Positions 1 through 64,000 of a DNA stretch of 64,000 bases are shown here, piece after piece (position 1 is the first letter of the stretch; every line of letters begins with the position of its first letter). The notes below the pieces were generated by a model that did no database searches, was not told the origin of the DNA, and saw only the letters and a program-made list of their open reading frames with translations. Position numbers and translations under genes: made by a program. Origin of the DNA: an uncultured Chryseobacterium sp. (GTDB lineage: Bacteria; Bacteroidota; Bacteroidia; Flavobacteriales; Weeksellaceae); the NCBI GenBank assembly GCA_913775525.1, contig CAJYLH010000006.1, forward strand, positions 1 through 64,000. Reading direction: 5' to 3'.

Positions 1-268
1 TAATATTAGCTGTTTTGCTGTCTGATGTGGTAACGGCCGCTGTAGCATAAAGGATAGTCCCTTTCTGGTCTGAGCCATATTGTGCATTCCCGGCTTTGAT
101 CTGATCTCCGGTCAGCTTTGGTACAAGGATTCCTTCCGGTTTGCTGCCATCTGTGGTTTTGGCCGTAATGTCAAGTGTAGCCTTAGGATTCTGATTGTTA
201 ATTCCTACCTGAGAGTAGGCATGAAAAGATAGCAATACAATACTTGCAGTGAGTAGATGTGTCTTCAT
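1..268 (-). CDS. Secreted surface protein with VGINxxNP motif, 5' part only
   Basis: Only the N-terminal ~89 residues lie in the window; the gene runs off its left edge. It begins with ATG at 266-268 and a short signal peptide (MKTHLLTASIVLLSFHAYSQ), followed directly by VGINNQNPKATLDI. That VGI(N)xxNPxATLDI opening is common on large secreted proteins of Chryseobacterium-type bacteria that carry C-terminal sorting or structural domains. The function of the missing part cannot be told. A consensus -7 box on the minus strand lies at 321-328, about 50 bp upstream, so the gene is probably transcribed on its own. Confidence 0.8.
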   Translation of the reverse strand, partial: MKTHLLTASIVLLSFHAYSQVGINNQNPKATLDITAKTTDGSKPEGILVPKLTGDQIKAGNAQYGSDQKGTILYATAAVTTSDSKTANI

Positions 269-671
269 ATAACTTTTTTATTTTTTACAGCTTTCAGACT
301 TTTGCTGAAAATTCTCCACGCAAAAGTAAGATTAATTATTGATTAACTATATATCAGGATATTTTAATATATTAAATATCATTAATAAATCATTATGATT
401 TTTAGTTGTACAGGTCATATTAAATTACGTATACAAGCATATTTACTGATAACTCCATGTGAAGAGGTATGAGATAGACAGGATATTGTTCTTATTAATG
501 GTATAATAATTTTTCCACATAATCCAAGATTTTTCCCCTACATCAGTAACATACTATTTTCTCAGTTCCGGACGAATTTTCCGGATAGGGCTCTCAACAC
601 GGCAGTGCACAATAAATTACAGGTTTTCCTTCAGTGTTTTCAGAATCATAGCCCATCACACGATGATCCGT
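269..671. other. Gene-free stretch upstream of the surface protein gene
   Basis: No credible gene here. It holds the -7 box for the leftward gene (321-328) and an AT-rich near-perfect palindrome at 358-380 (GATATTT, AATATATT, AAATATC parts with a one-base bulge). Short open frames on the plus strand toward 663-950 are antisense shadows of the HTH gene at 672-992. Confidence 0.5.
321..328 (-). promoter_or_regulatory. -7 promoter box, TACTTTTG
   Basis: Read on the minus strand this is TACTTTTG, a full match to the Bacteroidota -7 consensus TAnnTTTG. It lies 53 bp upstream of the ATG of the leftward surface protein gene. No clear TTTG -33 box is present at the usual 19-21 bp distance, so it is a half-supported promoter. 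Confidence 0.45.
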
Positions 672-992
672 TTAAAAAAACAGCTTTTTCCATTTCGTCA
701 CCGTATTGCGGCTGAGCTTAAAATGCCTGGCCAGCTGGCTGTTGTTCAGCCGGTTCTTTTTCTGATAATCGAGGATCTCAAAAATAGTTTTCTTATCATA
801 GGATTTAAGTTTCTGGTCAAAACGGGAATCGGCATATTCTTTCTTACTGCAGATAATCTGTTCCAGCCGGATAACATCCATAATGTCAATCGCTTTTTTC
901 TTAAGGATATGGTTGCACAAATGGGCCTTTTCAGGATACTTCATGATTAGCATATCCTTATAGATTCTTTTGTAGTTGGGTAATGTCTTCAT
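672..992 (-). CDS. Small helix-turn-helix protein, transposase-like HTH
   Basis: A 106-residue protein, basic and mostly helical, with a C-terminal helix-turn-helix (residues ~80-104, NNSQLARHFKLSRNTVTKWK). The HTH resembles those of IS OrfA proteins and Hin-like regulators. No catalytic domain follows, so it is more likely a DNA-binding regulator than a transposase. Its ATG (990-992) abuts the stop codon of the next gene upstream (993-995), so the two are co-transcribed and probably translationally coupled. The pair lies divergent to the tyrosine recombinase at 1971. No inverted-repeat ends of an insertion sequence were seen. The function of the first 75 residues is unknown. Confidence 0.7.
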   Translation of the reverse strand: MKTLPNYKRIYKDMLIMKYPEKAHLCNHILKKKAIDIMDVIRLEQIICSKKEYADSRFDQKLKSYDKKTIFEILDYQKKNRLNNSQLARHFKLSRNTVTKWKKLFF

Positions 993-1427
993 TTATCCAT
1001 TATTTTTACTCTGTTTGCTGATCCATTTGTACAGCGTAGTCTTGGGAATTTTATATTGCTCCATGATTTCCGGTTTGGTTTTCGTTCCTGTTGTGACCAA
1101 TTCCAGAATAAAATCAATAATTTCTTTGGTATAAATGTTTTTCCTGAAAACCGGAAGCGGGCTTGATGCATTTTTGACAGGATTTCGCCTTGCAGCTCCG
1201 GGAGGGGCATAGAGAATCAGATGTTGTGTGTAAAGTCTGAAAAAATCATACTCCAGAAGCTTGCTCCAACGAAGGAGAAGGTCTGTATCTAATGACGGCG
1301 CCTTATACATCTCGGAAATCTGATCTTCCGTGCAATGAATAAATTGGCAGATCCGGCATGATTTAATTTCGCTTTCTGCGACTTTCTTTTCAATCAGATT
1401 TCCGATATGAATGTTTTTGAAATTCAT
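993..1427 (-). CDS. Helix-turn-helix protein, first gene of the HTH pair
   Basis: A 144-residue protein. The N-terminal ~65 residues look like an XRE-type helical domain (LIEKKVAES, then CQFIHCTEDQISEMY). They are followed by LLLRWSKLLEYDFFRLYTQH and a linker rich in Pro and Arg. The C-terminus has a transposase-style HTH (KPEIMEQYKIPKTTLYKWI), of the same type as in the downstream gene. I do not know a defined function. No TAnnTTTG box was found on its strand in the 254 bp up to the left inverted repeat at 1682. That makes it the natural target of the invertible promoter at 1682-1920, which is an inference. Confidence 0.7.
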   Translation of the reverse strand: MNFKNIHIGNLIEKKVAESEIKSCRICQFIHCTEDQISEMYKAPSLDTDLLLRWSKLLEYDFFRLYTQHLILYAPPGAARRNPVKNASSPLPVFRKNIYTKEIIDFILELVTTGTKTKPEIMEQYKIPKTTLYKWISKQSKNNG

Positions 1428-1681
1428 TAACTATTTGTATTTATTGACAGAATGTTTCTTTCCACTTTGATTATCTGTGATAAAGCTGTCTATACTAAAG
1501 TCCGATAAATGCTTATCTTGCCCGGTACAGTTTCATTGTTATGCATGATGCAATACCAATAGACAGTATAGATATCATCTTTTCCAATCGAATGTAAAAA
1601 CAAACAGCAGAAAACTATAAACCGCTGTAACGGATCTTTTTCCAAATGGATAAAAATCAGATACTTTTTATAAAATCCTAC

Positions 1682-1702
1682 ATTAGTCTTTTACAGACTA
1701 AT
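1682..1702 (+). repeat. Left inverted recombination site of the promoter switch
   Basis: A 21-bp site made of two 8-bp palindromic arms around an asymmetric 5-bp centre: ATTAGTCT-TTTAC-AGACTAAT. It is the exact reverse complement of the site at 1900-1920. Palindromic arms with an asymmetric spacer are the expected form of a core site for a tyrosine recombinase, with strand exchange across the spacer. Confidence 0.85.
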
Positions 1703-1864
1703 ATAAAATTTACCATTCTATGCCTTAGAATATTATACTATAAACAATTCCCGATACAGTACTAAAAGTCCCAATATGTGCATACTATTAAAATTTATAT
1801 CATCGATTACATAATACAATTAATAATAATAAATATTTACATAATAACATTTTACTAATATACA

Positions 1865-1895
1865 CTTGACCAGCATTATTTAATTATTATCTTTG
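1865..1895 (+). promoter_or_regulatory. Promoter inside the invertible segment, aimed at the recombinase
   Basis: CTTG at 1865-1868, then 19 bp, then TATCTTTG at 1888-1895. The second is a perfect TAnnTTTG and the spacing is canonical for Bacteroidota sigma-A. Transcription would start near 1900-1903, inside the right inverted site, and read into the recombinase at 1971. After inversion the -7 box would lie at about 1707-1714 and face the HTH pair. Confidence 0.75.
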
Positions 1896-1899
1896 TAGC

Positions 1900-1920
1900 A
1901 TTAGTCTGTAAAAGACTAAT
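1900..1920 (-). repeat. Right inverted recombination site of the promoter switch
   Basis: ATTAGTCT-GTAAA-AGACTAAT, the exact reverse complement of the left site at 1682-1702. The two sites face each other and enclose 197 bp, so recombination would invert rather than delete the segment. The right site ends 50 bp before the recombinase ATG. Confidence 0.85.
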
Positions 1921-1970
1921 TATTTGTACTATTTTTGGGCCTGATCAGTAAATTTTTTAATTCTTTAGTT

Positions 1971-3200
1971 ATGATTTTTTTTTATCTTTTATCCCAAAAA
2001 GCAACAAATTTTAACAATTATGTATATCTGATTGCCGATGTTGATAACAAAGTTTCCTACCGGATCAAACTTCCTTTAACCATTGCACCAAAAGACTGGG
2101 ACCCCGAGAAGCAGCGTCCCGGAAATATTTATTCTAAAAAAAATAAAGAGCTCAATACCCTGCTCAACAAACTTAAATTCCGCCTTGCGGAATATATACA
2201 GCACAAGCCCGGAATTTCACGTAAAGAGATCGCTACAGAAATCAAAAAGATCTGTTCTGAAAAAACTACGGCCTATCCTGCGGGCTCGTTTCTCTTCATG
2301 ATGTCTTCCTATATTGAAGCCAAGAAAGAGGGCCTTTGTCTGTCCACCTACAGAAGGTATGTGGTCTTCCTGCGGATGATGGAGAAATTCCAAGGTTTTT
2401 TAGGCCGCAATATGCTTACCGAAGAAGTGGATTCTGCCATGATCAGGGAATTTTACAAATTTGGGAGATTAGAGGAATATACGGAAAGTACCCTGAACAG
2501 AACAGCGGAATTCATCAAAACCATCCTTAATTTCGCTGAGCGGCAAGGCATCATTACTCAGGTCAGGCAGCTTGAGGTCCCGAAGCTTAAAATGGTAAAA
2601 CGAGTACTTGTCCTTGAAGAGGGAGAAATCAGCAAAATCAGCAAAACAACTGTTCCGACAGAGCTAAAGAGGGCTAAAGACTGGCTTCTGATCAGCTGTT
2701 ACACCGGACAGAGGATTTCGGATTTTATGCGTTTTAACTCCGGACAGCTGATCAGAATCGACCATAAGCTATGCATCTCATTCACTCAGCAGAAAACCGG
2801 AAAGGAGATCATTCTTCCCCTGCATCCTGAAGTATTAAAGATCATGAAGAAATACGGCGGAGCATTTCCCCAGGCCATAGATACGGCGGTATATAATGCC
2901 CAGATTAAAAAAGTAGCAGCTCTTGCAGGGATCAATTCACCTGTGAAAATGCGGAAACGGACCGGCTTCAGAGGAAAGGAAACCTGCGCAGAAAAATGGG
3001 AGAATATCAGCAGCCACATCGGCAGAAGGAGCTTTGCATCCAATTTCTACGGAAAGATCCCCACTCCCCTGCTGATGCAGGCCACAGGCCACAGCACGGA
3101 GCAAATGTTTTTGAACTATATTAATCCCGTACATCATTCCAGGATCGTTTCACTGGGGGATTATTTTGACCGTATTTACAACGAGGGAGCCAGATCATAG
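1971..3200 (+). CDS. Tyrosine site-specific recombinase (phage integrase family)
   Basis: The protein has 409 residues from ATG 1971; an in-frame TTG at 1935 would add 12 residues. I prefer 1971 because the N-terminal arm-binding domain typical of Bacteroidota integrases starts there (FFYLLSQK, then LPLTIAPKDWDPEKQR). A core-binding helical domain follows (~100-200), then the catalytic domain. The catalytic residues visible are Arg in TGQRISD, His and Arg in SHIGRRSF, His in TGHSTEQMF and the nucleophile Tyr in LNYINP. It acts on DNA by strand exchange through a covalent phosphotyrosine. No phage or conjugative genes lie near, but two exact inverted sites lie just upstream. A local inversion role (inverton type) therefore fits better than element integration. 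Its own promoter lies within the invertible DNA, so it may regulate itself. Confidence 0.9.
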   Translation: MIFFYLLSQKATNFNNYVYLIADVDNKVSYRIKLPLTIAPKDWDPEKQRPGNIYSKKNKELNTLLNKLKFRLAEYIQHKPGISRKEIATEIKKICSEKTTAYPAGSFLFMMSSYIEAKKEGLCLSTYRRYVVFLRMMEKFQGFLGRNMLTEEVDSAMIREFYKFGRLEEYTESTLNRTAEFIKTILNFAERQGIITQVRQLEVPKLKMVKRVLVLEEGEISKISKTTVPTELKRAKDWLLISCYTGQRISDFMRFNSGQLIRIDHKLCISFTQQKTGKEIILPLHPEVLKIMKKYGGAFPQAIDTAVYNAQIKKVAALAGINSPVKMRKRTGFRGKETCAEKWENISSHIGRRSFASNFYGKIPTPLLMQATGHSTEQMFLNYINPVHHSRIVSLGDYFDRIYNEGARS

Positions 3201-3955
3201 GTTTAGATTACACAGATGTCTCTTCACGCAGTTAAAAATCGTATTTTTTTTAACCTTATATGAGTTTTGATTTCTCGCAGATCAGTTGATCATGCAAGTT
3301 TTTTCACGCATTTAAAAATCGTAGATTTTTAAAACTCATATGTTGACTGTTTTCAAAGCTGTTGTGACTGTTGTTGTCTTTACCTTTCGTAGATCACCAA
3401 ATAACACAGATTTTTTCACGTATTTAAAAATCTAAGATTTTTTAAAACTGATGTGTTCTGACTATTTTCAAAGCAGTCTTCTTAATATTCTCATGTGTCA
3501 AAAATTATGCAGCCTGTTATAATCCCGGATCATCAAAACAACCCCGTCAAAAATTTTTTGAATTTTCGCCCTCCGAGGGAGGGGAATTTTCCCAGATGCT
3601 ATTTCCCAAAAACCGCAAAGATTTTACATACGCAAAAAATCGTAGATTTTTAAGCTTATGTGATCTTAATGTTTCCAAAGCTGTACGCTTCATAATTCTT
3701 AAGTGTCAAAACTCTTTTGTGACTGTTGTGGTTTAAAATCATCTCGCAGATTAAGCAGATTTTTTCACGTACTTAAAAATCATAGATTTTTAAAAACTCA
3801 TGTGATCTTATGTTTTCGAAGCTGGCTTCTTAAGATTCTTATGTGTCAAAAAATCATTGTCACCTTTGCGGCCTGAAACCTAATTCAAACCCTGCAATTC
3901 TCAAACAAAAAAATCCCGCTTTTCAGCAGGATTTCAAACAATATTGATGTTGTAT
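3201..3955. repeat. Gene-free block of composite dispersed repeats
   Basis: No gene. At least four degenerate copies of a module sit in tandem (around 3325, 3436, 3640 and 3783). The module starts with a small hairpin (AAAATCgtaGATTTT), then GTTTTCAAAGCTGGCTTCTT, then TTCTTAAGTGTCAAAA, then TTTTGTGACTGTTGTGGTTT. A second, palindromic module (AATTTTCGCC, CTCCGAGGGAG, GGGAATTTT) lies at 3560-3590. The same modules recur at 13.9, 14.5, 50.0 and 52.2 kb, always in this orientation. Confidence 0.75.
3907..3934 (-). terminator. Intrinsic terminator of the DUF4142 gene
   Basis: On the minus strand the stem AATCCTGC / GCGGGATT has a six-base loop and is followed by seven T. It lies 22 bp past the stop of the gene at 3956. 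Confidence 0.8.
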
Positions 3956-4579
3956 TTATTTTACAGCATTCTTCGCTTTCTCAGATTCCATCAGGTGATG
4001 TTCCAGAGTCGGAAGTGTTTTGCTTGCGAAAGATTTCAGCGATGCATCAGAACCGTCGGAAGCTTCTTTCTTGAAGTTGGCAATGGTTGTCTGATGATCA
4101 GTAACCATCATATCCGCATACGTACGGTCAAATTCCGCACCTTTTTTCATTTTCAATGCGTCATATTTTTTCTGCATATCGGCATCTAAAGATGTAGGTA
4201 GAGAATACCCTGCTTTGGAAGCCCATGCTTTCAGCTCATCATTAGCTTTGGTATGGTCTGTGACCATCATCTGTGCCAGTGATTTTACGGTAGCATTGGT
4301 AGCATTGGTGGATGCCAACTGTCCTGCCATCACTTCCATCATTCCGCCCATGGCTGCAGCATCAGCAAATTTCTTATCCTGGTCGTTCAGGTTGCTTTTA
4401 GCATTGGCATCCATATTGCCGGACATTGCAGTTGAATCTGCACCTGTATTCATCATTCCGGAATCAGCAGGCGTCGACATTGCCGTACTGTCTGCGGACG
4501 TGTCCGTTGCCGTAGTTTCATTTTTTTTACATGCTACCATAGCTCCAACAGCTAAAATAGCTAAAATTGAGTTTTTCAT
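3956..4579 (-). CDS. DUF4142 ferritin-like lipoprotein
   Basis: A 207-residue exported lipoprotein. I start at ATG 4577-4579 (MKNSILAILAVGAMVAC), because an ATG four codons upstream only adds MIYN. A lipobox-like MVAC and KKNE place the mature protein on a membrane facing the periplasm. A Ser/Thr/Ala/Asp-rich linker (~22-65) precedes a helical domain (~70-205) with the DUF4142 pattern. That domain has FADAAAMGGMMEVMAGQLA, two MMVTDH motifs and the C-terminal LPTLEHHLMESE. DUF4142 proteins form four-helix ferritin-like bundles, but their function is unsettled. The gene stands alone with a terminator at 3907-3934. Confidence 0.85.
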   Translation of the reverse strand: MKNSILAILAVGAMVACKKNETTATDTSADSTAMSTPADSGMMNTGADSTAMSGNMDANAKSNLNDQDKKFADAAAMGGMMEVMAGQLASTNATNATVKSLAQMMVTDHTKANDELKAWASKAGYSLPTSLDADMQKKYDALKMKKGAEFDRTYADMMVTDHQTTIANFKKEASDGSDASLKSFASKTLPTLEHHLMESEKAKNAVK

Positions 4580-4816
4580 ATTGTATATCATTTAAGAGGT
4601 TGTAAAATGGTGGGCAATATGCGATTGCTTCATCTATGGTAACAATTTATTTGCCAAAGTGTTAATAATTCACTTTTATAGATTTAATTCTTTAAATTTT
4701 ACAATACTGAGCAGATTCTGATAACATATTTTTTTCAGATGTTCTGTCATTAAGAATACAATTTATTTATGGCCGGCATTGCAGTAAGACGATTGAAATG
4801 AATGCATATTAATGAT

Positions 4817-4843
4817 AAAAAAATTATCCCGGATAGGATAATT
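4817..4843 (-). terminator. Intrinsic terminator of the repeat lipoprotein gene
   Basis: Minus-strand stem AATTATCC / GGATAATT with a six-base loop and a T run. It lies about 50 bp past the stop of the gene at 4892. The rest of 4592-4891 shows no other clear signal. Confidence 0.7.
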
Positions 4844-4891
4844 TTTAAAGTTTTTCTAATATAGCGGAAGTAAAAGGCTTTTGATTTATTG

Positions 4892-5944
4892 TTACTTCTC
4901 CTTAACGATAATTTTTCTGATCAGGGCATTTCCTGTACCTGTGGTGAGCGTCTGCGGTTTCCCGTTCACCCAATAAAGGGCAGCAGATCCTCCGCCAGGG
5001 TTGTCCTGATAGCCTGCAGCATATACATCGGTACCGAAAACATCAATACCCAATGCGTAAGAAACACCTGAGCCCACAACTACCGGCGAACCGTTCTTCC
5101 AATATTTGGCAACCGATGAATTCCCGTTGGACGACATTCCGGATCCTGAAATATAAACTTCATTATTTTTCACCGTTATGGCATTTCCGCTGACACTGGA
5201 AGATCCGTCCTGAATCAGTGTGGGTGCAGACAAGTTTTTAGAATACCGCGTCTGTGACTGTCCTGAATTATTGTAGATTACAGACCACATCATATAGACA
5301 TCATTACCCGAAACGGCAATATCCTGATGGTCTGCCGTAGTGTTCTGGTCAGAAATATCGGTACGTTGCCCATTTTTCCAGTAACAGGTGACCGGTGTAA
5401 GCCAGCTGGTCATCCTTCGTTCTCCGATGACATAGACATCATTCCCAACCACAGCAATTGCTTCTGCTACGGCACTCTGGGTATTATCCGTCAGCGCAAC
5501 CGGAGTACCGTTTTTCCAGTATTTGGCGATATAGGTAGTACCGCCGGGAACCATTTCCTGGCCGGCAATATAAACATCATTTCCAACCACAGCAATACCG
5601 TTGGCGAATGCATCCTGAGAACCGTCCGTTAAATCTGTAGCCACTCCGTTCTTCCAGAATTTTGCCACATACTTCCCATTGCCCTTCACTTCATAACCGG
5701 CGACATAAACGTCATCACCCACTACGACCATTCCCGTAGCATCGGAAGATCCTGATCCGGTTCCCAGGAGGACTGCGGTTCCGTTTTTCCAGTATTTGGC
5801 TTTATAATCTTCGCGGCCGGCAGCGTATACAGTAGGTCCGTTCTGTGCAGCATCCGGCTGATCGTCGTTGCTGCTGCAGCTGATGGTAGAAATACCCGTT
5901 AACAATGCCAGAGGCAAAACATAGAAAAGAGATTTTATATTCAT
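4892..5944 (-). CDS. Secreted lipoprotein with seven propeller-like repeats
   Basis: A 350-residue lipoprotein. The signal peptide ends in ISTISC followed by SSNDD, a typical Bacteroidota lipobox region. The rest is about seven repeats of ~45 residues. Each carries a variant of AVVGNDVYVAG followed by KYWKNG with a loop of variable length, for example GMVVVGDDVYVAGYE and AIAVVGNDVYVIGER. Repeat number and length suggest a seven-bladed beta-propeller. No catalytic motif is visible. It is probably an outer-membrane-associated binding or structural protein, but the ligand cannot be inferred. It is transcribed alone, with a terminator at 4817-4843. Confidence 0.75.
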   Translation of the reverse strand: MNIKSLFYVLPLALLTGISTISCSSNDDQPDAAQNGPTVYAAGREDYKAKYWKNGTAVLLGTGSGSSDATGMVVVGDDVYVAGYEVKGNGKYVAKFWKNGVATDLTDGSQDAFANGIAVVGNDVYIAGQEMVPGGTTYIAKYWKNGTPVALTDNTQSAVAEAIAVVGNDVYVIGERRMTSWLTPVTCYWKNGQRTDISDQNTTADHQDIAVSGNDVYMMWSVIYNNSGQSQTRYSKNLSAPTLIQDGSSSVSGNAITVKNNEVYISGSGMSSNGNSSVAKYWKNGSPVVVGSGVSYALGIDVFGTDVYAAGYQDNPGGGSAALYWVNGKPQTLTTGTGNALIRKIIVKEK

Positions 5945-6116
5945 CGTTGATTATTTATGATCTCTTACTCAAAAACTGAGCCGAATATCCGAAGAACAAG
6001 ATGAATAATTGTTAAGATGAAACAATTTTAGATTGATTTCCATAGTCTGCAATTCAGTCTTTTTTTAAGGATATGAGAAATATTTCGCTTCTTTATTTCC
6101 CGTAACCTTCCGGCCC

Positions 6117-7547
6117 TTAAAGCATTTTGGCCAGCACGAAACCCATAACCAACGCAATCACTGCTGCAATAATCAGTTTGATATAATCGGTTTTCGGCTC
6201 CTCCAACCGCTTTTGCAGGCGTTCGTTTTCCTGTTTTACCACGTCCAGCCCGGCCTGTAATGATGCCGTTTTCTCGCTGATGGCAGACTGCATGTTTTTC
6301 TCATACAACGCTGCGATTTCTTTCCGGCCGGCTTCCATCTCTTCCTGACGCTGTTTCTGCTGTGCTGTAAAATGTGCATTCAGCTCCTGAATCTGCTTAG
6401 CCGAATTTTCCTGTAGCTTCTGGACGTCTTCATTCCTCTTGGCCAGCTGTTCCGTTAATGTCTGGACCTGCTTGCCATAGGTTTCTGAAATTTCTTTTTT
6501 AAGCTTTTCGACCTCTTCATTCCTCACTTTCAGCTGTTTGTTGAAGGTTTTGGTCTGATGCTCTACCTGCTCCTTAAAGGTCTTCTGAGCTTCCAGGAAT
6601 TCTTCGTTCTTCTTTTTGAGCTGTTCGGAAAGCGTAGTCACCTGTTCCACGAATTGTTTGGAAACATCTTTCCTCACTTCTTCAATCAGCAGTGCCCTGG
6701 AATTTGATTTTTCCTCTGTCAGCTTGTTCAGGATTGCATGAAGGCCGGAGCCATAATCATGAGGGAGGTGGTACCTTTTATCAGCAAGCTTATCCAACAG
6801 CGTTTCATCTGCGGTATGGCCCAGTGCCGTAATGGTAATTGAAGGGAGCGCGATGAACTGTTCTGCCAGGCTCAGGTTATTGAATACCTCAAAGCTCTGC
6901 TTATCGCCACCGCCCCGTACCAGCGCAATCACATCATATCCGCCGGCTGAAATTTTGTTCAGGACATCTGAAACAGAAGTTGCCGAAGTAATATTGCAGG
7001 TATATTCGTCAATATCGAAATCTTTGGACGACACATCGAGGCCTTCATAAAAATCTTTATGCACAATGGCATTATGCCCGTAAATGTTGGCAATCCTGAC
7101 TTTCTCAGACTGAAGGACTTTATTCCTGATGAAGGTTTCCAGGTCCTGTGAACCCTGCTCGAGTTTACGCTGGATGAGATCGTACCGCTTCAGGTCCTCT
7201 TCAGAAACGGCTTTTTCTTCCTGGGAGATGATTTCATCAACCACAAAAACCAATTCGATACTGGAATTTTTGACTCTCTTCTCTATAAATCCGCGAAGGG
7301 TGTAGAGTTCATTGTTCACGATTTTGCTCCTGAGCAGGCCGGGCATTTTTACCCCGATTGAAGTACTGTCGCTTTCAGAATATAAAAAGTCGTAGTAATA
7401 ATTCACATAGGCTTTACCGCCGCCATAGGAATACCTGCCTTTCAAATAGATCAGGTTAACCGTTGCATTGAGCTTCAGGGCATTGTTGAACAGGCCGATA
7501 ACGGCTGCCGGGGAATAGATCTGGTACGTAGGTTCGCTGCCCTGCAT
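6117..7547 (-). CDS. Exonuclease VII large-subunit-like protein with coiled coil and membrane anchor
   Basis: The protein has 476 residues. Residues ~5-110 resemble the OB-fold of XseA. Residues ~150-290 match its catalytic domain, with DVIALVRGGGDKQSFEVFNN and ITALGHTADETLLDKLADKR corresponding to the RGGGS and GHExDxTLxDxxAD motifs. A long coiled coil follows (~300-450, repeated EEVEKLKKE and QVQTLTEQL heptads). The last ~20 residues form one transmembrane helix (LIIAAVIALVMGFVLAKML). Canonical XseA has a coiled coil that binds XseB but no C-terminal membrane anchor, and no xseB is adjacent. It may be a membrane-tethered nuclease with a role outside normal repair. A -7 box at 7579-7586 lies 32 bp upstream. 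Confidence 0.75.
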   Translation of the reverse strand: MQGSEPTYQIYSPAAVIGLFNNALKLNATVNLIYLKGRYSYGGGKAYVNYYYDFLYSESDSTSIGVKMPGLLRSKIVNNELYTLRGFIEKRVKNSSIELVFVVDEIISQEEKAVSEEDLKRYDLIQRKLEQGSQDLETFIRNKVLQSEKVRIANIYGHNAIVHKDFYEGLDVSSKDFDIDEYTCNITSATSVSDVLNKISAGGYDVIALVRGGGDKQSFEVFNNLSLAEQFIALPSITITALGHTADETLLDKLADKRYHLPHDYGSGLHAILNKLTEEKSNSRALLIEEVRKDVSKQFVEQVTTLSEQLKKKNEEFLEAQKTFKEQVEHQTKTFNKQLKVRNEEVEKLKKEISETYGKQVQTLTEQLAKRNEDVQKLQENSAKQIQELNAHFTAQQKQRQEEMEAGRKEIAALYEKNMQSAISEKTASLQAGLDVVKQENERLQKRLEEPKTDYIKLIIAAVIALVMGFVLAKML

Positions 7548-7578
7548 AGGATGATGGTGTAATAATAGGAAACTGGTG

Positions 7579-7586
7579 CAAAGATA
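7579..7586 (-). promoter_or_regulatory. -7 promoter box, TATCTTTG
   Basis: Perfect TAnnTTTG on the minus strand, 32 bp upstream of the ATG of the XseA-like gene. No good -33 box was seen, so support is partial. Confidence 0.45.
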
Positions 7587-7775
7587 AGACTGTCTGCCGG
7601 ATATTACGGCTCATCCGCCTTTTAAATTACTCCTGAACTTCTTAAGGGTACGGCATCCTGAAGAATTCCCATTCATATGGTATCAGATTTGTACCTTCTG
7701 CCCAAGGCAGAGTATAGATTACTTTGCCTTACATTTCTTCAACACCTTTTTACAATGTATTAATTACACTACCCT

Positions 7776-9206
7776 ATGAAAATATTTCTTACCGGCGCAA
7801 CGGGATATATCGGTAAAAGGCTTCTGATCCAGCTTCTGAGTGCAGGCCATAAGGTCATCTGCTCTGTACGGGACAAAAAACGCTTCGATGTGTCTCCGTA
7901 TAAAAATTATGATCATCAGCTGAGTGTGGTCGAACATGACTACAATGACCAGTCTACCTTATCCGATATAGACCAGGATATTGATATTGCTTATTATCTC
8001 ATTCATTCGATGTCTGCCAATGCGGATTTCAGCAAGGCCGAAAAAATATCCGCTAAAAATTTCGCACAGACCATTGAAAAGACGGATTGTAAGCAGGTGA
8101 TTTACCTGACCGGAATTGTGAATGAAAAAGAACTCTCCAAGCACCTCCAGTCCAGAAAAGATGTAGAGGATGAATTGAAGTCCGATTCCTATGCCTTAAC
8201 CGTGCTGCGTGCCGGGATCATCATCGGCTCGGGGTCTGCCTCATTTGAAATCATCCGTGACCTGGTGGAAAAACTACCGGTCATGGTTGCCCCGAAATGG
8301 CTGAAAACACTCTGCCAGCCTATCGCAATCCGGAATGTCATCGAATTCCTGATGGGCGTTATGGGGAAAACCTTTACGTACAATAAGCATTTTGATATTG
8401 CGGGCCCCGATGTGCTTACTTATAAAGAAATGCTGCTGATCTTTGCAGAAGAAAGGAAGCTGAAGCGTACGATTATCTCCGTACCTGTCCTCAGCCCTAA
8501 ACTATCCTCTTACTGGCTGTATTTCATCACTTCAACATCATACGTACTGGCCAAAAACCTGGTTGAGAGCATGAAGATCAATGTCGTGGCAGAAAAAAAT
8601 GACCTTGCCGGACAGCTGGGTATTCATCTGCTGACCTACCGCGAAAGCCTGAAGCTGAGTTTCGACAAGATTGAACAGAATGATGTGCTTTCTACCTGGT
8701 ACGACTCGTTCGGGAATTACCGGTACTCCAAAAATGTATGGGATTTCCTGGAAGTCCCTACCATGGGTGTTTTTAAAGATAAAAGAAGCAGGAAGATCAA
8801 AGATGAACAGAAAACACTGGACAAGATCTTTGGGATCGGAGGAAAAAACGGCTGGTATTACGCCAATTACCTGTGGAACCTCAGGGGAAGCATCGACAAG
8901 CTTTTCGGAGGGGTCGGGCTGAGGCGGGGCCGTAAAAACTCAAAACTCATCAGCGCAGGAGACAGCGTGGACTTCTGGCGGGTGCTGTATGCCAGCAGGG
9001 AAGAAAAGAGGCTGCTGCTGTTTGCAGAAATGAAAGTGCCGGGTGAAGCATGGCTGGAATTCAGGATTAAGGACGGATGCCTGATCCAGGAAGCTACCTT
9101 CCGGCCGGTAGGACTCTGGGGAAGATTATACTGGTATGCAGTACTCCCCTTCCACGGCTTTATATTCAACGGAATGATCACAAAACTCACGGATAATAAG
9201 GATTAA
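7776..9206 (+). CDS. NAD(P)-dependent epimerase/dehydratase-like protein with DUF2867
   Basis: A 476-residue cytoplasmic protein. The N-terminal Rossmann fold carries the nucleotide-binding motif GATGYIGKRL (residues 7-16) of atypical short-chain dehydrogenases. YYLIHSM (~70-76) and a second half similar to NAD(P)H-binding DUF2867 proteins (~310-476, KNGWYYANYLWNLRGSID, then SAGDSVDFWRV) complete it. The catalytic Tyr-x3-Lys of classical SDRs is not evident. Proteins of this two-part type are common in Bacteroidota and often noted as putative epimerases, but the substrate is unknown. The short gap to the response regulator (98 bp) gives no clear operon link. Confidence 0.8.
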   Translation: MKIFLTGATGYIGKRLLIQLLSAGHKVICSVRDKKRFDVSPYKNYDHQLSVVEHDYNDQSTLSDIDQDIDIAYYLIHSMSANADFSKAEKISAKNFAQTIEKTDCKQVIYLTGIVNEKELSKHLQSRKDVEDELKSDSYALTVLRAGIIIGSGSASFEIIRDLVEKLPVMVAPKWLKTLCQPIAIRNVIEFLMGVMGKTFTYNKHFDIAGPDVLTYKEMLLIFAEERKLKRTIISVPVLSPKLSSYWLYFITSTSYVLAKNLVESMKINVVAEKNDLAGQLGIHLLTYRESLKLSFDKIEQNDVLSTWYDSFGNYRYSKNVWDFLEVPTMGVFKDKRSRKIKDEQKTLDKIFGIGGKNGWYYANYLWNLRGSIDKLFGGVGLRRGRKNSKLISAGDSVDFWRVLYASREEKRLLLFAEMKVPGEAWLEFRIKDGCLIQEATFRPVGLWGRLYWYAVLPFHGFIFNGMITKLTDNKD

Positions 9207-9304
9207 TATTCTCTGGACAATGCGTGCGGACAGCGTTTAATGAAAATTTAAAATTATTTTCGACATCTTTTTAAAATTGGCTCTGTTTTTGCCAAGCCAA
9301 CACT

Positions 9305-9676
9305 ATGAAAACTATTTATATCCTGGAAGATGAGACAGGCATCAGAGATGCACTCCAATTACTCCTGTCATTTGAAGATTACGATGTGCGTTCTTTTTCT
9401 ACTGTAGAAGCATTCAACAACAGAGATACCTCAGCTGTGCCTGACCTGTTCATCCTGGATGTAATGATGCCCGACGGATCCGGAACAGATGTATGCAACC
9501 AGCTAAAGAATGAACCGGCAACTTCCGGCATCCCTGTAATGATCATCAGCGCACACGCCAAAGCGGAACAGGTAACCAAAGCCTGCAACGCGGACATGTT
9601 CATCAGCAAACCTTTTGATATTGATGATGTTCTGGTTAAAATAGAAAACCTGACCAGTTCTGAAGCAGGAGTTTAA
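9305..9676 (+). CDS. Stand-alone response regulator receiver (CheY-like)
   Basis: A 123-residue single REC domain with no output domain. It has the acidic pair ED near residue 8, the phospho-acceptor Asp in FILDVMMPDGSG (~52), the Ser of IISAH (~81) and the conserved Lys in SKPFD (~101). It probably transfers or receives phosphate from a histidine kinase elsewhere, since no kinase is adjacent. It converges on the GT32 gene, with a shared terminator at 9713-9739. Confidence 0.9.
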   Translation: MKTIYILEDETGIRDALQLLLSFEDYDVRSFSTVEAFNNRDTSAVPDLFILDVMMPDGSGTDVCNQLKNEPATSGIPVMIISAHAKAEQVTKACNADMFISKPFDIDDVLVKIENLTSSEAGV

Positions 9677-9708
9677 GATCTCAACTCATATATTGACTTA
9701 TTTCACAT

Positions 9709-9739
9709 AAAAAACTCCGGATCTTTTAGTTCCGGAGTT
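9709..9739. terminator. Bidirectional terminator
   Basis: Perfect 9-bp stem AACTCCGGA / TCCGGAGTT (9713-9721, 9731-9739) with a nine-base loop. The T run is strongest on the minus strand. It separates the convergent response regulator and glycosyltransferase genes. Confidence 0.8.
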
Positions 9740-9762
9740 TCTGTATGTCAGTTTAAAATCTT

Positions 9763-10566
9763 TTACGCTGATTTTTCCCCTGCACTTTCAGGCGCACTTT
9801 TTTCAAGGTATTTCCTGATGCTTTCTTTCGGAAAAAGATCAAGGACCTGATCCACATCAATGATTTTATGCTCATTAATGATGCTGTCTACAGCTTTCGC
9901 AGCACCGGGCTGATTGACCAGCCGCTCCAGAAGCCCATAGGTATTCACCATCTTTTTATGAGTGTTCTCCTCATCGCCCCCAAACCAGGAACCGTTGAAA
10001 TGATGGCTTACATAATTGCTCGGGAGATCCTGTGAGAAATATACTGACGGATACAGCGTTACGTCATGCTTAAGTTTCTGTATGGTATCGCTGTAACGGT
10101 CGGCACCATACTCTTTTTCCAGCATTTCAGAGAAAATATCAGTGTTGATACGTTCTACAAAACCTTCCTGGCGGTCATAATAGGCCACAAAGTCTTCTGC
10201 CAGCTTATGTTTGGGCTCTGCCATCCAGAATGCGGAATACGGCACGCCTTTTACCTCAAACCCGCAGATCGCTTTTTCATTCAGGAATTCATCCAGCGGG
10301 AGCTTGAGCTCCATATCGGTATCCATGTAAATGCCCCCGTGTTCATACATCACTTTGGAACGTACATAATCAGACACGAATGCCCATTTTTTCTGTTCAA
10401 AAGCTTCTTTTACATAGTTGTTGTCCTCCAGCGGGGCATTACTCTCGTTCCATTCCACCAGTTCGTAATCCGGATGTATTTTCTTCCAGGAAGCGATGCA
10501 GTGCTCAGCCAGTTCATGTTTCGGGTGACCGCCAAACCAGCAGTAGTGTATTTTCTTCGGAATCAT
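9763..10566 (-). CDS. Glycosyltransferase with DXD motif (GT32-like)
   Basis: A 267-residue soluble enzyme. It opens with IPKKIHYCWFGG, the signature of the Gly_transf_sug (GT32) family. The region KWAFVSDYVRSKVMYEHGG leads to the metal- and sugar-nucleotide-binding DTD in GIYMDTDMEL (~80-90). It probably transfers a hexose to a cell-surface glycan. The acceptor is unknown and no polysaccharide cluster surrounds it. Length is normal for the family. It is monocistronic, with a terminator just downstream. A small GGCAG/CTGCC inverted repeat lies ~30 bp upstream. Confidence 0.85.
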   Translation of the reverse strand: MIPKKIHYCWFGGHPKHELAEHCIASWKKIHPDYELVEWNESNAPLEDNNYVKEAFEQKKWAFVSDYVRSKVMYEHGGIYMDTDMELKLPLDEFLNEKAICGFEVKGVPYSAFWMAEPKHKLAEDFVAYYDRQEGFVERINTDIFSEMLEKEYGADRYSDTIQKLKHDVTLYPSVYFSQDLPSNYVSHHFNGSWFGGDEENTHKKMVNTYGLLERLVNQPGAAKAVDSIINEHKIIDVDQVLDLFPKESIRKYLEKSAPESAGEKSA

Positions 10567-10832
10567 ATTATTTATTTTTTTGGTGTCGAATTCAGGCAGG
10601 CATCTGCTGCCTCGGTATTGTTTGCAAAAATTAAACCTTAATGGGTTGTTTCAGAAATATTTTTCCTGGTGAGCGCCTTTTTTGACCATGATTAAATTCA
10701 ATAGAGGATCAATAAAGAATATGTTAATATTAAAAATGGCATCCGGACTTAAAAGTTCTGTGGTAAAAAATCCAGGCTATGAATGATCAATCGGTTGAAA
10801 ATGGTACATTTATTTCTTACTGAATAAGGAAT

Positions 10833-10846
10833 AATAATCGATTATT
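10833..10846. promoter_or_regulatory. Perfect 14-bp palindrome before the amylase gene
   Basis: AATAATCGATTATT ends 16 bp before the ATG of the GH13 gene, where an operator could block or aid transcription. No consensus promoter was recognised around it. The rest of 10567-10862 shows nothing else clear. Confidence 0.35.
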
Positions 10847-10862
10847 TTACCTGTATATACTT

Positions 10863-12194
10863 ATGGAGCAACCTTATCACCCCCGTTACCTGCCTAAAAA
10901 ATATGTAGAGATCACCCCGCCGGACTGGATCAAGAACGCCACGGTTTATGAGCTTAATATCCGTCAGTTTTCAGAGGAAGGCACTTTTAAAGCCATCGAA
11001 AAACAACTTCCCAGACTCAGAAAAATGGGCATTGATATCATCTGGCTGATGCCGGTACAGCCTATTGGAAAACTGAACCGCAAAGGAAGCCTGGGGAGTT
11101 ACTATTCGGTAAAAGATTACCTGGAAGTCAATCCGGAATTCGGGTCAGAGGAAGATTTCCGGCACCTGGTCCAGGCCATCCATCAGGAAGGCATGTATGT
11201 GATCCTGGACTGGGTAGCCAATCATACCAGCTGGGATAATGAAATGGTGGCGAAACATCCGGAATGGTACCGGAAATCCAGGAAAGACACCTTCCAGTCT
11301 ACGCGGTGGAGGGACTATGACGACATCATCGAGCTGGATTACCGCTATCCGGAACTGCGCGAGTACATGACGGAAGCGCTTAAATTCTGGATCAGGGAAT
11401 ATGATATCGATGGGTACCGTTGTGATATTGCCAGCTTTATCCCAATTGATTTCTGGGAAAATGTCCGGATGGAACTCGACACCATCAAACCTGTATTCAT
11501 GCTGGCAGAAGCCGAAGACCGCGAACTCCACCGCAGGGCATTTGATGTGACCTATAACTGGACGCTATGGAATATCCTTCACCAGCTTGCCCTTAATGAA
11601 AGAAGCGTAAAAATACTTACGGAAGCTTACCTCGCCGAGCATGTCTCTATTTTCCCGAAAGACGGGATCCGGCTGAATTTCATCGACAATCATGATAAAA
11701 ATTCATGGGAAGGCAACCAGTACAGCAATTTTGGCGACGCCTTGGAAGCGGCTACGGTCTTTACCGTAATGATGGACGGGATGCCGTTGGTCTACAGCGG
11801 CCAGGAAGCAGGACTCGACCGGTCTCTTCAGTTTTTTGAAAAGGACCCTATTGAATGGAAAACGCATCAAAACGAAGCCCTCTATACTACCCTTTTCAGG
11901 CTGAAACATCAAAACCAGGCCCTCTGGAACGGAAGTTACGGCGGCGAAATGGTGAGGATTATGAATGACAGGATGGATCAGGTAATTTCTTTCGTACGCG
12001 AAAAAAATGGTGATAAAGTCCTTACATTCATCAACCTGAGTAAAGACTCGGTCATGGTTCAGTTTGACACGTCGTTTGATACCGGGGATTATACCAGCCT
12101 TTTTACCGGTCAGCCACATACCGTACCCGAAACGATGGTTCTTAATATGGCTCCGTGGGAATATATTATCCTGCACTGTGAACACCATGAATAA
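10863..12194 (+). CDS. Alpha-amylase family protein (GH13)
   Basis: A 443-residue protein with no signal peptide, so cytoplasmic. It carries the GH13 barrel regions in order: MGIDIIWLMPV, VILDWVANHTSWD (region I), DGYRCDIAS with the nucleophile Asp (region II, ~187), MLAEAEDRELH with the acid/base Glu (region III) and FIDNHDKNSW with the third Asp (region IV). It lacks the usual long C-terminal domain beyond a short beta-sheet module. It likely hydrolyses or rearranges alpha-1,4-linked oligosaccharides. No glycogen genes are adjacent. A bidirectional terminator follows at 12221-12258. Confidence 0.9.
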   Translation: MEQPYHPRYLPKKYVEITPPDWIKNATVYELNIRQFSEEGTFKAIEKQLPRLRKMGIDIIWLMPVQPIGKLNRKGSLGSYYSVKDYLEVNPEFGSEEDFRHLVQAIHQEGMYVILDWVANHTSWDNEMVAKHPEWYRKSRKDTFQSTRWRDYDDIIELDYRYPELREYMTEALKFWIREYDIDGYRCDIASFIPIDFWENVRMELDTIKPVFMLAEAEDRELHRRAFDVTYNWTLWNILHQLALNERSVKILTEAYLAEHVSIFPKDGIRLNFIDNHDKNSWEGNQYSNFGDALEAATVFTVMMDGMPLVYSGQEAGLDRSLQFFEKDPIEWKTHQNEALYTTLFRLKHQNQALWNGSYGGEMVRIMNDRMDQVISFVREKNGDKVLTFINLSKDSVMVQFDTSFDTGDYTSLFTGQPHTVPETMVLNMAPWEYIILHCEHHE

Positions 12195-12220
12195 ATAGTA
12201 TCCTGCATCAGAATAAAAAA

Positions 12221-12258
12221 AAGTATAGCCGCTTTCTTTTTCGGAAGCGGCTATACTT
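12221..12258. terminator. Strong bidirectional terminator
   Basis: Perfect 14-bp stem AAGTATAGCCGCTT / AAGCGGCTATACTT with a ten-base loop and flanking A and T runs, between the convergent amylase and hchA genes. Confidence 0.9.
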
Positions 12259-12310
12259 TTAGTACGGAATAAAAGGATATTGTATCCTTTAAATCACCGA
12301 ATGATATAAC

Positions 12311-13180
12311 TTATCTGGAATTTCCTGAAGCAGCTTCAGAAAGTACCCTGGCACACATTTCCCCGAATGCATTGGCTGCCAGCGGGCTGTCGCCCGTCAC
12401 CAACTTCCTGTCTGTATGGCAGGCTCCGGATATTCCTTCGTTTAAAAATTTAATCCCCAGGTTTTTAAGCTTTTCGCCATAGAACCACGGCATTTTTCCG
12501 GGCTGGTATCCTATTTCAGGAAGTGTTTCATCGATACTGTCCGGGAATCCGTTGATTGCATATCCTTTGTAAGGAAAATTTTCAGGATCCTCCTGATCAG
12601 TAGCGGCCAGCAATGCAGCCGGGCCATGGCAGATCGCAAACATCAGTTTATCTTTTTCCACTACCCAACGGATTACTTTTTTCAGGTCCTCATTCTCAGG
12701 CAATCCCAGCATGGCTCCATGACCACCGGGCAGGAATACAGCCACATAATCAGTCTCGGACGTAAAATTTCCTTCCGTGAAATCCCTGAGGCTTTTAGGA
12801 TGCGCAAGCTGTTCCGAATATTTTTCGATGATATTGCCCACCGCCACGTCCTGTAACGGAAGTGCCCAGAGCTCCAGCTTTACAGAGTCCCCTGTAGGTG
12901 TAAAGAAATCCACTTCATATCCGGCATCCTGGAAATGAAGGATCGGCACAAAGGTTTCCACAGGATGGTTTCCCGTAGAAAATTTTTTCCCGTTAGCCAT
13001 GGTCATATACTTCTCTTCCGTACAGACCACTAATATTTTCTTATTCCGGTCCGTATTGCGGTGATGGAGGTCCACTGCTTTATAATCCGTTTTCGGAGCG
13101 ACAAACTGAGATCGTGAAAATAATGACGGCTCGTATCCTGTTCCGTCAAAAACCGCTGCTTTGCTTAATTCATTTGACAT
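12311..13180 (-). CDS. hchA: Glyoxalase III / protein deglycase HchA (Hsp31)
   Basis: A 289-residue DJ-1/PfpI superfamily protein with the Hsp31-type N-terminal extension. It has KKILVVCTEE at the start of the fold, the HPVETFVPI segment, FLPGGHGAML and the nucleophile elbow AICHGPAALL with the catalytic Cys (~190). Hsp31 converts methylglyoxal to lactate without glutathione and acts as a holding chaperone in the cytosol. It lies directly downstream of a Crp-type regulator on the same strand, with a TGTGA-N6-TCACA site in between, so control by that regulator is plausible. Confidence 0.9.
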   Translation of the reverse strand: MSNELSKAAVFDGTGYEPSLFSRSQFVAPKTDYKAVDLHHRNTDRNKKILVVCTEEKYMTMANGKKFSTGNHPVETFVPILHFQDAGYEVDFFTPTGDSVKLELWALPLQDVAVGNIIEKYSEQLAHPKSLRDFTEGNFTSETDYVAVFLPGGHGAMLGLPENEDLKKVIRWVVEKDKLMFAICHGPAALLAATDQEDPENFPYKGYAINGFPDSIDETLPEIGYQPGKMPWFYGEKLKNLGIKFLNEGISGACHTDRKLVTGDSPLAANAFGEMCARVLSEAASGNSR

Positions 13181-13321
13181 ATTATTTCTGTTTTAGGTTA
13201 ATCTATACTGATGAATCTTTATATAAAATGAGAAAATCTACAGTCTTTAAAATCTAGTGATTCTTACGGTAAAATTACACAGACCGGTTCCTGAAACCAA
13301 GGATCTATGTCACAAAGAAAA

Positions 13322-13337
13322 TGTGATGCAGATCACA
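13322..13337. promoter_or_regulatory. CRP-type operator TGTGA-N6-TCACA
   Basis: A perfect match to the enterobacterial CRP consensus. It overlaps the last codons of the Crp-family gene and lies ~140 bp upstream of hchA. A further TCACA at 13310-13314 faces the TGTGA half. The recognition helix of the adjacent regulator (SRETLSR) resembles that of E. coli CRP (SRETVGR), which binds TGTGA. Confidence 0.55.
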
Positions 13338-13896
13338 TCTGTAGCCTGCTGAGCGTTTCCCTGCTTACCCCCAGATAATTGGCCAGCAGCTGTTTGGAAA
13401 CTTTCCGGACCAGTTCCGGGTACTGGTTCAGGAAGGTATCATAACGCTCCCTGGCAGAATGGGACATCAATGAGACAATCCGCTTTTGCAAAGCGACATA
13501 TCCGAAATTAGATTTAACCCGGAAAAAGTGCTCCATCTTAGGAAGCTGTGCACATAATGCTTCCATATCCCTGTAGGATATACCGATCAGTTCAGCATCG
13601 GAAAGGCACTGAACCGCCAATGTGGACGGCTCCCGTTTGAAATAAGCCTGGAAATCCGAAACCCACCAGTCTGTACAGGCAAACTGAAGAATATGTTCTT
13701 TACCCGCTGCATCAATCAGCCCGCATTTCAGTAACCCTTCCGAAACAAAGTACATATGGTCCACATGCTGATTCTCCTGAATAACAAACTGGTGTTTCCT
13801 GAATTTGAAAGAAGAAAAATGACGTCCGATGAGTTCATATTCCGCTTCATTGAGCTCAATAATTTCAAGGAGGTGGTTACGGAAGGTGTCATTCAT
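13333..13896 (-). CDS. Crp/Fnr family transcription regulator
   Basis: A 187-residue protein. The cyclic-nucleotide-binding-like jelly roll is at ~25-115 (QFVIQENQHVDHMYFVSEGLLKC). The C-terminal winged helix ends QLLANYLGVSRETLSRLQM. It lacks the Cys cluster of FNR, and its phosphate-binding cassette is not typical of cAMP-binding CRP, so the effector is unknown. Bacteroidota members commonly sense redox or stress. Length is slightly short for the family (190-230), but the HTH is complete. It precedes hchA on the same strand. Confidence 0.85.
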   Translation of the reverse strand: MNDTFRNHLLEIIELNEAEYELIGRHFSSFKFRKHQFVIQENQHVDHMYFVSEGLLKCGLIDAAGKEHILQFACTDWWVSDFQAYFKREPSTLAVQCLSDAELIGISYRDMEALCAQLPKMEHFFRVKSNFGYVALQKRIVSLMSHSARERYDTFLNQYPELVRKVSKQLLANYLGVSRETLSRLQM

Positions 13897-15011
13897 TATT
13901 ATGAGAATTGATGGGTGAGAATAAAAGTACGGTTTTAAATCTTATATGTTCTTCCTGTTTTCAAAGCTGTCTTCTTAAGATTCTAAAGAGGCTCAACTGT
14001 TGTGACTTTTGTGATTTAATCTCCCGCAGTTCAGTAGATCATGCCGGTTTTCTTTCACGCATTATAAAAATCGTAGATTTTTAAAAAACTAATGTGCTCT
14101 TCTGTTTTCAAAGCTGGTTCTTAAGATTCTTATGTGTCAAAAACTTTTGTGACTGTTGTGGTTATATGAAATCCCATTTTTTTAATTCGTTCATTTTGCT
14201 TCTTTCAAGTTTATTTTTTTATCTGAATCAGCGAACCCTGCGGGTTTGCCTTGATGCAAAACGAACCAAAAGATCAAGACTGGATTCTTCCGCTAACCGA
14301 AAGCCTTATGCACTAAAAATTCTAAACTTGCGTGGTAGCAATAATATAGCTTCGATTCAAAGTTAGTCCCACGCTTCGGACAATAGAATTTTCTTAACAT
14401 TTATAAGCCTTCCGGTCTTAACGCTCCAGACTCCTAGGTCAGTTTTACTTTAGGAACGGTTATACTTCTTGTATTCATGATGAAATAAAATTATACAAAT
14501 GTTCGATTTCACCCACCATAAAATCGTAGATTTTTAAAAAACTAATGTGTTCTTCTGTTTTCAAAGCTATTTTCTTCATAATTCTTAAGTGTCAAAAGCT
14601 TTTGTAACTGTTGTGGTTATATTTTAAAATGATCTTAATTTCAGAGGGATCATAACACTTTAATCGTTATTAAAACCACCCGTCAAAAAAATCTCTGAAT
14701 TTTTCGCCACCTTCCACGGGTAACTAATTTTCCCAACTGCTATTTTCTGCAAACTGTAAAAGTTTTTTAATGCACATAAAAAAACCTACGATATTTTATA
14801 TAAAACTGCCATTAAAGCTAAGACCTTACCATTTTTTCAGCAACACATCCGGTCTTTTTAAAAGCACTGGAATCAAATCTGATACCAGGTAGTAATTACC
14901 TTGATACAAACTGAATATGAGCGGATATGAATTGTAAAAGGAAGCATGATAGTCATGCTCCCTGATTCTTATTTTATGGAGTGACAAACGGATTAAAATC
15001 CGAAAATCCTT
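13897..15011. repeat. Gene-free 1.1 kb with dispersed repeat modules
   Basis: No credible gene. Copies of the composite repeat seen at 3.2 kb lie at ~13932-14018, 14073-14167 and 14525-14612, the last followed by the TTTAATCGttATTAAA palindrome and a degenerate AATTTTCGCC module (14697-14733). Between them (14190-14420) is a separate low-similarity block that resembles decayed intergenic repeat DNA. It contains an open frame at 14094-14366 that I judge spurious. Confidence 0.65.
14936..14961 (-). terminator. Terminator of the N-oxygenase/decarboxylase operon
   Basis: Minus-strand stem AGCATGA / TCATGCT with a three-base loop, GC-extended and followed by T's, ~50 bp past the stop of the decarboxylase gene. 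Confidence 0.65.
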
Positions 15012-16733
15012 TCATGTATTCCGGGTGACCTCATCCCTGGCCATCCGGATGCATTGCAAAGCATGGCTGATGGTTTCAGGGGTCACAAAAACGTTCACAG
15101 GATAGACTTTAAGAGCATACACTACAGCTTCATCATCGCTAAGGTCATGGTTGTATACGGCCGGCCGGAACCCTTTCGTTATACTCAAATACGGCGTGTG
15201 CATTCCGGAAATCTTCTTTCCTTCCCGAAACCATTTCCAGAGGAGTTCAGCAATATCTTCCGTTAATTGATTATGCTTTTTCAGGGTATCGCGGTACTCC
15301 GGATGATGAAGCTCCTTCTTATACTGCGTGGCGGCAGAGATGTTTTCCGGGTAAATCCTTAACAGCGTAACGCTTCCGTGGTCTTCTTCATTCACGCATA
15401 CCATATCGCTGTAAGCTGACAGTTCCTTTAAAAGACCATGCTTTTTTTCCAGGCCGCATCCCAGAACTGCCTGGATCCCTTGGGCACCAAGGTATTTCAG
15501 CGTGGCCCATCCGGCCATAGATCCGGCGGCGGACCGGGAAACTTCAAGGGTATAATTATGGGGATTGTACTCGCCCCGCTCCTGAAGGTAAGCCGCCTCC
15601 TTTCTTTTGAGCAAGCGTTCAAATTCTTCAGCATCGCGGTACATGAATAAGCTGCTGACCAATGGTGCAAAATTTTTATGGAAATCTACCCCGAAGGCGT
15701 CAGCATAACGGATCTCCTGGATCGCTGCAAGGTTCTTCCTCATATCTTCCAGGGATTCCGGTGAAAAACCAAGCGGATTTGCAGTAAAATCATATCTGCC
15801 AAAAGCCAGCCATGACCAGCCGATCACAGCATCGCAATACAGGAATGCCTTCCCGAATTCCGGGCTGTTGGGATAGCGGTCAAGCAAGATTCTTACAGAT
15901 CGTACAGGATCAAACGCACAGGCATCCGTTGTAGCCATAGTACATACTACGGAAACCACCGGAATATGATGTTCCGTACATTCTTTCAGGATTTCTTCCA
16001 GATGGCCGAGGTCCATACAGTTGGTACCCGGTAACGTCTTTACGGTCATAATCTGATCCATTCCCAATCCTGTCCAGTCGGTACTGTTAAGCATGGCATA
16101 ATGGGCCTGTTCCGAACAGATCACCCTGGCATCCGTCCTGATCCCTTTTTTTCTTGAGTCCGGCAATACGCGGCTTAAGGCATATTTCAGATGGTACATC
16201 CAGCATCCTGAGCCGCCGTACGTATAAAGCCCGCCTGATGTGTCGGGATTCCAGCCGGCGAGGTCTGCCATCATTGCTGCTGATTCCAGTTCTGCTTTGG
16301 CCGTATTCCATGCGTATTCCGCTTCCAGGATATTGGGGGAAAATACCTGCGTCAGCATAGAGGCCACAATGGCTGCTATATTTTCCTGCGGGCATATATT
16401 GCTCATATTGAGGGGATGTCCCCAGTTCGGCAAGCCTTCAAAGGTATCGACAACCTGCCGGATAACCTCATCCAGTGATTCCCCTTTATCTTTCAGCCTG
16501 GCGGAACGTAATGCTTGCAGGTTTACCGTGAGCGCAGCATTATCCCCCAGGAAGGCACCACTGTCCTGATGGGCAGGCTTAAGCGCATTAATGGCCGTCA
16601 CCGCATCACCGATCGCAGCAGCCAGGCTGTCATCCTGTGCACCCCTGAACGGTGAAGCGAAAAGCATTTGTATGTTAAAACACTGAGAAGAGCCGGAGTC
16701 CGGCTCTTCTATTCTGTCATCGTACTGTTTCAT
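15012..16733 (-). CDS. PLP-dependent group II amino acid decarboxylase
   Basis: A 573-residue fold-type I PLP enzyme of the glutamate/aromatic/diaminobutyrate decarboxylase group. [20 protein letters not shown] precedes the cofactor-stacking region ([12 protein letters not shown]). The PLP Lys lies in [12 protein letters not shown] (~370). It removes the carboxyl group of an amino acid to give an amine in the cytosol; the substrate cannot be read from sequence. It is the last gene of a tight operon, its start abutting the stop of the DUF1989 gene. The N-oxygenase two genes upstream suggests an N-hydroxylated amino acid, perhaps arginine-derived, as substrate (inference). Confidence 0.85.
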
Positions 16734-17321
16734 TTAATAGGTAGAGTCTATAGCATAGCCAATAGGTTTAAAGGAATAGTTGTTCGACATCTCTGCTGAA
16801 CACGCTGTCATTCCTATAATAAGGTCCATTTTAGCTTTAATAACGATATGGTCGCCTGCTTTGCTTTTTGGGGGCAGAACACTGATTTTACCTGTTTCCC
16901 CATCCACTGCAACATGCATGAAGACGTTAAAACAGATCGGTATCTCATCCGGACTGATGCCGAAAGGCTGTAACGCCTCGCAGAGGTTTCCGAAACATCC
17001 CCGGTGCGGATTGGTATCGCTGTAAATGATACGGAAGGTATCTGCACTGCAGGGGGTAAGGAGAAAATCATGGCGGCCTACGGTATCTTCCACAATATCA
17101 AACATAATATTGCTCCTGTTGGAATAGAAAGGATTTCCTTTGGTCAGGAAAATGGTTTCAGCATAGTCAATGGTTCTGCCGGAAGATAAGTATTCTTTGG
17201 TGTCATGCTGGTTAAAGCAGATAAAATCGGACACCTGTTCGCCCTGGATGTCAGTAATCATAAGGCGCTCCCCTTTTTTAAGGATAAAGGCTGTTCCGCT
17301 GCGCGGTGGTATGGTATTCAT
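16734..17321 (-). CDS. DUF1989 protein (urea carboxylase / carboxyguanidine deiminase-associated family)
   Basis: A 195-residue protein covering the whole DUF1989 domain. Visible features are RSGTAFILKKGERLMITDIQGEQVSDF, a DLLxxPCSxDTF-like core (FLLTPCSADTF), HRGCFGNLCEAL and the C-terminal IIGMTACSAE. The Cys and His residues are suited to metal binding. DUF1989 members CgdA/CgdB act with guanidine carboxylase as carboxyguanidine deiminase. No carboxylase is present here, so a related reaction on a guanidino or N-hydroxyguanidino product is an inference. It overlaps the upstream N-oxygenase gene by 4 bp (ATGA) and abuts the decarboxylase gene. Confidence 0.85.
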   Translation of the reverse strand: MNTIPPRSGTAFILKKGERLMITDIQGEQVSDFICFNQHDTKEYLSSGRTIDYAETIFLTKGNPFYSNRSNIMFDIVEDTVGRHDFLLTPCSADTFRIIYSDTNPHRGCFGNLCEALQPFGISPDEIPICFNVFMHVAVDGETGKISVLPPKSKAGDHIVIKAKMDLIIGMTACSAEMSNNYSFKPIGYAIDSTY

Positions 17322-18028
17322 AAATGTTTGGGTTTAAAAGGACATTGCCAGCTGTTGTCGTACTGCATTCCACTGTACTGGTAGACTTCAGAGGATGCTC
17401 CGAAATCCTGAAGCATCGGGTTGATGGATCCGCTGAGCTCAACATCTTTCTTACGGACGATATTTTTCATTTTATCATACCGTTTCAGATGGCGCAGTTC
17501 TTCAAACTGCTGGTGCGGATTAAATACAAGAGCCGGATATTTGAATCTGCGGGCCGGCCGGCTGCTGTCAGGATTGAGACCGATCACGAAAAATGCCTCT
17601 TCTTTAAGGCTAAAGCTGAACTGATCCGACTGAGGGTCCGGACTTACCCTTTTGTCATAAGGATAATTTTTCCCGTCAAGGTCAGAAAGTGCCTGAAGGC
17701 GCATCCAGAGCAATCGCTCAAATAGAGCTTCATCTATACCGGTTGCATCCGGAAAGATAACACAGGCGGTATGGAAATGATTTTCTGCATTGCGGTAAGA
17801 ATCTACAAAATCATAGATAAACTCAAGGATTTGCTGGTCGTCTTTCGGACAGGCAATATGCCCTGCAACAAAAATTCTCATCTGGTCTCTGCTCAGCGCT
17901 GCTTTGGCCGCTACACAGGGAAAAGAAGCATCCTCAATAAATGATGCAAAAGCTTCTCTTGCGAGTTCTTCATGATTTTCTGATGTCAGAACATGATCTG
18001 TTGGTGAAGTGATTTCGGTGGGTCTCAT
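17318..18028 (-). CDS. YqcI/YcgG family heme-dependent N-oxygenase
   Basis: A 236-residue full-length member. The diagnostic segments are SFPCVAAKAAL (~36-46), FFVIGLNPDSSRPARRFKYP (~147-166), ALVFNPHQQFEELR and the C-terminal GSINPMLQDFGASSE, QYSG and WQCPF. Characterised relatives (GntA of guanitoxin biosynthesis, AglA of argolaphos biosynthesis) are heme enzymes that N-hydroxylate arginine-type guanidino groups or side chains. It is the first gene of a three-gene operon with DUF1989 and PLP decarboxylase partners. The upstream 560 bp are very AT-rich, with no consensus promoter found. Confidence 0.85.
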   Translation of the reverse strand: MRPTEITSPTDHVLTSENHEELAREAFASFIEDASFPCVAAKAALSRDQMRIFVAGHIACPKDDQQILEFIYDFVDSYRNAENHFHTACVIFPDATGIDEALFERLLWMRLQALSDLDGKNYPYDKRVSPDPQSDQFSFSLKEEAFFVIGLNPDSSRPARRFKYPALVFNPHQQFEELRHLKRYDKMKNIVRKKDVELSGSINPMLQDFGASSEVYQYSGMQYDNSWQCPFKPKHL

Positions 18029-18568
18029 GCTGAATCAGGTCTCAAAGTCTGTGCCAGCAAAAAAACTGAATGACAATAAGATAGTCATCATAACCTACAT
18101 AAAATATTGATTGACAATGTTTTATATTGTTTAAAATTGACTATATTAAATATTTTATATTAAAAACCAATAAAATAAAATATTATTTTACAAATAAACA
18201 TAAAAAGCTAATAATTATAACAAAATAATCTTTAAAAAAGAAAATTAATTCATTTATATATTATTTTAAACCATAAAATGATAAATATGATATATTTTTA
18301 ACTGCCGCTGTTGAAATGTAAGCTTATATAAACTTATCCTGTGCCTTCAGCAAATAACATCCTTATACTTCAAAGATCGGTCCGAAATATTTTCAGCATT
18401 TAATTCGATTGATATGAACAGAATAGCTTCATATCTGAATACCATCTTTCCGAGACCTATAAAAATTGAAATCAAAAGCCTTTAATGGCCTGATATTTTC
18501 TTGTCAAAGATTCAATAAATAAAACAGATAATTTTTATCTGATATTTTGCTATTTTTTACTTTCTCAC
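18029..18568. other. AT-rich gene-free region
   Basis: About 540 bp between the divergent N-oxygenase operon and a small hypothetical gene. Very AT-rich around 18110-18300. No gene and no consensus promoter for the leftward operon. Only the right-hand promoter (18546-18576) is clear. Confidence 0.5.
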
Positions 18569-18576
18569 TAAATTTG
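18546..18576 (+). promoter_or_regulatory. Bacteroidota consensus promoter
   Basis: TTTG at 18546-18549, 19 bp, TAAATTTG at 18569-18576, matching both boxes and the spacing. The ATG of the hypothetical gene is 15 bp beyond the -7 box, giving a short leader. Confidence 0.8.
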
Positions 18577-18590
18577 TAAAAATCGAATTC

Positions 18591-18947
18591 ATGAACTATA
18601 AGTTTGAATTAAAAGGGCAGGGATCTAGTTCTAACATTGTTTTTAATACTATTGTATTTGACTCATTCAAGATAAACATCATAGAAAGATACGCAGGGCG
18701 TCCCAACGCCCTTAAATTGTCACATGTACTGTTTAAAGTGCGGACACTGGATGATCAACTGATCAACCGTAAAGACGGCAACATCAGGGTAAAGATCAAG
18801 GATGAAAATCTTGAAAAGTATAAAGAACTGATCAAAAGGCTCTATTCATACGACTATAAGAATAAGCTGATCAACAGAAAAGAAGCGGATCAGGATTATG
18901 TTTACTTCATTCTGGATCTGGTAATCCGAAATTACCAGCTGAATTAA
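18591..18947 (+). CDS. Conserved hypothetical small protein
   Basis: A 118-residue soluble, basic protein with no signal peptide or membrane segment. Predicted beta-rich first half (YKFELKGQGSSSNIVFNTIVFDSFKINIIERYAG), then charged helix-forming segments (DENLEKYKELIKRLYSYDYKNKL). I do not recognise the family. Gene reality is supported by the perfect promoter 15 bp upstream and a terminator at 19081-19126. Confidence 0.7.
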   Translation: MNYKFELKGQGSSSNIVFNTIVFDSFKINIIERYAGRPNALKLSHVLFKVRTLDDQLINRKDGNIRVKIKDENLEKYKELIKRLYSYDYKNKLINRKEADQDYVYFILDLVIRNYQLN

Positions 18948-19080
18948 GGACGGTATCACCCGTCTCACCACCTTTGCTGCAAAGATTGGCGGCAGAATAT
19001 TCAGTCTCCTGATGATGGAGTAAAAAAAAGCTAGTGCTGACATATGCAGCTACAGCTTCTCTGGTGAATTACAGATACCA

Positions 19081-19130
19081 AATTTCCCGCAGGCCAGGCG
19101 TACATGTTCCTGATCTGCGGGAAATTTTTG
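19081..19130 (+). terminator. Terminator after the hypothetical gene
   Basis: 12-bp stem AATTTCCCGCAG / CTGCGGGAAATT (19081-19092, 19115-19126) with a 22-base loop, followed by T's. The long loop is unusual for an intrinsic terminator. Confidence 0.6.
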
Positions 19131-19163
19131 TGCCCGGATATCATGATCCGGATGCAGGATATT

Positions 19164-20348
19164 TTACTTTGCCGTAAGGCGATTCCGTTTCAGAAAAGTG
19201 GTAATCTCCGCCCAGGTCATCTGCCCTGCAATGGAATTCGGGTTGCCATCATAGACATGCTCACCGTACGGTACTTCCATATAAGAAACCGGTAGCTTCA
19301 TTTCCTGTGATTTCTTCACAAAATCCCGGATTGCTTCTACATTCACTACATGGTCAATCTCACCGGTCAGGATCAGCGTAGGCGCAATACCTCCCGAAAG
19401 ATGGTCAATCAGGTTCAGCTGCTTGAAACGCGCAGGAAACTGTACCGGGCTCCCTCCAAGATACTTGTTCATCGGATCGTACAGGTCTACGGTTTTTCCT
19501 TCCCGAAGCTTCTGGTACAGACCTGAGAGGCTGACCGGCGGATACAGCGCAATCACCGCAGCCGGCGGAGCAACTTGGCTTCCGTCATAAGAATGGGCGA
19601 AACCATCCCTTAACCCTAAATCAGCCTGCATCACCAGTGCTCCTCCCGCAGAGCCGCCGACCAGGATCATTTTCGAAGGATCTATATTGAACTCCTGTGC
19701 ATGCTTCCGGATGTAGCTCATGCAGGTGACTATGGAATTGACTGCACTTTCATAGGTCTGGCGGTCCTTTTTTGCCAGAGGATATTCAATCCCGAAAGAA
19801 GTATACCCTCTTTCTGTAAACCAGTTGGCTGCGTATCCGAGCTGGTCCCTTTTCCCTTCGATAAAAGCGCCTCCATGGACTAAGACAACAGGAATAGTCG
19901 GTTTTCCGGTTGGGTTTTTCGGACGGTAGACATCAAAGAGCTGCTTATCATGATAAATGGTCAGGTAATGATGGGTTTCAGTAGGCTTGATGGGTTTCTC
20001 ATAGCCCTTAAGACTTGGAATCAGTGAAACTTCAGCATCATACTTTGACGCTGTACGGAGCATGATCAGCATAAAAATAAGCTGCCCGGCCAGGAACAGG
20101 ATCCCCAGGATCAGGTTGAATTTCCAGATTTTCCGTCCCGTATCCTGTTTTTTAAAGAACAGGAAGGCTATGATGCATAAGACCAGCGCAAGAAGTATGA
20201 ATCTCGAATTGAACTGTGTTGCAAAAAGGCTGCTGTAGCCGCTGACGTACATAGGCCATTTCAAATAGACCGAAAGAGTTAAAAGTGTGCAAAGAAGCAG
20301 GACCAGCAGCAGGATCACTGCCAAAAACAGGTTGATAAACTTTTTCAT
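19164..20348 (-). CDS. Membrane-anchored alpha/beta hydrolase (esterase)
   Basis: A 394-residue protein. About three hydrophobic segments in the first 110 residues anchor it in the inner membrane. The catalytic domain follows, with the oxyanion HGG in VVLVHGGAFIEGKRD, the nucleophile Ser in ILVGGSAGGALV, Asp in LTGEIDHVV and His in YGEHVYDG. It belongs to the carboxylesterase/BD-FAE-like hydrolases. It is the last gene of the ligase-hydrolase-receptor-GH3 operon, 19 bp after GH3, suggesting it removes ester groups from the same imported glycoside. Confidence 0.85.
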   Translation of the reverse strand: MKKFINLFLAVILLLVLLLCTLLTLSVYLKWPMYVSGYSSLFATQFNSRFILLALVLCIIAFLFFKKQDTGRKIWKFNLILGILFLAGQLIFMLIMLRTASKYDAEVSLIPSLKGYEKPIKPTETHHYLTIYHDKQLFDVYRPKNPTGKPTIPVVLVHGGAFIEGKRDQLGYAANWFTERGYTSFGIEYPLAKKDRQTYESAVNSIVTCMSYIRKHAQEFNIDPSKMILVGGSAGGALVMQADLGLRDGFAHSYDGSQVAPPAAVIALYPPVSLSGLYQKLREGKTVDLYDPMNKYLGGSPVQFPARFKQLNLIDHLSGGIAPTLILTGEIDHVVNVEAIRDFVKKSQEMKLPVSYMEVPYGEHVYDGNPNSIAGQMTWAEITTFLKRNRLTAK

Positions 20349-20367
20349 TATAAGGTTTTATAAGATT

Positions 20368-22701
20368 TTAATTTTTGATTTCCTGAAATTTCATATCAGG
20401 CTTCATCAGGTTTCCGGTTTTAAGGATGGTCATTCGACCTGGAATACTGAAAGAATTTTTCAGCATAATATGCTGTGAGGAATTCCCCAGCCTCACTTCA
20501 TAATTTCCGGCTTCCATTTCCCAGGATGAAGCTACAGGATTAAATGATGCCAGATCATAATACGGGATACTGACGGAAAAAGTCTGTGACTTCCCCGGCT
20601 TGAGGATTTCCGTCTTCATAAAGGACTTCAGTTCCTGAACCGGATGGTCAAGGCTTCCTTTCGGAGCAGAAATATACACCTGCGCCACTTCCTTTCCAGG
20701 AACTTTTCCGGAATTGGTTATAGTAAAGCTCACGTGCAGCATTTTTGCAGCTGGATCATCTTTTGCTTCCAGTTCCGAAAAGGTAAAACTCGAATATGAT
20801 AAGCCGTACCCAAACGGATAAGCAACAGGAACATGGAATGTATCATAATACCTGTACCCTACATAGATCCCTTCATTATAAATGGAGTTCACCGGAAAAC
20901 CAGCAGGAGTTCCCGGAAAAGAGCCGGCAGAAGGTACATCTTTATAATCTCTCGGAAAGGTCTGGGCGAGCTTTCCGGATGGATTCACTTTTCCGGAGAG
21001 GATTTCCGCTACGGCATCGCCAGCTTCCTGACCGGGTTGCCAGGACAGCAGCACTGCATCAGCAAGGTCTTTCCAGTTTTGGGTTTCGATTACGCCTCCG
21101 ATGTTCATGATGATGATGAATTTCTTGTTTTTTCCATGGAAAGCCCGGCTGATTTTTTCAATCATTGATTGTTCATCCTGCTGAAGGTAGAAGTCAGATA
21201 CAGGCCGGTCACCGCTTTCACCGGCATTCCTGCCGATGGTGAATATGGCGAAATCATTTTCCTCTGACGCCTGAAGGATTTCCTGATCGGAAAAATCCAT
21301 TTCCCGGATCCTGATATATTTTGAAAGGCCGCCCTCGCGTTTTCTTCTTTCGGTCTGAAGGCTGTCTTCCCGCCGGATGTAAGGCATGTATTTGCCGGAA
21401 AGCCGGTGATCGATTTCAGAACCTGCATTCTTCAGGCCTTCCCTTAATGAAATGACATAGGCCTCGTTGACATCGCCGCTTCCGGTACCGCCGGAAATAA
21501 AATTATACGAGGTATTACCGAAAAGCGCGATATTCTTTCCGTTCAACTTTACCGGAAGGCTGTTGTTTTTATTTTCGAGCAACACCATGCTTTCGGCAGC
21601 AGCCTGCCGGGCAATCTGTGCGTGAGCTTTTAGGTCCGGACGGTCAGAATGCGCATAATTCCTGAACACCGGCGATTGCACAATCATTTTTAAAATACGT
21701 CCGGCACTTTCATCCATTGCGGATTTCTTAAGTTTCCCCGATTTTACCTGCCGGACTACCGCCTCAACCTGCTGCGGCGTTCCCGGCATCAGCCAGTCGT
21801 TCCCTGCATTGATCTGCGCGGCCACATCAGACACTTTGTTGGCCCGTACCTCATCCTCGCTTCCGTACCCCCCGAACCAGTCGGTCATCACCAGGCCACC
21901 GAATTTCCATTCGTCCCTTAAAATTCCGGTCAGGAGGTCTTTATTCTCAGACGCATATACGCCGTTGATTTTATTGTAAGAAGTCATTATGGCCCATGGC
22001 TGCGCATTTTTAACCGCGATTTCAAAACCTTTAAGGTAGATTTCCCGCAACGCGCGCTGCGAAATATGTTCATTCACGCCAAAGCGGTTGCTTTCCTGGT
22101 TGTTGGCGGCAAAATGCTTCAGGGTTGCCCCCACTCCATTGCTCTGAACGCCGTTGACATAAGCCGAAGCCATCGTTCCGCTGATGAGCGGGTCCTCGGA
22201 AAAATATTCAAAATTCCTTCCGTTCAGCGGATTTCGCTGGATGTTCATTCCCGGAGCAAGAAGCAGGTCTACGCCGTATTCTTTGGTCTCGTTGCCTATG
22301 GCATGGCCTATTTCCTTAACGAGTTCCGGATTCCAGCTGCTCGCCAGTGCCGTAGCGACAGGAAAAGCGGTGGCATAGTATTTCCGGGTACTGCCTTCCC
22401 GTTCCGGCCGGATGCGAAGCCCGGCCGGGCCGTCCGCCAGAATGAGTTCGGGAATATGGTATTCCGGAAAGGCCTGGTTCTTGCCCGCACTGCCGGGAAC
22501 TTTCATTTTCGGGGGGTCCGGAAGTTGAGTAAGCCCCACCCATCCCGGCATGCCGGTCCCGACCAGAAGCCTGGCTTTTTCTTCGATGCTCATCGAACGG
22601 ACAACATCCTTAACAGCAGTTTTGCCCAACTGTGACTGTTGGGCAGAAACTGCAACGGATACCGTTGACATAAAAATAAAACTGATAGATAAGAAACGCA
22701 T
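20368..22701 (-). CDS. Glycoside hydrolase family 3 (beta-glucosidase type)
   Basis: A 777-residue exported enzyme with an N-terminal signal peptide (MRFLSISFIFMSTVSVAVSA). The GH3 N-terminal barrel has ILADGPAGLRI and the nucleophile Asp in LVMTDWFGGYG (~272). The C-terminal GH3 domain and a fibronectin-III-like domain (~640-750) follow. It releases terminal beta-linked sugar from glycosides in the periplasm or at the surface. It starts 3 bp after the stop of the TonB-dependent receptor gene, so uptake and cleavage are coupled. Confidence 0.9.
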   Translation of the reverse strand: MRFLSISFIFMSTVSVAVSAQQSQLGKTAVKDVVRSMSIEEKARLLVGTGMPGWVGLTQLPDPPKMKVPGSAGKNQAFPEYHIPELILADGPAGLRIRPEREGSTRKYYATAFPVATALASSWNPELVKEIGHAIGNETKEYGVDLLLAPGMNIQRNPLNGRNFEYFSEDPLISGTMASAYVNGVQSNGVGATLKHFAANNQESNRFGVNEHISQRALREIYLKGFEIAVKNAQPWAIMTSYNKINGVYASENKDLLTGILRDEWKFGGLVMTDWFGGYGSEDEVRANKVSDVAAQINAGNDWLMPGTPQQVEAVVRQVKSGKLKKSAMDESAGRILKMIVQSPVFRNYAHSDRPDLKAHAQIARQAAAESMVLLENKNNSLPVKLNGKNIALFGNTSYNFISGGTGSGDVNEAYVISLREGLKNAGSEIDHRLSGKYMPYIRREDSLQTERRKREGGLSKYIRIREMDFSDQEILQASEENDFAIFTIGRNAGESGDRPVSDFYLQQDEQSMIEKISRAFHGKNKKFIIIMNIGGVIETQNWKDLADAVLLSWQPGQEAGDAVAEILSGKVNPSGKLAQTFPRDYKDVPSAGSFPGTPAGFPVNSIYNEGIYVGYRYYDTFHVPVAYPFGYGLSYSSFTFSELEAKDDPAAKMLHVSFTITNSGKVPGKEVAQVYISAPKGSLDHPVQELKSFMKTEILKPGKSQTFSVSIPYYDLASFNPVASSWEMEAGNYEVRLGNSSQHIMLKNSFSIPGRMTILKTGNLMKPDMKFQEIKN

Positions 22702-22704
22702 AAT

Positions 22705-25413
22705 CTAAAATTTGTAGGTAACGGTTAGATATCCCGAAGTCGGCGGAATGGCTACGGTAAAGTAAGGCGTATTGTTCGCGACCGCGGCATCATATTCTGC
22801 CTGGGTGAAGCTTTCAAATCCTGCCAGCTGCTGCACAAGGGAGCCCGGACGCTGATAGCTCATCACACCGTATTTGTTCAGGACATTATTGACGTTGATA
22901 ATGGCACTCAGGTTTTTCGTAAAATTATACCCGACCCCGAGGTCGAACTGGGAAAATGCCGGCAGTTTATAAATATTGGTATTGCTGCCTTCCCTTTCCC
23001 CGAGGTAGCTCCAGGTGACGAATGCGAAGGCATTACCTACAGTCAGGTTCGGAGTGATGTTGGCAATGATCTTCGGGGTATAGGCCACGGTAGTTCCGGA
23101 ATAGGAAACAACCTGGTCATCGGCAATTCCCGGCTTGTTAAGATTCCAGTAAAAGCCTTTTTTCACTTTCGGATCCTGCAATGTTAATACCGCACGGATG
23201 GTAAAATGCGAACTGGGTTTTATATTGGTTTCCACTTCTACGCCCCAGGTTTCATTTTCATTGTACAGCGTAGGTGTGGTATAAAATCCTCCGGCGCCGT
23301 TATCCGCCATAGCTCCTACGGGAATATTTTTCAGAACACTGTAGAACGGTGTGACGAAAGCATCAAAATAGGTCGTCTTGGCTTTCAGCCCCATTTCTGC
23401 CTGCTGGGTTTTCCTGGACTGCGGGTTCAGGAGGCCAATGGTTTCTTCCCGGTTGGAGGCAAAGAAAATATCCAGGTCCGGGGCTTTGCTTCCCTGAGAA
23501 TACCTGCCGTAAACGGCAAACCGGTTATTGAACTTATAATTAACGGCTGCAGAATAGGAAAAGTTATCGATCTGACGGCTGTAGCTTACATTGGTCAGCC
23601 GCACCAGCGTATTGTTGTCGTAAATGGTATACGGATTATTATCCGGTCCGCCCTGTAGGGATACTGTTCCGTTCTGTGTTGCCGTATTGGTCAGGAAAGT
23701 CCGTGTATTGTCTCCCTTGATCCATACTTTTTCATACCGTACGCCCCAGTCTACGGTCAGGTTTTCGGTAATATCCCAGGTGTGGCCGAAAAATGCGGCT
23801 CCCTGTTGCTGTTTTGCCCGGAACTCCAGTAAATCTCCCGTACTTCCCGCTCCCTGGGCGAACCCATCCTTATTGGTTACCTTATAAGCTCCGGGAATCA
23901 GGTTGAAAGGATTGGCAGCAGTAGGATACAATAATCCGCCGGTGAAATCAAGCGTCAGCATTCTCGGACGGTTTTCCAGTGTGGTCAGTGCAATCCCATT
24001 GATTCCGGAAAACCTCCAGACATCGGAATAGCCGTAATACCCCCCGAAAGAGAAATTCATATTCCTCCACTTTTTATTGATGGTCAGCTGGGACATGGAC
24101 TCCTTGACTTTATTCTCATAAAAGTTCAGGGGTGACAGGATGATGGAATTGTTCTGCACATTTTGCCCGGGCAGCAGATTTTTGGTCACATTGTAGGCAA
24201 TACCGGTGGCGCCTACCCCTGCATTCACAGAAGCCAGCTCCTGACCGGTAAGGGCATCACGGAAAGAATAGGTTCCTACCCCAACAGTCCCCATCAGCAA
24301 AGCATAAGGCACATTATCGGTAAGGGAAGTAACAAAGGCATTCCCAATGCTGTTCTGGGCCACGCTGTTATCGGCATATTTGCTGGTGAGGAAGAGCTTC
24401 CAGTCATTCCCAAGGTCATGGTCCCAGTTGATGGCCACAGACCTGTATTGATTCCCGACCAGCCTTCCGGAATTGAAATCCACATTTCCTCCGTGGATGA
24501 AATCCTGTGAATTATATTGCAGCTTCGGAATGAGCAGCGAAGAGCTGCTGCTGAAGCCTTCCGCAGGCTCAGGATCCGTATAGTTTTTGGTAGGGATGAG
24601 CTGTGCATATCCGTTATGGTCATCGAGGTATTTCAGAAATACTTTTACGCTTCCACGGTTGTATTTCTTCATGATATTGGCTTTCACCTGTCCCCCGTTA
24701 TTGAAAGGATAGCCGGGATACCTCGCACCCAGGTCATACCGGTAGAATCCTCCGATATTGTAGAACCAGTTGTCTCCCAGCGGTCCGCCGAAATCAGCAT
24801 CGATCCTGTGGAAACCTGAATTGTCAGCACCCTGTACCCCGTATTTTGCACGGATCTCACCGGAAAATTTATTGCCTCCGGTTTTAGAGATGTAATTGAA
24901 GATTCCTCCTGGCGCATTGGCAGCTGTAATGGAAGCCGGTCCGCCGCGTACGGCATCAATCTGTGCTATGGTAGCATCTGCCCTCAGGAAAAAATCGGGG
25001 CCGTAATTAAAGTAGGTGGTATTGGTTACCGGAAGCCCGTCCTCCTGCATAGAGATGTACTCATAGGCAAAAGTCCCGTCTGCGGACCCTGCAGAAATCC
25101 CCCGCGAAGACACATTATTCCGGATTTCGCCCAGTGAGGAGTTCACATAGACGCCGGGAACATTCTTGAGCAGATCTGCGGCGCTGTTGGGCACCTGGCG
25201 TTCGATCAGTTCGCTCTTCAGCACCGAAATGGCAACCGGAGCGTTCATCCGCGTCCTTTTATCGAATACTCCGGTGACGATCACTTCATCGATATTGGCT
25301 GTTTTGGTGGTATCCGCTTTTTTCTGCTGCTGGGCCAGTACTGTTGCGGAAGCAGTAAAAAAAAGCAGGGCAATACTTATTTTAGAATGCAGTATTTGAG
25401 TTGTTCTCTTCAT
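22705..25413 (-). CDS. TonB-dependent outer membrane receptor
   Basis: A 902-residue protein with a signal peptide (ends SATVLAQQ). It has a TonB box-like start (DEVIVTGVFDKR), a plug domain (SAADLLKNVPGVYVNSS, then SSRGISAG and VRGGPASITAANAPGG) and a ~700-residue beta-barrel ending in an aromatic residue (YLTVTYKF). It lacks the N-terminal carboxypeptidase-like domain of SusC, and no SusD gene is present, so it is more like a classic receptor for a small glycoside than a polysaccharide SusC. It lies in an operon with a hydrolase and GH3, separated by 8 and 3 bp. Confidence 0.9.
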   Translation of the reverse strand: MKRTTQILHSKISIALLFFTASATVLAQQQKKADTTKTANIDEVIVTGVFDKRTRMNAPVAISVLKSELIERQVPNSAADLLKNVPGVYVNSSLGEIRNNVSSRGISAGSADGTFAYEYISMQEDGLPVTNTTYFNYGPDFFLRADATIAQIDAVRGGPASITAANAPGGIFNYISKTGGNKFSGEIRAKYGVQGADNSGFHRIDADFGGPLGDNWFYNIGGFYRYDLGARYPGYPFNNGGQVKANIMKKYNRGSVKVFLKYLDDHNGYAQLIPTKNYTDPEPAEGFSSSSSLLIPKLQYNSQDFIHGGNVDFNSGRLVGNQYRSVAINWDHDLGNDWKLFLTSKYADNSVAQNSIGNAFVTSLTDNVPYALLMGTVGVGTYSFRDALTGQELASVNAGVGATGIAYNVTKNLLPGQNVQNNSIILSPLNFYENKVKESMSQLTINKKWRNMNFSFGGYYGYSDVWRFSGINGIALTTLENRPRMLTLDFTGGLLYPTAANPFNLIPGAYKVTNKDGFAQGAGSTGDLLEFRAKQQQGAAFFGHTWDITENLTVDWGVRYEKVWIKGDNTRTFLTNTATQNGTVSLQGGPDNNPYTIYDNNTLVRLTNVSYSRQIDNFSYSAAVNYKFNNRFAVYGRYSQGSKAPDLDIFFASNREETIGLLNPQSRKTQQAEMGLKAKTTYFDAFVTPFYSVLKNIPVGAMADNGAGGFYTTPTLYNENETWGVEVETNIKPSSHFTIRAVLTLQDPKVKKGFYWNLNKPGIADDQVVSYSGTTVAYTPKIIANITPNLTVGNAFAFVTWSYLGEREGSNTNIYKLPAFSQFDLGVGYNFTKNLSAIINVNNVLNKYGVMSYQRPGSLVQQLAGFESFTQAEYDAAVANNTPYFTVAIPPTSGYLTVTYKF

Positions 25414-25421
25414 AATAATGA

Positions 25422-26309
25422 TTAGTTTATTCCGTATTTATTAAGCCAGGCCGTCATTTCCCTGAATTCCATCTGCTGGTCTGCCGGTTTTTTCTCGATC
25501 TGATGTCCGGCACCCGGAACGACCACCAGCTTATAAGGAGTTCCTTTAGCCTTCAATGCTTTTTCAAGGATATACGCCTGCGGGATAGGCACAACCTCAT
25601 CTTTATCGCCATGGATGATCAGGATCGGGATTTTGCTGACGTGAGCTACCGGACTTGTTCTGGCATAAGCAGGCGGAATAGGATCTCCGGGATTCCATAC
25701 CGTAGTGTTGCCGGACATTTTATCCAGGACTTCAAAAAGATTGGCCTCTTTGACGTACTTCAGGGTCTGGACATCGGTAAAATCTACCGGTCCGCACCGC
25801 TCTATAATCGTTTTGATGTCAGGATTTTTTGTGTAGGCATACATCATCGAGACATGGGCACCTGAGCTGCCTCCCGTAATGGAGAAGCCGCTGCTCCGCG
25901 TGTTCCATTCTTTTGAATGATCGGCCAGGTATTTCACCACATGGTCAACATCGTCCAGGAGTTCCGGAAGGTGTATGTCTTCTTTATTGGCGTACCGGTA
26001 GTTGATATTGGCTACCGCAATCCCGTGGGAAACCAGGTATTCGGAAAGCTGTCCGTCAAATTTCCGGTCTCCCTGGGTCCAGGCTCCGCCATGGATATTG
26101 ATTACAAAAGCGGTTTTCGGGGAACGGTCTGCGGGAAGGTAAACGTCCATCACATTCCTTTCAAAATCTCCGTACCGCACATCTTTCAGGACTTCAGAAG
26201 ACCAGCGGCGCTGTGCGGAGGCTTGCTCAGGAGCTTTCGGAGCTGTGGAGCAAGAAGCTGCACCGGTTAAGGCCAGCGCAAGCATAAGGGTTTTACAATA
26301 GTTCATCAT
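25422..26309 (-). CDS. Alpha/beta hydrolase lipoprotein (BD-FAE-like esterase)
   Basis: A 295-residue lipoprotein with lipobox ALTGAASC after a short signal. Catalytic features are the oxyanion HGG in NIHGGAWTQGDRK, the nucleophile in ITGGSSGAHVS, Asp in IIHGDKDEVVP and His near the C-terminus (PGAGHQIEK). It is probably periplasmic and cleaves acyl or feruloyl-type esters. It overlaps the upstream acyl-CoA ligase gene by 4 bp and precedes the TonB receptor by 8 bp. Confidence 0.85.
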   Translation of the reverse strand: MMNYCKTLMLALALTGAASCSTAPKAPEQASAQRRWSSEVLKDVRYGDFERNVMDVYLPADRSPKTAFVINIHGGAWTQGDRKFDGQLSEYLVSHGIAVANINYRYANKEDIHLPELLDDVDHVVKYLADHSKEWNTRSSGFSITGGSSGAHVSMMYAYTKNPDIKTIIERCGPVDFTDVQTLKYVKEANLFEVLDKMSGNTTVWNPGDPIPPAYARTSPVAHVSKIPILIIHGDKDEVVPIPQAYILEKALKAKGTPYKLVVVPGAGHQIEKKPADQQMEFREMTAWLNKYGIN

Positions 26310-27841
26310 ATCTTTTTTTCTGTTTTTAAAAGTTTTTTAAGGATTTTCCCGGTAGCACTTAAGGGCAGTTCATCAATGAACTCAATAATCCTGGGGTATT
26401 TGTAGGCAGCAATCTTCTGTTTGGTCCACGCTGTAATGTCACTTTCAGAAGCGGTGCTTCCAGGCTTTTTTACCACAAAGGCCTTTATTTCTTCTCCCAG
26501 CTTATCATCCGGATAGCCTACTACGGCTACCAGAGAGACATCGGGGTGCTTGATCATCACTTCTTCCACTTCCCGCGGATATACATTCATACCGCCGCGG
26601 ATGATCAGTTCCTTTTTACGGTCAACGATAAAAAAGAATCCGTCCTGGTCTTTTACCGCAATGTCGCCGGAAAAAAGCCAGCCGTTTTTGAGGACTTCGG
26701 CCGTTTCCTCAGGCCGCCTGTAATAGGATTTCATCACATTGGGGCCGCGGAATATCAGTTCCCCCTTTTCACCTTCCGGCAGTTCATTTCCGTGATCGTC
26801 TACGATTTTTACATCGACCCCCCAGATCGGGGTACCGATGGAACCGGGTTTTACACCTATGTCAAGCTGGTTAAAGGTAACGACCGGTGATCCTTCAGAC
26901 ATGCCATAGCCTTCGATGATAGGGACCCCAAACCTGGTTTTGAACTCATCAATGATTTTTAAGGGCAGCGAAGCACCACCTGAAATACAGATCCTGAGGC
27001 TTTTAATGATGTTCCTGTTTTCTTCGGAATCCTCTTCATTCAGAAGAGACCAGTACATGGAAGGGACACCGGCAAAAATTCTGATGCGGTATGTTTTGAT
27101 CAGCTGATACGCCGTTTTGGCTTCAAATTTCGGGAGCAGGACCAGGTGAAGGGATTTGCGGATCCCGGCAAGCATCATCACAGTCAACCCGAAAATATGG
27201 AACAGCGGAAGCACGACCAGCTGGGCCTCAAATTCTCTGGATCCTACGATTCCGGTAGCAGTTTCGGCATTGGTAAACAGATTGAGGTGGGACAACTCTG
27301 CCCCTTTGGGTTTTCCGGTGGTCCCTGAAGTATACAGGATCACGGCCGTATCTTCTGCAGCTGTGGTACAGCATTCAAACTCCTCTTTTTCATCCCGGAT
27401 CAAATCATCCAGGCTGAGGATGCCACCGGAAGCAGGCCCGATGCTGATAAAATGCTTACAGCTTTCTGTTTTATCAAAGCCTTCTTTACCGAACTGTCCG
27501 GTCGGCAGCTCAGGTGTTCCGGCAAAGCAGAAAAACAGGCTGCTTTCGGAATCGGAAAGGTGGTAGCAGATTTCGTCCGGTTTCATCAGGATGCTCAGCG
27601 GAACTACAGAAGCGCCGGTTTTCAGAATACCAAAGAACACCACGGCAAATTGGGGAATATTGGGGCAGAGAAGGGCTACTTTGTCGCCATGGCCGATTCC
27701 TTTCTTCGTTAAGGCGTGGGCGACCTGGCAAACCTTTTTATGGAATACTTCGTAGGTTAACGTAGTCACACCAAAGCTCAGGGCCGGCCTTTCCGGGTTC
27801 CTATTGGCACTCTGCTCCACTAAAAATGATAGGTTCAGCAT
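26306..27841 (-). CDS. AMP-dependent acyl-CoA synthetase/ligase
   Basis: About 511 residues from ATG 27841 (MLNLSFLVEQSANRNPERPALSFG, the normal family start); an ATG at 27868 would add nine residues. ANL-family motifs are clear: P-loop ILYTSGTTGKPKGAELSH (A3, ~170), EGYGMSEGSPV (A5), LFSGDIAVKDQDGFFF (A7), DRKKELIIRGGMNVYP (A8) and the catalytic Lys in LSATGKILKKLL (A10). It activates a carboxylic acid, fatty or aromatic, to its CoA thioester in the cytosol. It heads the operon and probably handles the acid released by the esterases downstream. AraC-type boxes lie at 27949-27990. Confidence 0.85.
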   Translation of the reverse strand: MLNLSFLVEQSANRNPERPALSFGVTTLTYEVFHKKVCQVAHALTKKGIGHGDKVALLCPNIPQFAVVFFGILKTGASVVPLSILMKPDEICYHLSDSESSLFFCFAGTPELPTGQFGKEGFDKTESCKHFISIGPASGGILSLDDLIRDEKEEFECCTTAAEDTAVILYTSGTTGKPKGAELSHLNLFTNAETATGIVGSREFEAQLVVLPLFHIFGLTVMMLAGIRKSLHLVLLPKFEAKTAYQLIKTYRIRIFAGVPSMYWSLLNEEDSEENRNIIKSLRICISGGASLPLKIIDEFKTRFGVPIIEGYGMSEGSPVVTFNQLDIGVKPGSIGTPIWGVDVKIVDDHGNELPEGEKGELIFRGPNVMKSYYRRPEETAEVLKNGWLFSGDIAVKDQDGFFFIVDRKKELIIRGGMNVYPREVEEVMIKHPDVSLVAVVGYPDDKLGEEIKAFVVKKPGSTASESDITAWTKQKIAAYKYPRIIEFIDELPLSATGKILKKLLKTEKKI

Positions 27842-27921
27842 ACAAATCCGTTCATATTGGGTTAACATTCAAACGAAAAAGCCCTAATACAGGCACTTTC
27901 CGTGTTTTTTTATCTTAACTC

Positions 27922-27990
27922 CAAATTAATGATCTCACGGACAGGCGGTGAAACGAAAAGGAAATTTCATGATACGAAAAAGGAATTTGT
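27922..27990 (-). promoter_or_regulatory. AraC-type operator and promoter of the ligase operon
   Basis: Two direct repeats, ACGAAAAGGAAATTTC starting at 27953 and ACGAAAAAGGAATTTG at 27974, are exactly 21 bp apart. A near-consensus minus-strand -7 box (TTAATTTG, 27922-27929) lies 31 bp from the first. The same layout occurs at 34612-34681. The AraC gene itself lies immediately upstream (28074-28949). Confidence 0.7.
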
Positions 27991-28009
27991 ACTGAGGTGT
28001 ATAATACAA

Positions 28010-28054
28010 CGGACGCTCAAAAACACATTATTGATCATGGTTGATGAGCGTCCG
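28010..28054 (-). terminator. Possible hairpin after the AraC gene
   Basis: Perfect 10-bp inverted repeat CGGACGCTCA / TGAGCGTCCG (28010-28019, 28045-28054), 20 bp past the AraC stop codon, with no clear T run. It may end transcription before the ligase promoter or be a small repeat. Confidence 0.35.
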
Positions 28055-28073
28055 CATATTGCTGTTTAATTTT

Positions 28074-28949
28074 TCAGAGGCGTTCTTCGGAGGGCAGTTT
28101 CCCGAAATACCGCTGGTAGAGCTGCGAAAAATGCCCGCGGTTATTATATCCGATGTAATCTCCTATTTCGCCGATGGGTTTTTCGGTTTCCAGAAGCAGT
28201 TTCTTGGCTGTTTCCATACGGGTTTTAATGATGTACTGGCGGATCGGGAGCTGGGTATAGCTTTTAAAGCCCTTTTTCAGGTCGCAGTTATTGAGCCCGC
28301 AGTAGCGGCTGATCTCCTTGATGGCCAGGTCTCGGAACGCGTGGGTATCCACAAAGTCCTTAGCCAGTTTGATCTTTTCTTCCAGTGCTTTTTTACTTTC
28401 AAAGGTCTTCTCATCAGAGAGCAGGTAATGGATCCAGTAGCTCAGGAATTCCAGGATACGGCTCTCCAGGATGATGCTGTCTGAATAGTTTTCAAAAGGG
28501 GTGTCGAAGATGGTTTTCAGCTTATCGCGGCTCAGGTAATTGCGTTCGGCATTTTCGAGTTTTTCTTTCAGCAGGCCGTTATCTTTTGAGAAAAGGCTTT
28601 TCGGAACAAAAATCCTCATGCCGTCTACATTGGTGGTATCGTGCTCGAATTCTTTTTCCCCGTTGATGAAATTGCTGCTGATCTTGCCCTCTGTACTGAT
28701 CCGGAAATCCATCAGGCCGTTATCGCCTACTTTATGGGGAGAATGGAAAATGGTTTTTTCCCCGAAATCCCATTTGCCCCTGAAAAAGTGGAAGTTCTTT
28801 TTGTTGAACAGGATCAGCTTTCCCGAACCCAGATCTTCCGGCATTTCCAGAAAGGTCGCATTCAGGAAATCCTTCTGATCGAAGCTGTAATTCTGAAGCA
28901 GGCCGTGTTTAAAGCCCTCAGCTTCAAGATAAGGAAGAACCAGTTCCAT
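28074..28949 (-). CDS. AraC family transcription regulator
   Basis: A 291-residue protein with a C-terminal double HTH (~190-290: LAIKEISRYCGLNNCDLKKGFK, then KPIGEIGDYIGYNNRGHFSQLYQRYFG). The unusual N-terminal ~150 residues (beta-rich, WDFGEKTIFHSPHKVGDNGLMDF) probably bind an effector. It sits between two catabolic operons. Paired direct repeats 21 bp apart occur in front of the acyl-CoA ligase and the hydrolase at 33591, which is the expected operator form for AraC activators. It is likely the activator of the 19-34.6 kb locus (inference). Confidence 0.9.
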   Translation of the reverse strand: MELVLPYLEAEGFKHGLLQNYSFDQKDFLNATFLEMPEDLGSGKLILFNKKNFHFFRGKWDFGEKTIFHSPHKVGDNGLMDFRISTEGKISSNFINGEKEFEHDTTNVDGMRIFVPKSLFSKDNGLLKEKLENAERNYLSRDKLKTIFDTPFENYSDSIILESRILEFLSYWIHYLLSDEKTFESKKALEEKIKLAKDFVDTHAFRDLAIKEISRYCGLNNCDLKKGFKSYTQLPIRQYIIKTRMETAKKLLLETEKPIGEIGDYIGYNNRGHFSQLYQRYFGKLPSEERL

Positions 28950-29011
28950 AGAAATAATTTTTATCCCGGGTAAGTTAACATTTTTTTAATATATGACAAA
29001 AATCATGTTTG

Positions 29012-30133
29012 TTACCTGAATATTTTCTGCGAGAACTGATACAGGCATCTCCTCCAGGTGAGCCATTCATGGTAGGTTCCGGGAGATTGGTAGGCTGTAA
29101 AAGCATAGGTATTGCGGTGGAAAAAATCAGTCAGAATACGGTTGAATTCCTCAAAACGGCTTCCTTCCTTTTCCCCGATTCCGATGAAGAAGTACGGTTT
29201 TTTATCTGACGACAGCAAATTCTGAACAGGCAGTTCCTTAAACGGTTCATTTTCCGTGGCTTCATAAATAACAGGACTGAAGGCTCCGATAGCAGAAAAT
29301 GTATCCGGGTGCAGAACACCGATCAGCATAGCCTGGTAACTGCCGCGGGAAAGGCCGGCTACTGCTTTCTGTTCGTTAGTGCGGTATTTTTCATCCACGT
29401 AGGGAATCAATTCTGAATTCAGCCATTGATCAAGGTTTTTGGAGGAAAGGACCGTCCTTGGATAATTGTCCGGCATTTTTTCCTGTTCCGGCGTCAAGGC
29501 TACCCCGTAATCCATCACCACGATCATTTCCTTTGCTTTTTTTGATGCAAAAAGATTGTCCAGGATATTGCCGATATGGCCCTGTTGTTCCCATCCGGTG
29601 ATGTCTTCCCCGGTTCCGTGGTAAAGATAGAGGACCGGAAATTTGCCTTTGCCGTAATCGGGCGGAAGGTACACTTTAAACTTCCGCTGCTGCTGGGTGG
29701 TTTCAGAATACAGGCTGTCATTCACAATCCTGCCGTGCGGAACCTTTTTAGGAAGGAAAAAATCTTCACCTGACGGAATTTCAATCCCGCTGGTAGGCTG
29801 GCTGTATCCGAAATAAAGCCGGGTATTGGGATCATTCGTCCTTTTGCCGTCAACGTTGAACCAGTAATAGTGGAAACCGGGTTCCATAGCTGAAGTACGT
29901 ACGGTCCAGTAGCCATCCTTTCCTTTAACCGGTGTAGACCTGATATCCTTCATACCGTCGCCACCTTCCAGGACAACAGATTTCGCGGTGGGAAAATAGA
30001 CTTTGAAGCTGGCTTCATGCTGAGCATTGATTTTTGGATATCCCTTTCCCGGCAGGGCTGTTACCGACGTTTTCCAGCCTTGGGAAAAGAGGATTTGGGA
30101 ACATAAAAAACTGATGAATATGGCAATTTTCAT
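29012..30133 (-). CDS. Secreted esterase, enterochelin esterase-like / feruloyl esterase type
   Basis: A 373-residue protein from ATG 30133, chosen because it begins a good signal peptide (MKIAIFISFLCSQILFSQ). An upstream ATG at 30196 would overlap the end of the GH2 gene. An N-terminal immunoglobulin-like early-set domain (~20-120) precedes an esterase D-type alpha/beta hydrolase (PVLYLYHGTGEDITGWEQQG, nucleophile in AVAGLSRGSYQAM, His near GTYHEWLTWRR). Such proteins (CE1-like) remove feruloyl or acetyl esters from plant glycans. It starts 19 bp after the GH2 gene, so the two are co-transcribed. Confidence 0.88.
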   Translation of the reverse strand: MKIAIFISFLCSQILFSQGWKTSVTALPGKGYPKINAQHEASFKVYFPTAKSVVLEGGDGMKDIRSTPVKGKDGYWTVRTSAMEPGFHYYWFNVDGKRTNDPNTRLYFGYSQPTSGIEIPSGEDFFLPKKVPHGRIVNDSLYSETTQQQRKFKVYLPPDYGKGKFPVLYLYHGTGEDITGWEQQGHIGNILDNLFASKKAKEMIVVMDYGVALTPEQEKMPDNYPRTVLSSKNLDQWLNSELIPYVDEKYRTNEQKAVAGLSRGSYQAMLIGVLHPDTFSAIGAFSPVIYEATENEPFKELPVQNLLSSDKKPYFFIGIGEKEGSRFEEFNRILTDFFHRNTYAFTAYQSPGTYHEWLTWRRCLYQFSQKIFR

Positions 30134-30152
30134 AGGTGATTTCTTGAAGATA

Positions 30153-33590
<3,438 letters not shown>

Positions 33591-34586
33591 TTATTTCAAA
33601 AATTGTTTAACCATCCGGAATATGATATCGGTGCTTCCGGGTAGCGGCATGCCATGGGCATAGCCTGCATAGACATGGAGTTCGGTAAAATTGCCGGCTT
33701 TCATGAGGCGGTCTGCATAAGCGATGCCGCTGTCGCGCAACGGGTCTGTTCCGGCGACAAAGATCACGGTCGGTGGCAGGTTGGACACATCACTGATGTT
33801 TCCCGGCAGGACATATCTTTCTTTCGCATTGCCGTTCTTACCGAGGTATAGGCGTTCCATCACCGGGAAATCCTCGCTTTTCAGTCCGGGAACTCTTTTC
33901 AGCTCAATGGCAGACGGATAATCGGTGCGGAAGTCGCCCGGCAGGATTTCCAGGATTTCCAGGCCGATCTTCGGGCCTTTTTTATCCCGGGCGAACTGGG
34001 CCAGGCTGCCGGATAGTCCGGCCCCGGCGCTGGAGCCGCCTACGGCGATCAGCGCCGGGTTGCCGCCAATGCTTTTCGCATGTTCAGATGCCCACAATAA
34101 GGTTGCATAGGCATCGTGAAGGCCTGCGGGAAAAGGATTTTCCGGGGCCAGTCGGTAATCGACATTGATTACGACCATATGTCCTTTTACCGCATAATCG
34201 GCACAGCGCTGGTGATCCCATTTCGGGGTCCCGAAAATAAATCCGCCGCCGTGGAACCACAGGAACACCGGAAGGTTCTGCGCATTTTTAGGTTTATAAA
34301 TCGTTACCGGAATGTCAGGATCTTTAGGATCCATTCCGGGAATTTTAGATTGGGTGACTTCCACACTGTCCTTATTTCTGAGCTCAGGCCAGGCTTTTTC
34401 AGCGTTCTCTTTCCGCTGTTTTTTAATCTCATCCAGCGTGATTTCTGTAATCGGCGTGTAGACTGCAATGGCGAACTGCGGGAGCAGCCGCTTTCCGGCT
34501 TCTTTAGGGGTCAGGGGTTTGTATTCCTGCGAGAACAGGAGTCCGGAAACCAATACAAACAGGAGTTTCAGTATGGGATGTTTCAT
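33591..34586 (-). CDS. Secreted alpha/beta hydrolase, hormone-sensitive-lipase type
   Basis: A 331-residue protein with signal peptide (MKHPILKLLFVLVSGLLFSQ). The HSL-family oxyanion motif is in FLWFHGGGFIFG (~113) and the nucleophile Ser in VGGSSAGAGLSGS (~187). The Asp in AGTDPLRD and His in YAGYAHGMP (~310) complete the triad. It hydrolyses short-chain esters in the periplasm. Its promoter carries the same paired repeats as the acyl-CoA ligase operon, so it belongs to the same regulon. Confidence 0.88.
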   Translation of the reverse strand: MKHPILKLLFVLVSGLLFSQEYKPLTPKEAGKRLLPQFAIAVYTPITEITLDEIKKQRKENAEKAWPELRNKDSVEVTQSKIPGMDPKDPDIPVTIYKPKNAQNLPVFLWFHGGGFIFGTPKWDHQRCADYAVKGHMVVINVDYRLAPENPFPAGLHDAYATLLWASEHAKSIGGNPALIAVGGSSAGAGLSGSLAQFARDKKGPKIGLEILEILPGDFRTDYPSAIELKRVPGLKSEDFPVMERLYLGKNGNAKERYVLPGNISDVSNLPPTVIFVAGTDPLRDSGIAYADRLMKAGNFTELHVYAGYAHGMPLPGSTDIIFRMVKQFLK

Positions 34587-34611
34587 AATGCTAAGGTGTT
34601 GTTCAGGAAAT

Positions 34612-34681
34612 CAAATTTAACCTTATCCTGTTTCCCTGAGGATACGAAAAAGATATTTGATGATACGAAAGGGGAATTAGC
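34612..34681 (-). promoter_or_regulatory. AraC-type operator and promoter of the hydrolase gene
   Basis: Minus-strand -7 box TAAATTTG at 34612-34619, 26 bp upstream of the ATG, a full TAnnTTTG match. Two direct repeats starting ACGAAA at 34644 and 34665, 21 bp apart (GATACGAAAAAG and GATACGAAAGGGG), begin 32 bp from the -7 box. Layout and sequence match the boxes at 27949-27990. Confidence 0.72.
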
Positions 34682-34710
34682 GAAAAGGCCTTCTTTTTCT
34701 ATTTGCGTTT

Positions 34711-35639
34711 TTTAACGCAAAGCTTTATTCTCCAAATGCATATTTCAAGAGAGCAAAGAAGAGAATCAATACATTGATTCTTATGAAGCATGCTTCTTAA
34801 GCGGCTTTGCCGCCATAGCTTTGTCTTCTTAAATAAGACAGTATGATCCATGGTCTTTGCGTTAGAAATTTAGCCTTTCGCCTTTTTACAATCCACTTTT
34901 TAGCAAAAACACTTTAACGCAAAGATTTATTCTCCAAATGCATATTTCAAGGGAGCAAAGAAGGGAATCAATATCTTGATTCTATGAAGCATGGTTCTTA
35001 AGTAGCTTGGACGCCATAGCTTTGCCTTCTTAAATAAGACAGTATGATCCATGGTCTTTGCGTTAGAAATTTAGCCTTTCTCCTTTTTACAATCCACTTT
35101 TTAGCAAAAACACTTTAACGCAAAGTTTTATTCTTCAAATTCATATTTCAAGAGAGCAAAGAAGGGAATCAATACCTTGATTCTTAAGAAGCATGCTTCT
35201 TAAGCGGCTTCGCCGCCATAGCTTGGCCTTCTTAAATAAGACAGTATGATCCAAGATCTTTGCGTTATAGAATCAACCTTTCTCGCTTTTTATAACACAT
35301 TTTAACGCAAAGTTTATATTCTTCAAATGCATATTTCAAGAGAGCAAAGAAGAGAATCAATAATTGATTCTATGAAGCATGCTTCTTAAGCGGCTTCGCC
35401 GCAACAGCTTTGCCTTCTTAAATAAGACAGTATGATCCATGATCTTTGCGTTAGAAATTAGCCTTTCGCCCTTTTTACAACACATTTTAACGCAAAGCTT
35501 TATTCTTCAAATCCATATTTCAAGGGAGCAAAGAGAGGAATCAATACCTTGATTCTTATGAAGCATGCTTCTTAAGCGGCTTTGCCGCCATAGCTTTGCC
35601 TTCTTAAATAAAGCAGGATCATTCAAAATCTTTGCGTCA
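34711..35639. repeat. Five-copy tandem array of ~190-bp hairpin-rich units
   Basis: Units begin with TTTAACGCAAAG at 34711, 34913, 35114, 35301 and 35486 (periods 202, 201, 187 and 185 bp). Each ends ~154 bp later with CTTTGCGTTA (34855, 35056, 35258, 35444; CTTTGCGTCA at 35630). The ends are therefore 9-bp inverted repeats. Within each unit are hairpins: AGAATCAAT/ATTGATTCT, the palindrome GAAGCATGCTTC, GCGGCtttGCCGC and GTCTTcttaaatAAGAC. A degenerate end of a sixth unit (TTTGCGTT at 34702-34709) precedes the first. No open reading frame runs through the array. Confidence 0.85.
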
Positions 35640-35713
35640 GAGAATCAGCTTGCTGGTCATTGGTAATATTGCTCGTTTGAAAATTGGCTTCTACAGCTTT
35701 TCTTTGCCCAACA

Positions 35714-35741
35714 AAAAAACCGCCTGTATAACTACAGACGG
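35714..35741 (-). terminator. Terminator of the lipoprotein pair
   Basis: Minus-strand stem CCGTCTGTA / TACAGGCGG (one G-U pair, four-base loop) followed by seven T, 20 bp past the stop of the gene at 35761. Confidence 0.85.
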
Positions 35742-35760
35742 CTTTATAAGGTATTTTATT

Positions 35761-36201
35761 TTAGTTACAGTTCTGGGCACTGTTCAGCTCTTCGGTGCCG
35801 ATATCGAAAACAAGGCTGTTTTCCGAATTATTCAGCATGGAAGGATTGTAATTGTCATAATTTTCATAACTCAGCAAACCCTGTTTGTTGATGTAGGTAA
35901 TGCATTTGTTGACGCTCTCAAATTTCAGGACTACCTTGGCCACGATGGCATTGCTATTGGCAAACGGTTTCACAATCCCGGTCTGAGGGCCGTCGCTGGT
36001 CACATTTTCCACCTGGCTTTGCTGCGGATTAATCACAATGGTCCGGAGGACGGTATTGGAAGGATCATACAGAATCAGGTCTACCCTGGACGCCGTTGAA
36101 TTGGTATAGGTATATCGTGTCTTGATGATATAATCCACATCCGACCGGCAGGAGCTGAGTGCGAACAGAGACAACACTAAAAAGGTCAGAAATTTATTCA
36201 T
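35761..36201 (-). CDS. Small hypothetical lipoprotein
   Basis: A 146-residue protein with a clear lipobox (LFALSSC, then RSDVDY). The mature part is beta-rich (YIIKTRYTYTNSTASRVDLILYDPS), with no known motif. It starts 11 bp after the stop of the putative metallopeptidase lipoprotein and ends in a strong terminator, so the two form an operon. I do not recognise the family; it may be a partner or substrate of the larger protein. Confidence 0.72.
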   Translation of the reverse strand: MNKFLTFLVLSLFALSSCRSDVDYIIKTRYTYTNSTASRVDLILYDPSNTVLRTIVINPQQSQVENVTSDGPQTGIVKPFANSNAIVAKVVLKFESVNKCITYINKQGLLSYENYDNYNPSMLNNSENSLVFDIGTEELNSAQNCN

Positions 36202-36212
36202 TGCTTAAGTTG

Positions 36213-37823
36213 TTAAGGAAACCAGTAATTAAAAACTGCCGGAACCTGTGTTTTTGTAGGATTCGAATATAAGTTAATAATATTATTCTGCCAACTCAGC
36301 CTGGTGGTTTTTCCATTTAGGGCATCTTCAATCTGCTTAACGGTATATCCGTTCACCAGTTCATTGGTATTGTATGAGTCGTTGGCGAAATGGCCGTCGT
36401 TATCAATCAGGTCTTCTACCACACCGGTATAATCATTGAACCGGTAATCATAAGCCAGGCTGTAGTCACTGTACTGCATCTTGGTCAGTTCTCCCTGCAC
36501 GCCTCTTGCCCAGGATTCTTTCACGCCGCTATCAGTATTACGGAATGCCCTTCTGTTCATTTTCCAGTGCGAGGCGTGGCCCAGCTCGTGGATCGTGGTT
36601 CCGTAAATCCTGCAGGAAGTCCTGTTGTCATTGTAGATGCGGATGGCAGGAAATATGCCCAGGAACCTTCTGTAGCAGCTGTAGTTACCGTTGCTTCCGC
36701 CCGGATCGGCATAATTGAAAGCCCCAATTTTCATCTGGGTATTCAGGAAACCGTTCTCAGGAGGTCTTCTCAGGTTTTTGATGTTTTTGTAATAGTAGTG
36801 GTAGGCAGCCCTGTGGATATGTCCGTAGAGGAAAGGATTTCCATTGGCTATGTTGTAGTTCCAGTCCTGGTTTTTCACATTCGGGCCGTGGGTTTCAGCC
36901 TGTCCGAAAGTACCTGACCTGATGCTGTACTGGTATCGTTCCCACTGGATCACGTACTTGGCTTTCCCTCTTACGGTTCCGGTCTGGAAATATCCGTTGG
37001 CATCGGTAATGCCGCTGTCTACGGTAAACCATTGCCTCATGAGTATTTTGGCGCCTTCAAGGCCAATTTCTCCGGTACTTCTCGGGCCGCAGTTGTCGGT
37101 GATGGTGATCCTTCCTTTCGGCCTCCATTTCTTCCCGAAGATCCATCGGGCTTCCGGCGTTGCATTCTGGGTCAGCAGTTCCTCTTCGTTGCCGGTCTGC
37201 TCGTACGCCAGGTACACGAGGTTGTTGAAGAGGTCTGTGGTATTGTTCACCGTGCCGTTCACCAGGTATTCATCATTATCTTTGATGTTGGCAAAATACG
37301 GATCCTGCTCCGGGATATACAGCTCGCTGAGTACCTCATATTTTACGTTGGGAAGTGTTTTGTCTACCGGCACCGCAGTGTAATATACCGGAATGGAATC
37401 CTGATCCGGAGTCCTGTTTTCCAGGTATCCTTCTTTATACTCGGCATCCAGCCTGTAATCGAAGTAATGGGTGGTAGAATCTTTTTTCAGGAGGCCTTCC
37501 TCCTCCGGAGTCTGGGGAATAAACTTTAAGTACAGATGGGACGCGTGGACTTTAAAACCCGCGGCGGCGTACTTGGGATTGTTCAGCTTGATTTTTTCCA
37601 GCGCTTTGGTCATGTTGTCTACCGTGTAGGGATTTTCCAGCAGGAGGGAATCTCCGGAAAAGCTCTTAGCTGCAAAAGAAGCATTCATTTCTTCTTTCAT
37701 CGTATCGGCATTCTGCACGCCGGCGAGTTCGTCTTTACACGAGAGCTGGAAAGTCATGAGTCCGAAAGAGAGGGCATACCAAAAAACCTGCCCCAGGTTC
37801 AATCGTTTTTTTTGTTTTCGCAT
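36213..37823 (-). CDS. Putative zinc metallopeptidase lipoprotein (HExxH)
   Basis: A 536-residue exported protein. A signal-like stretch (VFWYALSFGLMTFQLSC) with Cys suggests lipidation. The mature protein has a Ca2+-loop-free N-terminal half and a zinc-binding HELGHASHWKM motif at about residue 408 (HExxHxxH). The motif is preceded by CRIYGTT and followed by ESWARGVQGELTKMQYSDY, where a third ligand or Met-turn would lie. I do not recognise the exact family, though such proteins recur in Chryseobacterium. Peptidase activity is inferred only from the motif. It is co-transcribed with the small lipoprotein downstream. Confidence 0.72.
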   Translation of the reverse strand: MRKQKKRLNLGQVFWYALSFGLMTFQLSCKDELAGVQNADTMKEEMNASFAAKSFSGDSLLLENPYTVDNMTKALEKIKLNNPKYAAAGFKVHASHLYLKFIPQTPEEEGLLKKDSTTHYFDYRLDAEYKEGYLENRTPDQDSIPVYYTAVPVDKTLPNVKYEVLSELYIPEQDPYFANIKDNDEYLVNGTVNNTTDLFNNLVYLAYEQTGNEEELLTQNATPEARWIFGKKWRPKGRITITDNCGPRSTGEIGLEGAKILMRQWFTVDSGITDANGYFQTGTVRGKAKYVIQWERYQYSIRSGTFGQAETHGPNVKNQDWNYNIANGNPFLYGHIHRAAYHYYYKNIKNLRRPPENGFLNTQMKIGAFNYADPGGSNGNYSCYRRFLGIFPAIRIYNDNRTSCRIYGTTIHELGHASHWKMNRRAFRNTDSGVKESWARGVQGELTKMQYSDYSLAYDYRFNDYTGVVEDLIDNDGHFANDSYNTNELVNGYTVKQIEDALNGKTTRLSWQNNIINLYSNPTKTQVPAVFNYWFP

Positions 37824-37844
37824 TATTGTTTTTTTTTAACACCG

Positions 37845-37852
37845 CAAATATA
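37845..37852 (-). promoter_or_regulatory. -7 promoter box, TATATTTG
   Basis: Perfect TAnnTTTG on the minus strand, 21 bp upstream of the metallopeptidase ATG; the -33 region (near 37872) is only a partial match. Confidence 0.5.
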
Positions 37853-38078
37853 AAAATATAACCATACGGTGAAATACACACTGTTAAAATTTAATAAAAA
37901 ATTAACATATCTCTATTTAAAGTGAAAAAAAATACCTGAAATTCTAATATCTGCTTGCTTTTACAGATATAAATAAAACATCAAAAACCATCTCATTAAC
38001 CCAATAATTCTCAAAACAATGAACTCATCCTTCATAAAACAGTTCCATTATCTTTATGTTTGATCTTCCCCATCCTTC

Positions 38079-38280
38079 CACCAGTTCACCTTTTCAAAAA
38101 CCCACCATTCCCCCATAACCTCTCCCACCCTACACCTCCACCCACCATTCTCCACTCCCCACTCTCCACCCTCAAACTCTACAACTCTACAACTCTAACC
38201 CTCAAACTCTACAACCCTCAAACTCTCCCACTCTAAAAACCCTCCCACTCTCAAACCCTCAAACCCTCCCCCCACAACTC
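38079..38280. repeat. C-rich, G-poor low-complexity tract
   Basis: About 200 bp of short imperfect repeats built from ACTCT, CTACAACTCT, CTCAAAC and CTCCCAC, almost free of G on the plus strand. It abuts the 3' end of the gene at 38279. The rest of 37824-38278 is AT-rich without a gene. A similar tract (CGCTCCAACGCTCC) lies at 52750-52812. Confidence 0.7.
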
Positions 38281-38806
38281 ATCTCCTCCTAATCCCCCGC
38301 TCCACCAGCACCTGCGCTGCATCCAGCATTTTGGCCAGGTGAATGAGCGGCGAGATCAGATTATTTCCGGGTAGGGTGTGGCAGGCGACGAGCGAGAAAT
38401 AGACGGCTTCGTTGAGGAAATCGTCGAACTCATCGAGGGTGTAGGCAGTGAAGGCGTTTTTGAAGGTGAGGAAAGGATGGTGGTATTCTTCGTCGGAGAG
38501 GTTGCCTTGCAGGAGTTCGGAGGGGTGATCTGAGGGATCATCGAGGAGCCATTGTTTGGTTTTGAACTGCATGAGGTAGCTGCCGCGGACAAAAGACCGT
38601 ATGTAATGACAGAACTCCAGGATTTCCCCGGGATCGCGTGGGATGCTTACGCGGCGTTTCATGGCGTACTGCATGATCTCGAACAGCAGGTTTTTGGCTT
38701 CGGGTAGTTCATAAAGGTTGAAAAATGCGGTGATGAGCCTGAGCCCGGAATGTTTGATGCGGCGGGTATGCCCTCCGGATACGAAATCTGGGGTATTTTT
38801 TTTCAT
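38279..38806 (-). CDS. Conserved hypothetical helical protein
   Basis: About 175 residues from ATG 38804-38806 (MKKNTPDFVSGGHTRR). The open frame continues upstream to 39055, but that part is Arg/Pro-rich and overlaps strong inverted repeats, so I exclude it. The protein is mostly helical (LRLITAFFNLYELPEAKNLLFEIMQYAMKRR, split by loops), with a basic C-terminus. No motif is recognised. It lies at the left border of the retron island and may belong to it. Confidence 0.6.
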   Translation of the reverse strand: MKKNTPDFVSGGHTRRIKHSGLRLITAFFNLYELPEAKNLLFEIMQYAMKRRVSIPRDPGEILEFCHYIRSFVRGSYLMQFKTKQWLLDDPSDHPSELLQGNLSDEEYHHPFLTFKNAFTAYTLDEFDDFLNEAVYFSLVACHTLPGNNLISPLIHLAKMLDAAQVLVERGIRRR

Positions 38807-39299
38807 AGCAAATGTTTTTTGTCGGGCAGCTGCCGGTGGGCGCAGAGGCTCCCGGAACCGTTCCCTGGATTGTCCTGTTCTGGTGTGCTGACAGGCGGTT
38901 AATCGCCTTACTGTGTTTTTAAAACGCTTTCCAGGTGCCCTTTGGCGGGGAAAAGAACCGGGTAACCAAAAAAGGATCAAAGTATTGGCCGCCGGGCACC
39001 GGAAAGCAGGAAGCATACACGGCTGCAACCGCCGGTATACTACAAAAAAACACATTTCACACTCTACATGACACGTATGTTTTGGGCTGGCTTAGAATAA
39101 TGTGGAGAACACGAAGAAATAAAACGGCGTGAAACTCTACATATCCGTCATTGAGGTACTGGTATACCGTGCACACAGATAAGAGAGCTCACGCCTAGGT
39201 CGTGAGCTTCATTACTTATCCTCTTGTGTGTCTAAAAAGTACCAGTTTTCAATGACAAGATTCTAAGCAATAGCTTCTATTGTTCGTTGAAGTATCGCA
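38807..39299. other. Structured gene-free region left of the retron operon
   Basis: No credible gene. It contains a long imperfect stem (GCTTTCCaGGTGCCC...GGCGG at 38926-38948 with CCGCC...GGGCACCGGAAAGC at 38989-39007), a small hairpin AGGCGgttaatCGCCT (38893-38909) and the nested hairpin element at 39137-39265. CTCTACAT occurs at 39060-39070 and again near 39137. Confidence 0.55.
39137..39265. repeat. Nested inverted-repeat element, possible structured RNA
   Basis: Nested complementary arms share one centre: outer GTCATTGA with TCAATGAC, then GGTAC with GTACC, CACACA with TGTGTG, GATAAG with CTTATC, and the innermost perfect AGCTCACG / CGTGAGCT around CCTAGGT. The folded form would be a ~115-nt rod. 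It lies ~150 bp before the HTH gene of the retron operon. It may be a separate small RNA, an operator region or the end of a mobile element. Confidence 0.55.
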
Positions 39300-39364
39300 A
39301 AGTTACTTTTGGGTAACTTATAATGCAAATATAATAAAAAAATCAAATCATTCGCTATAGCGAA
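39300..39364. promoter_or_regulatory. Two palindromes before the retron HTH gene
   Basis: AAGTTAC/GTAACTT (39300-39306, 39313-39319) and the perfect 14-bp palindrome TTCGCTATAGCGAA (39351-39364). They lie 50-115 bp upstream of the ATG at 39415, in the expected place for an autoregulatory operator of the HTH protein. Confidence 0.5.
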
Positions 39365-39414
39365 CAGTAATTTTATTGATAATCTTTTCATTTGGGTTAG
39401 AAATTCTCACTCAA

Positions 39415-39711
39415 ATGCCTAGCAAAGAAGACCTGAACAAGAAAAACACCCTTGTAAATAAGCACTTGTGCAATTTTATTGAAAGCAAATTTCTGCGTGA
39501 ATATCGAGATCAGGATGGTAATATTATTTCACAAAATAAATATGCTAAGCATTGCGGGATAACATCTTCTACGATTTCAAAGTTAAAATTGCCGCAAGGA
39601 TATGACGTTCCTATGTCAACCATTTATAACATTCTCAGATACGAACGGTATTCTTTAGAACAATTTTTTAAAGAGTTTGAACAGGAAAAGGGGATTAATA
39701 TTCCTGATTAA
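39415..39711 (+). CDS. Small HTH protein of the retron operon
   Basis: A 98-residue protein from ATG 39415; an in-frame TTG at 39376 is less likely. The central HTH (NKYAKHCGITSSTISKLKLPQGYDVPMSTIYNIL, split here as one domain) is XRE-like. The C-terminal tail is acidic. It is AT-rich in codon use, unlike the flanking chromosome. It precedes the PRTase gene by 15 bp and sits behind palindromic sites, so it is probably the operon repressor or a DNA-binding part of the retron toxin-antitoxin complex. Confidence 0.75.
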   Translation: MPSKEDLNKKNTLVNKHLCNFIESKFLREYRDQDGNIISQNKYAKHCGITSSTISKLKLPQGYDVPMSTIYNILRYERYSLEQFFKEFEQEKGINIPD

Positions 39712-39726
39712 TATCATAAAAAATAA

Positions 39727-40989
39727 ATGCCACATAAATATTGTTTAAATCAAGTTTCATTAAGAAAATTGGAAACTTTAATGCCTCGCTTAAAATATTC
39801 TATTTTGCCAACTAAAGTAATTAAATGGTTAGAAAATTTTGATGAGGATGAAGTGGAATCAATGCTTAATTTATTATGCATATACGAATATATACCATAC
39901 AATGAATTTTTGTCACGGTTGGATGATTATTTCGCTGATCTATTAAATACTATTCCGAAAAATGATAAAATATTAATATTTCCTTTCGGTAAAATTGGAA
40001 AAAGTGGTATGTTCGTAACCTATCCATTATCAAAGACCAAATCATTTGGAAAACGCAACACTGATATTGAAATATCAAAAGATGTAAAAAATTTAAAGAT
40101 AAGTAATGTTAAGCACATTGTCTTTCTAGATGATTTTATTGGTACAGGAAATACATTTATAAAAGATTACACTAGAAATAATGACTTACAAGAATTTATA
40201 AAAGACAATAAGATAAACAGTTTATATCTATTATCATGTATAGCAATGCAACAGGGAGTAAATTATATTAAAAGTAAAATTGATATTAAAGTTTTTGCTG
40301 ATATAAGAGACAAATTATTTGAAAATAAAAATACTCCTTTAAGTATATTTGAAACATCTTCTATAAAAAAAATTAAAAATATTGTTCAAAAATATGGTAA
40401 TAGTTTTAATTTAGAATATGATGCAAAGAAAATTACATATGGATATGGAGAAAGTCAATCTTTTATTTCTTTTTTTCATTCCACACCTAATAATACGTTG
40501 TCAATAATATGGAATGATGTAATGTGGAAGCCATTGTTTGCAAGATCCTCTAATACAAAAATGAATGAAGCAAGAGAGTTAAAAAAAAACATTTCGTTTT
40601 TTATTAATTTATGTGATAAGCTAAATATAGATTTAGAATCATCAATGAAAGACTTCAAAAACTTTAAATTTAATAATAATGGAAAAATAAAAAATTCCAA
40701 GCATGATCATTCAATAATATTATTATTATTTCTGAAGAAGAATGACTATGAAGATTTTCTTATAAGTCATATTTTAGGGCTATCACGATATGAACTTAAT
40801 TTAATATATTTAGAAGCTAAAAACTGTGATCTAATTGATAATCAATACAAAATCACAAGTAAGGGACAGAAATTTTTAAAAGAAATTTCTAAAATAACAT
40901 ATAAAGAAAGTATTAGAGAAGAAAACAATTATAATTTAATGATTAAAAATCACTTATATTTGCCATCAATGCTTAACGGAGCGACATAG
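39727..40989 (+). CDS. PRTase-like retron effector with C-terminal winged helix
   Basis: A 420-residue protein. A phosphoribosyltransferase core holds the PRPP loop HIVFLDDFIGTGNTF (Val132 on, with adjacent Asp residues as in PRTases), preceded by ILIFPFGKIGKSG. A second conserved block reads ESQSFISFFHSTPNNTLSIIW (~240-260). The C-terminal ~70 residues look like a winged helix (YELNLIYLEAKN, then YKITSKGQKFL). The PRTase + HTH + reverse transcriptase set matches one of the known retron classes (type III in the Mestre scheme, from memory). In such systems the effector is held inactive by the RT-msDNA complex and released by phage. The gene is about 75% AT and its stop codon touches the a1 arm of the ncRNA. 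Confidence 0.8.
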   Translation: MPHKYCLNQVSLRKLETLMPRLKYSILPTKVIKWLENFDEDEVESMLNLLCIYEYIPYNEFLSRLDDYFADLLNTIPKNDKILIFPFGKIGKSGMFVTYPLSKTKSFGKRNTDIEISKDVKNLKISNVKHIVFLDDFIGTGNTFIKDYTRNNDLQEFIKDNKINSLYLLSCIAMQQGVNYIKSKIDIKVFADIRDKLFENKNTPLSIFETSSIKKIKNIVQKYGNSFNLEYDAKKITYGYGESQSFISFFHSTPNNTLSIIWNDVMWKPLFARSSNTKMNEARELKKNISFFINLCDKLNIDLESSMKDFKNFKFNNNGKIKNSKHDHSIILLLFLKKNDYEDFLISHILGLSRYELNLIYLEAKNCDLIDNQYKITSKGQKFLKEISKITYKESIREENNYNLMIKNHLYLPSMLNGAT

Positions 40990-41195
40990 TTTTGTTAGAA
41001 TATAGAATCTACGGATTCATCTCGGGGTAATTATGTCGAGATTTATTAAGGTAAGTTTATGATTGGGGTAACTGTACGTTCAATTTTACGTTTAAAGGTA
41101 TATCAAAGTCCTTTACCCCCTCTATCAATCCATTACATAGAAATTTGATATCCATTCAAAAATAATATTTAACTTTCAGGAAAGAAGTAACAAAA
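40990..41195 (+). ncRNA. Candidate retron msr-msd RNA
   Basis: The gap between effector and RT is bounded by complementary 8-bp ends, TTTTGTTA (40990-40997, a1) and TAACAAAA (41188-41195, a2). A G follows a1 directly (40998), where the priming guanosine is expected. Inside are msr-like hairpins GAATC-TACG-GATTC (41005-41018) and ATCTCG/CGAGAT (41019-41042). A longer msd-like stem follows, GATTGGGGTAA (41061-41071) with TTACCCCC (41113-41120) and CAATC (41126-41130). Order and position just upstream of the RT agree with known retrons. The exact msd boundaries are not known. Confidence 0.7.
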
Positions 41196-41196
41196 T

Positions 41197-42348
41197 ATGT
41201 CGTTTCCGATTAAGCAATTTATTAAAAATGCTCAAATTCAAAGAAAATCTCAAGAATATATTGAGACATGCTTAGCATATATTAACAAATTGCAAGAAAA
41301 TAATTTTCCTGTGATATTTTCTGTTATCCATTTATCTATCTTAATGGGTATTCAGTCAAATTTTCTGACTCTTCTAATAGGTGAAAGTAAAGTAGATGGT
41401 TACAAATATTTTGAACTGAAATCGTCGCGATATAAAAAATTTTTAATTAAGAAGAAAAGAAAGGGTTATAGAGAAATTATGGCACCCTCAAAAGATTTAA
41501 AATACATTCAGAAATGGATTCTTGTAAATATACTTTCTAAACATAAACTAAGTAATTCTTGTAAAGGTTTTAGAGTAGGTGTATCAATTTATGATAATGC
41601 TATAGAGCATGAATCAGCAACTACAATTTTAAAAATTGATTTACTAAAGTTTTATGATACAATAACAGATAGAAGAGTATATGGCGTATTTAAGAAAATG
41701 GGTTACGCATCAAATCTGTCTTATTCTCTAGCAAAATTATGCACATTTTCACATGGCAAAAAATTTTGGGATTCATTACTTGATTCCGAAAAAAAAATTT
41801 TCTCATATTATTTAGAAACTGATCCACCAATTTTGCCACAAGGTGCACCAACAAGTCCAATGCTAGCTAATATAATTGCAACTCATATGGACTTTCGTTT
41901 CGAAAAGCTAGGAGAAAAAATGAATTTCAAATATACTAGATATGCTGACGATTTAACATTCTCAATTAAAAAAGAAGGTATTTTACCATCGATTAATTTC
42001 ATAAAAAGAATTATTAATGAAGAAGGTTTTTTTGTAAATGATGAAAAAACGTCATTTATGAAAAGTGGTATGAAACAATATGTTACAGGTCTAACTACAA
42101 CAAATGGGGTAAATATATCGAAGAAGACGCGAAAAGAGATATTTATGCATATACATTATTGTAGAAAATTTGGAGTTGAAAGTCATTTAAATTATAGGAA
42201 GTCTAGTAAAAATGAATTCAAAAACTATTCAGTTTCAAACTATCATGATTGGTTGTTTGGACATATATGCTTTATTAACTCTATAAATAAAGCATATAGT
42301 GAAAAATTGCTAGAAGATTTTAAAAAAATAAATTGGATCTTGGATTAA
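41197..42348 (+). CDS. Retron reverse transcriptase
   Basis: A 383-residue RT. The three retron hallmarks are present: NAxxH (NAIEH, 134-138), the catalytic YADD (249-252, in RYADDLTFS) and VTG (296-298, in YVTGLTTTNG). LKIDLLKFYDTI supplies the first catalytic Asp, and QGAPTSPMLANI matches RT domain 4. It copies the msd part of its own RNA into msDNA joined to RNA by a 2'-5' bond. It lies after HTH and PRTase genes and directly behind the msr-msd candidate, whose a2 arm ends 1 bp before the ATG. Very AT-rich, a sign of horizontal transfer. Confidence 0.95.
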   Translation: MSFPIKQFIKNAQIQRKSQEYIETCLAYINKLQENNFPVIFSVIHLSILMGIQSNFLTLLIGESKVDGYKYFELKSSRYKKFLIKKKRKGYREIMAPSKDLKYIQKWILVNILSKHKLSNSCKGFRVGVSIYDNAIEHESATTILKIDLLKFYDTITDRRVYGVFKKMGYASNLSYSLAKLCTFSHGKKFWDSLLDSEKKIFSYYLETDPPILPQGAPTSPMLANIIATHMDFRFEKLGEKMNFKYTRYADDLTFSIKKEGILPSINFIKRIINEEGFFVNDEKTSFMKSGMKQYVTGLTTTNGVNISKKTRKEIFMHIHYCRKFGVESHLNYRKSSKNEFKNYSVSNYHDWLFGHICFINSINKAYSEKLLEDFKKINWILD

Positions 42349-42462
42349 ACACTCATTCAGTAATTAAAGTATATAAATGTAAAGTTAGATTTGTAAGACT
42401 ACGATTTATAAATTACTTAGAATATATTTAAGTTTTCTATAACTATAAAATATAATATAAAA

Positions 42463-42648
42463 AACAGAGCCCACCATCCTATGAGCCCTGCAAGAAAAAA
42501 ATTAGCGGTAGAGTTTATTATTTTTTAATGATATTGGGAGGTGTGAGGGGATTCTGGTCCCAGCCGCCGCCCAAGCCCGATAGATGGCTACGCTGTTGAT
42601 CCTTTTTTCCACCAGTTCAAACTTAGATTCCAGGGCATCGCGCTGGGT
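42463..42648 (-). repeat. Left copy of a duplicated efflux gene tail
   Basis: Aligns with 43563-43761 in the same orientation at high identity but with small deletions. The shared segment starts with AACAGAGCCCACC outside the gene and ends inside it at CGCTGGGT. The two copies flank the zinc-ribbon gene (42793-43377). The rest of 42349-42792 is AT-rich and empty apart from the promoter at 42707. Confidence 0.85.
42518..42648 (-). pseudogene. Remnant of the efflux outer membrane protein 3' end
   Basis: Encodes the last ~45 codons of the protein at 43618-45093 (ending in the same PPxIIKK-type tail) but carries a one-base deletion and a 12-bp deletion, and has no 5' part. It is a non-functional fragment left by a duplication. 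Confidence 0.8.
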
Positions 42649-42706
42649 TTTATCAAGGTATTTAAAACAGGTGATGCATTATATAAAATCCGACATTAGA
42701 ACTTTG

Positions 42707-42714
42707 TATATTTG
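42707..42714 (+). promoter_or_regulatory. -7 promoter box, TATATTTG
   Basis: Perfect TAnnTTTG, 78 bp before the ATG at 42793. It overlaps an in-frame TTG at 42712, which argues against that codon as the start. The -33 box is not clear. Confidence 0.45.
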
Positions 42715-42792
42715 AGTACTCATAAACTCAACGTATCAATATACCGTGGACAGAGAAACTTCCCAAACATTAGAAATTACTTTAGCCGTCTG

Positions 42793-43377
42793 ATGACTGA
42801 TCATGAGAAGCTGGCTCTAAAATATCATATGTACATGGATAAAGCTGACGACAATGCCCATATGAGAAAATTATTGATAGACAGAGGCTGGATTACTCAA
42901 ACCCCTGAAATAACGCAGTATCTGAAAAACGGATATGAAGAATTCGAATTATCGGTTGCCCAACGGATCATGGAAGAAACTCCTGATCAGGTTTTCCTGA
43001 ACCACTGCCCGAAGTGTCATACATTAGCAAGGACACCCTATGCAAGACAATGCAGATTCTGCGGACATTACTGGCATGATATTGTTGTAGCACAGTTTAA
43101 ACTTAACCGAGCTTTTCACGTGACCAACAGACCGTTTTTTCTTTTGGGCCAGGTAACTAAAGGAAAAATTGAGAAAGGACAATTTATGGACCTTACCTTC
43201 TTGGGACTTAACAAACGTCCTATGATAGAAGCGATAGAATATGGTCTTAGAAGAGAGGATGGCAGCAGTTGGGAAGAAGTCGGCCTGGGAACCAATGAAC
43301 TAACAGAAGAAGACAAGGCCTATCTCATAAAAGCCGGCTCTTTTATCACCCCGTTCGACATCATCAGGGAACGATAA
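42793..43377 (+). CDS. Hypothetical zinc-ribbon protein with EF-Tu domain-2-like end
   Basis: A 194-residue protein from ATG 42793 (MTDHEKLALKYHMYMDK). The upstream TTG at 42712 overlaps the promoter. A helical N-terminal third leads to a treble-Cys/His zinc ribbon (CPKCHT, then CRFCGHYWHD). The C-terminal part, RPFFLLGQVTKGKIEKGQFMD and so on, resembles the beta-barrel domain 2 of translation factors (FxIxGxVxxGxIxxG). I do not recognise a named family. It is neighboured by duplicated efflux-gene tails, so it was probably brought in or moved by rearrangement. It has no obvious operon partner. Confidence 0.7.
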   Translation: MTDHEKLALKYHMYMDKADDNAHMRKLLIDRGWITQTPEITQYLKNGYEEFELSVAQRIMEETPDQVFLNHCPKCHTLARTPYARQCRFCGHYWHDIVVAQFKLNRAFHVTNRPFFLLGQVTKGKIEKGQFMDLTFLGLNKRPMIEAIEYGLRREDGSSWEEVGLGTNELTEEDKAYLIKAGSFITPFDIIRER

Positions 43378-43562
43378 ATATAATTTATAATCATATTTCA
43401 TTAAGCATCATCAATCTATTTTGTGATTTTGACTCCGTTGAACTTCGTTTTGTGGCGAAAAAAATCCTAAAGATTAACCCCTATATATGTATTGAGATCA
43501 CATTAAACGTTCTGTTTAAATCTTTCAGAATAACATAGAAACGGATTAAAAATACATCAAAT

Positions 43563-43761
43563 AACAGAGCCCACCATCCGGTGAGCCCTGCAAGAAAAAA
43601 ATTAGCGATAGAGTATTTTATTTTTTAATGATATCGGGAGGTGTAAGGGGATTCTGGTCCCAGCCGCCGCCCAATGCCCGGTAGATGGCTACGCTGGCTT
43701 TCAGCTGGTTGATCCTTTTTTCCACCAGTTCAAACTTAGATTCCAGGGCATCGCGCTGGGT
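43563..43761 (-). repeat. Right, intact copy of the duplicated efflux gene tail
   Basis: The functional 3' end of the outer membrane efflux gene plus ~55 bp downstream, duplicated at 42463-42648. The 43378-43562 gap is otherwise featureless. Confidence 0.85.
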
Positions 43762-45093
43762 GAGCAGCACTTCCATATAATCGGCCCGGGCGTATTTGAA
43801 CAGGTCGTTGGAGATGTCGATGGACTGGGTTAAGGCATCCACTTCCTGCGCTTTGATGTCGTAACTGCTTTTCATATTCTGAATTTTCGCCAGCTGATTG
43901 GCCACTTCGATGTAGGCGGCCAGGACGGTCTGCTCATAATGGTAGACGGCCTGCACCTGCTTCGCATTGGCGTTGTAGTAGGCGGCTTTGATGGCGGCGC
44001 GGTTGATCAGCGGTGCGGTAAGCTCGCCGGCCAGCGAGAACAGGAATGATTCCGGCTTGATGAGGTAGGCAGGATTGAAGGCCTGCAGCCCGATCCCGGC
44101 CCCGATATCCAGCGAAGGATAAAACCTCGCCTTCGCCGACTTGATGTCCAGCCTGGTTGCGGCGAGTTCGTATTCCGCCTCCTTGATGTCCGGACGGTTT
44201 TCCAACAGCTCGGAAGGAATCCCGGCATACACCACCGGCGGAACCACAGCATCGAAATTATCATGGCTGCGTTCTACCGGCTGCGGGAACCTTCCCACCA
44301 GGTAATTGATGCGGTTTTCGGTCTCCACAATTTTTTGCTGGATGTCGTACTGCATGCCCTGGGTTTTCAGCACGAGGGCCTGGAACCTTTTCACGGCCAG
44401 CTCATTGGAGCGGGCGTTCTTTTTCAGTTCCTTGATGATGTTCAGCGCATCGTTCTGGATCTTGATGTTCTCATTCAGGATCACCTGCTCGTTATCCAGC
44501 GCCAGCAGCTCGTAGTAGGAATCGGCAATTTCGGAAATGAGGTTGGTGACCATGAAGTTCCGGCCCTCGATGCTGGCCAGGTAACGTTGTACCTGCGCAC
44601 GGGTGGCGTTGTGGAGCTTGCCCCAGATATCAGTTTCCCATTTGGCCTGCACACCAGCCCCGAAATCGAAGAGCGGATCCGGCATTTCCTTTCCGGGCTC
44701 GATCTCGGTATTGGCTTCCATGGCGCCGATATTGGTGTAGCGGCTGACCTTGTCTACGCCCACTCCGGCTTTCAGGCCAACGGATGGGAGGTACTCCCCT
44801 TTCCGGGCCTTGATTTCATTTTTTGAAATTTCAATTTCCTGAAGCATGATGTTCAGCTCCTGGTTGTTTTTCAGGGCCTCGGTGATGAGGGCCTGAAGGT
44901 TGGGATCGCTGAAATATTCGTTCCATTTCAGCTTCCCGGAATTGGTGGTGTCATTTTCGGCACCGGCATATTTTTCCGGCACGGTCCTGTTTTCCGCCCG
45001 CTGCCGGATGTCGACGGGCTTACACGCCGCAAGGCCGAGCAGCAGTACCGACCAGCCTGCGTACTGGTATATTTTTCTTCTGTTCTTATTCAT
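43618..45093 (-). CDS. RND efflux outer membrane lipoprotein (TolC/NodT family)
   Basis: A 491-residue protein with a lipobox (LLGLAAC) and two OEP repeats forming the trans-periplasmic channel. QALITEALKNNQELNIMLQEIE starts the first repeat and RPDIKEAEYELAATRLDIKSAKARFYPSLDIG the second. It exports substrates across the outer membrane with the permease and adaptor. It overlaps the permease gene by 8 bp and is the last gene of the operon. Its 3' end is duplicated at 42463-42648. Confidence 0.95.
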   Translation of the reverse strand: MNKNRRKIYQYAGWSVLLLGLAACKPVDIRQRAENRTVPEKYAGAENDTTNSGKLKWNEYFSDPNLQALITEALKNNQELNIMLQEIEISKNEIKARKGEYLPSVGLKAGVGVDKVSRYTNIGAMEANTEIEPGKEMPDPLFDFGAGVQAKWETDIWGKLHNATRAQVQRYLASIEGRNFMVTNLISEIADSYYELLALDNEQVILNENIKIQNDALNIIKELKKNARSNELAVKRFQALVLKTQGMQYDIQQKIVETENRINYLVGRFPQPVERSHDNFDAVVPPVVYAGIPSELLENRPDIKEAEYELAATRLDIKSAKARFYPSLDIGAGIGLQAFNPAYLIKPESFLFSLAGELTAPLINRAAIKAAYYNANAKQVQAVYHYEQTVLAAYIEVANQLAKIQNMKSSYDIKAQEVDALTQSIDISNDLFKYARADYMEVLLTQRDALESKFELVEKRINQLKASVAIYRALGGGWDQNPLTPPDIIKK

Positions 45094-48000
45094 AATGGAT
45101 CATGTCTTCGCTTAATGGTGATTCGTCTTCGTCTTTGATCATCTTCCTGCCGTCTGATAATTTGGCAAAAATGTAGTAGAGCCCCGGGATCACAATGACC
45201 CCGAACAGGGTCCCAATGAGCATTCCGCCCAATGCTGAAGCCCCGATGGTATGGTTCCCGATCGCCCCGGCTCCGCTGGCAAATACCAATGGTACGAGTC
45301 CGGCAATAAATGCAAAGGAGGTCATAAGAATTGGCCTGAAACGGGCTTTTGAGCCTTCAATCGCCGCTTCCAGGATGGAATCTCCTGCCTGTCTCCTCTT
45401 CACGGCAAATTCAACGATCAATACCGCGTTTTTACCAAGGAGCCCGATGATCATGATGAGCCCTACCTGAGCGTAGATGTCATTTTCCAGCCCCATCGCT
45501 TTCAGCAATAAGAAAGAACCGAATACCCCCACCGGAAGAGACAGCAATACGGCAAACGGAATGATAAAGCTTTCATACTGCGCCGCAAGCACGAGATACA
45601 CGAATACGAGTACCACGAGGAATACATAAATGGCTTCGTTACCGCGCTGCGCTTCATCATAAGATAGTCCTTCCCAAGCCACTTTATAGCCGTGAGGCAG
45701 GCTTTTCGCCGCAGTTTCGTTGATCGCCTGGATGGCATCTGCCGTAGTATAGCCCGGCGCCGGAAGCCCTCGGATGGCTGCCGAATTGTACATATTGTAC
45801 CGCGTGATCTCGTTTGGACCCTGGGTCTTCTTCATCGTCATGAATGCGGAATACGGCACCATTTCATTGTGGTCGTTCTTCACGTACAGGTTCATGATAT
45901 CGGTAGGCAGCCTCCTGAATTCCGGTGACGACTGCACGTACACCTTGAAGAACTGTCCGAACCGGATGAAGCCCTGTTCATAGGTACTTCCGATCAGGAT
46001 ATTCAGGTTGTCCATGGCTTTACCGATGGAAACACCTTTCTGCATCGCCGCATTATTATCGAAAACCAATTCGTACTGAGGGTAATTCGCCGCGAAAAAG
46101 GTGAAGACGCCGCTCAGCTCCTTGCGTTTTTTAAGCTGGGCGATGAAGTCTTTATTCACCTTATCGAAATCCTGGTAGTTGGTGGTCCTGTTCAGGTCCA
46201 GCAAACGTACGGAGAACCCTCCCGAAGATCCGAATCCGGGTACTGCCGGCGGTTCAAAGAACTCGATGGTCGCTCCGAGGTTTTTGGATTTTTCTTCCAG
46301 CTCTTCCATGATTTCCTTCACGTCATGCTTACGGTCGCCCCAGCTTTTCAGGTTGATCAGACAGGTTCCGGCATTGGAGCCGCGGCCTTCGGTCATGATC
46401 TCATAGCCGGCGAGTGATGAAACGGATTCCACACCGTCCACGCCCTGGCAGATTTTCTGCAACGCCCTGGACACTTTATTGGTCTGCTCCAAAGTAGATC
46501 CCGGCGGCGTCTGGATAATGGCGTAAATGGTTCCCTGGTCTTCATTCGGGATAAATCCTCCAGGCAAAGTTTTGTTCACAATAAATATCCCTACGCAGAA
46601 GGCAACCAGGATTCCCCAGGTCACCACCTTGCGGCTGACGATCTTTCTTAAAAAGGTAGCGTATTTCCCGGTGATTTTATCGAACCCACGGTTAAAGGAA
46701 TCCAATGATCTTGTGAACAGATTGGATTTTTTAGGTTTACCGTGGTTGTTCTTCAACAGCATCGCAGCCAGAACCGGTGTTAAAGTAAGCGCCACCACCG
46801 CAGAAATCACAATGGAGCTGGCCATGGTGATGGAAAACTGACGGTAAAATGTTCCTACTGGTCCGGTCATGAAAGATATTGGGATGAACACGGCCACCAT
46901 CACCGCCGTAATGGCAATGATCGCTCCGGCAATTTCGCCCATCACTTCTTTTACCGCCTTGTACGGAGATATGTTGCTCTCCTCCATTTTCGCATGCACG
47001 GCTTCGATCACCACAATGGCGTTATCCACCACAATCCCAATAGCGAGCACCAACGCAAAAAGCGTCACGAGGTTGATAGACAGCCCGAACAACTGGATCA
47101 CGAAGAAGGTCCCGATCAGGGAAACCGGCACGGCGATAATCGGGATCAGCGTTGAACGCCAGTCGCCCAGGAAGATGAACACCACAATCGCCACAAGGAT
47201 GAACGCATCCCTCAGCGTGTGCATCACCTGCTCCACCGAAGCATCCAGGAACTGCGAAACGTCATAACTGATTTTATAATCGACTCCCGGAGGGAAGTTT
47301 CCTTTCATTTCCTCCAGCTTGGCCTTCACGTCTTTGATCACATCATTGGCATTGCTTCCGTAGTTCTGCTTCAGTACGATGGAAGCGGATGGATGGCCGT
47401 CGAGGTTGGAATAAATATCAAAGAACTCACTGCCCAGTTCCACTTTCGCCACATCCTTCAGCTTGATATTCTCTCCTTCGGAATTGGAACGCACGATGAT
47501 ATTCTCATATTCTTCCGGCGTGTTGTACTGGCCTTTGTAGGTCAGCACATATTCCAGCGACTGCGCCGCAATCCCCGAACTCTGCCCGATCCTTCCGGGA
47601 CGCCCGATGATGCTCTGCTCCCCGATGGCTTTCATCACCTCATCCACCGAAAGGTCGTAGGCACGCATCCTGTCGGGATTCAGCCAGATCCTCATGGCAT
47701 ACCTTCGGCTTCCCAGGATCTGGGATTTGGCAATCCCGTGGATCCGGTTGATTTCAGGAATGATGTTAACGGTAGCATAGTTGTACAGGAATTTTTCATC
47801 CATATCCTTGCTGGTGCTGTACAGGTTGACGTACATCAGCATACTCGGCTGGATCGGGTTCACCACTACCCCTTCTTTCTGCACGAGCTCCGGCAGGAGC
47901 GGCATTACCTGGTCCACCCTGGTTTTTACAAGTACAACCGCCTCATTGGGATTGGTTCCAGGATCAAAGACCACATTCACTGTGGCTTCCCCGGCACTGG

Positions 48001-48247
48001 TGGCATCCGTGGTGATGTACCGCATCCCCTGAACCCCGTTGATGGCATTTTCTATGGTGATCAGTGATGATTTCACGAGTACATCCGCACTCGCCCCCGG
48101 ATACGCGATGGAAACGGCTACGGTAGTGGGGGCAATTTTAGGAAACTGTTCGGTAGGGAGCTGCTTGATCGCCAGTCCCCCGATAAATAAGATAACGACC
48201 GAGATCACAATGGCGAAAACCGGCCTGTGTATTACTTTTTTAAACAT
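45086..48247 (-). CDS. RND efflux permease (AcrB/HAE1 type)
   Basis: A 1053-residue inner-membrane proton antiporter with the duplicated RND fold. It has a first TM helix (FAIVISVVILFIGGLAI), a porter domain with two large loops, and the TM4 region NLVTLFALVLAIGIVVDNAIVVIEAV bearing the proton-relay Asp pair. The second half carries GLIMIIGLLGKNAVLIVEFA. It takes drugs or other amphiphiles from the periplasm and passes them to the OMF. It starts 15 bp after the adaptor gene and overlaps the OMF gene. Confidence 0.95.
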   Translation of the reverse strand: MFKKVIHRPVFAIVISVVILFIGGLAIKQLPTEQFPKIAPTTVAVSIAYPGASADVLVKSSLITIENAINGVQGMRYITTDATSAGEATVNVVFDPGTNPNEAVVLVKTRVDQVMPLLPELVQKEGVVVNPIQPSMLMYVNLYSTSKDMDEKFLYNYATVNIIPEINRIHGIAKSQILGSRRYAMRIWLNPDRMRAYDLSVDEVMKAIGEQSIIGRPGRIGQSSGIAAQSLEYVLTYKGQYNTPEEYENIIVRSNSEGENIKLKDVAKVELGSEFFDIYSNLDGHPSASIVLKQNYGSNANDVIKDVKAKLEEMKGNFPPGVDYKISYDVSQFLDASVEQVMHTLRDAFILVAIVVFIFLGDWRSTLIPIIAVPVSLIGTFFVIQLFGLSINLVTLFALVLAIGIVVDNAIVVIEAVHAKMEESNISPYKAVKEVMGEIAGAIIAITAVMVAVFIPISFMTGPVGTFYRQFSITMASSIVISAVVALTLTPVLAAMLLKNNHGKPKKSNLFTRSLDSFNRGFDKITGKYATFLRKIVSRKVVTWGILVAFCVGIFIVNKTLPGGFIPNEDQGTIYAIIQTPPGSTLEQTNKVSRALQKICQGVDGVESVSSLAGYEIMTEGRGSNAGTCLINLKSWGDRKHDVKEIMEELEEKSKNLGATIEFFEPPAVPGFGSSGGFSVRLLDLNRTTNYQDFDKVNKDFIAQLKKRKELSGVFTFFAANYPQYELVFDNNAAMQKGVSIGKAMDNLNILIGSTYEQGFIRFGQFFKVYVQSSPEFRRLPTDIMNLYVKNDHNEMVPYSAFMTMKKTQGPNEITRYNMYNSAAIRGLPAPGYTTADAIQAINETAAKSLPHGYKVAWEGLSYDEAQRGNEAIYVFLVVLVFVYLVLAAQYESFIIPFAVLLSLPVGVFGSFLLLKAMGLENDIYAQVGLIMIIGLLGKNAVLIVEFAVKRRQAGDSILEAAIEGSKARFRPILMTSFAFIAGLVPLVFASGAGAIGNHTIGASALGGMLIGTLFGVIVIPGLYYIFAKLSDGRKMIKDEDESPLSEDMIHYE

Positions 48248-48262
48248 AACGCTGCTTTTGGG

Positions 48263-49345
48263 TTACTCGGCATACAGATCCAGGTTCGACATTACTTTTT
48301 CCGGTTTCTGATACCTGGAACTGATCTTCTGGTTTTCCTGCACCAGCCTCAGGCCGTCCAGCAGAATCCTGTCGTCTTTCCCCAATCCGGAAGCCACCAC
48401 ATAAATATGCGGCAGCTCGGCCGCCACTTTAATTTCGCGGGCTTTCACTTTGTTGTCTTTGGTAATCACATACACATATTTTTTCTCCAGCTCCTCAAAA
48501 GTAGCTTTCTGAGGGATCATAACCGCATGGGGATACGGAGCAGTGATGAGGATATTCCCAGTTTCCCCGTATCTGAGAAGTCCGTTCGGATTCAGGAAAG
48601 TAGCCCGGTAGGCAATGTTCCCGGTTTCGTTATCGAAATCGGATTCTATGGTTTCCACTACACCCTGCTGGCTGAATTCTTTTCCGTTGGCCATTTTCAG
48701 GCGTACATGGAGCGGCTCGTTTTTACGGTCCTCCATCTGGTCCAGGTACTCGGCCTCCGGAACATTGAAATACACCCACATTTTGCTGTTGTCCGATAAT
48801 TCGGTGATTAGCTCGCCATCATCCACCAGGCTTCCCTTCCTTACATGCAGTTTCCCGACGATCCCGGAAAAAGGAGCGCGGATTTCAGTGAATTTCAGGT
48901 GGATATCGGTAGAGGCCAGTTCGGCCCTGGCTTTATCATACCTCGCTTTGGCCATCGCCATTTCCTGCGGCGCCACAATATTTTTGTCGGAAAGGTTTTT
49001 CGTGTTCTGGTATTCGATTTCGGCATATTTGGCTTCCGCCTTAGCCCGGTTTACATCTGACTCGTACAGATTCGGCATAATCTTGAACAGCAGCTGTCCT
49101 TTTTTCACCGGCTGCCCTTCGTCTACATAGATCGACTGGATGTAGCCCTTCTCCTGTGCACGGAGTTCAATGTGGTTGATGGAGCGGATCTGCGCCACAT
49201 ACTCTTTATCAATCAGGGTGTCTTTTACCAGAGGGCTCGTAACGTTGAATGTTGCCGCCTCGGTTTTTTCTTTCTTTTCAGACTGACAGCTTACGCACCA
49301 GAGTATCAGGCACAGGTTTGCATACATGAGACTTTTCTTGACCAT
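48263..49345 (-). CDS. RND efflux periplasmic adaptor (membrane fusion protein)
   Basis: A 360-residue lipoprotein (signal with LILWCVSC). The barrel-sandwich hybrid domain (IELRAQEKGYIQSIYVDEGQPVKKGQLLF), helical hairpin (~90-140), second lipoyl half (IRAPFSGIVGKLHVRKGSLVDDG) and beta-barrel are all present. It joins permease to outer-membrane channel. First of the three classic efflux genes, downstream of a small hypothetical gene. Confidence 0.95.
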   Translation of the reverse strand: MVKKSLMYANLCLILWCVSCQSEKKEKTEAATFNVTSPLVKDTLIDKEYVAQIRSINHIELRAQEKGYIQSIYVDEGQPVKKGQLLFKIMPNLYESDVNRAKAEAKYAEIEYQNTKNLSDKNIVAPQEMAMAKARYDKARAELASTDIHLKFTEIRAPFSGIVGKLHVRKGSLVDDGELITELSDNSKMWVYFNVPEAEYLDQMEDRKNEPLHVRLKMANGKEFSQQGVVETIESDFDNETGNIAYRATFLNPNGLLRYGETGNILITAPYPHAVMIPQKATFEELEKKYVYVITKDNKVKAREIKVAAELPHIYVVASGLGKDDRILLDGLRLVQENQKISSRYQKPEKVMSNLDLYAE

Positions 49346-49449
49346 GATCTTAATACATTTAAATAATAATTTGAAAATTTGAAAATAGGATGTCAGGCTC
49401 TCAGCGGGACGCGAAAGCCGTTAGGTTGTTCTTGAAAAACAGTATGAGA

Positions 49450-49908
49450 TCACAATCTGATGACCCTGTACTGGATGTACAGATCATCACAAAGAGGCTT
49501 TAGCAGCTCGGAATGAGCCAGTGAAACAGCAATTTTCTGGTCGTGAAACGTTGTGACGAAATCCGAAATCAGGTGCCAGAAGCCATCCCTGAACAGCATC
49601 ATCAGTCCTGAGGAAGCCCCGGTTTCTACGGTATCATCGTTTTCAGTATCGTTTTCGGAAAGGTTGGCGCGGATTTTATTGTAGCGCGGGTGTTCAATGG
49701 TCAGGGCACCGTCTGATTCATGCTCATTAAGGAACATGACTGATTTTACGGCATGCCTGTCCTGTGTATTCAGCGTCTCAGCACCCAGCTCGAAAACGGA
49801 ATCATTATCAGCGGAAATATACTGCTGCAGCTGCCCGTAATAAAACCCCAAAACGGTTAAACCGGCAAACAGCAAGCTGTATAGATATTGATAAAATCTC
49901 CCTTTCAT
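49450..49908 (-). CDS. Hypothetical exported or membrane protein
   Basis: A 152-residue protein with one hydrophobic N-terminal segment (YLYSLLFAGLTVLGFYYG), then a hydrophilic domain without known motif. It precedes the efflux adaptor by 104 bp on the same strand and has a consensus promoter 8 bp before its ATG. The efflux operon may be transcribed from there. A role in efflux is only suggested by position. Confidence 0.65.
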   Translation of the reverse strand: MKGRFYQYLYSLLFAGLTVLGFYYGQLQQYISADNDSVFELGAETLNTQDRHAVKSVMFLNEHESDGALTIEHPRYNKIRANLSENDTENDDTVETGASSGLMMLFRDGFWHLISDFVTTFHDQKIAVSLAHSELLKPLCDDLYIQYRVIRL

Positions 49909-49915
49909 TGCAGTA

Positions 49916-49947
49916 CAAATGTAATGAACTTCAGCCTTCCGGCCAAA
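49916..49947 (-). promoter_or_regulatory. Consensus promoter of the efflux region
   Basis: Minus strand: TTTG (49947-49944), 20 bp, TACATTTG (49923-49916). Both boxes and the spacing are canonical. The ATG at 49908 follows so closely that the transcript would be leaderless or nearly so. Confidence 0.7.
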
Positions 49948-49979
49948 ATGGAAAGATTAAAAAATGTTTAAAAATTTGG

Positions 49980-50400
49980 TTTTGACAGGTTATTTTACCT
50001 TGTGCAGATTAGCTTTTTCCAAGTATTATAAAAAACCTTGGTTTTTAAAACTTCTGTGTTCTTAATGTTTTCAAAGCTGGCTTCTTAAAATTCTTAAGTG
50101 TCAAAACGCTTTTGTGACTGTTGTGGTTTAAAATCATCTCGCAGATTAAGCAGATTTTTTCACGCACACTTAAAAATCATAGATTTTTAAAAACTAATGT
50201 GTTCTTCTGTTTTCAAAGCTGGCTTCTTAAAATTCTTAAGTGTCAAAACTCTTTTGTGACTGTTGTGGTTTATATTTTAAAAGGATCTTAATTTCAGATT
50301 GGATCATACCACTTTAATCGTGATTAAAACCACCCCGTCAAAAATGCTCCGAATTTTCGCTAAACCTCCGAGAGAGGGGAATTTTTTCTTGCGGTTGGCT
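49980..50400. repeat. Composite dispersed repeats, two units
   Basis: Two tandem copies of the CAAAGCTGGCTTCTT / GTGACTGTTGTGGTTT module (~50040 and ~50180), then the palindrome TTTAATCGTGATTAAA (50305-50320) and the AATTTTCGC module (50352-50385). Same order and orientation as at 3.2, 14.5 and 52.2 kb. No gene. Confidence 0.75.
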
Positions 50401-50465
50401 ATTTAAGTCAATATATCAAGTAAAAAAAATAACCTACTACCTAACGCAGCATCTATGGGATTGAA

Positions 50466-51191
50466 TTATGCTTTAATCCTGATGATTCCCAGCTTGTCGA
50501 GCACCCGCATGGTCTGGAATCCCATATCCCATTCAAACCATCGGGAGGCATTGTTGGGCCTTTGGGGATGTTTATGGTGGTTGTTGTGATAGGCTTCACC
50601 CCAGAAAAGAAAGTCTATCGGAAGGATGTTTTTAGAGGTATTGGACATGGTGTAGTTTTCGTACCCGAATTTGTGGGCCCACCAGTTGACAGCCATTCCC
50701 TGAAGTGATCCCATGATGATGGTTGCCGGCAGGAACAGCCATTGCCACCATGCGGTTGCCAGTAAGGCGTATATTCCTATGTAAACACCGATCCAAAGGA
50801 TCCGGGTAATATAATTGTGGGCAAACCTGTCAAAGCGTTCCCAATCCGGCAGGTTCTTTTTGTATTTGTCAGGTGCATCGGTTTTCCCGATGTAAAGGTG
50901 GAAATAGTTGGTTCGGGTAGTCCACATCATAAGGAAAGGATTGGGATCGTTATGAGGGGAATGGGGATCTTCCGGCTGATCGGTATGGGCATGGTGCAGG
51001 CGGTGCATCAGTCCGTATGTATAAGCACTGATGTACGACGAGCCCTGAGTAATGAAGCAGCCCAGGTAAAATACCCGCTCCCAGAATTTCGACATGGTAA
51101 AGAGATTATGGGCCGCATACCGGTGATGAAAAACCGACTGAAAAAATAGCGACGCATACCAGTGTATGATGATGAAAATGAATAGTGCCAT
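50466..51191 (-). CDS. Fatty acid desaturase (acyl-CoA delta-9 type)
   Basis: A 241-residue integral membrane di-iron enzyme. The three His boxes are HHRYAAH (~22), HRLHHAHTD (~60) and HNNHHKH (~208). It introduces a double bond in acyl chains to control membrane fluidity. At 241 residues it is a short but complete member, as in other Bacteroidota. It stands alone between repeats and mobA, with no consensus promoter found. Confidence 0.9.
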   Translation of the reverse strand: MALFIFIIIHWYASLFFQSVFHHRYAAHNLFTMSKFWERVFYLGCFITQGSSYISAYTYGLMHRLHHAHTDQPEDPHSPHNDPNPFLMMWTTRTNYFHLYIGKTDAPDKYKKNLPDWERFDRFAHNYITRILWIGVYIGIYALLATAWWQWLFLPATIIMGSLQGMAVNWWAHKFGYENYTMSNTSKNILPIDFLFWGEAYHNNHHKHPQRPNNASRWFEWDMGFQTMRVLDKLGIIRIKA

Positions 51192-51512
51192 ACAATGAGG
51201 ATTAAAAATTAAACGGTTGATTTCTGAAACAGCCTGAAAAAGAGATGATCGTGATACCTGATGCTATGACTGCTTACCTGTATATACGACACATCCGGCC
51301 CCGTAGTTTTCTCAATCCGCGGAGGAGCATACTGATATCCGGCTAACATTCTCCTATTCAGCCGTTAGAAATCAGGATAATGCTGTATATTTGATGGTAT
51401 TACCGGCAGAACATCCTAGTAATTGGTCACTTGTCCTTTGCAGCGCTACAACCTGAAACGACAATGGCAAAAGATATGCATAGTAAGAAAACAATAAAAG
51501 AAACCTTGTAGA
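51192..51512. other. Divergent gap between desaturase and mobA
   Basis: No gene. It holds a plus-strand -7 box TATATTTG at 51386-51393 for mobA, with a 113-bp leader if used. I see no riboswitch-like fold that I can support. Confidence 0.45.
51386..51393 (+). promoter_or_regulatory. -7 promoter box, TATATTTG, before mobA
   Basis: Perfect TAnnTTTG; the -33 region is only a partial match. It lies 119 bp before the mobA ATG. Confidence 0.4.
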
Positions 51513-52136
51513 ATGATCCCTGATACCCTCCCGGTTCCAACAGCATTGAATGGCCTTGTCCTGGCCGGCGGAAAAAGCCGCCGCATGGGCATTCCCAAAG
51601 ATATCATAAACTGGCATGGAAAGGAGCAGCGTTACAGGATTGCAGATCTTCTGTCTGCGTTGTGTCATGACGTTTATATTTCTTGCCGGCCGGATCAAAG
51701 GGAAGACATTGATCGCTCCTATGCTGCATTACCTGACCTTTTCCCGGACATGGGTCCGCTTGGCGGCATCCTGTCCGCCTTTAATATTCAGAAAGATAGG
51801 GCCTGGCTCGTCGTAGCCTGTGATATGCCTTTGCTGGATGAAAAGGCACTGGATTTCCTGATCAGATCCAGGAATCCAGCCAGCATAGCCACGACGTATG
51901 AAAATCCCCTTGATGGTTTGCCGGAGCCTCTGGTGACCATCTGGGAGCCCGAAAGCTATTCGCTGTTGCTGGACTTTGTGCATTCCGGACAATCTTCGCC
52001 CAGAAAGTTCCTGATGCAGCATCGCATTTCCATTTTGAAACCAGAACATCCCGATACGTTAATGAATGTCAATACACCTGAAGAGGCTGATCAGGTCAGG
52101 GAAATGCTGAAGAAGGAAAATAGGGATGGAATATAG
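51513..52136 (+). CDS. mobA: Molybdenum cofactor guanylyltransferase
   Basis: A 207-residue NTP transferase with LAGGKSRRMGIPKD (the MobA GTP-binding signature, ~16), FPDMGPLGG and VACDMPLLDE, whose Asp binds Mg. It joins GMP to molybdopterin to form the bis-MGD cofactor needed by DMSO-reductase family enzymes. One such enzyme (YdeP type) and its sulfurtransferase FdhD lie next to it (52.8-56.6 kb), on the opposite strand. Confidence 0.88.
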   Translation: MIPDTLPVPTALNGLVLAGGKSRRMGIPKDIINWHGKEQRYRIADLLSALCHDVYISCRPDQREDIDRSYAALPDLFPDMGPLGGILSAFNIQKDRAWLVVACDMPLLDEKALDFLIRSRNPASIATTYENPLDGLPEPLVTIWEPESYSLLLDFVHSGQSSPRKFLMQHRISILKPEHPDTLMNVNTPEEADQVREMLKKENRDGI

Positions 52137-52824
52137 GACATACAGCAATTAGCTGATGTGATTTTTCACATGTTTATTGGCTTTTGGGAACAGATGTTAA
52201 ATCAAGTTTTTTTATCAACTAACCCGTCAAAAAATTCTCTGAATTTTCGCCACCCCTCCGAGGGAGTGGAATTTTGCGGCTGTTATTTCCGCAAGCTGCA
52301 AAGATTTTACGTACCCATAAAAATCGTAGATTTTTAAAACTTAAGTGTTCTTCTGTTTTCAAACTTATCATCTTAAAAATTCTTACGTGTCAAAAGCTTT
52401 TGTGACTGTTGTGGTTTATATTTTAAAATGATTTTAATTTCAGATTGGATCATACCACTTTAATCGTGATTAAAACCACCCTGTCAAAAGTTCTCTGAAT
52501 TTTCGCCACCCCTCCGGAGGAGGGGAATTTTGCAGCTGATACTTCCGCAAGCTGCAAAGATTTTACGTGCACAAAAAAACCATAGGTTTTAAAACTTATT
52601 TGTCCTTAATGTTTTCAAAGCTGGCTTTTTAAGATTCTTAAGTGTTAAAACTAATGTGATCTTCTGTTTTCAAAGCTAGCTTCTCAAAATTCTTATGTGT
52701 TAAAAACTTCTGGGATTACTGTAATGTTACTCTAATCCATTCTATTTTGCAACTTCCCCACTAAAACGCTCCCACACTAAAAACGCTCCAACGCTCCAAC
52801 GCTACCATCCTCCGCTCTCCAATT
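52137..52824. repeat. Composite dispersed repeats and a C-rich tract
   Basis: No gene. Palindromic AATTTTCGCC modules occur at 52241-52275 and 52497-52531, CAAAGCTGGCTTCTT-type modules at ~52330, ~52590 and ~52650, and TTTAATCGTGATTAAA at 52460-52475. The end (52750-52812) is a C-rich low-complexity tract with CGCTCCAACGCTCC repeats. It fills the convergent gap between mobA and the YdeP-type gene. Confidence 0.7.
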
Positions 52825-55227
52825 CTACTCAGCCGTATTCGTTCCTGTAGCTGCTACAATATCCTCATCCATCTTCTGATAATTTTCAGGATTATGTTTG
52901 CGGATTTTAATGCGCACATATTTAGATGCCGGCATATTGGCGCCGTCAACCACATTGTTGATAGAAACCAGGACGTTGGTTTCGGGGAAATAGGTCATGG
53001 TGCTTTTTTGGGGAATCTGATATTTGACTACAATGAACAGTGGGGCAATTCGTTCGATCCCGTCATCATAGTTGAACAGGTCTACTTTGTCGCCTTCTTT
53101 TAATCCGGCCTTTTCGATATCCAGTTCATTCATCATGACGATCCTCCGTTCGTTAAAAATCCCGCGGTAACGGTCATCAAGGCCATAGACAACGGTATTG
53201 AACTGGTCATGGGTACGGGTGGTGGCCATCAGGTATTCGTCATCTGCGAGAGAATTGTCAGGAACCGGAGTAATGTTAAACGCTGCCTTTCCGGGGAAAT
53301 GTTCGCTGCTGAATTTCCCTTCCCGCGGATTGTTCGGCAGGTAGAATCCTCCTTTCTGTACAACTATTTCATTGTAATGCTCAAATCCTGGGATGCATTG
53401 GGCAACATCATCGCGGATGGCGTCATAGCTGTTGATGAACCGGTCCCAGTCGATGACAGAACGTTCGCCCAATACGGCTTTTGCCATCCGGCATGCAACG
53501 TGGGTCTCATTGATCAGGTGTTCTGAAACAGGTTCCAGGACCCCTCTTGACCATTCCACTACGCCCATTGAATTTTCGGTGCTGATATGCTGGAGTTTTC
53601 CGTTGACAATATCTTTCTCGCTTCTGGAAATGACTGGCAGGATCAATGCTTCTTGTCCGTGGATCAGGTGGCCCCGATTGAGTTTGATAGAGACCATCAC
53701 CGACATTTCCAGCTTACGCATGGCTTCAGCGGTATAGGTGGTATCCGGTGCTGCTGACAGGAGGTTCCCGCCCATGCAGAACATGAATTTCACTGTTCCT
53801 TCATGCATGGCTTTGATAGCTTTCACCACATCATAGCCGCCTTCCCTCGGTACTTTAAATCCGTAGAATTTTTCCAGGGTATCCAGCTGCTCTTCAGTAG
53901 GTTTGTGATTCACCAGCAGTGTCCTGTTGCCCTGTACGTTGCTGTGCCCGCGGACCGGGCAGACTCCTCCGCCTTTGATCCCAATGCTTCCTTTCATCAG
54001 AAGCAGGTTGACGATATTGTATATCATGTCTACCCCGTTATGCTGCTGGGTAATACCCATTCCCCAGCAGATGATGATCCTTTTCCTGGCTGCGATCATC
54101 TGTGCTGCTTCCCTCAGTTTTTCAACCGGAATGCCACACTCAGCAGCGAGGAAATCAAGGTCATAGCGTTTGAGCTCTTCCACCAACGCATCAAATCCGG
54201 CTGTTTTATCTTTGATAAAATCATGGTCGATGACTTTTCCCGGATTGTTCTCTTCCTCTTCCAGCACCAGGATCTGTAAAGCCTTCAGCAAAGCCATATC
54301 GCCATTGATTTTTACAGGAAGATAGAGGTCTGACAGCTCAAAAGGCTTGGTGATCGCCGCAAGCGGTTTCTGCGGATCCTTGAAACCCATCAGTCCGGCT
54401 TCCGGAAGCGGGTTAATGGCCATAATCCTGGCACCGTTTTTTTTCCCTTTGGTAAGGGCAGAAAGCATCCTTGGAGAATTGGTTCCCGGATTCTGTCCCA
54501 TAATGATGATGAGATCAGACTCATAGAAATCTTCAAGCTTTACGGATCCTTTTCCGAATCCGATGCTCCTGGTGAGGGCATATCCGGAGGTTTCATGGCA
54601 CATATTGGAACAATCGGGGAAATTATTGGTCCCGAATTCCCGGCCAAACAACTGATATACCCATGTCGCTTCATTGCTGGTCCTTCCGGAGGTATAAAAT
54701 ATGGCTTCATCGGGAGAATCCAGGCCGTTTAGTTTTTCAGCAATCTTCGCAAAAGCATCATCCCAGCTTACCGGCTCGTAATGGGTACCTCCTTTCGGAA
54801 GGTACATCGGTTCGGAGATCCTTCCCAGCTGGCTGATCTGGTAATCCGTCATTTTTGCCAGGTCATAGACCGAATGTTCCCTGAAAAATTCTGCTCCGAT
54901 GGTTTTTGAGGTGGCTTCTTCGGCAAGCGCCTTTGCTCCGTTCTCACAATATTCCGCGATCTTTGAACGGTCGTGATCAGGATCCGGCCATGCACAGCTC
55001 GGACAGTCGAAACCGTCAAACTGGTTCATGCTGAACAATGCCCTGCCGCCGCGGAGCACGGAAGCATCGCGTACCAGCTGTTCCAGCGAATGCATGACCG
55101 CCGGGACACCTGCCGCCCATTTTTTAGGGGATTCCAGCTTCAGGTCCAGCAGTTTATATGGTGATTCTGCTGATGGTGACTGGCTGGATGTATGATGTGT
55201 CTTTTTATTCAATCCGTTATTTTCCAT
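52825..55227 (-). CDS. Molybdopterin oxidoreductase, FdhF/YdeP family
   Basis: An 800-residue cytoplasmic enzyme of the DMSO-reductase superfamily. The N-terminal CPSCAWPDPDHDR motif is typical of YdeP. The bis-MGD binding domains follow (FYTSGRTSNEATWVYQLFGREFG, LIIMGQNPGTNSPRM, VRGHSNVQGNRTL). It carries no signal for export. YdeP-type proteins are implicated in acid or formate-related redox, but their substrate is not firmly known. The locus also holds FdhD, DUF7009 and MobA, giving a full maturation set. Confidence 0.9.
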   Translation of the reverse strand: MENNGLNKKTHHTSSQSPSAESPYKLLDLKLESPKKWAAGVPAVMHSLEQLVRDASVLRGGRALFSMNQFDGFDCPSCAWPDPDHDRSKIAEYCENGAKALAEEATSKTIGAEFFREHSVYDLAKMTDYQISQLGRISEPMYLPKGGTHYEPVSWDDAFAKIAEKLNGLDSPDEAIFYTSGRTSNEATWVYQLFGREFGTNNFPDCSNMCHETSGYALTRSIGFGKGSVKLEDFYESDLIIIMGQNPGTNSPRMLSALTKGKKNGARIMAINPLPEAGLMGFKDPQKPLAAITKPFELSDLYLPVKINGDMALLKALQILVLEEEENNPGKVIDHDFIKDKTAGFDALVEELKRYDLDFLAAECGIPVEKLREAAQMIAARKRIIICWGMGITQQHNGVDMIYNIVNLLLMKGSIGIKGGGVCPVRGHSNVQGNRTLLVNHKPTEEQLDTLEKFYGFKVPREGGYDVVKAIKAMHEGTVKFMFCMGGNLLSAAPDTTYTAEAMRKLEMSVMVSIKLNRGHLIHGQEALILPVISRSEKDIVNGKLQHISTENSMGVVEWSRGVLEPVSEHLINETHVACRMAKAVLGERSVIDWDRFINSYDAIRDDVAQCIPGFEHYNEIVVQKGGFYLPNNPREGKFSSEHFPGKAAFNITPVPDNSLADDEYLMATTRTHDQFNTVVYGLDDRYRGIFNERRIVMMNELDIEKAGLKEGDKVDLFNYDDGIERIAPLFIVVKYQIPQKSTMTYFPETNVLVSINNVVDGANMPASKYVRIKIRKHNPENYQKMDEDIVAATGTNTAE

Positions 55228-55254
55228 ACGGTTGTGATTTTAAAGGTGTTGTAT

Positions 55255-55605
55255 TTAGCATTTGGCATTCGGATTCGGATAATTGTCGCTCTGGTCTTCC
55301 AGAGTATTGTCCAGACATACAAAATCCTTTTCCACTAACAGGCTGATTTTTCCGGACTGTCCGCTGAATCCTACCTTATCCGTGGTAACCCATTCCCCGA
55401 CCATACCGGCCGGCATTTTAAGGACTATCCTGCGGTCTGTGAAATCGGCTGAAATGGTTTCATCTTCCGTTCTTTCAATCGCATATATGAGTGTACTGCC
55501 CGGAAATTCCGTATAGCCGGACACCATTCCGTTGCTGCCCAGTTCCGCCACCTCCGACTGTGTAAGGCGGAATCTTAAGCTGTTGTCTTTAATTCTTATT
55601 TTCAT
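55255..55605 (-). CDS. Small conserved protein beside FdhD (DUF7009-like)
   Basis: A 116-residue beta-rich protein beginning MKIRIKDNSLRFRLTQSEV, ending in a Cys-rich tail (SDNYPNPNAKC). From memory it matches a small family (DUF7009) often coded next to formate-dehydrogenase-type molybdoenzymes. It stands 27 bp upstream of the oxidoreductase gene and ~113 bp after fdhD, all on one strand. It probably helps maturation or works with the enzyme (inference). Confidence 0.7.
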   Translation of the reverse strand: MKIRIKDNSLRFRLTQSEVAELGSNGMVSGYTEFPGSTLIYAIERTEDETISADFTDRRIVLKMPAGMVGEWVTTDKVGFSGQSGKISLLVEKDFVCLDNTLEDQSDNYPNPNAKC

Positions 55606-55718
55606 TGTGTAAATCCTCAGATTTTAATGGATCAATTATGATGTGTTTTTTTATTTTACTGCAAAGTATCATTCAGATGCTTCACCATACCGGATGTCAG
55701 ATTTAGCCGCTTGTTCGT

Positions 55719-56600
55719 TTAATCCTTTCTATCCATCTCTATTTTCATATGGCTGCTTTCATGGTAGATATTGAACCGGTTGTCCCGGAGGAAGCCAAGC
55801 AGGGTCATATCAAATTCTTTGGCAAGGTCTACGGCCAGGCTCGAAGGTGCTCCTATTGCAGCGACCACAGAAATTCCTGCCATAGCTGCTTTCTGGATCA
55901 GTTCAAAACTCGCCCTTCCGCTGAGCACCAGGATCCGGTCTGTGAGCGGCAATTGTTCCGCCATCAATGCATTTCCGATCAGTTTATCCAGGGCATTGTG
56001 CCGTCCTACGTCCTCGCGTAGAGCCAGAAGATCCCCATTTAAATCAAACAATCCGGAAGCATGGATGCCGCCGGTTGCACTGAAATTATTCTGGAATGTC
56101 CGGAGTTTTTCAGTCAGCTGATAAAGCGTTTCCAATGCTATTCTCTGCGGTTTCTTTTCCAGATCCCCGAAAGTACTGACAGTCCTGATGGATTCTATAG
56201 AACCTTTTCCGCATACTCCGCAGCTGGACGTGGTATAAAAGTTCCGGTCGGTATTCATCAGTTTGGGTGTATAGCCTTCCGCAAGCTCAACAATAACCGT
56301 ATTTTCACCGGTCCTGGAGCACACAGCCTGCAAATGGTATACATCTTTCACCCGTTTCCGGCCTGTAATAATGCCCTCGGTAAAAAGAAATCCTATTGCC
56401 AGTTCAGCATCATGTCCCGGTGTCCGCATGGTTACAGAGATGTTCCTGGTGATTTTCTGAAGCTCAGCTTCATAGGAAATCCTGATTTCCAGAGGTTCCT
56501 CCACAGAAATATCATCGGTATACGGAAAGCCGAGGCTGTCTTTTACCTTGACAATCTCTATCTTCTGTACGGAATTATGCTCCAGGATACCGGCTTTCAT
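55719..56600 (-). CDS. fdhD: Sulfurtransferase FdhD
   Basis: A 293-residue protein. Family signatures include RTPGHDAELAIGFLFTEGII, the conserved Cys pair in SSCGVCGKGS (~116-125), LREDVGRHNALDKLIG and LVSGRASFELIQKAA-type sequence (LSGRASFELIQ). FdhD passes sulfur from a Cys desulfurase to the Mo cofactor of formate-dehydrogenase-type enzymes, and that enzyme lies 490 bp downstream on the same strand. Confidence 0.92.
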   Translation of the reverse strand: MKAGILEHNSVQKIEIVKVKDSLGFPYTDDISVEEPLEIRISYEAELQKITRNISVTMRTPGHDAELAIGFLFTEGIITGRKRVKDVYHLQAVCSRTGENTVIVELAEGYTPKLMNTDRNFYTTSSCGVCGKGSIESIRTVSTFGDLEKKPQRIALETLYQLTEKLRTFQNNFSATGGIHASGLFDLNGDLLALREDVGRHNALDKLIGNALMAEQLPLTDRILVLSGRASFELIQKAAMAGISVVAAIGAPSSLAVDLAKEFDMTLLGFLRDNRFNIYHESSHMKIEMDRKD

Positions 56601-56724
56601 GTTTACGGAATTTTATCAGCTGCTGCTTTTTGTGATTCTGTTTTGATGACCATGAATCATCAATCTTGATACCACATTAGTAAATATACATATTTTTGTG
56701 TCTCAGATCATCAAATTAAGAACG

Positions 56725-56748
56725 AAAAAGACTGCCCTAAGGACAGCC
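56725..56748 (-). terminator. Terminator of the large helicase gene
   Basis: Minus-strand stem GGCTGTCC / GGCAGTC (G-U pairs allowed, short loop) followed by five T, ~60 bp past the stop of the gene at 56811. Confidence 0.7.
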
Positions 56749-56810
56749 TTTATTGTATGCCTGTAGCGTGACAGGGACCAGACAGGTCGATTTACCTATA
56801 GATGTTCCAC

Positions 56811-59800
56811 TTAATCAGTACTTTCTTTAGCTTTCAGGAACTGTCCTTCCTGATAGATGGTGTTATGCTCTTTGCTGTATTCCACGATTTCAAGGACCGC
56901 TTTTTTTATGTCTTCCGTAACCCTTGAAAAGCCGAGCATCTTCACAACCAGCGGAACGAGATTATCCGGCTGTATGGCAACAGAATCCGAAACGACTTTT
57001 GTAATGGCCAGGCTGATTTCCTCGGGTGAAACCAATGCTATTTTGCGCGAACCGGACGGAAGCATGCTCCTGTTCCGGATGCCAAGCGCTTTTTCCGGAT
57101 CCCATAAAAAATCCCCTTTCCTGAGCAGGAGCCCATGTTCAACGGCATAATCCGCCGCACCGGCTAATGAGGAACGGATACGGCTCCCTATTTTTGAAAT
57201 CCCGTTGGCTTCCGTAATCCTCCTGGCCACCTCTTCAAAATGAACGGGACTTTCGGTTTTTACTACCTCACAGATCCAGCTGCTGAGTTTTCCTACTGGA
57301 TACAGATGGAGCTCCTGACCCGATATTTCCGCCGGCAGCACAGCCAGCTCATAGAAAGGAAAGCTTTCACGAACTTCTTCCACAGGCTCTTCACGGACCA
57401 GGTTTTTAAGTTCTTCCATCAGTTCTTCTTCCATGCTGTCATTATGCTGTGCCTGTGTTTTAGCCTTTTCAATGGCTTCCTTAATCAGCTTTAATTCTCC
57501 TGCCGGGTTCCTGAACCAGTCCAGGCTCCATACCGACAGCATATTCCATCCCATTCCTTCCAGCACCGTATTTCTCAACCGGTCACGGTCACGGGCCGAT
57601 TGGGCATTCTGATAAGACCTGCCGTCGCAGCTGATGCCCAGCAGGTACCTGCCCGGATGGTCCGGATCTGCTATAGCCAGGTCTATGTAAAACCCTTCAG
57701 AGCCCACTTTTTCGCGGACAATATATCCTTCTTTACGTAAAGTTTCCGCAACGATATTTTCAAAAGGCTGAGGCTGGTACGGCTGCTCATCCTTATGGCT
57801 TTCAAATTTGCCGTTCTCCGCGAAATAAAGGAAGTTCTTCAACGCCCTGATCCCGAATTTGGCATTCGGACCAATAGCCATATCTGCGGCCGTGATATTG
57901 GTGAATACTTCACAGCGGCTTTTTGCCCGGGTAATCAGTACATTCAGCCTGCGTTCCCCTCCCTCGTTATTCAGAGGGCCGAAGCTCATCGGTACTTTTC
58001 CGTCTTCGGTCCTTCCGTAACCAATGCTGATAAAGATGACATCCCTTTCATCACCCTGCACATTTTCAAGGTTTTTAACAAAGAAGGGTTCGTCTGAATG
58101 GCTGCTGAAATAGCTTTCTACTTCAGGGTTTTTCCTCCTGCGTATCTCTATGGCATTCTGTATGGCCTGCATCTGAGACGTACTGAATGCCACGACCCCG
58201 AGACTCAGCTTAGGATTTGCAAGGGCATGCTGAATTACAGCATCGGCCACTTTTTCAGCTTCCTTAGGATTGGTCCTGGTTTTTCCTTTATCGTAGTAGG
58301 TATCCGGCAAATAGTTAAAAGCCAGTCCGAGTCTGTTTTTTGATCCCGGGCTCGGGAAAATGATCAGCCTGTTTTCATAAAACTCCTGATTGGAAAGGCT
58401 GATGAGGGATTCGTGCCTGCTGCGGTAATGCCACCGCAACATGCGCTGTGGAGCACCCTGCGCATCGCACATGCCGAGGATGCTCTGCATATCTGCCGTT
58501 ACATTTTCTTCGTCTTCCGTATCTGTATTCAGCTTATCAAAGAAACTGGTGGGAGGCATCTGGCGGGTATCTCCCACTACCACGATCTGTTTTCCTCTGG
58601 CAATAGCACCCAGCGCATCAACAGGCCTTACCTGACTGGCTTCATCAAAGATCACCAAGTCAAAATCGATGCTGTCCGGAGGCAGGAAATTAGCAATCGA
58701 CATCGGGCTCATCATAATGACCGGCTTTATAGCCTTGATTGCCAGCCCTGCTTCCTGCATCAGCCTGCGTATCGGCATGTGGCGCGCTTTTCTGTTGAAC
58801 TCGCTTTTCAGGATGTTGATCTGGCCGCCGCCCTCCTGTTTCGGAACGCCTTCCCAATGTTTTAAAGCCACCTTAGCCCTGTTATAATACTGTTTAAGCA
58901 CATCAATCCTCCTGAACCTGGCAATGGTTTCCTCATGGGTAGACCGTTCGAATTTCCTCAGTTCCGGGCTGGTCAGCATAGCCTGTTCCAAAAGGTGCTC
59001 ATACCATGTTTTCCGGAATGCGGTCTTCAGGTAGGTCGCTGCATCATCCCAGCCCTCAACAGCTTTGATCAGAAATCCGGCACCTTGTTTTTCAACTTCT
59101 TCTTTCAGCACGTTCCATGATACGATTTTATGGACTTCAGGCAGCTGCTCCTTCCATTGATTCAGCACGGTAACCTGCGCAGACAGTCTTAATTGATCAA
59201 TTCCGGTTCCGTCAAAATCCAAGAGCCTTAACAATGATTGTAAAATTCTCTCCTGTTCATCAGACCGGCTGCCTGCATCGACCGCTAAGGACCTCATCGC
59301 ATCCGAATTTTTATTTTTTTCCAGCAGTTCGAAAATTGCCGGGTCGATATCTCCCTGCCTTAGATGGGTATGAATATCCTGTACATACGTTGCTTTTTCC
59401 TTTAAACTTTCCGGATCAGATGTATGCCGGTTCCAGTTGTGTCCGAAGAGCCGGCTTCCCAGTGCGTCATAGGCAAGCAATGCAGAAGACCATCTCTTTC
59501 CTTCCATTAACGCGTTGACCAGATCCAGTTTTTTCTCTGCACCGTCCGGCATTGCACCCTGTAAAAAAGAGGCCAGTTTTTTAACGCTTCTTTTATAGTC
59601 CCCGATAATGAACTTATACCATTTCTTTCCATGTTCCATGATGTTCTGCCTGATGTCCAGCACATCCTGGGACCAGGCTTCCGGAATAAATACAGGGTCA
59701 TAGGTGCTGTGGAGCCGGGATAATTTGCTGATGGTTTCCAACAGGTCTACAATATCATTCTGATTATTCAGCCATGCAGGATCAGCCAGCGGCATTGATG

Positions 59801-61466
59801 CGATTCCCGGATTTTTCGCCGCCCATTCCGCAGTATTCAGAAGCTTTTTGATTTCCGTTCCATCAACGGGCTCCGGAAAATCCATGTATTCGCTGAGCGC
59901 TTTTAAGGACTGGATAAGTTTTTCTGTAGCAAGAACAGATTCAGACAGGAGCTCCGCTGCCAATTCTTCATCTTTGGGAAGGAAAATGTTTAAATGGCTG
60001 CCGTAAAAAAGCAATTTCTCAGGCGGGCCGATCTTAGTAAGCCTGGCCTGGATCTGCTCTGCGGTCTGCTCAATGTCCTGCACCCGTGCGGAGTCGAACG
60101 TTGACAGGTCAGGTATAGAGATCTTAGGAAACTTATAACCTGGATTTTCAGTACTTATTTCCAGCATATTCCCTATGAGGTCATGCACTGACCATCCGCT
60201 TTTTTCGACCGGACGGTTAATTTCGGCAGTATAGGCATTAAGCTCATGGACAACAGGTTCCAATAACCGGATTTCATCTTCAAGATGGGTTACGGTAGGC
60301 CTTCCCAGTTCCAGGATCCGCTTTAATTCTGCATGGAGTTCCCGTTTGTTTGCCTTATTGCTGTGGAGTTCCAGGCAGGCTTCTCCCAGCCCTATGCTAT
60401 CGAGCCTTCGCTTCACCACTTCAAGTGCGGCCATTTTTTCAGCGACAAACAACACTTTTTTACCGTTGCCTACCGCATTGGCGATCAGATTGGTAATGGT
60501 TTGTGATTTCCCGGTACCCGGAGGCCCCTGGATCACCATATTCCGCCCTTCGTGCACCGCGAGCATGGCAATCACCTGTGAGCTGTCTGCATCCACAACC
60601 TGTAAAAGCTGATCCGCTTCCGTTTCTTCGTCCAGCTGATGTTCTTCTCCTACGGAAGGCTGTGGCTCGGTAAACCCGTTTCCGAAAAGAGACTGAAGAA
60701 TGGGATGGTCAAAAGGCTTTTTATGCTCCGGCCACTCGTCACTGTCGAGGTCATGGTAAATCATGAATTTCCCGAAAGAGAAAAATCCCAGCTCAATACG
60801 GTTATGGTCAACCGTCCAGTTTTCCAGGTGGGCAATATGCTTCTCAATATCATTGAAGTAAGCTGCGATGTCAAGATCTTCTTCCCCATGGAGATCAGGA
60901 ATGGTAAGATTGAAATCTGCCATCATTTTAGCCTGAAGCGATAAATTAGCTCCTATTTCGCCGCCGGTATACCGAAGGCGGAACCTTTCGCTGGCACTGG
61001 ACCGTTCAAGGTTTACCGGAACAAGGATAAGAGGGGCCATGCGTGCGTCATCGTTATTTCCTTTTTCATACCAGCTGAGCATTCCTAAAGATAAAAACAG
61101 GGTATTCACTCCCTGCTCTTCAAGGCTCGTTCTGGCGGCATAATAGGTATTCAGAATTTTAACCTGAAGCTTCTGTTCAGATTCATCTGTCTGCAGGCGG
61201 GTATCGTTGTAGGCTTCCTGCAGTTCGGTATCAGACAACGGCGGCAGTTCAAAAAGCTCATCATCATCCTTCTTTCCGGGCCTTCCCAGGAATGTCATGG
61301 CTTTGTTCTGCCTTACCAGGATATCGTAGATGGAAACCGATTGTTCCTGGACGATATGCAGTCCTCTTGCCTTAGGGATTTTATAGTTTAATAATGTGTT
61401 GCGCATCCCAAGATCCAGCAGCTCTTTTCTGGCCGCTTCCAGCTTGGGAAATATAACGTCTTTCAT
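56811..61466 (-). CDS. DUF4011-helicase-Vsr-like defence protein
   Basis: A 1551-residue protein. DUF4011 covers ~5-200 (RKELLDLGMRNTLLNYKIPKARGL). The SF1 helicase has its Walker A in VIQGPPGTGKSQTI (~312), Walker B in LVIFDEASQVRPVDALG (~935), VVVGDTRQMPP and motif VI RRLNVLITRAKSRCEV. A Vsr/PD-(D/E)xK-like nuclease lies at ~1235-1325 (EGFYIDLAIADPDHPGRYLLGISCDG, then ARDRDRLRNTVLEGMGWNMLSVWS). A DUF3320-like C-terminus follows. Single-gene systems of this layout protect against phages in defence surveys (recalled as the DUF4011-helicase-Vsr system). It stands alone between the Mo locus and a DUF1826-like gene. Confidence 0.85.
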   Translation of the reverse strand: MKDVIFPKLEAARKELLDLGMRNTLLNYKIPKARGLHIVQEQSVSIYDILVRQNKAMTFLGRPGKKDDDELFELPPLSDTELQEAYNDTRLQTDESEQKLQVKILNTYYAARTSLEEQGVNTLFLSLGMLSWYEKGNNDDARMAPLILVPVNLERSSASERFRLRYTGGEIGANLSLQAKMMADFNLTIPDLHGEEDLDIAAYFNDIEKHIAHLENWTVDHNRIELGFFSFGKFMIYHDLDSDEWPEHKKPFDHPILQSLFGNGFTEPQPSVGEEHQLDEETEADQLLQVVDADSSQVIAMLAVHEGRNMVIQGPPGTGKSQTITNLIANAVGNGKKVLFVAEKMAALEVVKRRLDSIGLGEACLELHSNKANKRELHAELKRILELGRPTVTHLEDEIRLLEPVVHELNAYTAEINRPVEKSGWSVHDLIGNMLEISTENPGYKFPKISIPDLSTFDSARVQDIEQTAEQIQARLTKIGPPEKLLFYGSHLNIFLPKDEELAAELLSESVLATEKLIQSLKALSEYMDFPEPVDGTEIKKLLNTAEWAAKNPGIASMPLADPAWLNNQNDIVDLLETISKLSRLHSTYDPVFIPEAWSQDVLDIRQNIMEHGKKWYKFIIGDYKRSVKKLASFLQGAMPDGAEKKLDLVNALMEGKRWSSALLAYDALGSRLFGHNWNRHTSDPESLKEKATYVQDIHTHLRQGDIDPAIFELLEKNKNSDAMRSLAVDAGSRSDEQERILQSLLRLLDFDGTGIDQLRLSAQVTVLNQWKEQLPEVHKIVSWNVLKEEVEKQGAGFLIKAVEGWDDAATYLKTAFRKTWYEHLLEQAMLTSPELRKFERSTHEETIARFRRIDVLKQYYNRAKVALKHWEGVPKQEGGGQINILKSEFNRKARHMPIRRLMQEAGLAIKAIKPVIMMSPMSIANFLPPDSIDFDLVIFDEASQVRPVDALGAIARGKQIVVVGDTRQMPPTSFFDKLNTDTEDEENVTADMQSILGMCDAQGAPQRMLRWHYRSRHESLISLSNQEFYENRLIIFPSPGSKNRLGLAFNYLPDTYYDKGKTRTNPKEAEKVADAVIQHALANPKLSLGVVAFSTSQMQAIQNAIEIRRRKNPEVESYFSSHSDEPFFVKNLENVQGDERDVIFISIGYGRTEDGKVPMSFGPLNNEGGERRLNVLITRAKSRCEVFTNITAADMAIGPNAKFGIRALKNFLYFAENGKFESHKDEQPYQPQPFENIVAETLRKEGYIVREKVGSEGFYIDLAIADPDHPGRYLLGISCDGRSYQNAQSARDRDRLRNTVLEGMGWNMLSVWSLDWFRNPAGELKLIKEAIEKAKTQAQHNDSMEEELMEELKNLVREEPVEEVRESFPFYELAVLPAEISGQELHLYPVGKLSSWICEVVKTESPVHFEEVARRITEANGISKIGSRIRSSLAGAADYAVEHGLLLRKGDFLWDPEKALGIRNRSMLPSGSRKIALVSPEEISLAITKVVSDSVAIQPDNLVPLVVKMLGFSRVTEDIKKAVLEIVEYSKEHNTIYQEGQFLKAKESTD

Positions 61467-61517
61467 AGTTTATGATTATGGAACTTCTAATGTAGAAAAA
61501 ATTAGGGAGAATTTAAT

Positions 61518-61595
61518 ACGGGTTTACGTAAAACCGTTTATGTACAGGAACTGCCATGATGGTATACCGTATGAGACCTTTACGTTTGAACGGTA
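61518..61595. promoter_or_regulatory. Repeated inverted motifs between helicase and DUF1826-like genes
   Basis: A 20-bp near-perfect palindrome, ACGGgTTTAC/GTAAAaCCGT (61518-61537), and a second pair TACCGT/ACGGTA (61565-61570, 61590-61595) around another TTTACGTTTGAACGGT. The shared TTTACGTnnnAnCGGT core suggests two sites for one regulator in this divergent gap. Confidence 0.4.
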
Positions 61596-61664
61596 AAAAA
61601 CAACCTGTTACGGACCGGCTCAAACGGATGCTTTTTAATTACGCCAAGTTTCCATTTTGTTCAT

Positions 61665-61672
61665 TATTTTTG
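61665..61672 (+). promoter_or_regulatory. -7 promoter box, TATTTTTG
   Basis: Perfect TAnnTTTG, 32 bp before the preferred ATG at 61705, without a clear -33 box. It argues for 61705 over the in-frame codons at 61657 and 61681. Confidence 0.45.
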
Positions 61673-61704
61673 CCTATCCAATGTTTACCTGCAATCCTGA
61701 CATA

Positions 61705-62403
61705 ATGAACAACACTTTTTCTGAAAATCCTCAAATAGGAATCGTTTCCAGCTTCACCGAGCTGATCCATACCCAATTCATGGGCAGCATGAATGCGCTG
61801 TGCTGGCAACGGAATGTAAGCGGGGATTTTAAAGAGGTTGTGTCCAAACTCCGGCTGGAAGAAAATATCACAGAAGTTTCTTCCGAAGATTTGCTGAACC
61901 TTCAGCTTTCGGAACAGGGCAATGCTGCAAGGGAAATCATCCTCAATGACCTGAAGCTGTTGCAGGACTTCGGGGCACAGCCTTCCCTGAACCTGCTCAA
62001 ATGCTATGAACGGGACGAAGAATTGGATTTTTTTCCGACCGATGTCTATTCCTACCACGTCGACCGCTCTCCCGTCATGACTGATACTTTTTTATGTACC
62101 TACCATGGAGCCGCGAGTGACATCCTGCCCAATGACCAGGTAACCCAAAAAATCCTCATCCCGGACATCCGTGAACAGCTTAAATCACTGCATGACGGTC
62201 CTGAAGCAGACTTTGAAGCATTCCTGAAAGACTGTTTCTTCGATCTTCATTATCAGCCTAAACCGGATGCCTGTCCGGTCAATCTCGGGACCGGACATCT
62301 CTGGCGCCTTGCGGTAGACCATCCGGAGCAAAAAGTGTTGCCGTGTGTCCACCGGGCCCCTGTAGAAAATGACGGTGAGTACAGGCTGCTGCTGATCTGC
62401 TGA
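61705..62403 (+). CDS. DUF1826-like protein
   Basis: A 232-residue protein from ATG 61705 (MNNTFSENPQIG). The pattern NALCWQRNVSGDF, then DVYSYHVDRSPVMTDTFLCTYHGAASDIL, and the His-rich C-terminal end resemble DUF1826, whose members have conserved W-R, HxD and TYxG motifs. The family function is not established; the HVD motif hints at metal binding. It converges on the PepSY protein gene with a shared terminator at 62483-62511. Confidence 0.65.
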   Translation: MNNTFSENPQIGIVSSFTELIHTQFMGSMNALCWQRNVSGDFKEVVSKLRLEENITEVSSEDLLNLQLSEQGNAAREIILNDLKLLQDFGAQPSLNLLKCYERDEELDFFPTDVYSYHVDRSPVMTDTFLCTYHGAASDILPNDQVTQKILIPDIREQLKSLHDGPEADFEAFLKDCFFDLHYQPKPDACPVNLGTGHLWRLAVDHPEQKVLPCVHRAPVENDGEYRLLLIC

Positions 62404-62482
62404 GGATGAATGTAGATAAATTTGACCATTACAATCAAATCCCACTTATTGAAATATTTTTCCCTAAGCTTTTGCTTAAATC

Positions 62483-62511
62483 AAAATAGCCTCAATACAT
62501 GAGGCTATTTT
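62483..62511. terminator. Bidirectional terminator
   Basis: Perfect 11-bp stem AAAATAGCCTC / GAGGCTATTTT with a seven-base loop, A and T runs at both ends, between convergent genes. Confidence 0.9.
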
Positions 62512-62521
62512 GGTGGCAGGA

Positions 62522-63718
62522 TTACATGTTGCTTTCTGCCCTGTGCTGATGCACTTTCTGTATTTCCCGGTTTTTGCTGCCCGGTTTTTTCCTGCGCCTG
62601 CCCCACCAGATCAGGAATCCGGTAATTGGCAATGAAGTGGCAATGATTCCGGCTAAAAAAGTAGAGAGTTTCCCTGCCTGTCCCCACCACTGCCCCATAT
62701 GCAGCTGCCAGATGATATTTTCAGTCTTCTCATGCTTCAGGTATTTTTGATCAACATGAATTTCCTTCCCGGTATAGCTGTCATATACTTTTACCGAAGC
62801 GTATTCAATACTTTTAAGACCCACTTTTCCGGAAGTAAAAACATAGGCCCCTGCCTTTTTCTTATCAAAATTCCAGATGCTGACTTCATTTTCGCCGCTT
62901 TGTTGCAGTATGGTGCAGGCCAACGGAACAATGTCTTTCCGGCTTGTAAGGGAATCTTCTTTAGGAAGAACATCGGTCAGGTGTTCTGTAGTCCCGCCGG
63001 CAGCTTTTACCGTGGCATCCATAAGGGGTTCGAAGAAAATAATCAAACCTGTAGTCCCCAGGATAAAGCAGACGATTAATGAATAAAATCCGTACACATT
63101 ATGAAGGTCATAGTTGAACCTTTTGAAACGGGCTTTCCATTTGATGGTAAAGCTGGCCTGCCGGGAGGTTTTATTACATTTTTTCGGCCACCAGAGGACC
63201 AGCCCTGTAAGCGTACTCATGACGAACACGATTGTTGACAGGGCCACAATCCAGCCCCCCGTTTTTCCGGCTAAAAAGGAGGCATGAAAATGAGCCATAA
63301 CAAAGAAAAACTGGAGCGATCCGTCTTTCTTGAGGATCTTTCCGGTATAGGGATCTGCATATACCATAGCCAGCCTGGGCCCTTTCGGGCTGAAGACCCG
63401 CATCCGCACACTCCTTTTGGGATCTTTAAAGAATACGAATTCAGAGATATCGTATCCGGGATATTTTTCGGCAACATTCGCTTTCAGCACATCCGAGGAA
63501 ACCCTGATTACCTGTTTAGGGACCTGTACATATTTTGCCTCTCCGGCAGTCCAGTCCATAATTTCATCACAATACACGATGATGGTACCTGACAGGGCCA
63601 CTACCACAAGAATCACTCCGGCCACGATGCTTGGCCACAGATGCAGCCATGCCACCACCCGGCTGAACAGCGATTTCTTTTTTTTCCTGGGAGCTCTTGC
63701 TTTATTATTTCTATCCAT
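62522..63718 (-). CDS. PepSY-associated transmembrane protein
   Basis: A 398-residue inner-membrane protein from ATG 63718 (MDRNNKARAPRKKKK). It has four or more transmembrane segments (~30-55, ~150-175, ~200-225, ~345-370), PepSY-type periplasmic parts (VYADPYTGKILKKD) and HLWPSIVAGVILVVVALSGTIIVY near the start. Proteins of this family are often coded beside ferric-siderophore receptors and take part in siderophore or heme-iron reduction. That fits here, as the end of a TonB-dependent receptor lies 33 bp upstream on the same strand. Confidence 0.88.
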   Translation of the reverse strand: MDRNNKARAPRKKKKSLFSRVVAWLHLWPSIVAGVILVVVALSGTIIVYCDEIMDWTAGEAKYVQVPKQVIRVSSDVLKANVAEKYPGYDISEFVFFKDPKRSVRMRVFSPKGPRLAMVYADPYTGKILKKDGSLQFFFVMAHFHASFLAGKTGGWIVALSTIVFVMSTLTGLVLWWPKKCNKTSRQASFTIKWKARFKRFNYDLHNVYGFYSLIVCFILGTTGLIIFFEPLMDATVKAAGGTTEHLTDVLPKEDSLTSRKDIVPLACTILQQSGENEVSIWNFDKKKAGAYVFTSGKVGLKSIEYASVKVYDSYTGKEIHVDQKYLKHEKTENIIWQLHMGQWWGQAGKLSTFLAGIIATSLPITGFLIWWGRRRKKPGSKNREIQKVHQHRAESNM

Positions 63719-63751
63719 CACAAATTTTATCATGGGTTTCTGAATATAGAA

Positions 63752-64000
63752 TCAGAATTTATAATTCAGGGAAAGCAACAGCTGACGGGGATTCTGGACC
63801 GCTACCCAGGATTCTCCCAGGTAATACTGCTGGTTGGTGAAATTATTCAGCTTCAGGGCAATCCGGTAGGCAATCCGGTCATAGAATACCGATGCATCAA
63901 ATTTGGCATAGCCTTTAGACGTCACATCGGAGGAGTCCACCAGATAGAATTTCGACTGTGCATTTCCTCCCAATCCAACCCCGAACCCGGTATACTGTCC
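63752..64000 (-). CDS. TonB-dependent siderophore-type receptor, 3' end only
   Basis: Only the C-terminal ~82 residues lie in the window; the frame is open to its right edge. The end has barrel strands and the FhuA-like closing pattern ASVFYDRIAYRIALKLNNFTNQQYYLGESWVAV, then PRQLLLSLNYKF with the terminal Phe needed for outer-membrane insertion. The gene is followed by the PepSY protein gene, so the pair is a likely siderophore uptake operon. Confidence 0.85.
   Translation of the reverse strand, partial: GQYTGFGVGLGGNAQSKFYLVDSSDVTSKGYAKFDASVFYDRIAYRIALKLNNFTNQQYYLGESWVAVQNPRQLLLSLNYKF

Follow-up and report, generated by a model that had tools for sequence, protein, structure and literature searches.

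The stretch of DNA analysed here (the window: positions 1 to 64,000 of contig CAJYLH010000006.1, from an uncultured Chryseobacterium sp.) very likely contains a switch for phase variation, in which a neighbouring segment of 197 bp would be flipped by the tyrosine recombinase encoded at 1971-3200. The promoter inside this segment would serve the recombinase itself or, once flipped, a divergent pair of HTH genes. In our judgement this is a known kind of phase-variation switch; what is new is that the recombinase would be one of its own two outputs. Our reading concerns the following features.

1-268, minus strand: beginning of a gene for a secreted protein (QVGIN...KATLDITAKTTDG type), truncated at the contig end; a doubtful member of the opposite output
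672-992, minus strand: HTH protein 2, 106 aa, putative second gene of the opposite output; Pfam HTH match below cut-off
993-1427, minus strand: HTH protein 1, 144 aa, putative first gene of the opposite output; the C-terminus resembles an HTH but stays below Pfam cut-offs
1682-1702, plus strand: left recombination site, ATTAGTCTTTTACAGACTAAT; exact inverted copy of the right site, with an identical centre
1703-1899, no strand: putative invertible segment, 197 bp; its interior aligns with those of the two nearest relatives
1866-1895, plus strand: Bacteroidota-type promoter directed towards the recombinase; TTG at 1866-1868, 19 nt, TATCTTTG at 1888-1895
1900-1920, minus strand: right recombination site, inverted copy of the left site; at the expected transcript start
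1930-1937, plus strand: second -7-like box, TATTTTTG, fixed outside the inverton; candidate weak constant promoter of the recombinase
1971-3200, plus strand: tyrosine recombinase, 409 aa; Arm-DNA-bind_5, Phage_int_SAM_5 and Phage_integrase above Pfam cut-off

An earlier note, made from the letters of this DNA, had described two exact inverted 21-bp sites with 197 nt between them, each with 8-nt arms and an asymmetric 5-nt centre. Both the pair and its anatomy are as described. Positions 1684-1700 of the left site form the core TAGTC-N7-GACTA that characterizes the family discussed below. Among inverted pairs whose arms are 60 nt or more apart and whose starts lie no more than 500 nt from each other, this one is the longest exact pair that we found in the 64-kb window. 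It also exceeds chance, because in 1000 dinucleotide shuffles of 1428-1970 the longest inverted pair reached 18 nt at most, compared to 21 nt in the real sequence. In the 4.1-Mb assembly the site pattern, with up to two mismatches allowed, occurs in two places only, both of them exact copies; a third site was sought at this setting and not found. The setting is loose enough to reveal further sites, because a backwards control pattern gave four chance matches per strand in the same assembly. The window holds a promoter enclosed by inverted repeats, which is the layout of an inverton.

The recombinase gene begins, as had been claimed, 50 nt past the right site, with an ATG at 1971, and its frame is intact, without a stop over 409 aa. 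The Phage_integrase domain (PF00589) scores 36.7 bits, the cut-off being 27.1. R248, K275, H349, R352, H374 and Y383 are invariant across 16 aligned sequences; we take them to fill the catalytic roles of the R-K-HxxR-H-Y set, which together with the integrase domain makes the protein a tyrosine recombinase. NCBIfam matches up to an E of 0.1 comprise XerC, XerD, XerA-type and general tyrosine recombinase models, none of which reaches its cut-off, plus a single weak match that is unrelated. DNA-invertase models (the cluster 3b families of PMC11892184) are not among these matches, and the library may hold none. Among solved structures the recombinase profile has no sequence match at E 0.001, and 13 plasmid records gave distant matches only, all below 60% identity and none spanning 80% of the protein. 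The DNA downstream of the gene contains direct repeats of the TTTTTTCACGCATTTAAAAATCGTAGATTTTTAAAA type at 3218-3878, degenerate and 32-71 nt long, and several matches to them occur in the nearest relative as well; farther along, at 34785-35576, several 17-nt GAAGCATGCTTCTTAAG copies occur in direct and inverted orientation.

The main support for site-specific inversion comes from related loci. A protein search of 173 genomes of the window's genus gave some match in 142. Besides the window, 53 places were listed at an identity of at least 45%, of which we took 50 (L040-L089) and omitted three short or broken pieces; one of the three (L137), read later, has a pair with identical centres too. 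The window and the 50 same-genus relatives make up a first set of 51 loci, to which four more distant relatives, out of many listed, were added for comparison. As sites we called the best TAGTC-N7-GACTA in fixed ranges on the left and right, with up to three mismatches in the ten arm letters and the centre ignored. A readable pair, about 200 bp apart, is present in 47 of the 51 loci; three loci are cut too near the gene, and in L047 the left site is missing. The asymmetric 7-nt centre is the same in both partners in 46 of these 47 pairs (the sole exception, L073, has one centre mismatch), and there are 29 different centres among the loci. Pairing the centres at random yields 2.5 identical pairs on average and 8 at most, compared to the 46 observed. 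That matched centres change together is most simply explained by strand exchange between the two sites. Centres that differ between loci and are shared by partners are, on sequence grounds, the mark of site-specific inversion.

The layout is found well beyond this first set. Scanning named genomes with a recombinase profile provided a second, named set of 80 loci (the best 80 of 248), which overlaps the first in Chryseobacterium. An exact inverted pair of at least 13 nt, 100-320 nt apart, exists in 64 of the 72 named loci with enough upstream DNA; the controls had such a pair in 2 of 360 single-letter shuffles, in none of 71 downstream windows and in none of 69 far-upstream windows. Among the eight loci with no exact pair, L148 (the same locus as L057) has an imperfect one, L222 is a relative of 38% identity and L208 has no site. 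The other five, L151, L179 (which is L047), L188, L214 and L215, have a single readable site ahead of the recombinase and are possibly switches that have lost their left half. For named loci without Chryseobacterium in the title the count is 33 of 39, and the pair-bearing genera include Empedobacter, Elizabethkingia, Mesonia, Myroides, Sphingobacterium, Pedobacter, Mucilaginibacter, Siphonobacter and Dyadobacter; no pair was found in the three Epilithonimonas loci of the named set. Neither was a site pair found in the 11 more distant relatives examined (the four added to the first set, L222 and six viral ones). The pattern of the pair alone occurs in 36 of 320 genomes of the family, from 7 of 33 genera, and its reversed control in none. 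Since the layout recurs in dozens of related genomes, we regard it as a real switch family and not as a chance repeat. The earlier suggestion that it is undescribed in a Chryseobacterium-like host needs to be divided: the layout spans several Bacteroidota families and is not host-specific, and among the open-access papers listed we found none that describes it.

How closely the recombinase is linked to the sites can be judged from a quick tree of 75 recombinases (48 from the first set including the distant rows, and 27 named). The five rows labelled site-less group together against the other 70 with a support of 100. This basal split is no surprise because the five were picked as distant; it joins long branches, as the program warned, and 3 of the 70 recombinases on the site-bearing side have no readable pair. 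The letter that comes after the left arm ("none" counting as a state) follows the recombinase tree, with 7 changes compared to a shuffled mean of 24.7, a difference that is partly helped by near copies. The link thus consists of the association itself and of this site letter following the tree. Probably, the switch can be flipped by the adjoining recombinase, and in the window it would be this enzyme that acts on these sites.

Some genomes carry more than one pair. L068 has a second pair with another centre, between -2380 and about -2168 relative to the recombinase; it precedes a second secreted-protein gene and is perhaps served by the same recombinase; a promoter box was sought in both pairs of L068 and found in neither. 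By inspection only, most multi-copy genomes have different centres, and one genome (G154) has the same centre twice. C. taichungense has 12 pairs, one at the recombinase locus L079 and 11 others (L126-L136). Partner centres are identical in all 11 further pairs, and there are 9 kinds of centre among the 12. In view of such repeats within a genome, we make no claim that centres differ in order to prevent cross-talk between pairs. No recombinase homologue (E 1e-4) was found in the fetched flanks of the 11, about 1-5 kb per side. Ten of them are accompanied by a secreted-type ORF of 182-199 aa that starts about 20 nt or less from the site core, and in 12 of 12 invertons the promoter points away from the cassette. 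The cassettes often end with a protein whose copy at L128 is HU-like by Pfam, and one cargo protein of the VGIN kind matches DUF5907 above and C1q below the cut-off. This suggests a set of surface cassettes that are off by default. That a single close family member acts on all of these pairs is our guess.

The second part of our reading concerns the promoter. A promoter aimed at the recombinase had been claimed to lie within the segment, and it is there at 1866-1895, with TTG, 19 nt and TATCTTTG; TTG is an element of the Bacteroidota promoter consensus. For 45 loci with a box of the form TAnnTTTG, the promoter consensus given in PMC4747536, a TTG stands 17-22 nt ahead in 35, mostly at 19. In the window the box ends 4 nt ahead of the right site, which is why the transcript is predicted to start at the edge of that site. 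Site 1900-1920 folds as a hairpin, with which the predicted recombinase transcript would begin, and in many relatives the right-site hairpin is followed by a run of T. RNA folding found the whole leader of this transcript no more stable than shuffles. A general scan for another promoter type, not used here, gave 22 promoter-like sites versus 13.7 in shuffles, and 8 terminator-like sites versus 2.7.

Promoter direction is strongly one-sided across the family. Within the first set, 44 of 47 loci have the box inside the right site and directed towards the recombinase; in 1 it points away, and in 2 it was not found. For the 64 pairs of the named set, which overlaps the first, the numbers are 53 towards, 2 away and 9 with no direction called. 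The exception in the first set is a C. luteum locus (L076, which is L167), where the promoter is at the left site and points away from the recombinase. Its interior aligns in reverse to that of L082 (z 8.3 versus 0.8) and of L070 (z 7.7 versus 0.4), two loci whose recombinases group with that of L076 in the tree. Judging by promoter and alignment, L076 is the same segment in the flipped state. A locus of Mesonia hippocampi (L153), with the promoter at the left, looks flipped by promoter position only. The window presents one state in its assembly, and because its interior aligns in the same direction as those of its two nearest relatives (z 22.8 and 22.7), all three are in the same state. Inversion at the window locus itself would be expected by analogy with its relatives. 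The earlier note had suggested a comparison of strains; among the relatives compared here, L076 (by promoter and alignment) and L153 (by promoter only) have the opposite orientation. Together, the 47 related pairs with co-changing centres and the flipped relative L076 strongly support its idea of an invertible promoter. A promoter that would serve the recombinase one way and the divergent genes the other way fits position and direction in nearly all loci.

What the promoter would transcribe in the flipped state differs between loci. The HTH genes are divergent from the recombinase, as claimed, both being on the minus strand (993-1427 and 672-992), with Pfam HTH matches below the cut-offs. A homologue of HTH protein 1 lies divergent upstream in 24 of 50 related loci, and it is the nearest divergent ORF of at least 100 aa in 5 of 47 loci only (the window, L040, L041, L060 and L082); in the window and its two nearest relatives it is 255-257 nt from the site core. 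We surveyed outputs at 74 loci, the 47 of the first set and 27 chosen named ones. The nearest left ORF of at least 100 aa is divergent in 71 of them, and 38 of these 71 have a crude signal peptide. Many of the nearest ORFs in Chryseobacterium are of secreted type and start with ...SQVGIN..PKATLDVTAKTTDG, often followed by the HTH pair. The opposite output in relatives is often a secreted-protein operon or regulators: a response regulator receiver protein and an AraC-type regulator are the products of the two genes nearest to the switch at L175, a Sphingobacterium locus, and the opposite-side gene in Mesonia encodes a CI-repressor-like protein. In the window the HTH pair stands as the candidate opposite output; in many relatives a secreted-protein gene comes between the switch and the pair. 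The VGIN-type proteins of L042 and L058 and the window fragment have no Pfam match.

Five further copies of HTH gene 1 in the genome, one of them broken by stops, have no exact inverted pair upstream; two of the upstream stretches contain imperfect repeats only (74-81%). We set aside the gene at 1-268 as an output member. The contig begins within this gene, and positions 1-433 of the window, which include the DNA upstream of the gene, have a 90% identical copy at another contig end (C42:1-435), so the assembly breaks at a repeat. In the stretches fetched from the two nearest relatives, no match to window 1-675 was found. Being copied at another contig end and absent from these stretches, the gene is probably a separate unit.

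One could also argue that this is an ordinary inverton, in which the switch controls the divergent genes, the recombinase is transcribed mainly from its own fixed promoter and the outward promoter is merely parked. We consider this explanation rather unlikely, although two observations speak for it. First, a -7-like box does stand between the right site and the recombinase: in 43 of 47 loci a TAnnTTnG box is found 9-12 nt beyond the core of the right site, and in 0 of 47 outside the left site; shuffles gave a mean of 6.8 and a maximum of 13 loci compared to the real 43. Second, in C. taichungense the promoter points away from the cargo in 11 of 11 invertons whose fetched flanks contain no recombinase homologue. 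In view of these, an away-pointing promoter is by itself no proof of serving the recombinase. Two observations pull in the other direction. The recombinase starts 28-66 nt beyond the right site core, in line with the promoter, in 47 of 47 loci. And the invertible box has a TTG 17-22 nt ahead in the 35 of 45 loci given above, but the fixed box in 4 of 43 only; since a properly spaced TTG is this rare, the fixed box may be no promoter.

It seems very improbable that the sites are unrecombined operators, bound by the recombinase or by the HTH proteins. The sites are near-palindromic and overlap the expected transcript start, and HTH genes adjoin; yet operators need no identical asymmetric centre in inverted copies, which 46 of 47 pairs have, and the flipped L076 exists. 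Least credible of all is a mobile-element integrase with its attachment sites: the arm-binding, SAM-like and catalytic domains are as in phage integrases and distant relatives occur on viral contigs, but 10 of 11 viral relatives are 33-39% identical (the other is one short 51% piece), of the 8 viral relatives examined 2 are cut short and 6 lack a pair, the site occurs only twice in the genome, and collinearity of the window with its nearest relative (676-3359 and 3886-5998, 83-92%) extends to both sides of the sites and recombinase, with no sign of insertion between.

The self-directed switch that we prefer could work as follows. In the assembled state the enclosed promoter would transcribe the recombinase, which would recombine the two inverted sites and flip the 197 bp between them. 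In the flipped state the promoter would transcribe the divergent HTH pair or, in many relatives, the secreted-protein operon. Because the expected transcript start is at the edge of the right site, a recombinase bound there would be placed for autorepression and may repress its own promoter. The conserved fixed -7-like box beyond the site could supply basal recombinase in either state and so permit a return from the flipped state. If a flip fully silenced the recombinase, there would be no way back from the flipped state, which should then accumulate; nearly all assemblies show the opposite. Hence, the one-sided orientation needs a further cause, which may be a fixed promoter, very rare flipping, selection or a bias in direction. 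Such a bias would also explain the skew, as would selection in culture against expression of the cargo.

Tentatively, and with less than even confidence, we propose that the family works as a self-extinguishing memory switch, the recombinase being one of the two alternative outputs of its own inverton. The default state, with the recombinase on, would flip rarely. The cargo-on state would hold itself, the flip having removed the main recombinase promoter, and the fixed box would determine how fast the switch returns. Some species would use a single enzyme of this kind for a dozen dispersed, default-off secreted-protein cassettes, each with matched centres.

Parts of this design have precedents. 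In the fim switch of E. coli the tyrosine recombinases FimB and FimE flip a short promoter segment, as we propose here; the promoters of their genes lie outside the switch, unlike the arrangement that we propose for the window. Invertons with tyrosine recombinases in Bacteroides, which the earlier note mentioned, are described in PMC4747536. There, the BF2766 system of B. fragilis likewise has a tyrosine recombinase beside an invertible TAnnTTTG promoter, a surface output and an off state that dominates in culture; its gene is head-to-head with mpi, the promoter beside it is described as belonging to the polysaccharide operon, with no statement in the passages used that it drives the recombinase, and BF2766 additionally inverts a distant promoter. 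The B. fragilis promoter IVp-I was on in about 1% of an inoculum (PMC4747536). The 12 invertons of C. taichungense resemble the Mpi system of B. fragilis, in which one recombinase serves many dispersed invertible promoters (PMC4747536; PMC5903667). Mpi, however, is a serine recombinase, unlike the tyrosine recombinase here, and the window genome, with a single pair, lacks the dispersed targets of a global invertase of this kind. Gut invertons (PMC11892184) share a promoter segment between inverted repeats near an invertase and surface genes. According to that survey, their invertases are generally not so placed that the inverted promoter could drive them (group 145 is a possible exception), whereas here they are in line in 47 of 47 loci. 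Read mapping has revealed many inversions, including one in a Flavobacteriia sample (PMC5903667). In the open-access literature, the titles and abstract starts among the matches listed contain nothing on this layout or on inversion in Chryseobacterium; as a sign of absence this is weak.

A conserved family in which the recombinase lies in line with its own invertible promoter would be a natural DNA memory with feedback. The site rule is simple, pairs of TAGTC-N7-GACTA spaced by about 200 bp, and allows further members to be sought in other genomes. For Chryseobacterium and its relatives, the switch family is a clear candidate mechanism of surface phase variation.
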